Shown: piece by piece, positions 1 through 44,565 of the stretch | Position numbering within the stretch: position 1 is the first letter of the stretch | Layout of the letters: each line of letters opens with the position of its first letter | Position numbers and translations under genes: made by a program | Assembly: GCA_028873925.1 (NCBI GenBank) | Contig: JAPPNA010000080.1 | Location: forward strand, 1-44,565 | Origin: Bacteroidota bacterium | GTDB taxonomy: Bacteria; Bacteroidota; Rhodothermia; Rhodothermales; Bin80 | Length of the DNA: 44,565 nt | Reading direction: 5' to 3' | Notes under the pieces: generated by a model | Told to the model about the DNA's origin: nothing | The model's input: only the letters and a program-made list of their open reading frames with translations | Databases searched by the model: none

Positions 1-595
1 TGAAAGACCGGAAACAGGACACCAGATCCACCTCAAAAGGTTTTACTAGGCCATAGTTTGGGGTAAGGGCAGCCCTATGGTGGGCAGGCAGTCACCGCCT
101 TTAGGACGGATGCCCGCCCCATTCCCTCTGCGAACCCCGAGGCCTGCCGATCCATCTGTCCTTGGGCCTCGGGCCATTCATCTTCATCCTTGCGCTATCG
201 GACGCTGTCATGGTGACCACAAAAGGGTGCTTTCCTCCAAGACTGAATTGTGCGGGAGGTTGGGCGCTCACGGGAAGCTGACTCAGTTATCCAAGGAAGC
301 CAGGGCTGGCACCAGGTGGAGTGTCGCTCCGAAGGAGATGTGACTGCTTATATCCGGTGATCTCACGCCCAACGCGAAAAATCCATGGATTCGCGATGAC
401 GCGGCCACATAAAAGAAAGGTCACAGGTGGCTGGAACGGGAACAAGTGACCGGAGCAGTCCATATAACTTGGCTGTTTTGGCGTTTCGCATACCCGTAGC
501 GGTCGTGTTTCCTGCGTGAACGTCAGTTTTGTGATCGAAACCGGCAGCAGTTGAGGGGAACACAGCCGCACTAATGCCGAGCGAAAAATTCTTGC
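1..595. other. Non-coding left edge and rpsA leader
   Basis: I see no convincing gene here. The small reading frames look random in composition. Bases 82-119 can form a long imperfect stem (arms 82-90 and 111-119 with an inner CCGCC/GG-a-CGG stem), so part of a structured RNA is possible, but I could not match it to RNase P RNA, tmRNA or SRP RNA. Nearer rpsA there is an inverted repeat CGCGAA (373-378) / TTCGCG (390-395) around the palindrome TCCATGGA, and a second one GGTCAC (419-424) / GTGACC (446-451). Either could be an operator or a leader hairpin of the S1 mRNA. A weak promoter-like TAACTTGG lies near 472-479. No Shine-Dalgarno site precedes the rpsA start. Confidence 0.4.
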
Positions 596-2839
596 ATGTC
601 AACAATTCCAAACCCCGCAGAAACGGATCCCGTAGCAATCCAATCGGCCGAGGCAGCAGATGCCTCCGGCGATAATGGGCAAACGGCCCCGGAACCTGAG
701 TCTTCCGCTGCCGAGACCTCCGCACAGGAAGCCCCCGCCGCATCGGTGGAAGATGGTGCTGATGAGGGGCCCGCGCAGGAAGTCCCCGCCGCCGCCGTTG
801 AGGCTGGTGCTTATGTGGCGGAAACGACTGCGAAAGATGAGAGCGAAGTGTCCCCTGAAGACGGTGCGGTGGAACCCTCCACCCCGGAATTGGCAGAGTC
901 AGTACCGACTTCGGATGAGGATACGGCAGGCCCGGCATCCGTGCAGGATGATGATGAGGCATCGGAGCCCGCCCCGGAAAAGCCCTCCGCCATGATCGGC
1001 TATACAGGTGTCTTGACGGGAGAGGTCATAAAGCTGGAGGAACTGGAGGCCCGGCAGCAGGAGCATGAGGAGGAATCGGTGGATGCTGATCGATTGGCAT
1101 CACTGATAGATGCGTCCGTCCCGGAGCTCATGCCGCAAACCATCGTCGCGGGCACGATCGCCGCGGTGTCAGACCGCGATGTGATCGTTAACGTGGGCTT
1201 CAAGAGTGATGCCGTCGTCTCCCGGAATGAATTCGGCCCTGAACTTAAGGTCGGAGACGAAGTGGAGGTGTTCGTGGAGCGGATGGAAAACCACTGGGGC
1301 CAACTTGTGCTGAGCAAGCTTAAGGCCGATCAGGTGCGCCGGTGGCAGACTATTGAGAAATCGTTTAAGGAGGAATCGGTCCTGGAGGGCGTGATCCTGC
1401 GCCGGATCAAGGGCGGCATGATTGTGGACCTGCTGGATGGCTTGGAGGCCTTCCTGCCTGGATCCCAGATTGATGTGCGCCCGGTGCGCGACTTTGACGC
1501 ATATGTGGATCAGCGCATGGAGTTCAAGATCGTAAAGATCAATCCCTCCAACGAAAATGTGGTGGTGTCCCATAAGGCTCTGATAGAACGGGGTCTTGCG
1601 GAGCAGCGCGAGAGCATCCTGTCCACCATGGAGAAGGGGCAGATTCTGGAGGGCAAAGCTAAGAACATTACCGACTTCGGTGTCTTTGTGGACCTCGGAG
1701 GCGTGGACGGGCTGCTGCACATCACCGACCTCTCATGGGGTCGGGTGGCGCATCCGACGGAGGTCGTACAGATCGATGATGATCTCAAGGTGGTGGTGTT
1801 GGATTATGACCGGGAGCGCCGGCGGATATCTCTGGGCCTGAAGCAGCTTCTGCCGCATCCCTGGGAGAAAGTCAAAGATAACTACAAGAAAGGCGATCAT
1901 CTTGAAGGTAAGGTGGTCTCCATCACCGATTACGGTGCCTTTGTGGAGCTGGAGCGCGGCATTGAAGGGCTGGTCCATATCTCGGAAATGAGCTGGACTG
2001 ACCATATCCGGCATCCGTCGCAGAAAGTATCGCTGGGGCAGATCGTTAAGGTGGGCATCCTCAATATTGACCCAGCGAACAAGAAGATCTCCCTGGGCAT
2101 GAAGCAGTTTGAGCTTAATCCTTGGGAAGGCCTGTCACAGCGTACACCTCCCGGCACCGTGCTGCGTGGACGTGTGCGTCACTTCCAGCCCTATGGTGCC
2201 TTTGTGGAAATAGAACCCGGCGTGGAAGGACTGATACATATCACCGACCTGTCGTGGACCAAACGTCCCAATTATCCCAGCGAAATCCTCAGGAAAGGGC
2301 AGGAGGTCTCCGTTGTCGTGCTTGACATCGACGAAGGTCGCCAACGAATCAGCCTTGGCCACAAACAGATCCAGACCAATCCGTGGGCAAACCTGAGTTC
2401 GGTCTATGCCGAAGGCACAGATCATCAGGCAAAAGTCTCGCGCATTGATGCCAGGCGCCTACTGGTTGCGCTGCCCTACGATGTGGAAGGCATCGTGCCC
2501 GGTAGTGAGCTCAAGTTCCGCGGGGACAATATCTATGCGAACTATACGAAAGGGGACATGCTGGACCTTCGTGTGATTCGAATCGATCCTTCCAAAAAGG
2601 AGGTTGTGCTCAGCGAAACAGCTAAAGATGTCCAAGCGGCCCGCAAGGCCAGGGATGAGCGTCAGCGCCAGAAACTGGCTGAGCGCAAGCAGCAGGAGCG
2701 GGCGGTACGTCAGTTCAAGAAAAAGGTCCGCGAAGCCACAGGCCCCACCACACTCGGTGAGCTTAGCGATCTCAAGGCCATCCATGACCGGATGGTGGCG
2801 CGTGAGCGCAAGGAAAACAACTCGGGTGGGGTGGACTGA
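596..2839 (+). CDS. rpsA: 30S ribosomal protein S1
   Basis: S1 binds mRNA on the small ribosomal subunit and helps place weakly structured or SD-less messages. The 747-residue protein has six S1 (OB-fold) repeats from about residue 181 to 700. Repeats 3-5 are the most regular, with the FGVFVDLGG / YGAFVELE / YGAFVEIE cores, the GLLHITDLSW-type signature and the RRISLG or KKISLG ends; repeats 1, 2 and 6 are more divergent, as is usual for S1. Residues 1-130 are an Ala/Glu/Pro/Ser-rich acidic extension absent from E. coli S1 (557 residues). A basic, Lys/Arg/Gln-rich tail follows the last repeat. The ATG at 596 has no Shine-Dalgarno sequence, common in Bacteroidota. The gene is followed after 15 bases by an unrelated dehydrogenase gene. 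The family call is very secure. Confidence 0.97.
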   Translation: MSTIPNPAETDPVAIQSAEAADASGDNGQTAPEPESSAAETSAQEAPAASVEDGADEGPAQEVPAAAVEAGAYVAETTAKDESEVSPEDGAVEPSTPELAESVPTSDEDTAGPASVQDDDEASEPAPEKPSAMIGYTGVLTGEVIKLEELEARQQEHEEESVDADRLASLIDASVPELMPQTIVAGTIAAVSDRDVIVNVGFKSDAVVSRNEFGPELKVGDEVEVFVERMENHWGQLVLSKLKADQVRRWQTIEKSFKEESVLEGVILRRIKGGMIVDLLDGLEAFLPGSQIDVRPVRDFDAYVDQRMEFKIVKINPSNENVVVSHKALIERGLAEQRESILSTMEKGQILEGKAKNITDFGVFVDLGGVDGLLHITDLSWGRVAHPTEVVQIDDDLKVVVLDYDRERRRISLGLKQLLPHPWEKVKDNYKKGDHLEGKVVSITDYGAFVELERGIEGLVHISEMSWTDHIRHPSQKVSLGQIVKVGILNIDPANKKISLGMKQFELNPWEGLSQRTPPGTVLRGRVRHFQPYGAFVEIEPGVEGLIHITDLSWTKRPNYPSEILRKGQEVSVVVLDIDEGRQRISLGHKQIQTNPWANLSSVYAEGTDHQAKVSRIDARRLLVALPYDVEGIVPGSELKFRGDNIYANYTKGDMLDLRVIRIDPSKKEVVLSETAKDVQAARKARDERQRQKLAERKQQERAVRQFKKKVREATGPTTLGELSDLKAIHDRMVARERKENNSGGVD

Positions 2840-2854
2840 TCAAGCGGTATTGAA

Positions 2855-4384
2855 ATGACCGTAGATAAGGTGCTGGCCGCCGTAGGACTCAGTGGAGTGC
2901 GATGCGGACTGGCGGTCGGGTCAGACTTCAGCAGTGGAAGCGGTCCGATAATTCCGTCTGTCAGTCCGATTGACGGAGCACGCCTTGCCGAAGTCGGATC
3001 AGCCACCGGTGAAGAAGTGGAATGCGCGGCCGCGCAGGCACAAACAGCTTTCCGGCACTGGCGAACGGTGCCCGCACCGCGCCGTGGAGAACTGGTACGG
3101 CAGTATGGCCAGTGCCTGCGTGAGCACAAAGAGGCCCTGGGTGCCCTGGTTACCCTTGAAGCAGGCAAGATTACCGCTGAAGCAGAAGGGGAAGTCCAGG
3201 AAATGATCGATATCTGCGACTTCGCCGTAGGGCTGAGCCGTCAGTTGTACGGCCTGACCATCCAGAGTGAGCGTCCGGCCCATCGTCTGATGGAGCAGTG
3301 GCATCCGCTCGGGCCGATCGGGGTGATCAGTGCGTTTAATTTCCCCGTGGCTGTCTGGTCATGGAATGCGGCTCTGGCGCTGGTTTGCGGAGATCCGGTG
3401 GTCTGGAAGCCCTCGGAAAAGACCCCGCTCACGGCCTTTGCCTGCCATCAGCTGCTTATGAAGGTCGCAGGCGACTTTGAGGATGCCCCGAATGCCTTGA
3501 GCATCGTCGTCAACGGGGGTCCCGAGGTGGGCCAGGCGCTGGCCGCCAGCCCGAAGCTGCCGCTGATTTCGGCGACCGGATCGGTGCCCATGGGGCGCAG
3601 CGTGGGTAAGACTGTAGCCGGCCGGCTGGGCCGGGCCCTGCTCGAACTGGGCGGTAACAATGCGCTGATAGTAACCCCGACGGCCGATCTGGAGCTGGCG
3701 GTACAGGCAATTACCTTTGCGGCAGTCGGGACTACCGGTCAGCGTTGCACCACCCTGCGCCGTCTGATTGTCCACAGCAGTCTGAAGGATCGTCTGGTCC
3801 GTCAGCTCACCCGGGCCTGGGCGACGATCCGCATTGGGGATCCGCGTGAGCCGGGAGTACTGATGGGCCCGCTGATTGACCGCCAGGCGGGCCGCCGGAT
3901 GCAGTCCATGCTTGCGAAGGCGGGCGCAGCCGGTGCCGTAGTGCACGGGGGCCGCCGCGTGGAGCAGGGTGTACCCCCAGGCGGCACATATGTGGAGCCT
4001 GCGCTGGTGGAGATTGCCGCGGACTCTCCGCAGCTCAAGGTGGAAACGTTTGCGCCGATCTGCTATGTGGTGGCCTACGACACTTTTGAAGAAGCGATAG
4101 AGATACAGAACGGCGTACCGCAAGGCCTGTCCAGTGCGGTCTTTACCGGCAGTATTCTGGAAGCCGAGCAGTTTTGCGGACCCACCGGCAGCGACTGCGG
4201 TCTTGCTAATGTCAATATCGGCACCAGCGGTGCTGAAATCGGCGGAGCCTTCGGAGGCGAGAAAGAAACCGGAGGCGGACGGGAAAGCGGGTCCGATGCC
4301 TGGAAAAACTACATGCGACGGGCTACCAACACCATCAATTACGGGCACGAGCTGCCGCTTGCCCAGGGAATTGAATTTGTCTGA
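2855..4384 (+). CDS. ALDH7-family aldehyde dehydrogenase (probable aminoadipate-semialdehyde / piperideine-6-carboxylate dehydrogenase)
   Basis: NAD(P)-dependent oxidation of an aldehyde to an acid. The protein is 509 residues, normal for the family. The general-base Glu is E264 in LLELGGNN and the catalytic Cys is C298 in TTGQRCTTLRRL. This last motif and the C-terminal stretch NVNIGTSGAEIGGAFGGEK are hallmarks of the ALDH7 (antiquitin) group, whose usual substrate is the lysine-derived alpha-aminoadipate semialdehyde in cyclic equilibrium with piperideine-6-carboxylate. The stop codon overlaps the start of the next gene (an aminotransferase) by one base, so the two are translationally coupled and probably act in one amino-acid degradation route. 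Substrate assignment is by family only; an acyclic or choline/betaine-type aldehyde is less likely from these motifs. Confidence 0.88.
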   Translation: MTVDKVLAAVGLSGVRCGLAVGSDFSSGSGPIIPSVSPIDGARLAEVGSATGEEVECAAAQAQTAFRHWRTVPAPRRGELVRQYGQCLREHKEALGALVTLEAGKITAEAEGEVQEMIDICDFAVGLSRQLYGLTIQSERPAHRLMEQWHPLGPIGVISAFNFPVAVWSWNAALALVCGDPVVWKPSEKTPLTAFACHQLLMKVAGDFEDAPNALSIVVNGGPEVGQALAASPKLPLISATGSVPMGRSVGKTVAGRLGRALLELGGNNALIVTPTADLELAVQAITFAAVGTTGQRCTTLRRLIVHSSLKDRLVRQLTRAWATIRIGDPREPGVLMGPLIDRQAGRRMQSMLAKAGAAGAVVHGGRRVEQGVPPGGTYVEPALVEIAADSPQLKVETFAPICYVVAYDTFEEAIEIQNGVPQGLSSAVFTGSILEAEQFCGPTGSDCGLANVNIGTSGAEIGGAFGGEKETGGGRESGSDAWKNYMRRATNTINYGHELPLAQGIEFV

Positions 4385-5556
4385 TGAAGCCGCTGGCCCG
4401 ACATATTGATCAGATTCCCCCGAGCGGTATCCGGCGGTTTTTTGAAATCGCAGCCACAATGGAGGAGGTGATTTCGCTGGGTATCGGAGAGCCGGACTTT
4501 GTGACCCCGCAGCCGATTATTGACGCGGCCGTTGCTTCACTGGCCGCTGGCAAGACCGGCTATACGTCCAATGCGGGGCTGCTGTCGCTGCGCGAAGCGG
4601 TCGCCGCACATCTGGCATCCCGATACGGCTTCCATCCCTCCCCGGACCGGATTCTGATGACGGTAGGGGTCAGTGAAGCCCTGCAGTTATCCATGCTGGC
4701 AACCCTGGAACCGGGAGATGAAGTGCTTATACCGGAGCCCTGCTTTGTGTCCTATGGTCCGGCAGCGGTGCTGGCACATGCCCGCGTCGTATATGTGCCC
4801 ACATCGGCCGAAAACAATTTTGAAGTTACCGCCGAGGCCATTGAGCGCCGAATCACGCCGCGCACCCGAATGCTGTTTCTGGCCTATCCGAGTAATCCGA
4901 CCGGAGCTGTCATGCGGCGTGATACCGTACTCGAAATCGCAGAGCTGGCCCACCGCCATGACCTGATAGTGCTTTCCGACGAAATCTATGACCAGCTCAT
5001 CTACGGTCAAGCATATGAGAGCGGCCATGTATGCCTTCCGGCCGTGGAATCGCTGCGGGACCGGACGATACTGCTGGGAGGGTTCTCAAAGGCTTACGCG
5101 ATGACGGGCTGGCGTATCGGATACGCGTGCGCTCCGCCGGAGATTTATTCTGGCCTGTATAAGGTCCATCAGTACATGATCATGAGCGCCCCGACGATGG
5201 CCCAGTATGGGGCGATCGCCGCGCTGGAACACTGCGCGGACCATGTTGAGGACATGCGCCAGGCGTACGATTCACGTCGTCGGCTGATGCTCAAGGGCCT
5301 GCGTGCGGCTGGCCTGCCTACATTTGAACCGGAGGGTGCCTTTTACTGCTTTCCTGATATACGCGCCAGTGGCCTCTGCTCGGAGGATTTTGCCCAGCAG
5401 CTGCTCAAGGAGCACCAGGTGGCTGTTGTGCCGGGAGATGCCTTCGGACCGAGCGGCCGCGGGTTTGTCCGCTGTTCTTATGCGACCGCGTACGACCGGA
5501 TTGAGGAGGCTCTTCGGCGCATTGCGGGCTTTGTAGCGGAGCGTTCGCAGGCATGA
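4384..5556 (+). CDS. Class I/II pyridoxal-phosphate aminotransferase
   Basis: A fold-type I PLP aminotransferase of 390 residues, cytoplasmic. Visible motifs are the N-terminal ISLGIGEPDFVTP, GYTSNAGLLSLREAV, the SNPTG motif (YPSNPTGAV), SDEIYDQLIY with the PLP-pyridine Asp, and GGFSKAYAMTGWRIGY in which K236 is the Schiff-base lysine. This pattern is typical of the AspC/PatA/AlaT subgroup (aspartate, alanine or aromatic amino acids, or aminoadipate). Its ATG overlaps the TGA of the ALDH7 gene by one base and its own stop overlaps the next gene by four bases. The coupling to ALDH7 suggests a role in lysine/aminoadipate transamination, but this is inference; the exact amino donor cannot be read from the sequence. 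Confidence 0.88.
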   Translation: MKPLARHIDQIPPSGIRRFFEIAATMEEVISLGIGEPDFVTPQPIIDAAVASLAAGKTGYTSNAGLLSLREAVAAHLASRYGFHPSPDRILMTVGVSEALQLSMLATLEPGDEVLIPEPCFVSYGPAAVLAHARVVYVPTSAENNFEVTAEAIERRITPRTRMLFLAYPSNPTGAVMRRDTVLEIAELAHRHDLIVLSDEIYDQLIYGQAYESGHVCLPAVESLRDRTILLGGFSKAYAMTGWRIGYACAPPEIYSGLYKVHQYMIMSAPTMAQYGAIAALEHCADHVEDMRQAYDSRRRLMLKGLRAAGLPTFEPEGAFYCFPDIRASGLCSEDFAQQLLKEHQVAVVPGDAFGPSGRGFVRCSYATAYDRIEEALRRIAGFVAERSQA

Positions 5557-5885
5557 AGATGCTGGTGGGGGCGGCAGTGGCCTTCCTGTTGCACTGGGTG
5601 CTGGGATGGGTGTGGACGATCTTGGCGGGTATTCTGATGGGGGTCTGGACCGATCGTCGCGGATGGCTGTTTGGGGGAGTGGCCGTTGGTGTATCCTGGG
5701 GGGTACTGATTACGTATACACTGGCGGTTGATCCCGGTGCTGCAGGCAGGATGTTTGATATCATGGGCAGTATATTTGGCGGTCTGCCCGGGCTTGCCGT
5801 ACCCGCAGTTACGCTCCTGATGGGCGTGCTCTTGGGGGTCGCAGGCGGCCTGTTCGGGACCGGCGTTCGAAATCTGTGGCAATAG
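5553..5885 (+). CDS. Small integral membrane protein, unknown function
   Basis: A 110-residue, Gly/Val/Leu-rich hydrophobic protein. It shows about three to four membrane-spanning stretches: two near residues 3-30, one near 41-62, and a long one near 77-102. A basic turn (DRR, about residues 34-36) marks the first cytoplasmic loop. Its ATG overlaps the aminotransferase stop (ATGA), so it is translated from the same message. It ends 7 bases before prfB. I do not recognise the family; composition resembles small DUF-type membrane proteins. It is probably real because it has a normal overlap, a sustained hydrophobic pattern and no competing frame. Confidence 0.7.
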   Translation: MKMLVGAAVAFLLHWVLGWVWTILAGILMGVWTDRRGWLFGGVAVGVSWGVLITYTLAVDPGAAGRMFDIMGSIFGGLPGLAVPAVTLLMGVLLGVAGGLFGTGVRNLWQ

Positions 5886-5892
5886 CTGAATC

Positions 5893-6991
5893 ATGACAAG
5901 AGAAGAGATCCAGAAGCTGACTGGGCGCGCCGATGCGCTCGGAGGCTATCTTTGACGTTGATACCCGACAGGCGCGCATTGACGCGCTGAACGACCGGCG
6001 TTTGGACCCCGATTACTGGTCGGACTCCGCCCGGGCGCAGTTGACGGAGCGGGAGATTGCCGCCGAAAAGGCCTGGGTTGATGCATTCGGTGCCATCCGA
6101 TCCCTTACCGATGATGTCGCTACGCTCCAGGAGCTGGCCGACGAGACCGGCGAGGACCTCAGTGAAGACATTGAAGCGAGCTGTCAGACCTTGGCAACCC
6201 AGGTGGAGGAGCTGGAGATACGCAGTATGCTGTCCGGCGAAGATGACGCGCGCAATGCAATCCTGACCATCAACCCGGGGGCCGGAGGTACCGAGAGCCA
6301 GGACTGGGCCGAAATGCTGCTGCGCATGTACACCCGGTACGCCGAGCGGCGGGGCTACGCCGTGGCTCTGCTCAACTGGCAGCAGGGAGAAGGGGCCGGC
6401 ATCAAGGGTGCCGCCCTGGAAATCAGGGGCCCGTTCGCATTCGGCTACCTTAAGGCCGAAGCAGGTGTTCACCGGCTGGTTAGGATTTCTCCGTACGATG
6501 CCTCCCGCCGGCGCCATACATCCTTTGCGAGCGTATTTGTCTACCCCGAAATCGACGACACTATTGAGGTGGACCTGCGTCCGGCGGACATTGAGCTGCA
6601 GACATTTCGCTCCGGGGGCAAAGGAGGGCAGAATGTGAACAAACTGGACACCGGCGTGCGCCTGATTTGGACCGGCAGACTCTCAGACGGCACTGCATCC
6701 CGCGTGGCCGCCGAATGCACGGAGGAGCGCAGCCAGCTGCAGAACAGGGAGCGAGCCATGAAGATGCTCAAGAGCCGTGTTTACCGCCTGGAAAAAGAGA
6801 TTCAGGAGGCGGAAAAAAACAAGCGGGAGTCGCAGAAGAAAAAGATTGAGTGGGGCAGCCAGATACGGTCGTATGTGTTTCAGCCGTACACGATGGTGAA
6901 CGACCACCGCACTGACACCAAGGTCACCAATGTGGGCGCGGTAATGGACGGGGATCTGCATGCATTCATCAAGGCATTTCTGCTCCGCTGA
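5893..6991 (+). CDS. prfB: Peptide chain release factor 2, with programmed +1 frameshift
   Basis: RF2 releases the finished peptide at UGA and UAA. The gene must be read in two frames. From ATG 5893 codons run MTREEIQKLTGRADALGGYL up to CTT at 5950, then an in-frame TGA at 5953; slipping one base forward on CTT-T continues with GAC at 5954 as DVDTRQARID and runs to 6991. The joined protein is 365 residues, the same as E. coli RF2, and the start aligns with the E. coli start. GGQ, the peptidyl-transfer motif, is at residues 244-246 (GGKGGQNVN). The stop-codon-reading tripeptide that is normally SPF reads SPY (199-201). The internal ATG at 5933 would lose the N-terminus and is not the real start. 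Next gene nadB follows after two bases. Confidence 0.96.
5941..5956 (+). promoter_or_regulatory. prfB +1 frameshift (recoding) site
   Basis: GGAGG (5941-5945), then CTAT, then the slippery CTT, the in-frame stop TGA (5953-5955) and C at 5956. The SD-like GGAGG a few bases before CTT pairs with the anti-SD and pushes the ribosome one base forward; the weak TGA-C context favours the pause. In E. coli this makes RF2 limit its own synthesis: scarce RF2 means slow termination at TGA and more frameshifting. The layout matches the E. coli site except for one extra base of spacing. Confidence 0.93.
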
Positions 6992-6993
6992 CC

Positions 6994-8595
6994 ATGGCGA
7001 CGCGGTACAGCTATGACTATCTGGTAATCGGCAGCGGACTCGCGGGGCTCTGGTTTGCGCTGCATGTGGCGGACCGCGGGCGCGTGGCCGTAGTCACCAA
7101 GAAAGCCTGTGCGGAGTCCAATACCTACTATGCCCAGGGCGGTATTGCCAGCGTATGGGATGCCGATGATTCCTTTGACAGTCATATTGAGGACACGCTC
7201 TCGGCTGGTGTCGGACTATGTGATCAGGCGGCGGTTCGTGCGGTAGTGACGGAAGGCCCCGGCCAGATCCGTGCGCTCATTGACCTGGGGGCCCGGTTTA
7301 CTTCGGTGTCCGGCCACCTGCATCTGGGGCGGGAAGGGGGCCACTCCCGCGCACGAATTGTGCATGCCAGGGACACCACCGGCCGGGAAGTGGAGCAGAC
7401 CTTGGTTCAGGCGGTGAAGGCGCACAATAAGATTGATGTGTTTGAGCACCATTACGCGGTGGACCTGATTACCGAACACCACCTGGGCCAGTATGTGACG
7501 CGGCTGCGTCCGGACATCAGCTGCTTCGGTGCCTATGTGCTTGATGCAGGGCGGGAGGAGGTGTGCACGTTTCTGGCGAAGGTTACCATGCTCGCTACCG
7601 GCGGCTCCGGAGCGGTGTACCGGCATACGACCAATCCGCCGATCGCGACCGGAGACGGGGTGGCGATGGCCTATCGCGCCAAAGCGCGGATTGCTAACAT
7701 GGAATTTGTTCAGTTTCACCCGACAGCCCTGTATCGGACGGGCGCGGGTACGCAGCCCTCATTTCTGATATCTGAGGCGGTCCGGGGCCATGGCGCGGTG
7801 CTGTGCAACCAGTCGGGGCACCGGTTCATGAAGGAGTATGACGACAGGGCTGAGCTGGCACCCAGGGATATAGTGGCGCGCGCCATTGACGATCAGCTGA
7901 AGCAGCGTGGTGAGGACTTTGTGCTTCTGGATATTACGCACAAGGATGCTCGTGAAACCGAGCAGGCTTTCCCCAACATTGTGCGCACCTGCCGCCGATA
8001 TGGGATTGATCCGGTCCGGCAGCCCATCCCGGTGGTACCTTCGGCGCACTATGTCTGCGGGGGCGTGCAGACTGATCTCAATGCTCGGACGAGCATTGGA
8101 GGGCTGATGGCATCGGGAGAAGTGGCAAGCACCGGACTTCACGGGGCCAATCGCCTGGCCAGCAACTCACTGCTGGAGGCCCTCGTGTTCAGCCGCCGGG
8201 CGGCAACCCTCGCCCCGGACCTGGCGGCCGGGCGTGACCGGAAGCGTACGGTGCCGGACTGGGATGCCTCCGGCACGGTGCGACCGCATGAATGGGTGCT
8301 GATTTCCCATAATCGCGATGAGCTCCAGCGGATCATGTGGAACTATGTCGGAATCGTGCGCTCAAGCCTGCGCCTGACCCGGGCGCGGCGGCGGGCCCGA
8401 CTGCTCTATGAAGAAGTGGAGGACTTCTACGCGCGTACGCAAATTTCCGACCGTTTGTGTGAGCTCAGAAACCTGATTGCGGTCGGCTATCTGATAATCC
8501 GCAGTGCCCAGATGCGGCGCGAAAGTCGTGGGCTCCATTATACGCTGGATTATCCGGAATCGGTTGAGGCGGAACAGCGGCCGACCCTTATCTGA
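6994..8595 (+). CDS. nadB: L-aspartate oxidase
   Basis: FAD flavoprotein that oxidises L-aspartate to iminoaspartate, the first step of NAD synthesis from aspartate. The 533-residue protein begins with the dinucleotide-binding motif VIGSGLAG (residues 11-18), then SNTYYAQGGIA and GREGGHSRARIVHARDTTG, which are characteristic of NadB. MEFVQFHPTA, the HYVCGGVQTDL segment and GANRLASNSLLEALVF are the conserved flavin/substrate-site motifs of the succinate dehydrogenase/fumarate reductase flavoprotein family. The length and the helical C-terminal domain fit NadB rather than SdhA. It starts two bases after prfB, so is probably cotranscribed with it. No nadA or nadC is in the window. Confidence 0.95.
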   Translation: MATRYSYDYLVIGSGLAGLWFALHVADRGRVAVVTKKACAESNTYYAQGGIASVWDADDSFDSHIEDTLSAGVGLCDQAAVRAVVTEGPGQIRALIDLGARFTSVSGHLHLGREGGHSRARIVHARDTTGREVEQTLVQAVKAHNKIDVFEHHYAVDLITEHHLGQYVTRLRPDISCFGAYVLDAGREEVCTFLAKVTMLATGGSGAVYRHTTNPPIATGDGVAMAYRAKARIANMEFVQFHPTALYRTGAGTQPSFLISEAVRGHGAVLCNQSGHRFMKEYDDRAELAPRDIVARAIDDQLKQRGEDFVLLDITHKDARETEQAFPNIVRTCRRYGIDPVRQPIPVVPSAHYVCGGVQTDLNARTSIGGLMASGEVASTGLHGANRLASNSLLEALVFSRRAATLAPDLAAGRDRKRTVPDWDASGTVRPHEWVLISHNRDELQRIMWNYVGIVRSSLRLTRARRRARLLYEEVEDFYARTQISDRLCELRNLIAVGYLIIRSAQMRRESRGLHYTLDYPESVEAEQRPTLI

Positions 8596-8777
8596 CGGAA
8601 CCCCAAGCGGATTGGAGTATTCAATCGGGTGCAAATGCCAGGCGTTCGTACCGGCAATGTGTGCGGTCTGATTCTGATCAGATCATGACAGGCGGGGGCT
8701 CGATTCGGGCACCTTTTTTTGTTTGGTCTGGTCAGCAGGGGATGGACGCGCCGGCCGGTATGTGCGCAGTAGAATTC
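8596..8777 (+). other. Intergenic region ahead of the rimP-nusA-infB operon
   Basis: 182 bases without a gene. It contains a small hairpin CTGAT-TCTG-ATCAG around 8672-8685 and a T-run at about 8712-8719. A reading frame open from 8661 runs into rimP, but it adds 39 residues with no RimP similarity, so I treat the region as the operon leader. No promoter can be placed with confidence. Confidence 0.4.
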
Positions 8778-9239
8778 ATGACTGAGGCTCCGATAGAGAA
8801 ACGCGCCCGCGAACTGGTGGAGGACCTGCTGGGTCAGGGACCGATCTACCTCGTGGACATGGCCATCCGGGGAACGCACGGGTCGCACGCGGTGGACGTT
8901 TTCCTGGAAAGCGATGATGAGCTCGGCATCGATAAGCTGGCCGACCTCAGTCGGGAGTTGGAATTCCTGTTGGATACCGGTAAGCTGATTCCGGGGCCCT
9001 ATACGCTGCGGGTATCTTCTCCCGGGGCTGACCGCCCGCTGCGGCTGCCTCGACAGTACCGCAAGCATCTGGGTCGGTCACTGCGCGTGCACTACCAGGT
9101 GCAGCCGGGGCGCAATCGCGAGATTTGCGGGCTGCTTACGCGGGCTGATGCTTCGGGTATCGGCGTTCAGACGAACGGCAGGACCGCCGACATCGGCTTT
9201 GACGACATTCTTTGGGCCAAGGTGCAGCTGCCCTGGTAA
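8778..9239 (+). CDS. rimP: Ribosome maturation factor RimP
   Basis: RimP helps assemble the 30S subunit. I chose the ATG at 8778 (MTEAPIEKRARELVEDLL), which gives 153 residues, the normal RimP length; the frame is open farther upstream but that part lacks similarity. The N-terminal alpha/beta domain contains YLVDMAIRGTHGSHAVDVFLE, followed by the typical LADLSRELEFLLD helix and the segment PYTLRVSSPGADRPLR, a RimP signature. The C-terminal SH3-like domain runs from about residue 95 with RSLRVHYQ and the FDDILWAKV end. It is the first gene of the rimP-nusA-infB cluster and ends 16 bases before nusA. Confidence 0.92.
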   Translation: MTEAPIEKRARELVEDLLGQGPIYLVDMAIRGTHGSHAVDVFLESDDELGIDKLADLSRELEFLLDTGKLIPGPYTLRVSSPGADRPLRLPRQYRKHLGRSLRVHYQVQPGRNREICGLLTRADASGIGVQTNGRTADIGFDDILWAKVQLPW

Positions 9240-9255
9240 AGATAATCAGCATCTG

Positions 9256-10530
9256 ATGCAAAGTGAACATCTGGTATCGTCGTTCGCGGAAATTGCCCGC
9301 GAAAAAGACATCAATCGGGATACGCTGCAGCTGATCGTTGAAGATGTGATCCGCGCAATGATTCGGGCGCGGTACGGATCGGATGAGTCCTTTGAAATCA
9401 TCCTCAATCCCGATCACGGTCACATTCAGATCCTGCATGTACGCGAAGTGGTGGATGATTATGACATGGAGGATCCGGTCACCGAGATTGAACTGTCCGA
9501 CGCGCTGAAGATTGATGAGGACTTTGAGGTGGAAGACGAAGTGGCCGAGGAGATTTCTATAGAGAATTTCGGCCGCCGGGCCGTTTTAGCTGCCCGGCAG
9601 ACGTTCCGCCAGCGCATACGCGATATTGAAAAGGAGAACATTTTTGAGGACTATTCCGAGCTGATCGGAGAGCTGGTGGTCGGCGAGATTTATCAGGTGC
9701 GGCCCCATCTGGTGCTGGTGTTGCACAACCGGGTTGAGCTGGTGTTGCCCAAAGAGGAGCAGATTCCGCGGGAGTGGTACCGCAAAGGCGATATGCTGCG
9801 GGCCATCGTCAAGGAGGTCCGACGGGATGCGGGCAATAATCCCCAGGTAATCATCAGCCGGTCGGATCCGCAGCTGCTGGAGCGGCTCTTTGAGCTGGAA
9901 GTCCCTGAAATCGATGAGGGCATCATTGAAATCAAACGGATCCATCGGGAACCGGGGGATCGGGCCAAGATTGCGGTGGTGTCCTACGACGAACGCATTG
10001 ATCCGACCGGAGCCGTAGTAGGACTGCGCGGCAACCGGATTCATGCCGTGGTCCGTGAGCTCAACAACGAGAACATTGATGTGATGGAGTGGACGGAGGA
10101 TCGCTTTCAGCTGATCAAGCGTGCGCTTTCTCCGGCTCATCCGCTTTCCGTCGTCATTAACGACGAATTCTCGCCGCCCAAGGCAAAGGTGGTCGTCCGT
10201 GCGGACGAAGTCAGCCAGGCTATCGGCCGGCAGGGAATCAATATCCGTCTGGCCTCCCGGATGGCTGAAGTGGACATTGACATTTATCGGGAAATTCCGA
10301 TGGATGAGGAGGATGTGGACATTGATGAATTTGATGATGTGTTCAGTGAAGCGATTCTGGCCCAGCTACGCGTCATCGGATGCGATACCGCAAAGGCCGT
10401 GCTGCAGCTGTCGGTAGAGGAGCTGGTACGGCGCAGCGGGCTGGAGCACGAGGTGGCTTCCATAATTCTGGAGACGGTGCGGCTGGAATTTGAAGACGAG
10501 GAGGAAGAAGAGGTAGACTTGGGAGTCTAG
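9256..10530 (+). CDS. nusA: Transcription termination/antitermination factor NusA
   Basis: NusA binds RNA polymerase and modulates pausing, termination and antitermination. I take ATG 9256 (MQSEHLVSSFAEIAREKDIN) as the start, giving 424 residues; the frame extends upstream within rimP but without similarity. Order of domains: RNA-polymerase-binding N-terminal domain (residues 1-125, with QTFRQRIRDIEKENIF), S1 domain (about 135-200), KH1 and KH2 (from GDRAKIAVVSYDERIDPTGAVVGLRG to about 350, including ADEVSQAIGRQGINIRLASR), then a short helix-hairpin region and an acidic tail. It lacks the two long C-terminal acidic repeats of E. coli NusA, as is common outside Proteobacteria. Followed by infB after 24 bases. 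Confidence 0.95.
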   Translation: MQSEHLVSSFAEIAREKDINRDTLQLIVEDVIRAMIRARYGSDESFEIILNPDHGHIQILHVREVVDDYDMEDPVTEIELSDALKIDEDFEVEDEVAEEISIENFGRRAVLAARQTFRQRIRDIEKENIFEDYSELIGELVVGEIYQVRPHLVLVLHNRVELVLPKEEQIPREWYRKGDMLRAIVKEVRRDAGNNPQVIISRSDPQLLERLFELEVPEIDEGIIEIKRIHREPGDRAKIAVVSYDERIDPTGAVVGLRGNRIHAVVRELNNENIDVMEWTEDRFQLIKRALSPAHPLSVVINDEFSPPKAKVVVRADEVSQAIGRQGINIRLASRMAEVDIDIYREIPMDEEDVDIDEFDDVFSEAILAQLRVIGCDTAKAVLQLSVEELVRRSGLEHEVASIILETVRLEFEDEEEEEVDLGV

Positions 10531-10554
10531 TTAACTGACGCAAATCCGGCCCGT

Positions 10555-13392
10555 ATGCCCAGGACATCCAAGAAGGGATTCAAGAAGGTCGCACTTCACC
10601 GTGCGGCCAGGGAGCTGAACATTTCAAGTGATGCTATCGTCGCCTTCCTGGAGGCGAACGGACATGACGGGGTGCTGCGAGGCAAGGGCATCAATGCCAA
10701 GATCACCGATGAGGATGCCTATCTCGATCTATTGGACCATTACGCGTCGGATCTGGAGTCACGTCAGCGGGTAGTTGAGCTGCGCGCTGCCCGTCAGCAG
10801 GCATTGGAGGAGGAGGCGGCCGCTAGAAGCGGGGACGCGTCCCCGGTAGAAGTCCCTCAGATGCCTCAGCCGGAAGAGGAGCCGCAGGCAACTCAGCCGG
10901 AGCTGGCTACGGAAACGCCGGAACCGACTGCGGACGCGCCCGAACTGGCAGCAGAAACGCCGGAGCCGGCCGCGGAAACGCCGGAGCCGACTGCGGAGAT
11001 GCCCGAAACGGAAACACCGGAGCCGACTGCGGAGGATCCCGCCCCGACTGCGGATGAGCCGACTGCAGTCGAGCCGGTCGGGCCGGAAGAGGTTGAGTCT
11101 GTGGAGGTGGAAGTGCCCGACGAGATACCCGCCGCTGCGGAAGAGCCGGAAGCTGTGGCGGAGGACGAGCCTGAACAGGCCGTGCGTGCAGCGGAAGAGG
11201 AACCGGTCGATGAGATGCCTGCCGCTGCAGAGGAATCTGCAACCGCAGCCGAGACCCCGGTCGCCGAAGCCCCGGCTGGCGACGAGATCATCTCGGCCGA
11301 CCGCTACAAGCTCCAGGGTACAACGATCCTGGGGACGATTGATCTCAAAACGGTAAGCGACCAGGGGGTCAAGAAGCGGCGGAAGCGGAAGCGGAAAGGC
11401 AAACCGAAGGGTACCGAGACGGCCGCGCAGATGGCAATGGCCACTGAAACCGGTCGCAAACGGTCGCGCAAGCGTCGCTCCAAGGTGGATCAGGATGAAG
11501 TCAAGCAGACCGTCCAGGAAACACTTCGGGCTATTGATCAGAGCTCCTCACGCGCCCGACAGCGGCGCCGGCGGGCCCGGCGCAAGGAACGGGCGGATGT
11601 ACAGCAGAGCGAACTGGAGGCCCTGGAAGGTCAGGATCGCCATATTCAGGTGACCGAATTCGTGTCCACCGGAGAGCTGGCCGACATCATGGGCGTAGCG
11701 GTGACCGATGTGATCACCAAGCTCTTTGAAGCGGGCATGATGGTGTCGATCAACCAGCGGCTGGACGCGGATACGATATCTATTGTGGCCGACGAGTTTG
11801 ACTACAGCGTTGATTTTATCACGGAGTTCGGCACCTCCGATGTGGAAATTGAAGAGGATGACCCGGACAGTTTGGAACCGCGGGCCCCGGTGATTACCGT
11901 GATGGGCCATGTGGACCATGGGAAAACATCGCTCTTGGACTTCATACGCAATGCGAATGTGGCCATCGGAGAGTCCGGTGGCATTACGCAGCATATCGGG
12001 GCCTACAGGGTTAAACTGGAGAATGGGCGCGTGGTCACCTTTCTGGATACGCCCGGTCATGAAGCCTTTACCGCCATGCGTGCGCGCGGGGCTAAGGTAA
12101 CAGACCTGGTCATTCTGGTTGTGGCAGCCAATGACTCCGTCATGCCCCAGACTATTGAGGCCATCAATCACTCCAAGGCGGCTGAAGTGCCGATCATTGT
12201 CGCGATCAATAAAATTGATCTGCCTGAAGTCAATATCCCGCGCGTCATGCAGGAGCTCTCCGACCATGGGGTGCTCGTTGAATCGTACGGTGGTAGTGTC
12301 CAATGCTCCCAGGTGTCGGCCAAGACCGGTCAAGGTATAGACGATCTGCTGGAAAAAGTGCTGCTTGAGGCCGACCTGATGGAGCTCAGGGCCAACCCCG
12401 AGCGGCGTGCACAAGGCGTGGTCATTGAAAGCCGACTCGATCGCGGACGGGGTAATGTTGCTACGGTCCTTGTTCAGAACGGTACCCTGCGGATCGGTGA
12501 TCCGTTTGTGGCTGGCGTATTCGGCGGACGGGTGCGGGCGATGTTTGATGAATGGGATCAGCGCATCTCTGTGGCAAATCCCAGTGAGCCTGCACTGGTT
12601 CTCGGACTGCCTGGACAGCCCACGGTAGGAGATCAGTTCGTCGGCGTTGAGGATGAAACCGAAGCCAGGACAATATCGCAGCGGCGGCAGCAGATCTGGC
12701 GCGAGCAGAAAATGCGCCAGTACAAGCATGTGCGTCTGGAGGATATCGGTCGGCGCCTGGCCCTGGGCGACTTCAGTGAGCTGAATCTGATCATCAAAGG
12801 TGATGTGGGCGGCTCCGTGGAGGCCCTTACAGACGCGCTTCAGAAGCTGTCCAATGAGGAGGTGGCGGTCAAGATAATTCACGCCGGTGTGGGCGCGATC
12901 ACCGAAAGCGATGTTATGCTCGCGTCCGCATCCGATGCGGTAATCATCGGTTTTCAAGTGCGGCCTACCGCTGGGGCCCGGGCCGCCAGCGACCGTGAGG
13001 AGATTGATATTCACACGTATTCCATCATCTACGATGCTATAGAAGATGTCAGGGATGCACTGGAAGGCCTGCTGCAGCCCGAAGAGACGGAAAAAATTTC
13101 GGGCGTGGCGGAGATCCGCCAGGTTTTCAAGGTGCCCAAAGTGGGCGCGGTGGCGGGCTGCTATATCACGGAAGGCCGCATCAAGCGAAGTGACACCGTA
13201 CATGTGCTGCGCGAAAGCATCATCATCTATACCGGCCGGCTTTCCTCATTGCGCCGTTTCAAGGACGATGTGAGGGAGGTGCTGACCGGATATGAATGTG
13301 GAATCGGCATCGAGAATTACAACGATATCAAGGTGGGCGACCAGATCGAGGCCTATCAGGTCGTGGAAACCAAACGAACGCTGGCGGTCTGA
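10555..13392 (+). CDS. infB: Translation initiation factor IF-2
   Basis: GTPase that brings initiator tRNA to the 30S subunit and joins the subunits. The protein is 945 residues. Residues 1-66 form the N-terminal IF2N-type helical domain ([20 protein letters not shown]). Residues 85-245 are acidic, Pro/Glu/Thr/Ala-rich repeats, and about 260-350 is strongly basic ([28 protein letters not shown]). A second IF2N-like segment ([19 protein letters not shown]) precedes the G domain from about residue 446, with G1 [10 protein letters not shown]2 GGITQHIG, G3 DTPGHEAF, G4 NKID and G5 SAKTG. Domains II, III and IV (fMet-tRNA binding) follow. rbfA starts 4 bases after its stop. Confidence 0.97.
10908..11070 (+). 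repeat. Degenerate ~24-base tandem repeats inside infB
   Basis: Imperfect direct repeats built on a unit like GCGGAAACGCCGGAGCCGAC, encoding variants of AETPEPTA. About six copies are recognisable. They code for the flexible acidic part of IF-2, so copy number may vary between strains. The repeats also create a long spurious reading frame on the opposite strand. Confidence 0.8.
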
Positions 13393-13396
13393 GGTA

Positions 13397-13768
13397 ATGA
13401 CGGTGCGGGTGCAGCGTGTCTCACGCATGCTTCAGCGTGAGATTGCCGATATACTGGCGCGCGAAGTGGATGAGGCCCACATGATCACCGTTACGGAAGC
13501 CCGCGTGACACGGGATCTGTCCATTGTGGAGGTTCATGTCAGTGTCTTCGGTTCCACCGCCGAGCAGAGAGCGGATACCTTCAGACTTCTGCAACGCCGG
13601 ACGGCCTATATACGCGGGCTGCTGGGCCGACGTATCCGTCATCAGCTGCGTGCGGTGCCGACAGTCCACTTTCAACTGGACGAATCCCCGGAATCTGTGC
13701 GCAGGATGGATGCGCTGTTTGATCAGATCCGCAAGGAACGCCGGATGCGTCCCGATCCGCTGGCATGA
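13397..13768 (+). CDS. rbfA: Ribosome-binding factor A
   Basis: RbfA is a small KH-fold protein that binds the 30S subunit late in its assembly, next to helix 1 of 16S rRNA. The 123-residue product starts at ATG 13397 (MTVRVQRVSRMLQREIADIL), 4 bases after infB; a longer frame begins inside infB but that part has no similarity. Signature segments are RVSRMLQREIADILARE, ITVTEARVTRDLSIVEVHVSVFG and RRTAYIRGLLGRRIRHQLRAVPTVHFQLDES. Its stop overlaps the start of truB by four bases. Confidence 0.93.
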   Translation: MTVRVQRVSRMLQREIADILAREVDEAHMITVTEARVTRDLSIVEVHVSVFGSTAEQRADTFRLLQRRTAYIRGLLGRRIRHQLRAVPTVHFQLDESPESVRRMDALFDQIRKERRMRPDPLA

Positions 13769-14478
13769 GCGATCTTCAGGTCTGCTCAAATGCGATAGTG
13801 CCGCCGGACGGGTCGGCGGCTGCGGTCCTGGTGGACAAGCCGGCCGGCTGGACATCTTATGACGTAATCCGCAAACTGCGCACCGTGTGCCCGGATACGA
13901 AAATGGGGCATACCGGCACGCTGGATCCCATAGCGACCGGGCTGCTGATCGTACTGATGAATCGGGCGACCAAGTCCATGAATCACTTTATGCACCTGGA
14001 CAAACACTACGAAGCGACGATTCGGCTGGGCCAGACCACGGCTTCTTTTGATGCGGAGACCCCCGTAATTCGTCAAGCGGATGCCGGCGAGGTCAGTCTG
14101 TCCGCAATTGATAAGGCCTGTCAGCAGCTGACCGGAGTTATCGCGCAGACTCCGCCGATGTACTCAGCCGTTAAGGTAAAAGGAGAGCGTCTCTACAAGA
14201 AAGCACGCCGCGGTGAAACGGTGGACCGCAAGCCCAATCAGGTCACCGTCCACCGCTTCCGGGCGGTGCGCCGCACCGGGGATGACCTCCAGGTCAAAGT
14301 TCACTGCTCCAAAGGCACCTATATCCGTGCACTGGCGCACGATTTGGGACAACTCCTGGAGGTGGGTGCGCATTTGGTCGCCCTGCGGAGGACCGCGATC
14401 GGTTCGTGGACCGTAGCGGATGCATGGCCGCTCAACGCACTGGTGGAGGCTTTATCGGAAAGGAAGCATGAGGCTTGA
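13765..14478 (+). CDS. truB: tRNA pseudouridine(55) synthase
   Basis: Makes pseudouridine 55 in the T-loop of tRNAs. The 237-residue protein has the TruB motif I (KPAGWTSYDVI) and motif II GHTGTLDPIATG, in which D54 is the catalytic aspartate. The conserved YEATIRLGQTTASFDAE and the thumb-type PPMYSAVKVKGERLYKKAR segments follow, then CSKGTYIRALAHDLG. It ends after the catalytic domain without a PUA domain of the long E. coli type. It overlaps rbfA by 4 bases and ribF by 11 bases. Confidence 0.95.
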   Translation: MSDLQVCSNAIVPPDGSAAAVLVDKPAGWTSYDVIRKLRTVCPDTKMGHTGTLDPIATGLLIVLMNRATKSMNHFMHLDKHYEATIRLGQTTASFDAETPVIRQADAGEVSLSAIDKACQQLTGVIAQTPPMYSAVKVKGERLYKKARRGETVDRKPNQVTVHRFRAVRRTGDDLQVKVHCSKGTYIRALAHDLGQLLEVGAHLVALRRTAIGSWTVADAWPLNALVEALSERKHEA

Positions 14479-15394
14479 GATCGGTCTGGATGGTGTCCGG
14501 CGTGATCCGGCATCCGTGGTAACGGTGGGCACGTTTGATGGCATACACCTGGGTCACCAGGCCATCCTTCGGCAGCTGGAGCGGTATGCCGCACAATGCG
14601 GGGGCATGAGCACGCTGGTAACCTTTGATCCGCACCCGGGCGATGTGGTGCGCGGACAGGTTACACCGCTGCTGACCACCGTTGAGGAAAAGGCTGCCGT
14701 GCTGGAATCACTGGGGTTGGGCAGGCTGGTCGTGGTTCCCTTTACCCGGACGTTCGCCGCCTTATCCGCGGCGGAATTTGTCAGGACGGTGCTGGTCGAC
14801 CAGATTGGTATGCAGCAGATTGTTGCGGGATACGATCACGGGTTCGGGCGTGGACGGGAGGGTGATGCCGGACTGCTGCGTCACTTGGGGGCGCGCCACG
14901 GCTTCGGCGTAAGGGTCGTGGAGGCGCAGGCGGTCGGATCCCGGGTGGTCTCTTCCCGAATGATTCGGGACCTGCTCCGCAAACAGGGAGATGCAGCGGC
15001 GGCGGAAGCACTCCTGGGCCGCCCGTACGCGTTGACCGGCACGGTCATGCCAGGTGCCGGACGCGGGCGTACCCTCGGATTCCCTACGGCCAACCTCAAA
15101 GTTGATAATTCATCAAAACTTCTTCCGCAACGCGGCGTGTACGCCGTACGGGTACATACCGGCGGAGAGCTGAAAGGAGGCATGATGAATATAGGCGTGC
15201 GACCGACCGTGGAGCCGTGCACTGGCGTGCACCTTGAGGTACATCTGTTTGATTTTTCCGGCAATCTGTACCGCCGGCCGCTTACCGTGGAGTTTGCCAA
15301 ACGGATACGAGACGAAAAGCACTTTGAATCCTTGGAGGCACTCAGCAACCGGTTGGCCCTGGATGAGAAAAAATGTCGCGCCCTGGTACCGTGA
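14468..15394 (+). CDS. ribF: Bifunctional riboflavin kinase / FAD synthetase
   Basis: Converts riboflavin to FMN and FMN to FAD. ATG 14468 ([17 protein letters not shown]) gives 308 residues and a close SD-like GGAA; the start lies within the end of truB. The N-terminal nucleotidyltransferase domain has [11 protein letters not shown] (the HxGH-type motif), VTFDPHPG and the SSRMIRDLL motif. The C-terminal flavokinase domain has [14 protein letters not shown] and [11 protein letters not shown], with the [11 protein letters not shown] and [12 protein letters not shown] motifs. Its place between truB and rpsO is the usual one in this operon. Confidence 0.95.
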
Positions 15395-15519
15395 TGGAAC
15401 CTTGCCGGTCACGTCTCCGTACCATTGAACTTATTCGTTCCGGCTTCTCTGGCATGGCCTGGCAGAGAACAGGTGCTGGGGCGCGATGGAATTTATCAGG
15501 CCCTGATTGCAGCTGTAGA
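15395..15519 (+). other. ribF-rpsO intergenic leader
   Basis: 125 bases. It could hold a promoter or the regulatory leader to which S15 binds in other bacteria, but I see neither a strong promoter nor a clear pseudoknot. The open frame from 15373 that enters rpsO adds 49 residues without S15 similarity. Confidence 0.35.
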
Positions 15520-15786
15520 ATGATCGCCACTGAAGAAACGAAGGTCTACGTTGAGAAATTTGGCAAGGATGCCAACGACACCGGCACGCCGGAAGTGCAG
15601 ATTGCCATTTTCACCCACCGGATCAAGCATCTGACGGCCCATCTGAAGAAACACCGGAAGGACCATTCCACCCGACGCGGCCTCTTGAAAATGGTCGGCA
15701 AACGTCGCCGTCTGCTCAACTATCTGATCCACAATGACATTGAGCGCTATCGGCGCATCACCCAGGAGCTGGGCCTTAGAAAATAA
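15520..15786 (+). CDS. rpsO: 30S ribosomal protein S15
   Basis: S15 binds the central domain of 16S rRNA (helices h20-h22) early in 30S assembly. Start ATG 15520 ([17 protein letters not shown]) gives the standard length of 88 residues. Signature features are [34 protein letters not shown], then [15 protein letters not shown] and the end [14 protein letters not shown]. It is 62 bases upstream of pnp, with a strong hairpin between them (15802-15825). Confidence 0.96.
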
Positions 15787-15801
15787 TCAGCGCCCGGCTG
15801 A

Positions 15802-15825
15802 TCTGCCGGTCTTCAGACCGGCGGA
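15802..15825 (+). promoter_or_regulatory. Strong stem-loop between rpsO and pnp
   Basis: GCCGGTC (15805-15811), loop TTCA, GACCGGC (15816-15822) form a perfect 7-bp stem, extendable to 10 bp (with one G-U pair) by 15802-15804 and 15823-15825. No strong U-run follows (CTTTCCTATC), so it is a weak terminator at best. In E. coli the same place has the rpsO terminator and an RNase III-cut hairpin through which PNPase represses its own mRNA; a similar role here is inference. Confidence 0.75.
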
Positions 15826-15848
15826 CTTTCCTATCGAAAAACTGTTTA

Positions 15849-18125
15849 ATGACTCCTGAATCCCTTAACGTGCAGGTGGACCTTGCACCGAATCTCTCAG
15901 TCACCCTGGAAACCGGCTGCCTGGCCAAACAGGCGGACGGAGCGGTCGTTGTCCGGGTCGGCGATACGATGGTGCTGTGCACTGCCGTAGTGTCCAGCCG
16001 CGTCCGCGCCGGCATGAGCTATTTCCCGCTGGTGGTGGACTATCGCGAGAAATTCGCCTCCGGTGGCAAAATTCCGGGCGGTTTCTTCAAAAAAGAGGGC
16101 CGCTCCAATGATAAAGAAATTCTGACCTCCCGCCTGGTTGACCGGGCGATCCGTCCCCTGTTTCCCAGCGGCTTCCGCAATGATGTCCAGATTATTGGCA
16201 GCGTCGTCTCCGCTGACGGGGAAAATGACGGGGACATGCTGGTCGGCAACGGGGCATCCGCCGCGCTGCTGCTTGCCGGAGCCCCCTTTGACGGGCCGAT
16301 TGCCGAAGTTCGTGTCGGGCGTATCAACGGCGAGTTTATCATTAATCCGTCGATCTCGGCGCTGGAAGGCAGCGACTTCAATTTGGTGGTGGCCGGAAAG
16401 CTGGACAGCCTAATGATGGTGGAAGGCCAGATGGATGAGGTCAGCGAAGAGCACATAGTGGATGCGCTGGAGCTGGCGCATGCCGCAATCCGGAAAATCT
16501 GCCAGGCTCAGTTGGACCTGCTTGAGGCGTGGCAGGCTCAACAGGGTCCGGCGGAGCCGAAGGCGTACATGCTGGAGATGCCAGCAGATGAGCTGATTGC
16601 GCGCGTGGACGGGCTAATCGGCCAGCGGGTTGCCGAGCATATCCGAGCACCGTATGAGAAAATGGCTTTCTACGGGGGTCTGCGGAATCTGGAAGCGGAA
16701 GCCGTAACTGAGCTGACCGGTGAAGATGTTGATGAAAATGATGTCCGCACCGCTGCCGGGATTGTCTCCAAGAGAATCATGCGGGAGATGGTGCTGGCCG
16801 ACCGGTGCCGAATTGACGGGCGCAGGCCCGATGAGGTACGTCCCATATGGTGCAGTGCCGGATATCTGCCGCGCGTGCATGGATCGGCCGTGTTCACGCG
16901 CGGCGAAACCCAGGTCCTGGCTTCCGCCACCCTGGGAACCAACCGTGATCAGCAGCTCATTGATCAGGTGTTCGTTCACGAGGACAAACGGTTCTTTCTG
17001 CATTATGAATTCCCTCCGTATTGCACCGGAGAGGTCAAGATGCTGCGCGGGCCGAGCCGCCGGGAAGTGGGTCACGGCATGCTTGCGGAACGTGCGCTGG
17101 TGCCCATGATTCCCACTGAGGAGGAGTTTCCCTATACCATCCGCATCAATGCCGATGTGCTGGAATCAAACGGCTCGTCGTCAATGGCGAGTGTCTGCGC
17201 CGGCAGTCTGGCCCTGATGGATGCGGGCGTGCCCCTGAAGAAAGCGGTGGCTGGCGTAGCGATGGGGATGATTTCCGACGGAACGCGCCATGTGGTGCTG
17301 ACGGACATACTGGGGACGGAGGATCACCTGGGCGATATGGATTTCAAGGTGACCGGTACGCGGGAAGGGATCACGGCCTGTCAGATGGACATCAAGATCA
17401 GCGGGCTGTCCCGATCGCTTATGCTGGAGGCGCTCTATCAGGCGCGGGAAGCCCGGCATCACATCCTGGACCACATGGATGCGGAATTGTCAGCTGCGCG
17501 TGATGGAATGTCGCCGTATGCCCCGCGTCTGACGGTCATCCAGATAGATGTTGAGCAGATTGGCGCGGTAATCGGGCCCGGCGGCAAGGTCATTCGCGGC
17601 ATCCAGGCGGAAACCGGGTGTTCCATTGATGTTGATGAGCGCGACGGGTTCGGATTTGTAACTATAGCGGCCACCGACAAGACCCAGGCGGACCAGGCGA
17701 TAGAGATCATTCGCTCGCTGGTCGTCCAGCCGGAAGTCGGAGCTGAATATGAAGGAGTTGTGCGCAGTATCCTGGATGTCGGCGCGGTCGTGGAAATCCT
17801 GCCGGGCAAGGATGGTCTGGTGCATAAGTCGGAACTGTCCTGGGATTATGTGACGGATCCGAAATCGGTCGTGCAGGTGGGTGATAAGATAAAGGTGATT
17901 GTTACCGAGATTCGGGATCGCGGACGGCTGCGCCTCAGCCATAAGGCCACGCTGCCGAGACCGGCCAACCTGCCAAAGGGGCCGCGTCGTCCCCCGCGAG
18001 GGAGAGGGGGTCGCTCGCCGAGACGTGATGGCTCGCGTCCTCCCCGACGTGACGGTTGGCGCCCTTCGCACCGCGATGGATCACGCCCGCCGCGTCCCCA
18101 TCGATCCCGTAAGCCCGGAAAGTAG
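15849..18125 (+). CDS. pnp: Polyribonucleotide nucleotidyltransferase (PNPase)
   Basis: Phosphorolytic 3'-5' exoribonuclease that also can add tails; trimeric, part of RNA decay. The 758-residue protein has RNase PH domain 1 (residues 10-145, VDRAIRPLFP), an alpha-helical linker, RNase PH domain 2 (about 320-540) with the catalytic region DILGTEDHLGDMDFKV and SNGSSSMASVCAGSLALMDAGVP, a KH domain with GPGGKVIRGIQAETG, and an S1 domain ending at RLRLSHKA (about 700). The last 45 residues are an unusual basic tail with repeated RDGSRPP-like units. Start ATG 15849; no clear SD. M16 peptidase follows after 15 bases. Confidence 0.97.
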   Translation: MTPESLNVQVDLAPNLSVTLETGCLAKQADGAVVVRVGDTMVLCTAVVSSRVRAGMSYFPLVVDYREKFASGGKIPGGFFKKEGRSNDKEILTSRLVDRAIRPLFPSGFRNDVQIIGSVVSADGENDGDMLVGNGASAALLLAGAPFDGPIAEVRVGRINGEFIINPSISALEGSDFNLVVAGKLDSLMMVEGQMDEVSEEHIVDALELAHAAIRKICQAQLDLLEAWQAQQGPAEPKAYMLEMPADELIARVDGLIGQRVAEHIRAPYEKMAFYGGLRNLEAEAVTELTGEDVDENDVRTAAGIVSKRIMREMVLADRCRIDGRRPDEVRPIWCSAGYLPRVHGSAVFTRGETQVLASATLGTNRDQQLIDQVFVHEDKRFFLHYEFPPYCTGEVKMLRGPSRREVGHGMLAERALVPMIPTEEEFPYTIRINADVLESNGSSSMASVCAGSLALMDAGVPLKKAVAGVAMGMISDGTRHVVLTDILGTEDHLGDMDFKVTGTREGITACQMDIKISGLSRSLMLEALYQAREARHHILDHMDAELSAARDGMSPYAPRLTVIQIDVEQIGAVIGPGGKVIRGIQAETGCSIDVDERDGFGFVTIAATDKTQADQAIEIIRSLVVQPEVGAEYEGVVRSILDVGAVVEILPGKDGLVHKSELSWDYVTDPKSVVQVGDKIKVIVTEIRDRGRLRLSHKATLPRPANLPKGPRRPPRGRGGRSPRRDGSRPPRRDGWRPSHRDGSRPPRPHRSRKPGK

Positions 18126-18140
18126 TCGTCAGTTGGGGCG

Positions 18141-19370
18141 GTGATTGTAAAGTCAACCCTGGATACGGGAGTCCGAATACTGACGGAGGTCGTTCCATCC
18201 GCTCGCTCCGTTTCAGTGGGAGTTTGGGTGGGCGTGGGCAGCCGCAACGACGCAGCCGCCCAGGCAGGCGTAAGTCATCTCGTTGAGCACATGGTGTTCA
18301 AGGGCACTGCTCGGCGGTCCATGCACCGGATTGCGCGCCGGATGGAGGATGTAGGCGGATATCTGAATGCCTTTACCGCCAAGGAACATACCTGTTATCA
18401 TGCGCGGGCCTTGGACACCTGCCTGAGCCGGGCCCTGGACACCATCTGCGACCTGGTTTGCGCCCCCGTTTTTCCGGAAAGCGAGTTGGAAAAGGAGAAA
18501 ACCGTGGTGTTGGAGGAGATGAAGATGTATGAGGATTCGCCGGAGGATCACATATTTGACCGTTTTGAGTCCGTGGTCTTCCGCAATCATGCCTTGGGAC
18601 GTCCAGTTATCGGGTTTGCTGATACGGTGGCCGGTCTTCGGCGCGCGGACTTGTGCGAATTTGTCCGTCAAAACTACACGCCGAACCGATTGGTGGTGTC
18701 TGCGGCGGGCAATCTGGAACATGAGACCGTTACCTGCGAGGCCCGGGACCTGCTGGATGGCCTTTCGGAGGTACCATCAGACGCGCCCGAATATGCCAGG
18801 CCGGACTATGTGCCCGCAGAGCTGATCGAAAATCGTCCGGTGCAGCAGGCCCATCTGGTGCTCGGGCGGCGCGGCATCAGCGTTACCAGCAGCCGCCACG
18901 CGATATTGCGTGTGCTCAATACGGTGCTCGGCGGCGGTATGTCCAGCCGCCTTAGTCAGAATATCAGAGAGCAGTTCGGGTTCTGCTACAACATCTTTTC
19001 CTTCATGAACATGCACTCTGACTGCGGTGATTTCGGCGTGTATATGGGAACGGATGCCACCCGGGTGGACAGGGCGCAGGAGCTCATATTCCGCGAATTG
19101 GACCAACTGATGCAGCAGCCGCTTAAGGAAACAACGCTTCGGCGTGCAAAGAATCAGCTCAAGGGCAGCCTGATCATGGATTTGGAAAACCTGACCAGTC
19201 GTATGCAGCGGCTGGCCAGACAGGAACTTATGCTGGGGCGGCTGATCACCCTGGATGAGGATCTGGCGGCGATTGATCAGGTCAGTGCACAGGATGTGCA
19301 TGAGCTGGCCCAGCAGTTGTTTGAGCCATCGCTGTTTTCCAGGGTGGTCTTCCTGCCCGGAGCAGCCTGA
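18141..19370 (+). CDS. M16 family zinc metallopeptidase
   Basis: Insulinase/processing-peptidase-like zinc protease of 409 residues. The inverted zinc motif HxxEH is H46-L-V-E49-H50 within AGVSHLVEHMVFKG, and the distal Glu is in the EKEKTVVLEEMKMYEDSP segment about 75 residues later. Segments NAFTAKEHTCYHARAL and the C-terminal half with GGGMSSRLSQNIREQFGFCYNI are typical of the single-chain bacterial M16B type that follows pnp in many genomes. The start is GTG at 18141, 15 bases after pnp. No signal peptide is visible, so it is probably cytoplasmic. Confidence 0.93.
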   Translation: MIVKSTLDTGVRILTEVVPSARSVSVGVWVGVGSRNDAAAQAGVSHLVEHMVFKGTARRSMHRIARRMEDVGGYLNAFTAKEHTCYHARALDTCLSRALDTICDLVCAPVFPESELEKEKTVVLEEMKMYEDSPEDHIFDRFESVVFRNHALGRPVIGFADTVAGLRRADLCEFVRQNYTPNRLVVSAAGNLEHETVTCEARDLLDGLSEVPSDAPEYARPDYVPAELIENRPVQQAHLVLGRRGISVTSSRHAILRVLNTVLGGGMSSRLSQNIREQFGFCYNIFSFMNMHSDCGDFGVYMGTDATRVDRAQELIFRELDQLMQQPLKETTLRRAKNQLKGSLIMDLENLTSRMQRLARQELMLGRLITLDEDLAAIDQVSAQDVHELAQQLFEPSLFSRVVFLPGAA

Positions 19371-19380
19371 TGGTGCAGAG

Positions 19381-19391
19381 TTGCTTATCTT
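19381..19391 (+). promoter_or_regulatory. Candidate promoter -7/-10 element ahead of the sulfatase
   Basis: TTGCTTATCTT occurs here, and the identical 11-mer precedes the first Mrr-like gene (20895-20905). The TTATCTT part resembles the Bacteroidota -7 element TAnnTTTG. It lies 27 bases before the ATG. No clear -33 box is seen upstream. Confidence 0.45.
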
Positions 19392-19418
19392 CGGCAGCGC
19401 GGTGATGGACAGTTACAG

Positions 19419-20873
19419 ATGATAAGAGGGATTTTTCTTGTTTCGCTGCTGATGGCGGGATGCCATCAGGCGGATCCGCAGCAGAGACCCAACATTCTCT
19501 GGATTGTGGGAGAAAACTTCAAACTGGACCTCGGCATTTACGGTGCTGACCATGTCCATACGCCCCATTTGGACTCACTGGCGCGGCACGGGCTGCGGTA
19601 CACGCATGTATTTGCGACCTCGCCGGTATGTGCGCCCAGCCGGTCCGCCTTCATGACGGGCATGTATCAGACTTCTACCGATACGCACAACATGCGGTCA
19701 CATCGTGAAGATGACTATCGGCTGCCGGAAGGCGTGCGTCCGCTGACACACTGGTTGGCGGATGCCGGATATTTCACAGCCAATATCTCCTCGATTGGAG
19801 AGCGGATCGTGGGTACCGGGAAACTTGATCTGAACTTTGTCAACGAAGGCCCTATCTATCAGTCGGAAAACTGGGATCAGCTCAAGAATAACCAGCCCTT
19901 TTTTGCACAGATCAACACCCCGGAGGCGGAATACGACATCTATGACCGGAAGTCCGCCGAAAAAGCCCGCGTCCCTTGGGTTGGCGAAGAATGGCATCCG
20001 CAGATTGCACATCCGGACAGTATAACTCCCCCGCCGTACTATCCCGATCATCCGGTCACCCGACAGGAATGGGCCCGGTATCTGAACTCGGTCAGCGGCA
20101 TGGATGTGCGGGTGGGATGGATCCTGGACCGGCTTAGAGCGGACGGACTCGCCGACAACACCATTGTCATGTTCTTTGCCGACAACGGACGCCTGGAAGC
20201 CCGCGGGATTCATTGGACTTGGGATACCGGCCTGCATGTGCCGCTGGTAATCTACTATCCGGAAGGGCTGGAGGCACCTGTCCAGTATGAACCGGGCGGG
20301 GTGGTGGAGGATGTGATCAGTCTGCTGGATCTGACCGCGACCACGCTGGATATGGCGGGGATGGAACCGCCATCTCCGATGCAGAGCCGCAGATTTCTGG
20401 GCGATAGCCCCGATCCGCCCCGCACCTACGCATTCAGCGCACGGGACCGCATTGATGAAACCGTAATGCGGATCCGGTCAGTTCGGGGGCAGCGGTATCA
20501 TTATATTCGTAATTTTGATGCTAAGGAAGGTTTTCCGACGCTGAACAGATACAAGGAAAAGTGTTTTCCGGTCAAGCCGCTTATGCGTCAGTTGATGGAT
20601 CAGGGACTCCTCAGCGGCGCTCCGGCGGAGCTGATGCAGCCCCGACCCGAAGAGGAGCTGTATGATACCGTCTTGGATCCGCATGAGATCAACAACCTGG
20701 CCGGCAGCGTTGAACACGGAGAAATACTCGTCACCATGCGGTCCGCACTGGAAAACTGGGTAACCGAAACGGGGGACCTTGGAGCGGTGCCCGAACCGGA
20801 TGAAGTGGTCGCGCCCTTTGTTGACGAAATGCATAATTGGTTCGGGACTCCGCAATGGGCACAAAATGACTGA
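19419..20873 (+). CDS. Type I sulfatase (alkaline-phosphatase-superfamily), lipoprotein
   Basis: A 484-residue sulfatase with a lipoprotein signal (FLVSLLMAGC, lipobox Cys15), so anchored outside the cytoplasm. The sulfatase signature CAPSR (71-75) contains the Cys that an anaerobic or FGE-type maturase would convert to formylglycine. RPNILWIVGEN at residues 23-33 sits at the first metal-binding site, where most sulfatases have two acidic residues (DD or ED); here it reads EN. The later metal-site segment FFADNGRLEARG lacks the conserved Lys of the usual GK motif. These changes suggest altered substrate use. The C-terminal subdomain has LYDTVLDPHEINNLAG, a sulfatase C-end motif. Substrate unknown; a phosphonate or phosphodiester activity cannot be excluded. 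Confidence 0.85.
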   Translation: MIRGIFLVSLLMAGCHQADPQQRPNILWIVGENFKLDLGIYGADHVHTPHLDSLARHGLRYTHVFATSPVCAPSRSAFMTGMYQTSTDTHNMRSHREDDYRLPEGVRPLTHWLADAGYFTANISSIGERIVGTGKLDLNFVNEGPIYQSENWDQLKNNQPFFAQINTPEAEYDIYDRKSAEKARVPWVGEEWHPQIAHPDSITPPPYYPDHPVTRQEWARYLNSVSGMDVRVGWILDRLRADGLADNTIVMFFADNGRLEARGIHWTWDTGLHVPLVIYYPEGLEAPVQYEPGGVVEDVISLLDLTATTLDMAGMEPPSPMQSRRFLGDSPDPPRTYAFSARDRIDETVMRIRSVRGQRYHYIRNFDAKEGFPTLNRYKEKCFPVKPLMRQLMDQGLLSGAPAELMQPRPEEELYDTVLDPHEINNLAGSVEHGEILVTMRSALENWVTETGDLGAVPEPDEVVAPFVDEMHNWFGTPQWAQND

Positions 20874-20905
20874 CTTGATTGTACTAAGAATTTTTTGCTT
20901 ATCTT
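20874..20905 (+). promoter_or_regulatory. Candidate promoter of the Mrr-like gene pair
   Basis: CTTG at 20874-20877, a T-rich spacer of 22 bases and TATCTTGA at 20900-20907. This resembles the Bacteroidota pattern of TTTG and TAnnTTTG. Transcription would begin near 20914, giving a leader of about 43 bases before ATG 20956. The 11-mer TTGCTTATCTT here is repeated exactly ahead of the sulfatase gene. Confidence 0.5.
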
Positions 20906-20955
20906 GATGGTTTGTGCCGATTGAGGTACGCGCATTTCTGAACAACCGAAATTTC

Positions 20956-21801
20956 ATGACGAAGATTGCTCAACTCTACTGGCCCATTCTCCGGGCCCTG
21001 CAGCGCGGTTACAGTTCGCCGAAGGACCAACTGGCTGATGTCGCCCAATTCCTCTCTTGGTCGGATGAGGCTCTGGATCGTACGACCGCCCTGGGTCGCC
21101 CCATTCCGCAACGCATGATCGGAGCCCGCAATGTGCTCAGAGATTGTGGTGTATTGAAGAATGTGGGTCGGGGCCGGTGGGTCCTGACCTCCAAAGGTGA
21201 GGGGTTCTCCACCGAGGACGAATTGTTGGACTTTATTCAGCAGGAGAAGCCGGATCGCCGGAAGCTGCGCCGGAAAGGGGGGACCGCAACAGGTGCGGAG
21301 GCCAAAAAGGCGCTCCCGCAGCCGGTGGTGGCTCCGGCCCTTGACGTATCGGATTGGCAGCTGAAGCTGCTCCAGAAGATCGGACGCCTGTCCGTGATTC
21401 ATTTTGGCCGGATGTGTGCCGACTTGTTCAATGCCATAGGCTTTACTTCCGTACAGGTATCCGACCCCGCTACCAAGCAGATAGTGGATGGTCTGGGCTC
21501 GATGCAGGTAGGCATGGCCTCATTTGCGGTCTGTTTCCGGCTGCACAAGACCACCGGTGTGATTTCGCGCCAGGACATTCTCAGCTTCCGAGGCTCGATG
21601 GTCGGCAAGGCTGCGCGCGGCATTTACATTTCGACCAGTGAGTTCAGCGAGGGGGCCATGCAGGAGGCCAGCCGCTACGGGGCCCCGGCGATCAGTCTGA
21701 TCAACGGCAAAGAGCTCTGTGCGCAGTTGATGAAACAGCGTATCGGAGTCAGGATGGTCAAATCCGGTGCACCTGACCCGGAGTTTTTTGAGACTTTGTA
21801 A
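20956..21801 (+). CDS. Mrr-like two-domain protein A, catalytic motif degenerate
   Basis: A 281-residue protein with the two-domain build of Mrr-type restriction endonucleases. Residues 1-80 match the Mrr N-terminal winged-helix DNA-binding domain (QLYWPILRALQRG, IGARNVLRDCGVL, GRGRWVLTSKG). Residues 130-280 match the Mrr nuclease domain (FGRMCADLFNAIGFTSVQV, SFRGSMVGKAARGIYISTS, APAISLINGKEL). In active Mrr proteins the site is D plus Q-x-K; here D178 is kept (IVDGLG) but the Q-x-K position reads R195-L-H197. Cleavage is therefore doubtful. I chose ATG 20956 over GTG 20914 because the winged helix starts there and the predicted promoter leaves no room for the longer form. A paralog follows after 19 bases. 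Confidence 0.82.
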   Translation: MTKIAQLYWPILRALQRGYSSPKDQLADVAQFLSWSDEALDRTTALGRPIPQRMIGARNVLRDCGVLKNVGRGRWVLTSKGEGFSTEDELLDFIQQEKPDRRKLRRKGGTATGAEAKKALPQPVVAPALDVSDWQLKLLQKIGRLSVIHFGRMCADLFNAIGFTSVQVSDPATKQIVDGLGSMQVGMASFAVCFRLHKTTGVISRQDILSFRGSMVGKAARGIYISTSEFSEGAMQEASRYGAPAISLINGKELCAQLMKQRIGVRMVKSGAPDPEFFETL

Positions 21802-21820
21802 CAACAACTTACCTTAAGCC

Positions 21821-22909
21821 ATGAATATCCCGGATATGAGGGAACCGCTGCTGCCCATGAGTTTACCGGACCCGCAGCCGCCTGAGAATACCCCGGACCT
21901 GCAGCCGTTTGAAAATCCCCCGGAAGAAGCGGCCGCCCCGCCGCCTGTCCAAAGTCCCCAGGAGCAGATAGGCCCCTACAAGCGGTATCTGTGGCCGACG
22001 CTACAGGCGATCAAGAGCCTTGGGGATGAGGCCTCGAATGAAGAAATCAACGCGGCGGTCACGGGACTGTTGGAGCTGCCGGATGAGGTGCTCACCCTGC
22101 TTCACAAGGGCGGACCGAAGACGGAAGTTAACCATCGCATTGCCTGGGCGCGTACCAAGCTCAATACCATCGGTGCGGTTACCAACCTGAGCCGGGGCAT
22201 TTGGAAGATCTCGGAGAAAGGCTTGGCGATAAAGTCTGAAGCCGAGGTGCAGCAGATGGTCAGTGATGAAGACAATCGGCGGGCTACCGCGCGGAGGAAC
22301 AAGAAGAGTGTTGCCCTGAAGGTGGCTGCGCAGGAGCGGTATTCGGGTCAGGCCGACCTTCCTGCACACCTGCCGGCGCTGCCGAAGGCCTTGAGTCCAC
22401 AGGCCGCCCGCACGCGGAAAGTCCGCATGACACGGACCGCGCGTCCGGGCGGATCCTGGCAGGACCAGGTGCTTGGGCATATAAAACAGCTGTCCGCCGA
22501 TCAGTTCGTGTCGCTGTGCCGCCATCTGTTTACCGAATCCGGGTTTACGGCAGTGGATATTGAGCCGGCCGCGGAAGGCCATTTTTCCGGTCACGGACTG
22601 TTGGGGATAAATGTGCTGGTCTTCCGGGTCATGTTCGGCATCTACCTGCATGCGATCAATGAGGATGCCGTGCATAATCTGCGCGGAGCCATGATAGGTC
22701 GGGCGGAGCAGGGGTTGCTGTTGACCACAAGCCGGATTGCCGACGCGGCGCGCGAAGAGGCAAGTCGTCCGGGTGCTCCGCCGATTGAGTTGATTGACGG
22801 GCAGAAACTGTGCGACCTGCTGCGCGAGAAGAACCTGGGCGCGCGAACGGTTGAGGTGGCGGAAGTTCAGAATGCATATTTCTCAGGACTTGCCACCGCA
22901 GAGACCTGA
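21821..22909 (+). CDS. Mrr-like two-domain protein B, catalytic residues lost
   Basis: A 362-residue paralog of the preceding protein. Residues 1-47 are a Pro/Glu-rich, probably disordered tail. Residues 50-145 are the Mrr N-terminal winged helix (YKRYLWPTLQAIKSLG, RIAWARTKLNTIGAV, GIWKISEKG). The middle is basic. Residues 225-345 match the Mrr nuclease domain very well in frame (DQFVSLCRHLFTESGFTAVDI, LRGAMIGRAEQGLLLTTS, GAPPIELIDGQKLCDLL). The expected catalytic D, Q and K positions read S256, G273 and Y275, with the same 17-residue spacing as in protein A, so this is loss by substitution, not misalignment. It is intact as a reading frame and so is probably under selection. It may bind DNA, perhaps modified DNA, with protein A. 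No methyltransferase is nearby. Confidence 0.82.
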   Translation: MNIPDMREPLLPMSLPDPQPPENTPDLQPFENPPEEAAAPPPVQSPQEQIGPYKRYLWPTLQAIKSLGDEASNEEINAAVTGLLELPDEVLTLLHKGGPKTEVNHRIAWARTKLNTIGAVTNLSRGIWKISEKGLAIKSEAEVQQMVSDEDNRRATARRNKKSVALKVAAQERYSGQADLPAHLPALPKALSPQAARTRKVRMTRTARPGGSWQDQVLGHIKQLSADQFVSLCRHLFTESGFTAVDIEPAAEGHFSGHGLLGINVLVFRVMFGIYLHAINEDAVHNLRGAMIGRAEQGLLLTTSRIADAAREEASRPGAPPIELIDGQKLCDLLREKNLGARTVEVAEVQNAYFSGLATAET

Positions 22910-23168
22910 TCGGGCTGTGCGTCCGTCTGCGGGATGAGTTTCACCCGGGATCTCCGCCGGCGATTTGAGTTCTGTGAGGGTGTCAGTCAGGGCTATCGGA
23001 TCGGCTGGGCTCCATGGTTGCCGCTTGGTAGGAACAAACCCGCGCATCGGGTGTTTGGATGGGCATGAGCGTGTTTTTCCACATTACGCAGCAGCTAGGA
23101 GGCGGCAGTTTTCGCGCGGTGTTCACAAGGCGAGACGCGTTTTCACACAAAACTAAAGGAGCATTAAC
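22910..23168 (+). other. Leader region of the susCD operon
   Basis: 259 bases without a gene. No hairpin terminator for the Mrr-like pair is obvious and no promoter can be placed with confidence; TTTG at about 23050 is the best -33 candidate. The Shine-Dalgarno of susC is at the end. Confidence 0.4.
23156..23161 (+). promoter_or_regulatory. Strong Shine-Dalgarno of the SusC gene
   Basis: AAGGAG with 7 bases to ATG 23169. Most other genes here have no such site, so it stands out and suggests high expression. Confidence 0.8.
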
Positions 23169-26100
23169 ATGAAGCAATTCTACTTTCAGGGATTCAGCTT
23201 TGCACTCTTGCTGGGAGCGCTGCTTGTGGCGTTTGCGCCGGGTGTCCATGCACAGGTGCACACCGTTCGAGGCACGGTCGTGTCCGGGGCCGACAATATG
23301 CCGCTGCCGGGTGCTTCCATCGTTGAGGTCGGCACGCTGAACGGAACGGCGACGGACATTGACGGGACGTTTGCGCTGACGGTTTCCAGTCCGGATGCCT
23401 CCCTGGCCGTTTCCTTCGTCGGATACGTCTCGGAGACGGTGGCCATTGAAGGGCAGGTGGACCTGGCTATTTCCCTGGCCGAGGACACCGGTCTTCTTGA
23501 AGAGGTTGTCGTCACCGCCGGCGGGATTGAGCGCCGCGAGCGTGCGATCGGATACGCCGTATCCGAAGTGGGCGGAGAAGAACTGCGTGAAGCGCGCGAA
23601 AACAATGTGGCCAACTCGCTGGCTGGCAAAGTGCCTGGCGTGCTGGTTTCCAAGCCAGCTACCGGACCTGCCGGTTCCAGTCGCGTGGTGATCCGGGGGG
23701 CATCCTCTCTCGGCGAAGACAGTCAGCCGCTCTATGTGGTTGATGGAGTGCCGATTGACAATACGACGCTGGGAAGCGCCGGTATGTGGGGCGGCACGGA
23801 TGGAGGCGACGGGATTGGTTCCGTCAACGCGGACGATATTGAGAAAGTGACCGTGCTGAAGGGTCCGTCCGCAGCAGCTCTGTACGGAACGCGTGCCAAG
23901 AATGGGGTCATTCTGATCACCACCAAGCAGGCTACGCCCGGTCTCGGGCTGGGGGTGGAATTTTCCAGCAATACCACATTTGAAAATGTGCTGGTCAATA
24001 CGGACTGGCAGGACCAGTATGGACAGGGGGTCCGTGGCGAAAAGCCGAGCTCCGTTGACGAAGCGCTCAGCTCTGTGGATCAGGCCTGGGGTCCGCTCCT
24101 GGACGGTTCCAGTGTGATCAGCTGGGACGGCACCATGCAGCCCTACAGCCAGGCACCGGATCCGGTGACGAATTTCTACAACACCGGGGTTACATCCACC
24201 AACAGCCTGGCGCTTACGACCGCCAATGCCACCAGCTCTCTGCGGCTGGGCTTTTCGCATCTTGAAAATCAGGGGATCAGTCCGAATTCCGGTCTGCGGC
24301 GCACCTCGTTCTCGATGCGCGGCACTTCCCAGTTCGGCTCACGCCTGAGTGCGGACGCGAAGTTGAATTTTGTGCGCGAATTCGTCCAGAACCGCCCGCG
24401 CCTGAGTGACTCGCCGGGCAATGCTAATTACTCGGTCTATCAGTTGGCTCCCAATGTGGATGTGACCACTATGCAGTGTCCTCCAGAAGATGAGGCCTGC
24501 GAGGAGCTGGGCACCGATGTTGACGGCCGGGAACTGCATAGGGGCCTGTTTGGCAATATCTACCAGCAGAATCCCTATTGGGCGGCGCACCAGTACACCT
24601 CGCAGGATGAAGATCGTCGAATTATCGGCTTCACCTCCCTGACGTATCAGTTTGCGGACTGGATTTCCCTGATGGGGCGGTTCGGCGGCGATACGTACAC
24701 CACGCGCCGCACGGGAATTACTCCCTGGGGTACTGCGTACAGCCCGGTGGGCGGCATGTCCGAAAACGAGTATCGGATCACGGAAATCAACACGGACTTC
24801 CTGCTGACCGCCGATCGGACGCTGCCCGGCAATATTGCGCTGGCCGCCACTGCGGGTGGCAACCTCCTGTACCGGCATCGTGAAAATCTGACGCTCAGCG
24901 GAGGCGGAGGATTTAATGTTCCCGGGCTTGAAGTGGTCACCAATCAGAATACGCGGTCACATGGCTACGGTCTGAGCGAAAAGCAGATCAACTCGCTTTA
25001 CGGATCGGCCGAGTTTGCGTACAACGACTACCTGTTTGTAACCCTGACCGCGCGAAATGACTGGTCGTCTACGCTTCCGGTGGACAACAACTCCTATTTC
25101 TACCCGTCCATCAGCGGCAGCTTTGTGTTTTCGGACGCGCTTCAGGTGCCCAGTTGGATGAGTTTTGGTAAAATCCGGGCCTCCTGGGCGGAAGTCGGCG
25201 GGGATACCAGCCCGTATGCGCTGGCGCTTACGTACAGCCTCCAGGGCAGCCATCTGGGCCAGCCGCGCGGGGGCGTGGCGCAGGGTCAGATTCCGCTCGC
25301 CAGCTTGAAGCCTTCCTCCAGTGTGGGCATTGAGGGTGGATTTGACATCCGCTTCCTTGACAACCGCCTGGGACTGGACTTCACGTATTACACCCAGAGC
25401 GCGACGAACCAGATTCTGTCCACGACGATTTCCAGCGCCTCAGGGTTCGGAAGCCAGGTGATCAACGCCGGTGAAATCAAGAACTCCGGCGTGGAAATCC
25501 TGCTGACCACCACCCCGTACCGCTCGGGTGACTGGCGGTGGAACCTGGATGTGAACCTTTCCCGCAATGTGAACGAGGTCGTAGAGCTCATTGAGGGCCA
25601 GACTTCGCTTTCATTGGGCGAAAGCCGCCACCGCGGCAACTTCGTAACTGCGGAAGTGGGTGAGCCGTATGGAACCATCAAGGGCCGCAAGTATCTGCGT
25701 CAGAATGTACCCGGCGGGGGATCAGACTGTGATGCCACCGGAGCGATCGTGCATGATGCCAACGGGTTGCCGATGCGCACGGGGGATCTTTGTGTGCTTG
25801 GCAACGGCACCCCCGACTTTATCGGCGGGGTCAGTTCTTCGCTGCGCTGGAAAAACCTGACGCTCGGGTTGCTCTTTGACATGCGCTTTGGCGGCGAGAT
25901 CTTCTCGGTCACCAACAGCGCCGGATACGACAACGGATTGCACAGGAACACGCTGCAGGGTCGTGCGGAAGGTTACATCGTCGGTGTCGGGGTCAACGAG
26001 GAAGGTCAGGCCAACACGGTCCAGGCCAACCCGCAGGACTACTGGTCACGCATTGGCGGCGGCTATATCGGCGAGGAGTTTGTATATGATGCCAGCTTTG

Positions 26101-26336
26101 TGAAGCTGCGCGAGATGCAGATCAGCTACCGGCTGCCACCTACGCTGTTTGCGCGTACGCCGATCAAATTCATGTCCGTGTCGCTGGTCGGGCGCAATCT
26201 GTTCCTGCTCTACAAGCAGGTGGACAACCTGGATCCGGAGTCGACTTACAACAGCACGAACCGGGGGCTGGGGCTTGAGCACTCAGGCGTGCCGCAAACG
26301 CGCAGCATCGGCCTGAACCTGAACGTCCGCATGTAG
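23169..26336 (+). CDS. SusC/RagA-family TonB-linked outer membrane protein
   Basis: A 1055-residue TonB-dependent outer-membrane channel that imports a substrate captured by its SusD partner. It has a signal peptide (residues 1-28, cleavage near VHAQ), a carboxypeptidase-regulatory-like domain (about 30-105, GTVVSGADNMPLPGASI, SVSFVGYVSE-type end), the SusC plug starting at LLEEVVVTAGG with NSLAGKVPGVLVSKP, VVIRGASSLGEDSQPLYVVDGVPI and VTVLKGPSAAALYG, and a long beta-barrel with the C-terminal strand ending RSIGLNLNVRM (terminal aromatic replaced). SD AAGGAG precedes ATG 23169. SusD follows after about 30 bases. The substrate cannot be read; no glycoside hydrolase is adjacent. Confidence 0.96.
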   Translation: MKQFYFQGFSFALLLGALLVAFAPGVHAQVHTVRGTVVSGADNMPLPGASIVEVGTLNGTATDIDGTFALTVSSPDASLAVSFVGYVSETVAIEGQVDLAISLAEDTGLLEEVVVTAGGIERRERAIGYAVSEVGGEELREARENNVANSLAGKVPGVLVSKPATGPAGSSRVVIRGASSLGEDSQPLYVVDGVPIDNTTLGSAGMWGGTDGGDGIGSVNADDIEKVTVLKGPSAAALYGTRAKNGVILITTKQATPGLGLGVEFSSNTTFENVLVNTDWQDQYGQGVRGEKPSSVDEALSSVDQAWGPLLDGSSVISWDGTMQPYSQAPDPVTNFYNTGVTSTNSLALTTANATSSLRLGFSHLENQGISPNSGLRRTSFSMRGTSQFGSRLSADAKLNFVREFVQNRPRLSDSPGNANYSVYQLAPNVDVTTMQCPPEDEACEELGTDVDGRELHRGLFGNIYQQNPYWAAHQYTSQDEDRRIIGFTSLTYQFADWISLMGRFGGDTYTTRRTGITPWGTAYSPVGGMSENEYRITEINTDFLLTADRTLPGNIALAATAGGNLLYRHRENLTLSGGGGFNVPGLEVVTNQNTRSHGYGLSEKQINSLYGSAEFAYNDYLFVTLTARNDWSSTLPVDNNSYFYPSISGSFVFSDALQVPSWMSFGKIRASWAEVGGDTSPYALALTYSLQGSHLGQPRGGVAQGQIPLASLKPSSSVGIEGGFDIRFLDNRLGLDFTYYTQSATNQILSTTISSASGFGSQVINAGEIKNSGVEILLTTTPYRSGDWRWNLDVNLSRNVNEVVELIEGQTSLSLGESRHRGNFVTAEVGEPYGTIKGRKYLRQNVPGGGSDCDATGAIVHDANGLPMRTGDLCVLGNGTPDFIGGVSSSLRWKNLTLGLLFDMRFGGEIFSVTNSAGYDNGLHRNTLQGRAEGYIVGVGVNEEGQANTVQANPQDYWSRIGGGYIGEEFVYDASFVKLREMQISYRLPPTLFARTPIKFMSVSLVGRNLFLLYKQVDNLDPESTYNSTNRGLGLEHSGVPQTRSIGLNLNVRM

Positions 26337-26366
26337 AGGAACTTGCCATCAACAAAGACAACACCA

Positions 26367-27899
26367 ATGAAACAACTGATTAAGCTCTTTTCGGGGGCTG
26401 CGCTTGTGGCAGGCATGCTCATGTTGAGCTCATGCGATGCCGGGTTTGAAGAGATGAATGTCAACCCGACGCAGGCCAGCCAGGTCGACCCGAACTTCAA
26501 ATTGACCAACATCCAGGTGCGGATCAGCGGCGAGCGCTATGAGAACTGGCGCACGAATCTGATTTACAGCTCTGTGATGATCCAGCATTTTGCGACCCTG
26601 CCCGGTTACTGGGCCGGTGACAAGTACACCTACATCGGCTCCTACTCGGCTGCCATGTGGGACCGCTATTATCCGAACATAGCCAGGAATGTGGAAGACC
26701 TGCTGCTGCAGACCGAAGAAGATCCGGAGATGGCGAACATGCACCATATCGCACAAATTGTCCGGGTAATCATGTACCACCGTTTGACGGACCTGTACGG
26801 CGACGTTCCATATTCGGAAGCCGGACGCGGGTTCATTGAAGGAATCACCCAGCCCAAGTACGATGCGCAGTCCTTCATTTACCCGGACATGCTGGCCCGG
26901 TTGGAGGCCGCGGCAGGAGCGCTGAACGGCTCCATGCCCAGCTTCGGATCCGGTGATCTGATGTACGGGGGCGATGTGGATCAGTGGAAGAAGCTGGCCA
27001 ACTCGCTGATGCTGCGTCTGGGCATGCGGCTTTCCAAAGTGGATCCGGGAGCTGCACAGAGCTGGGTCCAGAAGGCCATTGCCGGGGGCACCATGACCAG
27101 TAATGCCGATATCGCCTATGTGCCGCATAACGATCCGGCCGGCTGGCGTAACGGCAACGGATCGGTCTTTCTGGCGGATGGCTCGCCGCGGATTTCCCAG
27201 TTCTTCGTCAATTGGATGGTGGCCCGTAATGATCCGCGCCTTTATGTCTACGGCATGCTGCAGCCCGGGACCACCGAGCCCATCGGCATGCCGAACGGAA
27301 GGATTACCGGTGGGTCGGACCCCAATCACGGTATTGAAAACGATCCGAGTTGGGTGCCGTGTCCAGAGGAAGTCACAGAAAACTGCGGGATGAATCGGTA
27401 TATGGTTCCCAACACGGTCTTAAAGGGGCAGGATGACCCCATGTTCTTTATGACGTATGCGGAGGTGGAGCTGCTTAAGGCAGAGGCTGCCGCCAGAGGC
27501 TGGCATTCCGGCGATGCGGCTACCCACTATGCCAATGGCGTGCGTGCGGCGATGGAGTACCTGGCTATGTACGGGCCGGAGGCCGCCATCGACGGAGCCG
27601 ATATAGACGCGTACCTGGCCGCCAATCCCTACGATCCAGCCAACGGTCTCAGGCAGATCGGTGAGCAGATCTGGGCCGCGGTTCTGTTGAACGAGTATGA
27701 GGCGTTTGCCAACTGGCGGCGTACCGGCTATCCCGAGCTCACGCCGGTCAATTACCCCGGAAACGTCACCGGCGGCACCATTCCGCGCCGTCTGCGGTAT
27801 CGTGAGGGTGAGGCGGTGGCGAACCCGGAAAATTACTCTGCGGCACTGTCGGCGCAGGGTCCGGATGAATTCACGACCCGTATGTGGTGGGATCGGTAG
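26367..27899 (+). CDS. SusD/RagB-family nutrient-binding lipoprotein
   Basis: Surface lipoprotein that closes over the SusC channel and binds the substrate. ATG 26367 (MKQLIKLFSGAALVAGMLM) opens a lipoprotein signal with lipobox LSSC; a TTG at 26343 would add 8 useless residues. The 510-residue product has the SusD-like_2 type pattern: FEEMNVNPTQASQVDP near the N-terminus, then TPR-like helical pairs (NLIYSSVMIQHFA, YHRLTDLYGDVPYSEA, MFFMTYAEVELLKAEAAARG) and the C-terminal IPRRLRYREGEAVANPENY. It is directly downstream of susC and is followed by a strong intrinsic terminator. This subgroup is often paired with transporters for peptides or unusual glycans; the ligand is unknown. Confidence 0.94.
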   Translation: MKQLIKLFSGAALVAGMLMLSSCDAGFEEMNVNPTQASQVDPNFKLTNIQVRISGERYENWRTNLIYSSVMIQHFATLPGYWAGDKYTYIGSYSAAMWDRYYPNIARNVEDLLLQTEEDPEMANMHHIAQIVRVIMYHRLTDLYGDVPYSEAGRGFIEGITQPKYDAQSFIYPDMLARLEAAAGALNGSMPSFGSGDLMYGGDVDQWKKLANSLMLRLGMRLSKVDPGAAQSWVQKAIAGGTMTSNADIAYVPHNDPAGWRNGNGSVFLADGSPRISQFFVNWMVARNDPRLYVYGMLQPGTTEPIGMPNGRITGGSDPNHGIENDPSWVPCPEEVTENCGMNRYMVPNTVLKGQDDPMFFMTYAEVELLKAEAAARGWHSGDAATHYANGVRAAMEYLAMYGPEAAIDGADIDAYLAANPYDPANGLRQIGEQIWAAVLLNEYEAFANWRRTGYPELTPVNYPGNVTGGTIPRRLRYREGEAVANPENYSAALSAQGPDEFTTRMWWDR

Positions 27900-27923
27900 C
27901 CCTCAGGCTCCCATCATGCCATT

Positions 27924-27961
27924 AAAGGGGCATCGGCTGTGAGTCGATGCCCCTTTTTTTT
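27924..27961 (+). terminator. Intrinsic terminator after susCD
   Basis: GGGGCATCG (27927-27935), 9-base loop, CGATGCCCC (27945-27953), then eight T (27954-27961); three A and three T extend the stem. A perfect 9-bp, GC-rich stem with a U-run is a typical Rho-independent terminator for the + strand. The convergent - strand gene ends at 27980, just beyond it, and the hairpin may also serve that gene, though its own U-run is short. Confidence 0.93.
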
Positions 27962-27979
27962 GGGCTGCGGCGGGAGCCC

Positions 27980-29770
27980 TCACGGCCGGTACACGAAGTC
28001 GACGGAGCGCTCTCTGGCGACTCCCTGCACCAGGTCTGTTGCTCGGACCGTGATGGTAACAGGTCCCGGCTCATGCCAGGTAGTCAGGTCAATCATCAGC
28101 TGCTCCTGCGCGACGCGCGAACTGCCTTCAAAGGTGGTGGCCGCCGACACGGTTTGTGGCCGCCGGTCATCCATGCTGCGGATGGTGTACGACACTTCAT
28201 ATCGTGTCTGTTCATCGTCCCCATAGGCGAGATGATACAGCTCAAAGTACAGACCCAGGGACAGATCCGGGGTGATCTCTGTACCGGCGTAGGGCGTAAT
28301 CAGGTTGGGGCGTGCGGCATTGGGCACCGTGATCGGTCGGATATCGCTCATTTCCAGCCGAAGACCCTCACTGTGCAGCGCCTTGATGGAGTCAAGTGAG
28401 ATCACACCGATCCCCAAGGTAGCTGTGGGTTCATACCGGCCATCGCCGGCCTGTTCCGCCCAATACTGCTGCCACTGCATGGCTAGGTTCTGAATGTCAC
28501 CGTTCAGTTCGCTCTCCCAGGTGTGCACCGGCAGGGTGCCGTTCATTGCTGCCGGGAGGCGGTAGTATCGGTGGCTCAGGGTGGTTGGCGCAAAATCCGC
28601 ACGCCGGTGGGTGCCGGTGACCACCATGAGGTAATCATCAGACGGTGCATGTCCATCCCGCCGCAGGCGGTTGACGAGGCGCCGTCGGGGCCTGAGCTGG
28701 CCGGCCTCCAGACTCCAGTAGACTTCAAGCCGCGTCACTCCGTCGGGCCGCAGAAAACGCGCCCAGCGAATGGATGGCTGCAGATGTTGGGCAATCCCGT
28801 ACACCTGCGTGGCCGAGGCCGGAACGGTTGACTGCCGACTCAGATCGTGGTGATCGTCCCGCAGCCGCTGGTCCTCAATGAGGAATTTGGCAAAGTAAAA
28901 GGGCGGTCTGGCATCCGATGTGGCCAGCGTCAGATAATTGGTGACGGCATCATAGCTGGCACCATAGTGGGGATGTTCCAGTGCTAACTGGGCCAGAATT
29001 TCCTCGAGCCAAGTCAGCAGGAGCGTGGACTTGCGCCGGTTGGCCCGCAGGTTGGGCGGGATCAGGTCTTCGGTGCTGCTGAGCCGGAATGCCTGCCTGC
29101 GTGACCTTTGCACAAACAGGTAGTGTGCGTCATCGTGAATTCCCCTATAGACCCAGATTTCGTTGCGGGGCAAGGTGCCCTCATACGGCTGCATCCGCAG
29201 GCCGGCCGTACGGAGCTTCACGGAGGTCTGCCGGAACGGATCTCCGAGGCGTATATAAATGCGTCCGCGATCATCGAGTCCTACTGAATCCCTTTCGGCG
29301 GCGAAGTGGCGCTTTGCATGGTAGATGCGGTAGAGGTGCTCTTCCAGGCGCTCATTGTGAACTGTGGCTGGTAGGGGGTCCTGGCGATGCCACCAGCTGA
29401 CCAGCACCTGGCTGTCCTGAGGATTGCCCGCGCCGATGCGAATCGCTTCGGCGGCTTTGTGCGCAATATCATCCTTCGGGATGACCAGTAACATGTAGGC
29501 CAGGTGATGCGTTAACATGGTCCGTTCATCCTCAGAAGTAATGCTCGCTGCCTGATGCAGCATACCCAGGTAGAGTGTGGCTGCCTCCTGGTAGGCCAGT
29601 ATCCGGCCTTCGTCAAACACCTCGGCGACGGCTGCCTCAACCTCCGCAAAGTCTTGCTGGGCCTGTACGACACCCGGCAGGAAGGCTACTGCCAGCAGCA
29701 CCGCGTCGACCCACAGCACCTGGCCGACCGAGCGCCGGGCACCTCCATAGAGAGACGGGTAAGTCCGCAT
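27980..29770 (-). CDS. Secreted GWxTD-domain-like protein, unknown function
   Basis: A 596-residue exported protein (signal peptide about residues 1-38, cleavage at VVQAQ). Residues 120-230 resemble the GWxTD domain found in Bacteroidota/Rhodothermota secreted proteins: WWHRQDPLPATVHNERLEEH, AKRHFA, then DDRGRIYIRLGDP and later RNEIWVYRG. The name motif itself (usually GWRTDRGR) is degenerate here, reading VGLDDRGR. The C-terminal half (about 380-590) looks beta-rich, with EVSYTIRSMDDR and VTITVRATDLVQGV, probably an Ig-like domain. The ATG at 29770 overlaps the ATG of the divergent + strand gene in the same CATG. The function of this family is not known; I would not propose one. Confidence 0.78.
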   Translation of the reverse strand: MRTYPSLYGGARRSVGQVLWVDAVLLAVAFLPGVVQAQQDFAEVEAAVAEVFDEGRILAYQEAATLYLGMLHQAASITSEDERTMLTHHLAYMLLVIPKDDIAHKAAEAIRIGAGNPQDSQVLVSWWHRQDPLPATVHNERLEEHLYRIYHAKRHFAAERDSVGLDDRGRIYIRLGDPFRQTSVKLRTAGLRMQPYEGTLPRNEIWVYRGIHDDAHYLFVQRSRRQAFRLSSTEDLIPPNLRANRRKSTLLLTWLEEILAQLALEHPHYGASYDAVTNYLTLATSDARPPFYFAKFLIEDQRLRDDHHDLSRQSTVPASATQVYGIAQHLQPSIRWARFLRPDGVTRLEVYWSLEAGQLRPRRRLVNRLRRDGHAPSDDYLMVVTGTHRRADFAPTTLSHRYYRLPAAMNGTLPVHTWESELNGDIQNLAMQWQQYWAEQAGDGRYEPTATLGIGVISLDSIKALHSEGLRLEMSDIRPITVPNAARPNLITPYAGTEITPDLSLGLYFELYHLAYGDDEQTRYEVSYTIRSMDDRRPQTVSAATTFEGSSRVAQEQLMIDLTTWHEPGPVTITVRATDLVQGVARERSVDFVYRP

Positions 29771-32700
29771 GGATAGGAGCTACGGTCTGTACCGTTTAGC
29801 TGTGGGGTGCGTTATGGTGATGCTGTTGAGCAGCTGCCAGCGTGATGAGCCCCTGTTTGCGCTTACGTCTCCGGGCAGGACCGGAGTAGACTTCAATAAC
29901 GTAATTATTGAACAGCAGAGCTTCAATGTACTTGACTATGAGTACTTCTACAACGGGGCTGGCGTGGCAGCCGGAGATATCAACAATGACGGACTGCCGG
30001 ATTTGTTCTTTACGGCCAACCTGGGACCGGACCGGCTTTATCTGAATCTCGGGGACTGGCAATTCCAGGACATCACGGAGCGGGCCGGCATTGTTAATCC
30101 GCCAACCTGGACTACCGGCGTAACCATGGCGGATGTGAACGGGGATGGCTGGCTTGACATCTATGTTTGTCGCAGCGGGAAGGTATCCGCGGATCGTCGC
30201 CGCAATGTGCTGTACATCAATAACGGCGACCTTACCTTTACAGAGCAGGCGGCTGCCTATGGTTTGGACGATTCGGCTTATTCCAATCACGGCAATTTCT
30301 TTGATTATGACCGGGATGGCGATTTGGACCTGTACCTGCTGAATCATTCCATAAGGCGCTATACCAGGTTTGACGTGGAATACATGCGTGCTCAGCGGGA
30401 CTCGCTTGCGGGCGACAAGTTGTTTCGCAATGACGGGGGGTATTTCACCGATATCAGTGACTCGACGGGCATTATCGGCAATCCATTGGGATTCGGTTTG
30501 AGTGCCGTAGTCAGCGACATCGACCAGGATGGCTGGCCGGACATTTATGTCTCCAACGACTACATCGAAGACGATTACCTGTATATCAACCAGCGCGATG
30601 GCACCTTTGCGGAGTCCATTCGCGCCTATCTCACGCACACCTCCTATTCGTCAATGGGTGCGGATATCGCGGACATTAATCACGATCTGCACCCGGACAT
30701 TGTGACTCTGGACATGCTGGCGGAGGACAATTATCGGCAGAAGATCCTCAAGGGGCCTGAGGATCATGTATTCTACGAGCAGTTCCGCAAGGATGGATTC
30801 CACGAGCAGTATATGCGCAACATGCTCCATGTCTGGCACGAGGGGGATTACATGGAGGTCGGCCAGTTGGCCGGCGTGTCCAACACGGATTGGAGTTGGG
30901 CCGCATTGTTTGCGGACTTTGATCTGGATAGTCACCCGGACCTGTTGGTTACCAACGGCTATTTGCGGGACTACACCAATCTGGATTTTCTGCGCGCCAC
31001 GCTGCCGAACGCGTACCAGGAGGCCAGCAGCAGGGGGGAGGCCCTTTCCACGCTGGACATGGTGCAGCACATGCCAACCACCCGGATTCCCAATTACGTT
31101 TTCCAGGGCGGTGGTCATTTGATTTTTACCGATCGGACCGAGGCTTGGGGGCTGGATAAGCCGACGCACTCCAATGGTGCGGTCTGGGCGGATTTGGATG
31201 GCGATCTGGATCTGGATCTGATTATCAACAATATCAACGAGCCAGCATTCCTGTACCGGAATCAGGTTGAGGAATCGGGCAGCGCTTTGAAGGTGATTTT
31301 ACGGGGCGGAAGCGGCAATACGGGGGGCATTGGGGCCAGGGTGACCCTGCGTGGGGACGGTTTTCAGGCCATGCAGGAGCTGCAGCCGGTAAGAGGCTAC
31401 TTGTCTTCAGTGGAGCCGGTGCTGGTGTTCGGTACTCCGCAATTGGAGAGGGTGGATGTGGAGGTGCGGTGGCCGGACGGGAGTGTCCGGATTCTGACGG
31501 ATGTGCCTACCGGGCAGGTACTGACGCTGCGCCATGATGACGGGTCGGTAGGGGAATCAGCAGATCACCAGCTCAGCCATACCTCTGGCCTGTTCCGGCG
31601 GGTGGCCCGGTCGGGGCTTGACTATATTCACAGAGAGGATCTGTTCAGTGACTTTGATATCCAGCCGTTGATGCCGCAGCTGCTGTCGCGGGAAGGGCCA
31701 GCCCTGGCGGCAGGCGATGTAAACCGTGACGGATTGTTGGATGTATTCGCAGGCGGCGCGCACAATCAGCCCGGGGGGTTGTACCTGCAGCAGGCGGGAG
31801 GTACCTTCGTGGCTGCGGGGATTCCGGAAATTGCTGCGGATTCCCTGTATGAGGATGTGGATGCCGCCTTTGCAGATTTCAACGGTGATGGTGCAGTCGA
31901 TCTGTATGTGGTAAGTGGAGGAGCCTCGTACGAGCCTGATCAGCCCATATATCAGGATCGGCTTTACTTGAATATGGGCTTTGGACAGTTTGCGGCTTCG
32001 TCGGACTGGCTTCCGGCCCTCCGAACAAGCGGCAGTGTGGTGGCCCCCAATGATTTTGATTCGGATGGAGATGTGGACCTGTTTGTGGGGGGCAGGCTGG
32101 TGCCGACGCAGTATCCGGCAGCGCCGAGAAGTTACCTGCTGGTTAACACGGGAGAAGGGTTTGTTGATGCCACAGCGTTGATGGCACCGGACCTGATGGA
32201 GGCGGGCATGGTTACCGCAGCTGTTTGGGCTGATGTCCATGCGTCGGTGGGTGATGAACTTATCATTGCCGGAGAATGGATGCCGGTGCGCGCGTTTACC
32301 GCCAATGCGCAGGGGATTTTTCGTGAAGTGTCCTCCTCCCTTGGCCTTGAGCATACGTCTGGATTCTGGAATGTTGTGGTGGCGGCGGATATTGATCTGG
32401 ACGGTGACACGGACCTGATTGCTGGCAATCGAGGCACCAATTCCCTGATACGGGTCTCACCGGAAAGTCCGGCCAGTCTGTATGCCGGAGATCTTGATCG
32501 GTCCGGTACCTGGGACTTGGTCATGGGGTCCTACCTCAAGGGATTTGATGCTCCGCTGGCTTCCAGAGATCAGATGATTGAGCAGATGCCCTCACTTGCG
32601 ACCAGATTTGATACGTACGAGTCTTATGCACACGCCACCACATATGATCTGGTCATAGGCACTCCCGATCTGAATCTGATGGCTGTGATGGGTGAATCGA

Positions 32701-33059
32701 TGGTGTTTATGCGGCAGGAGGACGGAACGTTTCTGGGCCAGCCTCTTCCCCTCGCGGCGCAGGTGGCTCCGGTGCGCAGTATTCTGGTGCGGGATGTCAG
32801 CGCCGATGATCAGCCGGATTTGATTCTGGCGGGCAACCAGTACGGCAATCGGGCGGAAGAGGGTCGCTTGCATGCGGGCAGGGGGGTGATACTGGAAGGC
32901 CGTGGGAACGGCATTTTTGAGGTTATGCGTTCCGCGGGATTTTCCGCGAAGGGGGATGTGCGGCATCTGCTGCCGGTTTCGGTGGCGGATGAGGAATGGA
33001 TAGTGGTAGGGCGCAACAATTCCTTCCTGGATGTCTATACGCGGACAGCGCAGAGATAA
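29769..33059 (+). CDS. Large FG-GAP/VCBS repeat lipoprotein with ASPIC-UnbV domain
   Basis: A 1096-residue surface or periplasmic lipoprotein (signal VGCVMVMLLSSC, lipobox Cys). It carries about 14 calcium-binding FG-GAP/VCBS-type repeats of the form D-x-N/D-x-D-G-x-x-D, e.g. DINNDGLPDLFF, DVNGDGWLDIYV, DYDRDGDLDLYL, DIDQDGWPDIYV, DLDGDLDLDLII, DVNRDGLLDVFA, DFNGDGAVDLYV, DFDSDGDVDLFV and DIDLDGDTDLIA. They form two seven-bladed beta-propellers. Between them (about residues 515-590) sits an ASPIC/UnbV-type domain (GGIGARVTLRGDGF, QPVRGYLSSVEP, VDVEVRWPDGSVRI). Such proteins are abundant in Bacteroidota and often sit beside SusCD genes; adhesion or glycan binding is the usual guess. Its ATG overlaps that of the GWxTD-like gene head to head. 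Confidence 0.9.
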   Translation: MDRSYGLYRLAVGCVMVMLLSSCQRDEPLFALTSPGRTGVDFNNVIIEQQSFNVLDYEYFYNGAGVAAGDINNDGLPDLFFTANLGPDRLYLNLGDWQFQDITERAGIVNPPTWTTGVTMADVNGDGWLDIYVCRSGKVSADRRRNVLYINNGDLTFTEQAAAYGLDDSAYSNHGNFFDYDRDGDLDLYLLNHSIRRYTRFDVEYMRAQRDSLAGDKLFRNDGGYFTDISDSTGIIGNPLGFGLSAVVSDIDQDGWPDIYVSNDYIEDDYLYINQRDGTFAESIRAYLTHTSYSSMGADIADINHDLHPDIVTLDMLAEDNYRQKILKGPEDHVFYEQFRKDGFHEQYMRNMLHVWHEGDYMEVGQLAGVSNTDWSWAALFADFDLDSHPDLLVTNGYLRDYTNLDFLRATLPNAYQEASSRGEALSTLDMVQHMPTTRIPNYVFQGGGHLIFTDRTEAWGLDKPTHSNGAVWADLDGDLDLDLIINNINEPAFLYRNQVEESGSALKVILRGGSGNTGGIGARVTLRGDGFQAMQELQPVRGYLSSVEPVLVFGTPQLERVDVEVRWPDGSVRILTDVPTGQVLTLRHDDGSVGESADHQLSHTSGLFRRVARSGLDYIHREDLFSDFDIQPLMPQLLSREGPALAAGDVNRDGLLDVFAGGAHNQPGGLYLQQAGGTFVAAGIPEIAADSLYEDVDAAFADFNGDGAVDLYVVSGGASYEPDQPIYQDRLYLNMGFGQFAASSDWLPALRTSGSVVAPNDFDSDGDVDLFVGGRLVPTQYPAAPRSYLLVNTGEGFVDATALMAPDLMEAGMVTAAVWADVHASVGDELIIAGEWMPVRAFTANAQGIFREVSSSLGLEHTSGFWNVVVAADIDLDGDTDLIAGNRGTNSLIRVSPESPASLYAGDLDRSGTWDLVMGSYLKGFDAPLASRDQMIEQMPSLATRFDTYESYAHATTYDLVIGTPDLNLMAVMGESMVFMRQEDGTFLGQPLPLAAQVAPVRSILVRDVSADDQPDLILAGNQYGNRAEEGRLHAGRGVILEGRGNGIFEVMRSAGFSAKGDVRHLLPVSVADEEWIVVGRNNSFLDVYTRTAQR

Positions 33060-33064
33060 ACGCC

Positions 33065-33994
33065 ATGAAAATCCTCGTCACCGGCGGGGCCGGATTTATC
33101 GGGTCCCACGTGTCAGAAGCCCTTTGTTTGGCGGGTCATCAGGTGGACATCCTGGATGATCTCTCAAGCGGGCAGCGGGCCAATGTGCCCCGGGGTGCGC
33201 GGCTGATGGTTGAGGATATCCGCTCCGAAGCTGCGGCTGAACTGATCAGGAAGGAAGGTTATGCAACGATAGTCCATCACGCGGCTCAGATGGATGTGCG
33301 GCGGTCCGTGGCTGACCCCGGGTTGGATGCCGGGATCAATCTGCTGGGCCTGTTGAATCTGATGGAAGCGGGTCGATCAGCAGGTCTGGAGCGGGTGATT
33401 TTTGCGTCCACCGGCGGAGCATTGTATGGTGAGCCCGAACAGGGGCCGCAGCCGGAGACTCATTCAACCCGACCGGTATCGCCGTACGGCATCGCGAAAC
33501 TGGCCAGTGAACAGTATCTGTATTTCTATCAGCAGCAGTACGGTATCCGATATGTCGCTTTACGGTACGGCAATGTGTACGGACCACGGCAGAATCCGCA
33601 CGGGGAAGCCGGGGTGGTGGCCATTTTCACCCAGCGGCTGCTGGATGGCCAACTGGTGACGATTCATGGAGATGGCCTTCAGACGCGGGATTACATATAT
33701 GTGGCCGATGTAGCCCGGGCCAATCTGGCAGCTCTCAACTATGAGGGTCCCTCCGGGGCCTTCAACATCGGCACCGGCCGGGAAACGGATGTGGTCAACC
33801 TTTTTGAGCGGATCCGTGCGGCTTTGGGCATAAACACCCGTGTCATATATGGCCCGGCCAAACCTGGAGAGCAGCGGCGCAGCGTCCTGAACTGCACGAA
33901 GGCCGCAGAGCACCTGCGTTGGCACCCGCAGATCGGCATACGAGAGGGATTAACATTAACCGCTCGCTGGTTTGCATCCAATTGGGCTCCCTAA
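33065..33994 (+). CDS. NAD-dependent sugar-nucleotide epimerase (GalE-like)
   Basis: A 309-residue short-chain dehydrogenase of the extended type. ATG 33065 gives MKILVTGGAGFIGSHVSEAL, whose TGGAGFIGSH is the NAD-binding GxxGxxG motif; a longer frame from 32996 overlaps the upstream gene and has no similarity. The active-site motif is YGIAK (SPYGIAKLASEQYL), with the upstream Ser/Thr in FASTGGALYG. VALRYGNVYGPRQNPHGEAGVV and YIYVADVARANLAAL are typical of UDP-glucose 4-epimerase and related enzymes. It begins 5 bases after the FG-GAP gene and ends 2 bases before scpA. It probably makes a UDP-sugar for surface polysaccharide; the exact sugar is not defined. Confidence 0.9.
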   Translation: MKILVTGGAGFIGSHVSEALCLAGHQVDILDDLSSGQRANVPRGARLMVEDIRSEAAAELIRKEGYATIVHHAAQMDVRRSVADPGLDAGINLLGLLNLMEAGRSAGLERVIFASTGGALYGEPEQGPQPETHSTRPVSPYGIAKLASEQYLYFYQQQYGIRYVALRYGNVYGPRQNPHGEAGVVAIFTQRLLDGQLVTIHGDGLQTRDYIYVADVARANLAALNYEGPSGAFNIGTGRETDVVNLFERIRAALGINTRVIYGPAKPGEQRRSVLNCTKAAEHLRWHPQIGIREGLTLTARWFASNWAP

Positions 33995-33996
33995 GC

Positions 33997-34722
33997 ATGT
34001 ACGAGGTGCGTCTACGGGATTTTGAGGGGCCGCTGGATCTGCTGCTGTTTCTGATTCAGCGTGAGGAGGTGGACATCTTTGATATTCCGGTGGCGAGAAT
34101 TACCGATGAGTATCTGGCCTATGTGAACGCCGCTGTGGAGCTTGATCTGGACAGCGTGGCGGATTTCATTTACCTGGCCTCCATGCTGATTCGGATCAAG
34201 GCCAGAATGCTGCTGCCGCGGCCTGAACTGGATGAGCAGGGGGAGCTCATTGATCCTCGTCAGGCTTTGATTGAACAGCTGCTGGAATATGTCCGTTATA
34301 AGGATGCGGCGGGTCAGTTGGGTCAATTGCAGTCCCGTCGGGAGCGTCTGTTTACCCGAGGAGAGGCTTCCAGGCCCTTTCAGCCGGAGGTGGAGGATGC
34401 CTTTGTCAATACGACGGTATACGACCTCGTGGGTGCGCTCCGGCGTGTATTGCAGGAGGATCCTGAAGAGCCTCAGGTCACCGTGAATGCGATTGACTAC
34501 ACGGTAGCGAAGCAGCGCGAGTTTGTGGTGGGATGGGTTCGGGTCCGGGAAGCCGGTCGGTTTGCCAACATGGTCAGCGGATACTCAAAGGGATTTGCGA
34601 TTGCCACATTCCTGGCGGTACTGGAACTGGCGCAGCAGGGAACGGTGACTATAGAGCCGGATTACGGCCATGACGACTTTATTATTGCCGCGGTGAACGG
34701 GAGGGCAGATGGCGGAAATTGA
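33997..34722 (+). CDS. scpA: Segregation and condensation protein A
   Basis: Kleisin subunit that bridges the SMC heads in the chromosome-condensing SMC-ScpAB complex. ATG 33997 (MYEVRLRDFEGPLDLLLFLI) gives 241 residues; the frame is open upstream inside the epimerase gene but the kleisin signature starts here. Typical segments are FEGPLDLLLFLIQREEVDIFDIPVARITDEYL (N-terminal, binds the SMC neck) and the DFIYLASMLIRIKARMLLPRP helix. The C-terminal winged helix (FATFLAVLELAQQGTVTIEP-like) closes it. It overlaps scpB by 14 bases. Confidence 0.93.
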   Translation: MYEVRLRDFEGPLDLLLFLIQREEVDIFDIPVARITDEYLAYVNAAVELDLDSVADFIYLASMLIRIKARMLLPRPELDEQGELIDPRQALIEQLLEYVRYKDAAGQLGQLQSRRERLFTRGEASRPFQPEVEDAFVNTTVYDLVGALRRVLQEDPEEPQVTVNAIDYTVAKQREFVVGWVRVREAGRFANMVSGYSKGFAIATFLAVLELAQQGTVTIEPDYGHDDFIIAAVNGRADGGN

Positions 34723-35341
34723 AGTGGCTGCAGACCGTACGCTGGTTAATATGGTGGAGGCCTTGGTCTTCGCGGCTGACGAACCGGTCAGTGCGGCGGA
34801 GATTGCCAGGACTTATCAGGTCGTCACAGAGGCTCAAGGTCCTGACGAAGAAGCGATTGAAGACGCGGTGGACCTGCTCAACCGGGCTTATCAGCAGAAC
34901 GGGCATGTACTCAGGATTGAGCAGTGGGCGGGTGGCTACCGGATGGCCACGAGGGACCGGGCAGCGGCGTATCTCGAGGAGTTCTTCAAGCAGATCCGTC
35001 GCGTAAAGCTGAGTCGTCCATTGATGGAGACACTTGCCATTGTCAGTTACCGCCAGCCGGTCACGCGCCTGGAGGTTGATCAGGTGCGCGGCGTGAATTC
35101 GGATTATGCGTTGCGGCGGCTGCTGGAGTTGGATATGATTCTGATAACCGGTCGTTCGAAATCCATCGGTCAGCCGCTGTTGTACGGCACGACGGATCAT
35201 TTTCTGGAAACATTCGGGCTGAACGACCTCAATGATCTACCGAATCTGCGTGACATCGAGGCGCTGCTGGATGATCCGGATTTCAGTGTGGAGCGGGCCC
35301 GCCTTTTGATCCTGAACGGTCTGGACGCTTCGGAGTCCTGA
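34709..35341 (+). CDS. scpB: Segregation and condensation protein B
   Basis: Two-winged-helix partner of ScpA in the SMC complex. The 210-residue protein has VNMVEALVFAADEPVSAAEIAR, QWAGGYRMATRDRAA and the strongly conserved LSRPLMETLAIVSYRQPVTRLEVDQVRGVNSDYALRRLLE, then the end YGTTDHFLETFGLNDLNDLPNL. Its start lies inside scpA (14-base overlap), so the two are translationally coupled. The stop is 54 bases from the end of the convergent propeller gene; no clear terminator is seen between. Confidence 0.95.
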   Translation: MAEIEVAADRTLVNMVEALVFAADEPVSAAEIARTYQVVTEAQGPDEEAIEDAVDLLNRAYQQNGHVLRIEQWAGGYRMATRDRAAAYLEEFFKQIRRVKLSRPLMETLAIVSYRQPVTRLEVDQVRGVNSDYALRRLLELDMILITGRSKSIGQPLLYGTTDHFLETFGLNDLNDLPNLRDIEALLDDPDFSVERARLLILNGLDASES

Positions 35342-35395
35342 TTTTGTGGGCCTCCCGGTGCCTACAGAGTGTGAGATACGGATATATGCAGGGGA

Positions 35396-36631
35396 TCAGA
35401 ATTGAGCGTCTGCTGAGTCCTTGATCAGTTCGTACGCGGCTACGAGGGGCTCGCCGAAGTCGCCATGCTCCAGCAGGAGGACCCAATCTCGGCCTGCATC
35501 CAGCAGTTGCGCGTCTGAAGGAATGTACAGGCGGCGCAGCCAGGCCCCCTTCGCACTCAGCAGATGCACTTCGCGCCGGGGCGCAAGCCAGATATGGGTT
35601 GCAACCCATATACTGCCATCCGGCAGCGGCAGGATAGCGTTGTATGCGGGGAATCGTGCGGGCAGATTCTTGAGGATATCCGGCCAAATACGATGCTCAA
35701 ATCGTTGCCGATCTTCCGGTGTATTATATCGGGCCAGCCTGGATTCCCGGTACCGCTGTCGTTGCGCACGGGTAACGCTCAAATCCGGCCCGTTCCATCG
35801 GGCACGGTGAACAAAGCGGCCTGCATAGTCAATGTATTCCAGTTCATAGTCATCGGCTGTCCCCAACCACACGCCGGTGGGCGCAGCGGCAAACACCAGC
35901 TGCCGCCCCCACAATTTGGGACGGGACCCTCCGTCCAGGACCGTCCGTTCCGCACCCGGGATTTCTGAGCGCAAAACGGTCACAAGGTCTTGATTCTGCC
36001 AGTTCAGTGAAACACTCCAGCGATAGCTATCCCCGGGAGAGAGGTTCAGTTGCTCGATCCGGGACCGAAAATCCGGCCATGGCGTGAACACCAGTCCTCC
36101 ATCAGGCGCGCAGCCCGGATTTCCGTACGGATTAACGTTGAATGATGCGAGGTTTCGCGTGTCGGATACGTGGCCCTCCGCATCAAGGTCTGTTATCCGA
36201 TCCAAGTCCCAGTCATAAACGGTCAGTTCTGAATCCAGGCAGCCTCGGATCAACCTCAGGCCCTGATATTCGCCGGGTGCCTTGCCGTATTGCCCACTTG
36301 TCCACAAATGGTCCCCATTGGGTGCAAACTTACGCAGGCTGTGACTCTGTTCGTCGGCAACTATGATACTGCCATCTGCAAGGCGTATTGCTCCGGTCAC
36401 ATTGCCGAACAGGTATTCCGGCGGGCCATCCGACAATCCGATTCGCACCAGCGGTTCATCGCTCAGTTCCCAGTCGGATTCGGCGGGGCCCTCACTATTT
36501 ACAACAGGTTGAGCGGCAATTCCAGAGCCCGCAAGGCATACGGTGAGCACCGCAACGGCTCCGACATAACGCGACAAGGGCCATCGGATCAGCCCGGTCT
36601 GACACCTCCATCGGCCAGGAATTCCACGCAT
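35396..36631 (-). CDS. Secreted 6-bladed beta-propeller-type protein, unknown function
   Basis: A 411-residue exported protein with a long N-region and signal peptide (hydrophobic VGAVAVLTVCLAGSGIAA, cleavage near residue 40). The mature part has NHL/6-bladed-propeller-like repeats: NVTGAIRLADGSIIVADEQSHSLRKFAPNGDHLW, ELTVYDWDLDRITDLDAEGHV, CAPDGGLVFTPWPDF, and ILPLPDGSIWVATHIWL. Such proteins are common and functionally unassigned in Rhodothermota, Gemmatimonadota and Bacteroidota. It is convergent with scpB. The ATG at 36631 gives a positively charged start before the hydrophobic stretch. Upstream lies IS21 debris, so its own promoter must be in 36632-36780. Confidence 0.75.
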   Translation of the reverse strand: MRGIPGRWRCQTGLIRWPLSRYVGAVAVLTVCLAGSGIAAQPVVNSEGPAESDWELSDEPLVRIGLSDGPPEYLFGNVTGAIRLADGSIIVADEQSHSLRKFAPNGDHLWTSGQYGKAPGEYQGLRLIRGCLDSELTVYDWDLDRITDLDAEGHVSDTRNLASFNVNPYGNPGCAPDGGLVFTPWPDFRSRIEQLNLSPGDSYRWSVSLNWQNQDLVTVLRSEIPGAERTVLDGGSRPKLWGRQLVFAAAPTGVWLGTADDYELEYIDYAGRFVHRARWNGPDLSVTRAQRQRYRESRLARYNTPEDRQRFEHRIWPDILKNLPARFPAYNAILPLPDGSIWVATHIWLAPRREVHLLSAKGAWLRRLYIPSDAQLLDAGRDWVLLLEHGDFGEPLVAAYELIKDSADAQF

Positions 36632-36784
36632 TCTCGGGGCAGTTTTTGACGTGAACGCTGGATAGGGTGGTGCGTTTCCGTGTGCCAGAAACGCCCTGAG
36701 TGGTGTGATGGGCTGCCCGTGGGGCCCGCTGGTGCACCGGGCCCGAATTAATCCCGCATCGAACAGACGTATACCCCAGGGGAG
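36632..36784. other. Non-coding gap between the propeller gene and the istA remnant
   Basis: About 150 bases with no recognisable gene. It must contain the promoter of the - strand propeller gene. It may also contain the lost left end of the decayed IS21-type element, but I cannot place an inverted repeat. Confidence 0.4.
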
Positions 36785-37364
36785 AAAAACGCGACGCAGT
36801 CAGCCGCCTTGCCGATTCTAGCGGGGCAGTGTACGGCACATCTGAATTCTTGGGTGGCGTACCGAACGTTCTCGTCCCGGACATTCTGGAAGGCGGCCTT
36901 TACCCAATCAGATAGGAGGATAGGCCAGCGACGCGATCCGCGAATTGACGAGCCATTACCGGTCTAAGTCATGTCCGCGCGCCCGCGCATTCCGGCGCGG
37001 AAGCAAGCCGAATTTGGTGACATCCTGGCCCAGAGGCATATTCTGGCCCCACTGCGCAAGATTATCTTTCACAGCCTACCAGTCCTCACCGCGGCTCTTC
37101 TGGAGGAGGTAAAGGCGGCACCGCTTGCAGGCAGACGGCCGGTCCTGTTTGAGGAGCTGGATAAGCCCGTCTTGCGTGCCCAGCCTTACAATCGGTACGA
37201 ACATGGTGCGTGGATCGGCAGGTGCAAAGTCGCCTTGGATTATCAGGTCCAGATTGAAACGCACCTCTTCATTGTCCCCCAGATAAGCTGACCGCCCGGT
37301 ACACGCTGTAATCCCCGAGCATACTGTAGAAATCTTTCACCAGGACACGCGCGATGGCCCGTAG
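36785..37364 (+). pseudogene. Decayed istA (IS21-family transposase, C-terminal part)
   Basis: Remnants of the IS21 DDE transposase IstA lie in several frames. From 36847 the frame reads FLGGVPNVLVPDILEGGLYP and hits a stop at 36913: this is the segment around the second catalytic Asp (VPDNL in intact IstA). After a shift and a stop (36965), the frame from 36971 has RPRIPARKQAEFGDI, ILAPLRKIIFHSLPVL and LFEELDKPVLRAQPYNRYEHG, ending with VALDYQVQIE and a stop at 37289. From 37290 another frame continues DRPVHAVIPEHTVEIFHQ to the stop at 37362. The 5' boundary is uncertain; traces (ATQSAALP) may begin near 36785. The N-terminal half is gone. The 106-residue open frame 36971-37291 is not an independent gene. 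Confidence 0.82.
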
Positions 37365-37759
37365 GCGGAGCCGGGGCCGGGGTGCACCACGGATAAGACT
37401 CTCATGCCCGCTTTTCGCCGGCTGCCGCGTCTGTTGGAAGTGCTGCAGACCGCACAGGAGCATTGCCTGCGCTTTATGAATCCGCTGGCCCGGACTGAAG
37501 TACTCATCTTGGACGATCGGGGCTTCCGCAGCCTGGAGTCCGTTCAACGGCGACACCTGACGGAGCTCATTGAAGATTGGTGCAACCTGAAGTCCACCTT
37601 GGTCACGAGTCAGTATTCCGTTGAAGATTGGCATCACCGACCCCATGCCGGCGGATGCCGTCTCGGATCGTCCACAATGCCCACCGACTCCCGTTCTCAG
37701 GTGAGTCCATGCGGAAGGTGCTTGAACAGCAGGAAATCGCAAACCGGATCACCAAATGA
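37365..37759 (+). pseudogene. Decayed istB (IS21-family helper ATPase)
   Basis: Directly after the istA remnant comes a broken IstB. The Walker A region reads GPGCTTDKTL (G of GK changed to D) and runs after a short deletion into RRLPRLLEVLQTAQ, then the Walker B VLILDDRG (37500 region), QRRHLTELIEDWCNLKSTLVTSQYSVEDWH. The frame then shifts to ITDPMPADAVSDR and again, from 37670, to VHNAHRLPFSGESMRKVLEQ ending at TGA 37757. The first ~100 residues of IstB are missing, fused to the istA end, so the element has suffered an internal deletion besides frameshifts. It cannot be active. Confidence 0.85.
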
Positions 37760-38137
37760 TGTCCACAATTCTGAACGGGTCAAGGTGGCCCTCTTCGCTC
37801 GGAATTGATACCAGACTCCCAGCCGCGGTGCCCGCCTCAGTCGGAATCAGCGGTCCGCAGAGCCGGAATATGCAGATAAGGCAATAACTGAAGACATCAG
37901 TCTGATCGCCCGCAAAGGGGCCTTATTATCCCGTTGCATCCTGCAATGGTAAACTTTAGCAGTGTCACAGGTTCGGAATGTGAGCTGGTCACCTTTCACC
38001 GGATTTCAGCGTCCAAGATATGTGATCCAAGTCGGCCTTTACCCGTTTAACGACAGCATGTACGATACCAACCGATCAAAGGCGCATAATTCTCAGGACC
38101 GCAACAAGCAGTTCCGGCACCTACAACAGCTATCTTC
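37760..38137 (+). other. IS21 right-end remnant and leader of the SNF2 gene
   Basis: No gene. Bases about 37779-37807 (GGGTCAAGGTGGCC, then TTCGCTCGGAATTG) resemble the sub-terminal repeats found downstream of istB in IS21-family elements, so the element's right end probably lies near 37800-37820. The rest is AT-richer, with a small TTGCA-TCC-TGCAA hairpin at about 37934-37946 and a TAAACTTT near 37951, a possible promoter element of the SNF2 gene. No Shine-Dalgarno site precedes ATG 38138. Confidence 0.5.
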
Positions 38138-41100
38138 ATGCACATCTGTCACGGCACTTGGATTCCCGCCAGTGGCCCCCGCTTTGAAAACCTCGGGCAA
38201 TTTATCCTTTGGGTGGAGACTTCAGCCCATCAGGGTGGCACGGCAGCCCCGAAGACCGGCACGCATCCCAGCCATATTGCTGACTTTGACGGGCTAAGCA
38301 GCTTTCTGTTGTCGGATCTGTCCATTACGAGGGCGGTCCAAAAGGCACTCGATCCCGAACTGTCTCATTTCTACGCGACGCTCCCAAGTACGGGCGCACG
38401 GCCCCTGCCGAGCCCGGAAATGGCTCAGCTTAACGGAGAGTATTTGCCGGACGAGTATCGGTGGCGCACTTGGAAGGTATACGGTCTTGCGGTGGGCCGG
38501 CCGCTGCTTTTACTGCGCCAGCTGCAGTTCAGCGCCAGTCTCGGCAGACCTGGCATCCACTTGGGCGGGGACCTCAAATTCTGGATTCAATATGCCCGGC
38601 ATTTCCGCAATATAGTTCGCCAGCACCAATTCCTGCCCGTGATCAAATGCCAGCGGCCAGCCAGAAAAGGCACTCGCAGAAGGTTCCATACCGGATGGTC
38701 CCCTGCGGCTGTGAATTACGATCAGGGCCTGCGGGATTTCGCGGCTTCCATGCCGGGCATCTGTAGAGTCGTCAGCGACAAACTAACCCGGAGGGGTACA
38801 CATGACCATGCTGTCTGCCTTTCCGCCTTTGAATTACTCCGGCATTTTTCGGAGCAGCAGCTGGACCGCTTGGTCACCGACTCCGCTGTTACCAAAAAGA
38901 TGCTCAGCCAGCTTGGTGACAGTTGGCTGGCGGCTGCAGTGAGCGGATCAGGAGTAAAGCCACCGGGGGCCGGAGATCTCACGGCAAAGCGGTGGCAGCA
39001 GTGGCATTCGTGGCATCAGGACATTCTCGGTCGCTCAGGTCAGGAGGATGGTGCCGGCTTTGTACTCGGTCTTCGATTGGACCAGAATGGAAAACGCGAT
39101 GATGACTGGAGCCTGAGCTTCTTTGTTGCGTCCCGTCAGGACCCTTCGCTTAGAATTGACCTGGTGGAGTGGTGGGAATTATCTAAGGCCAAGAAAACGC
39201 AATGGCTCAAGGAGTTCGGCCAGCAGTTTGAACGCAAGCTGCTGGTCAATCTGGGGCATGCAGCGCGCATCTGCCCTCTATTGTGGCAGGGCATGGAGTC
39301 CTCGCATCCTATAGGATTTGAACTGGATTTACAGACCGCGTACACATTTCTGAAGGACGATGCTCTGGTGCTTGAGTCTGCCGGATTCAAGATTCTCTTG
39401 CCAAGCTGGTGGACACCGCAGGGTCGCCGGCGCGCGCGATTGCGGGTCAAGGCATCCATCAAGTCGCAATCATCCGCACTGGCCGGTACGGGTGCCGGCT
39501 ACTTTGATTTGCCCTCGCTGGTGGATTATCGCTATGAACTCTCCATTGGCGGGGAGCCGGTCAGCGAGAAGGAATGGCAAAACCTGATCGATGCCAAGAC
39601 ACCTCTTGTCCGCTTTCGAGGCGAATGGATGGAGCTGGATCATCAGCAGATGACACAGATGCTTGAACAGTGGCACCAGCAGGACGACGATGGACTCACT
39701 GTTGGAGAATTACTGAAGCAGGTTGCCGAAGTGGATGAGGATACCACCGAATATGTGTTTGACGAGGCTCTCGGGAGAACGCTGAAGGGATTGCAGCAAC
39801 AATCGAGTCTAAAGCCAATGGGCGACCCGGCCGGACTGCAGGGCCGATTGAGACCGTATCAACAGAAGGGTCTGTCGTGGCTCGTCCAGCAGGAGTCTTT
39901 GGGGTTGAGCCCCTGCCTGGCGGACGACATGGGGCTTGGCAAGACGGTGCAGGTGATCGCGCTGTTGCTGCACGAGCGGGAGCGGTATGCAAACAACTCT
40001 GGCACCATGCCGCTGGCGCCCACCCTCCTGGTAGCGCCGACATCTGTACTGAGCAACTGGCAGAAGGAAGTCAACAAATTCGCTCCGCAGCTCAAGACCT
40101 CGATCCACCATGGCAGCGAGCGGGCGGACGAACCGGCATCCTTGGGTGTGATCTGTGACACCCATGACATCGTCATTACTTCGTTTAGCTTAGCGCGCAG
40201 GGACAGGGAGCTGCTGACCGGGCAGCAATGGCATCGCGTCGTGGTGGATGAAGCGCAGAACATCAAGAACCCCAAGTCCGCCCAGGCCAAAGCCATCTTT
40301 TCTCTCAGTGCTCCGAGTCGTATCGCCCTTACGGGGACTCCGATTGAGAATCGTCTGATGGATCTGTGGTCTCTGTTCAATTTCCTTAATCCCGGCTACC
40401 TCGGCAACGCGACACAATTCCGCAAGGCCTACGAGACCCCCATACAGCGGCATGGGGACGAGGGGAAGTCAAGACTGCTGCAACGCCTGGTGCAGCCATT
40501 CATCCTTCGTCGACTGAAGACGGATCGGTCAATAATTGACGATCTGCCGGAGAAGCTTGAGCAGAAGGTTTACTGCAGTCTGACCAAGGAACAGGCTTCG
40601 CTTTATCAGGCAGTAGTGGATGATGTACAGGAGGAGATACAGAAACTGGAGGGAATCAAGCGCAAGGGGCTGATTCTGTCCACGCTGATGAAACTCAAGC
40701 AGATCTGCAACCATCCGGCCCAGTTTCTCCAGGATGGCAGTGCCTTCACTGAAAAACGGTCACAAAAACTGACGCGTCTGAACGAAATGGTAGCGGAAGC
40801 GCTGAGTGAGTCAGACAGTCTGTTGCTCTTCACCCAGTTTACGGAGATTGGCGACCGTTTGGAAACGCATCTGCGTCAGCGGCACGGTTGCCCAGTCAAT
40901 TACCTCCATGGCGGAACCAGCCGCAAGCGCAGAGAGCAGATGATCGAAACGTTTCAGGATCCTGAATCTCTTGCAGGAATATTTATCTTATCGCTCAAGG
41001 CCGGTGGCGTTGGCATAACGCTGACGCGCGCGAATCACGTATTCCATTTTGACCGGTGGTGGAATCCGGCGGTGGAGAATCAGGCTACGGACCGCGCCTA

Positions 41101-41305
41101 CCGGATCGGCCAGAAGAAAACAGTGTTCGCCCACAAGATGGTTACCGTGGGGACGCTGGAAGAGCGTATAGACACCATGATTGAAGATAAGCAGGGACTG
41201 GCCGACAGCATTGTCGGCACCGACGAAAGCTGGCTTGCACGAATGGATGATTCCGCCTTCCGCGAGCTTATCCAATTGAATCGCAGTGCCATTATGGAGG
41301 CGTAA
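38138..41305 (+). CDS. SNF2-family (Rad54-like) DNA-dependent ATPase/helicase
   Basis: A 1055-residue bacterial SNF2 protein. The N-terminal half (about 1-560), starting MHICHGTWIPASGPRF, is the bacterial SNF2-associated region. The motor has motif I DDMGLGKT (K602), Ia LLVAPTSVLSNWQ, II DEAQ (704-707), III LTGTPIENRLMDLWSLF, then after a linker LKQICNHPAQFL, IV LLFTQFTEIGDRL, V SLKAGGVGITLTRANHVFHFD and VI NQATDRAYRIGQ, i.e. complete and probably active. SNF2 ATPases move along duplex DNA to remodel protein-DNA complexes. The closest organisation is the B. subtilis YwqA/YwqB-type and the mycobacterial HelZ pairs, in which a SWIM zinc-finger gene follows directly; here it starts 14 bases later. 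Role in DNA repair or transcription-complex removal is inferred. It lies next to a decayed IS element. Confidence 0.93.
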   Translation: MHICHGTWIPASGPRFENLGQFILWVETSAHQGGTAAPKTGTHPSHIADFDGLSSFLLSDLSITRAVQKALDPELSHFYATLPSTGARPLPSPEMAQLNGEYLPDEYRWRTWKVYGLAVGRPLLLLRQLQFSASLGRPGIHLGGDLKFWIQYARHFRNIVRQHQFLPVIKCQRPARKGTRRRFHTGWSPAAVNYDQGLRDFAASMPGICRVVSDKLTRRGTHDHAVCLSAFELLRHFSEQQLDRLVTDSAVTKKMLSQLGDSWLAAAVSGSGVKPPGAGDLTAKRWQQWHSWHQDILGRSGQEDGAGFVLGLRLDQNGKRDDDWSLSFFVASRQDPSLRIDLVEWWELSKAKKTQWLKEFGQQFERKLLVNLGHAARICPLLWQGMESSHPIGFELDLQTAYTFLKDDALVLESAGFKILLPSWWTPQGRRRARLRVKASIKSQSSALAGTGAGYFDLPSLVDYRYELSIGGEPVSEKEWQNLIDAKTPLVRFRGEWMELDHQQMTQMLEQWHQQDDDGLTVGELLKQVAEVDEDTTEYVFDEALGRTLKGLQQQSSLKPMGDPAGLQGRLRPYQQKGLSWLVQQESLGLSPCLADDMGLGKTVQVIALLLHERERYANNSGTMPLAPTLLVAPTSVLSNWQKEVNKFAPQLKTSIHHGSERADEPASLGVICDTHDIVITSFSLARRDRELLTGQQWHRVVVDEAQNIKNPKSAQAKAIFSLSAPSRIALTGTPIENRLMDLWSLFNFLNPGYLGNATQFRKAYETPIQRHGDEGKSRLLQRLVQPFILRRLKTDRSIIDDLPEKLEQKVYCSLTKEQASLYQAVVDDVQEEIQKLEGIKRKGLILSTLMKLKQICNHPAQFLQDGSAFTEKRSQKLTRLNEMVAEALSESDSLLLFTQFTEIGDRLETHLRQRHGCPVNYLHGGTSRKRREQMIETFQDPESLAGIFILSLKAGGVGITLTRANHVFHFDRWWNPAVENQATDRAYRIGQKKTVFAHKMVTVGTLEERIDTMIEDKQGLADSIVGTDESWLARMDDSAFRELIQLNRSAIMEA

Positions 41306-41319
41306 AGATCCGGCGAAAC

Positions 41320-42144
41320 ATGCGTACTTGGTGGGGAGAAAAATTCCTTGACGTACTGGCCACCTGCATGGATCAGGGCCGGCTGCAGCGCGGCCGGGCT
41401 TATTCGGGCCCACGCCGTCTGCTGAAGTTCAACATTGATGGCCAGACCGTTGAGGCAGTCATGCGCGGCAATAAAAACCCGTATTTCGGGGTTTACACGG
41501 AGCCGCGCTACAAGGTATCTGTGCGGCTCAAGCAGTTTTCCGCAAAGGATTGGAACAGGATTACCGAAGCGGTCAGTCTCAATACGGCCGTGCTGTGCCA
41601 CCTGCTTATGAATGAAATGCCGCCGACCATTGAGAGCATCTTCTTTGAGAACAATCTCCATCTGCTTCCCCGAAAACGGTCGGACCTGATCGTTTCGTGT
41701 TCATGCCCCGACTATGCCAATCCCTGCAAACATATTGCGGGCGTGTACTACAAGATCGCTTCTCTGCTTGACCGGGATCCGCTCCTCGTATTCCAATTGC
41801 GCGGGATGACCTTTGACCGGCTCCAGAAAAAGCTGATTTCGTCCCCTTTGGGGCAGGCCTTGATTGACCACAGAAAAGAGGACACGCAGGAGATTGAATA
41901 CCGGTCCCATCGCTACACCGCCCCGCAGATCGAACCGTTGGAGACGGTCAGCCTGCGGTCCTTTTGGCAGGGCCTGTCCTCTCCCCCACGCGTTGATGCC
42001 ATGGTCCGCAGTGCGGTCACACCTGCCGTACTGATCAGGAAAGGCGGCGACTACCCTTCCTTCTGGACCAAATACAAATCCTTCATTGAGACCATGGAGC
42101 CCATCTACACTCGGGTGGTGGATAAGAACAAGAATTCTCTTTAG
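41320..42144 (+). CDS. SWIM zinc-finger protein, partner of the SNF2 helicase
   Basis: A 274-residue protein with a SWIM zinc finger: C127-x-C129-x6-C136-x-H138 in SCSCPDYANPCKHIAGVYY, an exact fit to the CxC..CxH signature. The N-terminus MRTWWGEKFLDVL and YSGPRRLLKFNIDGQTVEAV, with VRLKQFSAKDW, is the pattern of bacterial SWIM proteins encoded beside SNF2 helicases. SWIM domains bind DNA or protein; in this pair it probably directs the helicase. The gene begins 14 bases after the SNF2 stop, so they are cotranscribed. The C-terminal 70 residues are less conserved. It is convergent with the VWA gene, with 110 bases between. Confidence 0.9.
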   Translation: MRTWWGEKFLDVLATCMDQGRLQRGRAYSGPRRLLKFNIDGQTVEAVMRGNKNPYFGVYTEPRYKVSVRLKQFSAKDWNRITEAVSLNTAVLCHLLMNEMPPTIESIFFENNLHLLPRKRSDLIVSCSCPDYANPCKHIAGVYYKIASLLDRDPLLVFQLRGMTFDRLQKKLISSPLGQALIDHRKEDTQEIEYRSHRYTAPQIEPLETVSLRSFWQGLSSPPRVDAMVRSAVTPAVLIRKGGDYPSFWTKYKSFIETMEPIYTRVVDKNKNSL

Positions 42145-42254
42145 CGGCGCAATTGATCCGGCCTCTGGAAGACGAACAGTCCGCGTGTGCTGAACGTCGG
42201 CTGAACCACTATTGAGAGCGTCCGGCCGCCTGCGGCGTGTCGGCGCTGCTCAGC

Positions 42255-44093
42255 TCATTCATCGCCATCCGTCTCGGCCGTGAGTAATTGCAGATCCCGA
42301 GTTGCCTCTACGAGCCGAATGAATTCACCACGATAGCCACGCGGGTCGTTACCCTTGCCGCTTCTCGCAAGCTCCAGGACATCGGTTAATGTGAAGTCGC
42401 CCGCGTGGTCTGAGTCGCGAAGGAGCATGCCGAATCCTGCCACCGCCGACGCGAATCGGAAATCATCGGTCGGTGATCCCTGTCGGTGGATCACTGCGTG
42501 GTCCATGCGCTTGCTTTTGGTCTCATCAGGGTCCTTATAGCGGACCTTGACAAACATCAGTTCGTCTTCAAACCCATTGACTTGCGGCGCATCCGCCTGC
42601 GGCTGGTAGCGCAATTCGTCCGTATTTTCGCGCGGTACCGGCACGCCTGCGGGGACTAATTCAAACAGCGCGGTCACCGTGTGTCCGGCCCCCAGTTCGC
42701 CGGCATCTTTCGCGTCGTCATTGAAATCCTCGTCGGCGAGCAGCCGGTTCTCGTACCCGATCAGGCGGTATCCCGCAACCCGCGCAGGATTGAATTCAAC
42801 CTGAATCTTCACATCTTTGGCCAGCGTGACGAGCGTTCCGCCCATTTCCTCCACGAGCACTTTCTTAGCCTCAAGCAGACCGTCCACATAGTGGAAATTC
42901 CCGTTACCATGGTCGGCAATCTGCTCCATTTTGGAGTCTTTCAGATTCCCGGTGCCGAAACCCAGAACGGTCAGGAAAACGCCGCTCTCCCGTTCTTTTT
43001 CAATGAGTCGCACCATTTCAGCGTCGCTGGAGGGGCCTATGTTGAAGTCGCCATCGGTAGCTAGGATGACACGGTTATTTCCGCTCTCAATGAAATGCTT
43101 GCGTGCTGTTTCATAGGCGAGCCTGATCCCTTGTCCCCCGGCCGTACTGCCTCCTGCATGCAGCAGTTCAAGAGCGCCCAGGATTTCTTCGCGCTGCGTC
43201 CCTGGTGTCATGGGGAGTACGAGTCCCGCAGCCCCGGCGTAGACCACGATCGCAACCTGATCATGAGGCCGCAATTGGTCAACCAGCAATGCAAAGGCTT
43301 TCTTGAGGAGGGGCAGTTTGTCGTCCGTACCCATTGATCCAGATACATCAAGCAAAAAGACAAGGCTGTTTGGCGGAAGATTGTCCAGATCAATGGACCG
43401 GGTTTGGAGGCCGATTTTGACCAGTTGATGCTTCGGCTTCCAAGGTGCCTGCCACACCTCCGTCGTTATGGCGAAGAGTTGGTCGCCGGACACTTCGCTC
43501 TTACGGTAGGGGAAGTAGTTGATCATTTCCTCAATGCGCACCGCGTCCACTGGTGGCCGCTTGCCATCTTGGATGAAGCGCCGGATATTGGAATAGGAAG
43601 CCCGATCTACATCCACCGAAAAGGTGGACAAGGGGGATGTGCTTACGAGCCGGAAGTCGTTTTCGCTGATATGTGCGTAGGACTCGGTGTTGAAGTTGGC
43701 ACCGAGCGCGTCCATGGAAATCCTCCGGCCTCCTTGCTTATAGTTGAGAACCAGCTCCTGCACGGATTGGGTATCCGTCTGCAAGGCAAAATCTGCCACT
43801 GATTCCCTGCTCGCAAAAACCGTTACCTGCTGTTGCTGCGTTACGTATCCGACGAATGTGACGCTCACGGTGTATTCGCCAGCCGGGACGCTAACGAGCC
43901 TATATTGTCCCGTTGCTCCGGTAGCGGTCCTAATCCGCGTGCCTTCAACTGTCACGATCGCACCGGCAAGCGGCTGCAGCGAAGTCATGTCAGTGACTTG
44001 GCCCGTAATCGTGCCGGCCTCAGACTGAGCCGCTGTTGTGGACGGCATCGTAAGGGCGAATATTCCGATGGCAAGAGTTAAGAGGGTACGCAT
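42255..44093 (-). CDS. Secreted VWA-domain protein with N-terminal carboxypeptidase-regulatory-like domain
   Basis: A 612-residue exported protein of the YfbK type. Signal peptide about residues 1-22 (cleavage TTAAQ). Residues 27-105 form a carboxypeptidase-D regulatory-like (SusC N-domain) fold: GTITGQVTDMTSLQPLAGAI, GQYRLVSVPAGEYTVSVTFVGYV. Then a vWF-type N-terminal region (RLVSTSPLSTFSVDVDRASYSNIRRFI, VRIEEMINYFPY) and the VWA domain with MIDAS DVSGS (249-253), later T and D in the usual places (ATDGDFNIG). The C-terminal ~170 residues match the DUF3520-type domain. Such proteins are thought to act in surface or envelope processes; the ligand is unknown. The upstream region (44094+) has a Bacteroidota-like promoter. 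Confidence 0.92.
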   Translation of the reverse strand: MRTLLTLAIGIFALTMPSTTAAQSEAGTITGQVTDMTSLQPLAGAIVTVEGTRIRTATGATGQYRLVSVPAGEYTVSVTFVGYVTQQQQVTVFASRESVADFALQTDTQSVQELVLNYKQGGRRISMDALGANFNTESYAHISENDFRLVSTSPLSTFSVDVDRASYSNIRRFIQDGKRPPVDAVRIEEMINYFPYRKSEVSGDQLFAITTEVWQAPWKPKHQLVKIGLQTRSIDLDNLPPNSLVFLLDVSGSMGTDDKLPLLKKAFALLVDQLRPHDQVAIVVYAGAAGLVLPMTPGTQREEILGALELLHAGGSTAGGQGIRLAYETARKHFIESGNNRVILATDGDFNIGPSSDAEMVRLIEKERESGVFLTVLGFGTGNLKDSKMEQIADHGNGNFHYVDGLLEAKKVLVEEMGGTLVTLAKDVKIQVEFNPARVAGYRLIGYENRLLADEDFNDDAKDAGELGAGHTVTALFELVPAGVPVPRENTDELRYQPQADAPQVNGFEDELMFVKVRYKDPDETKSKRMDHAVIHRQGSPTDDFRFASAVAGFGMLLRDSDHAGDFTLTDVLELARSGKGNDPRGYRGEFIRLVEATRDLQLLTAETDGDE

Positions 44094-44565
44094 GGGGATG
44101 CCTCAATGAATTCGTGAATGGGAGCCAGTGGTGAACCTGAAGTGGTCATAGGATAACTGTACCGCAATATATGTGCCAATCGCGTGCCAAAGTGTGTATT
44201 GAGACCAAAGTGGCCACCCGGAGGGGCTTGGTTTTCTGCAGGAATCGGTTGGATTTGAGTCCAGCTTCCGGCTCGGGACTTAGCGGTAGCGTGTGAGCTG
44301 AACGGGTTCATCTGAGAGGCTAAGCGGAGCATGTTGAAGCCACAGGGAAGTTTGAACAGTCTTGCTCGCAGGCATTGTCCGACCTGTAGTTCCGCTCGCT
44401 TCAGCGAGGTGCAATCCAAGTTCAGGCGGCCCCCCGCAGGCGGAGCCCCGGATTCAGTTTGCAAATAGGAGAGGGGCCTAGGGCTGCCCGGCCTAATTAG
44501 ATCATCTTGGCTTCAGCTATAGCACGAGCATTTTGCCGTCTCAGGCTGATGTTGGATCAGGTACC
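44094..44565. other. Non-coding right edge with a possible IS21-type end
   Basis: No gene recognised; the - strand frame at 44078-44464 has no protein-like pattern. It holds the VWA promoter region. At about 44202-44222 the - strand reads CCGGGTGGCCACTTTGGTC, which resembles the sub-terminal repeats of IS21-family elements (GGTGGCCA..TTT..), so another element or its remnant may reach in from the right. A small CTCGC-TTCA-GCGAG hairpin lies at 44395-44408. Window ends with GGTACC. Confidence 0.4.
44164..44191 (-). promoter_or_regulatory. Candidate Bacteroidota-type promoter of the VWA gene
   Basis: On the - strand: TTTG (complement of 44188-44191), 16 bases, then TATATTGC (complement of 44164-44171), resembling the -33 TTTG and -7 TAnnTTTG boxes. 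The spacing is somewhat short. It would start transcription about 65 bases before the VWA start codon at 44093. Confidence 0.4.

Follow-up and report, generated by a model that had tools for sequence, protein, structure and literature searches.

Why would a bacterium keep two neighbouring genes for Mrr-type restriction endonucleases when neither product has retained the catalytic residues of that family? The question is raised by two genes, termed A and B here, on contig JAPPNA010000080.1 of a Bacteroidota bacterium (GCA_028873925.1), whose 44,565 nucleotides are referred to as the window. The host genome is a 3.93-Mb draft. A relative labelled Rhodothermales, Rhodothermales bacterium Plut_88870 (JAAXGT010000020, hereafter G001), belongs to another genus of the same family and carries the same two genes, A' and B', in the same order and upstream of the same SusC/SusD genes.

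Gene arrangement and domain structure

The coordinates of both genes in the initial annotation are correct, as is its statement that the two reading frames are intact (Table 1). The frame of A is also open from an upstream GTG at 20914, but the ATG at 20956 matches the start in G001 better. A and B are probably transcribed together; the spacing between them is 19 bp in the window as compared with 83 bp in G001. Each protein carries a winged helix followed by a nuclease-type domain, and both domains exceed the Pfam cut-offs with 30.8 bits (Mrr_N) and 51.6 bits (Mrr_cat) for A and 65.9 and 49 bits, respectively, for B. The winged helices, which had been described as conserved, can still be recognised, that of A being the weaker of the two: W56 is gone and the score lies just above the Mrr_N cut-off.

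Table 1. Positions of the A-B pair, of the domains of its products and of further features mentioned in the text
Feature	Position	Strand	Remarks
Putative promoter element of the A-B unit, TTTTGCTTA	20893..20914	+	common to the G001 upstream region at a similar distance from A; weak match, E about 0.3
Gene for protein A	20956..21801	+	281 aa; Pfam, alignment, AlphaFold
A, winged helix (Mrr_N)	aa 6-83		
A, Mrr_cat-type domain, preceded by a linker	aa 145-256		catalytic set replaced: G151, D178, R195, H197
A stop to B start	21802..21820	+	19-bp gap, same strand
Gene for protein B	21821..22909	+	362 aa; Pfam, alignment, AlphaFold
B, Pro-rich disordered N-terminal tail	aa 1-46		no counterpart in G001
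B, winged helix (Mrr_N)	aa 53-138		
B, long basic helix and linker	aa 140-210		
B, Mrr_cat-type domain	aa 221-334		catalytic set replaced: V230, S256, G273, Y275 or gap
Protein without Pfam match	27983-29770	-	595 aa
IS21 IstB-like ATPase fragment	37404-37808	+	likely insertion-sequence remnant
SNF2 helicase with DUF3670, then SWIM zinc-finger protein	38138-42144	+	helicase: strong PADLOC matches to ZorD and DpdE
Schlafen AlbA_2 protein (Pfam), sister genus	L163:4588-5250		

The neighbours of the pair are housekeeping and nutrient-uptake genes. Three other features of the window are recorded in Table 1. The 595-aa protein is about 49% identical in G001, where it occupies the same place between SusD and an FG-GAP/UnbV gene. 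The SNF2 and SWIM genes, about 15 kb away from A-B, possibly constitute a defence or chromatin-like gene pair. The third is the fragment of an IS21 IstB-like ATPase.

Loss of the active site

Catalytic relatives read GDGGIDG ... FQCKRY, and D, Q and K are invariant in 85 of 85 aligned relative rows (80 genome_contigs loci plus order members, two rows being repeats). The four catalytic positions E-D-Q-K read G-D-R-H in A, V-S-G-Y in B, E-E-R-T in A' and K-V-H-I in B', that is, none of the four proteins possesses the (E)...D...Q-x-K set of a catalytic Mrr. This bears out the residues originally reported for A (D178 kept, R195 and H197 in place of Q and K) and for B (S256, G273 and, when read gap-free, Y275). 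The upstream Glu of the catalytic helix has changed too, to G151 in A and V230 in B. The surrounding sequence had been said to align without gaps and mostly does so, except that A is one residue short before the second strand and that the lysine position of B falls into a 2-residue MAFFT gap; the catalytic K is absent from B under either alignment. Losses in the two proteins had furthermore been called complementary, which is wrong. Q-x-K is missing from all four pair proteins, so that A and B cannot complete each other's site and complementation between them is ruled out.

Among residues that are invariant in the relatives, the pair proteins have kept only 2 of 16 catalytic cells as opposed to 80 of 112 others (Fisher p = 9e-6, an indicative value because the cells are related by descent). 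The active-site hairpin is 24-36% identical and the C half 52-56% identical in the pair, whereas both are 68% identical in active relatives. Within the domain, the hairpin bearing the site thus shows the lowest conservation in the pair, but in active relatives it does not differ from the rest. Judged from the alignment, constraint is lost specifically at the active site, and catalytic invariants disappear far more often than other invariants, beyond chance. The absence of the site is common to both genera but the exact residues are not, since A and A' read D-R-H and E-R-T and B and B' read S-G-Y and V-H-I at the D-Q-K positions. On the aligned residues, then, what has been conserved is that the site is missing, and not a new set of residues.

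Conservation and distribution of the pair

A is 42% identical to A' and B is 44% identical to B'; for SusC, SusD and ScpA the values between the two genomes are 84%, 83% and 55%. The distance from the pair to the downstream SusC gene is 259 bp in the window and about 358 bp in G001. At codon positions 1, 2 and 3, identity amounts to.54,.64 and.33 for A and A' (281 aligned codons) and to.53,.66 and.36 for B and B' (295 aligned codons). Third positions are thus near saturation while first and second positions are held, which indicates purifying selection on the proteins and not decay. Scattered substitutions and frameshifts in relatives had been named as the signature of simple decay; what is found are four intact frames with constrained codon positions and two genes that stay together in the same order in a second genus. 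The view put forward in the initial annotation, that the pair is selected, is upheld by this conservation under purifying selection, and the shared loss of the site makes it very probable that the pair does not cleave.

An orthologue of SusD is present in all 16 genomes of the family, A-B in only two. In another member (G006), FAD synthetase, PNPase, M16 peptidase and SusC genes follow each other, the last two being separated by only about 380 bp, so that a site without the pair exists. The pair was also sought at three taxonomic levels (order, 114 genomes; class, 245; phylum, 394) and in the genome_contigs, viral-contig, phage and plasmid collections. Outside the two genomes only single-copy relatives came up; there was no match in phages, and the viral contigs gave three singles. 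Two catalytic single-copy relatives (L085 and L096; Algoriphagus hitonicola, a Bacteroidia MAG) have an in-frame stop and appear to be decaying, as opposed to the intact pair. In several genomes of the sister genus, the place of A-B directly upstream of the orthologous SusC gene is taken by a gene for a Schlafen AlbA_2 protein, identified by Pfam at L163 (Table 1) and, for similar open reading frames at L157, L161 and L164, by eye.

Origin of the pair

In a tree of 98 rows, A, A', B and B' form one clade (SH-aLRT 99) that is split into (A,A') and (B,B') and is nested within the catalytic, single-copy Mrr family. This topology implies one duplication before the two genera separated. Its closest neighbours in the tree come from MAGs of Gemmatimonadota, Acidobacteriota and Proteobacteria rather than from the single-copy proteins of Rhodothermales, which suggests that the gene was acquired by transfer, then duplicated, and that the site was lost thereafter. 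Since Q-x-K is absent from all four proteins, it is simpler to assume that the loss preceded the duplication, but the D kept in A and replaced by E in A' indicates that erosion continued after the duplication. The pair lineage evolves fast and its branches are long. When placed alone, B still joins the same catalytic relatives (support 97) while A fails to resolve, and the sister relation of A and B could in part be due to long-branch attraction.

Predicted structure and charge

AlphaFold models of the single chains, built from 41 aligned sequences, have mean pLDDT values of 87.4 (A) and 85.6 (B) and comprise a winged helix, a long helix with linker, and the core strands and helices of the PD-(D/E)XK fold. 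The fold is accordingly predicted to be intact in both proteins. The pTM values are low (0.55 and 0.49), probably reflecting free orientation of the domains in the models. The best Foldseek matches in the PDB are MspJI and AspBHI, followed by RPB5.

The winged helix and linker together carry net charges of +7 in A, +9 in A', +10 in B and +13 in B', compared with a maximum of +6 and a median of -2 among 93 relatives; as only two lineages are represented, these four values are not independent observations. The Mrr_cat-type domains are basic in A and A' (+5 and +2) and acidic in B and B' (-7 and -6, equal to or lower than the minimum among all relatives). Such opposite charges hint at a physical complex of A and B.

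Proposed function and alternatives

We consider it rather likely that A and B are tandem-duplicated pseudo-nucleases derived from one Mrr, which form a hetero-oligomer and bind DNA without cutting it. The ancestor would have been a single-copy catalytic Mrr of type IV-like architecture (Mrr_N plus Mrr_cat) that was duplicated in tandem. Metal-binding and cleaving residues are gone from both copies in two genera, and the N-terminal half has turned more basic. Gene pairing and charge suggest that A and B probably form a heteromer, the contact being made through the nuclease-like domains, one basic and one acidic. Two winged helices and the basic linkers would hold the DNA without cleavage, and the complex may work through occupancy of the DNA or through recruitment. 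It could shape DNA architecture, serve as a repressor, or sense the DNA feature once cut by the ancestor. A more far-reaching version, in which both non-cleaving copies have been remodelled into a DNA-binding complex that is obligately heteromeric and has a role outside restriction, a bacterial counterpart of FANCM-FAAP24, is put forward tentatively.

A defence module that recognises modified or foreign DNA and blocks it, or recruits a nuclease encoded elsewhere, is a less likely function but the strongest competitor. It would agree with descent from a type IV restriction family, with PADLOC matches to mREase_IV, with the rapid evolution that is common in defence genes, and with the presence of inactive restriction endonucleases in HerA/FtsK-Orc/CDC6 conflict systems (PMC10853773). 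However, no nuclease or effector gene adjoins the pair, whose neighbours encode PNPase, an M16 peptidase, a sulfatase, SusCD and ScpAB; no further genome with the pair was found in the collections listed above, and G001 has no other Mrr_cat protein that could be recruited.

Regulation of the adjoining SusC/SusD uptake genes by A-B is improbable. The retained winged helices would fit a regulator, as would the location of A-B, which in both carrier genomes immediately precedes SusC and is co-oriented with it, but vertical inheritance of a syntenic block accounts for the adjacency, and the SusCD genes of the other 14 family genomes do without the pair. Comparison of the two B-SusC intergenic regions revealed no sequence similarity, and no shared DNA element or operator was found in them before SusC; nothing beyond adjacency supports control of SusCD by the pair.

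Migration of catalytic residues is known among PD-(D/E)XK proteins (PMC1189080), and with D178 kept in A and Glu at this position and in the helix of A', other acidic and basic residues might form a working nuclease site. Judged from sequence, this is very improbable, as neither A and A' nor B and B' have a D/E...K set near the strands in common, and B and B' lack D, Q or K at all three core positions. A role as antidote to an active Mrr likewise appears unlikely from gene content, the source genome having one other Mrr_cat gene (C161) and G001 none. Least credible of all is that a duplicated restriction gene is decaying neutrally. The poorly conserved hairpin and the genus-specific substitutions could be invoked for this view, which we reject on the basis of the codon-position test, the four intact frames, the other fold invariants kept and the conservation of the pair.

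If A and B are indeed DNA-binding pseudo-nucleases, they represent a clean and datable transition from a restriction enzyme to a conserved non-cleaving pair, with active outgroups, one duplication and two descendants in two genera. The pair allows one to ask what the DNA-recognition module of Mrr does once cutting is removed. It is also a warning, as annotation pipelines are likely to label both genes 'restriction endonuclease'.

Comparison with known systems

A tandem pair of separate Mrr proteins that are both dead was not found in the open-access literature searched. A and B resemble Mrr, a type IV modification-dependent restriction enzyme, in combining Mrr_N (PF14338) and Mrr_cat (PF04471) in the same order, both above the Pfam cut-offs, and in being nested within its family in the tree. 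They differ from it by the lack of the catalytic E-D-Q-K, by comprising two tandem genes instead of one and by a more basic DNA-binding half. EcoKMrr and its presumed winged-helix DNA-binding domain have been reviewed (PMC3874153).

NACHT-associated inactive restriction endonuclease 1 (NA-iREase1, PF22722) is a named family whose restriction endonuclease domains are catalytically dead. B just attains its profile cut-off (27.1 against 27) and A stays below it (22.5); Mrr_cat scores far higher for both, and no NACHT domain was found in the adjacent genes scanned with Pfam. The N-terminal domain of RPB5 from RNA polymerase II is a non-catalytic domain of the PD-(D/E)XK-type fold. It matches A in fold (E about 5e-4), though sequence kinship is not detectable and the partners differ.

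COG1395 has been described as carrying a degenerate PD-(D/E)XK domain that presumably retains nucleic-acid binding, and such a domain has been proposed for COG4127 (PMC1189080). These prokaryotic proteins parallel our reading of A and B in that the site is lost, or proposed to be lost, and nucleic-acid binding possibly retained; in them, however, the dead domain sits beside an active one within a single protein, whereas A and B are two separate proteins and both dead.

In the FANCM-FAAP24 heterodimer, the nuclease domains of both partners are degenerate (PMC3905867). It belongs to the eukaryotic XPF family and includes helix-hairpin-helix domains and a helicase, so that the likeness is one of analogy and not of family membership. 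The analogy lies in two partners with degenerate nuclease domains that act by binding DNA. A and B bring to it one hallmark of a pseudo-nuclease heterodimer, namely paralogous partners with degenerate sites that arose by one duplication and have been kept together in two genera.
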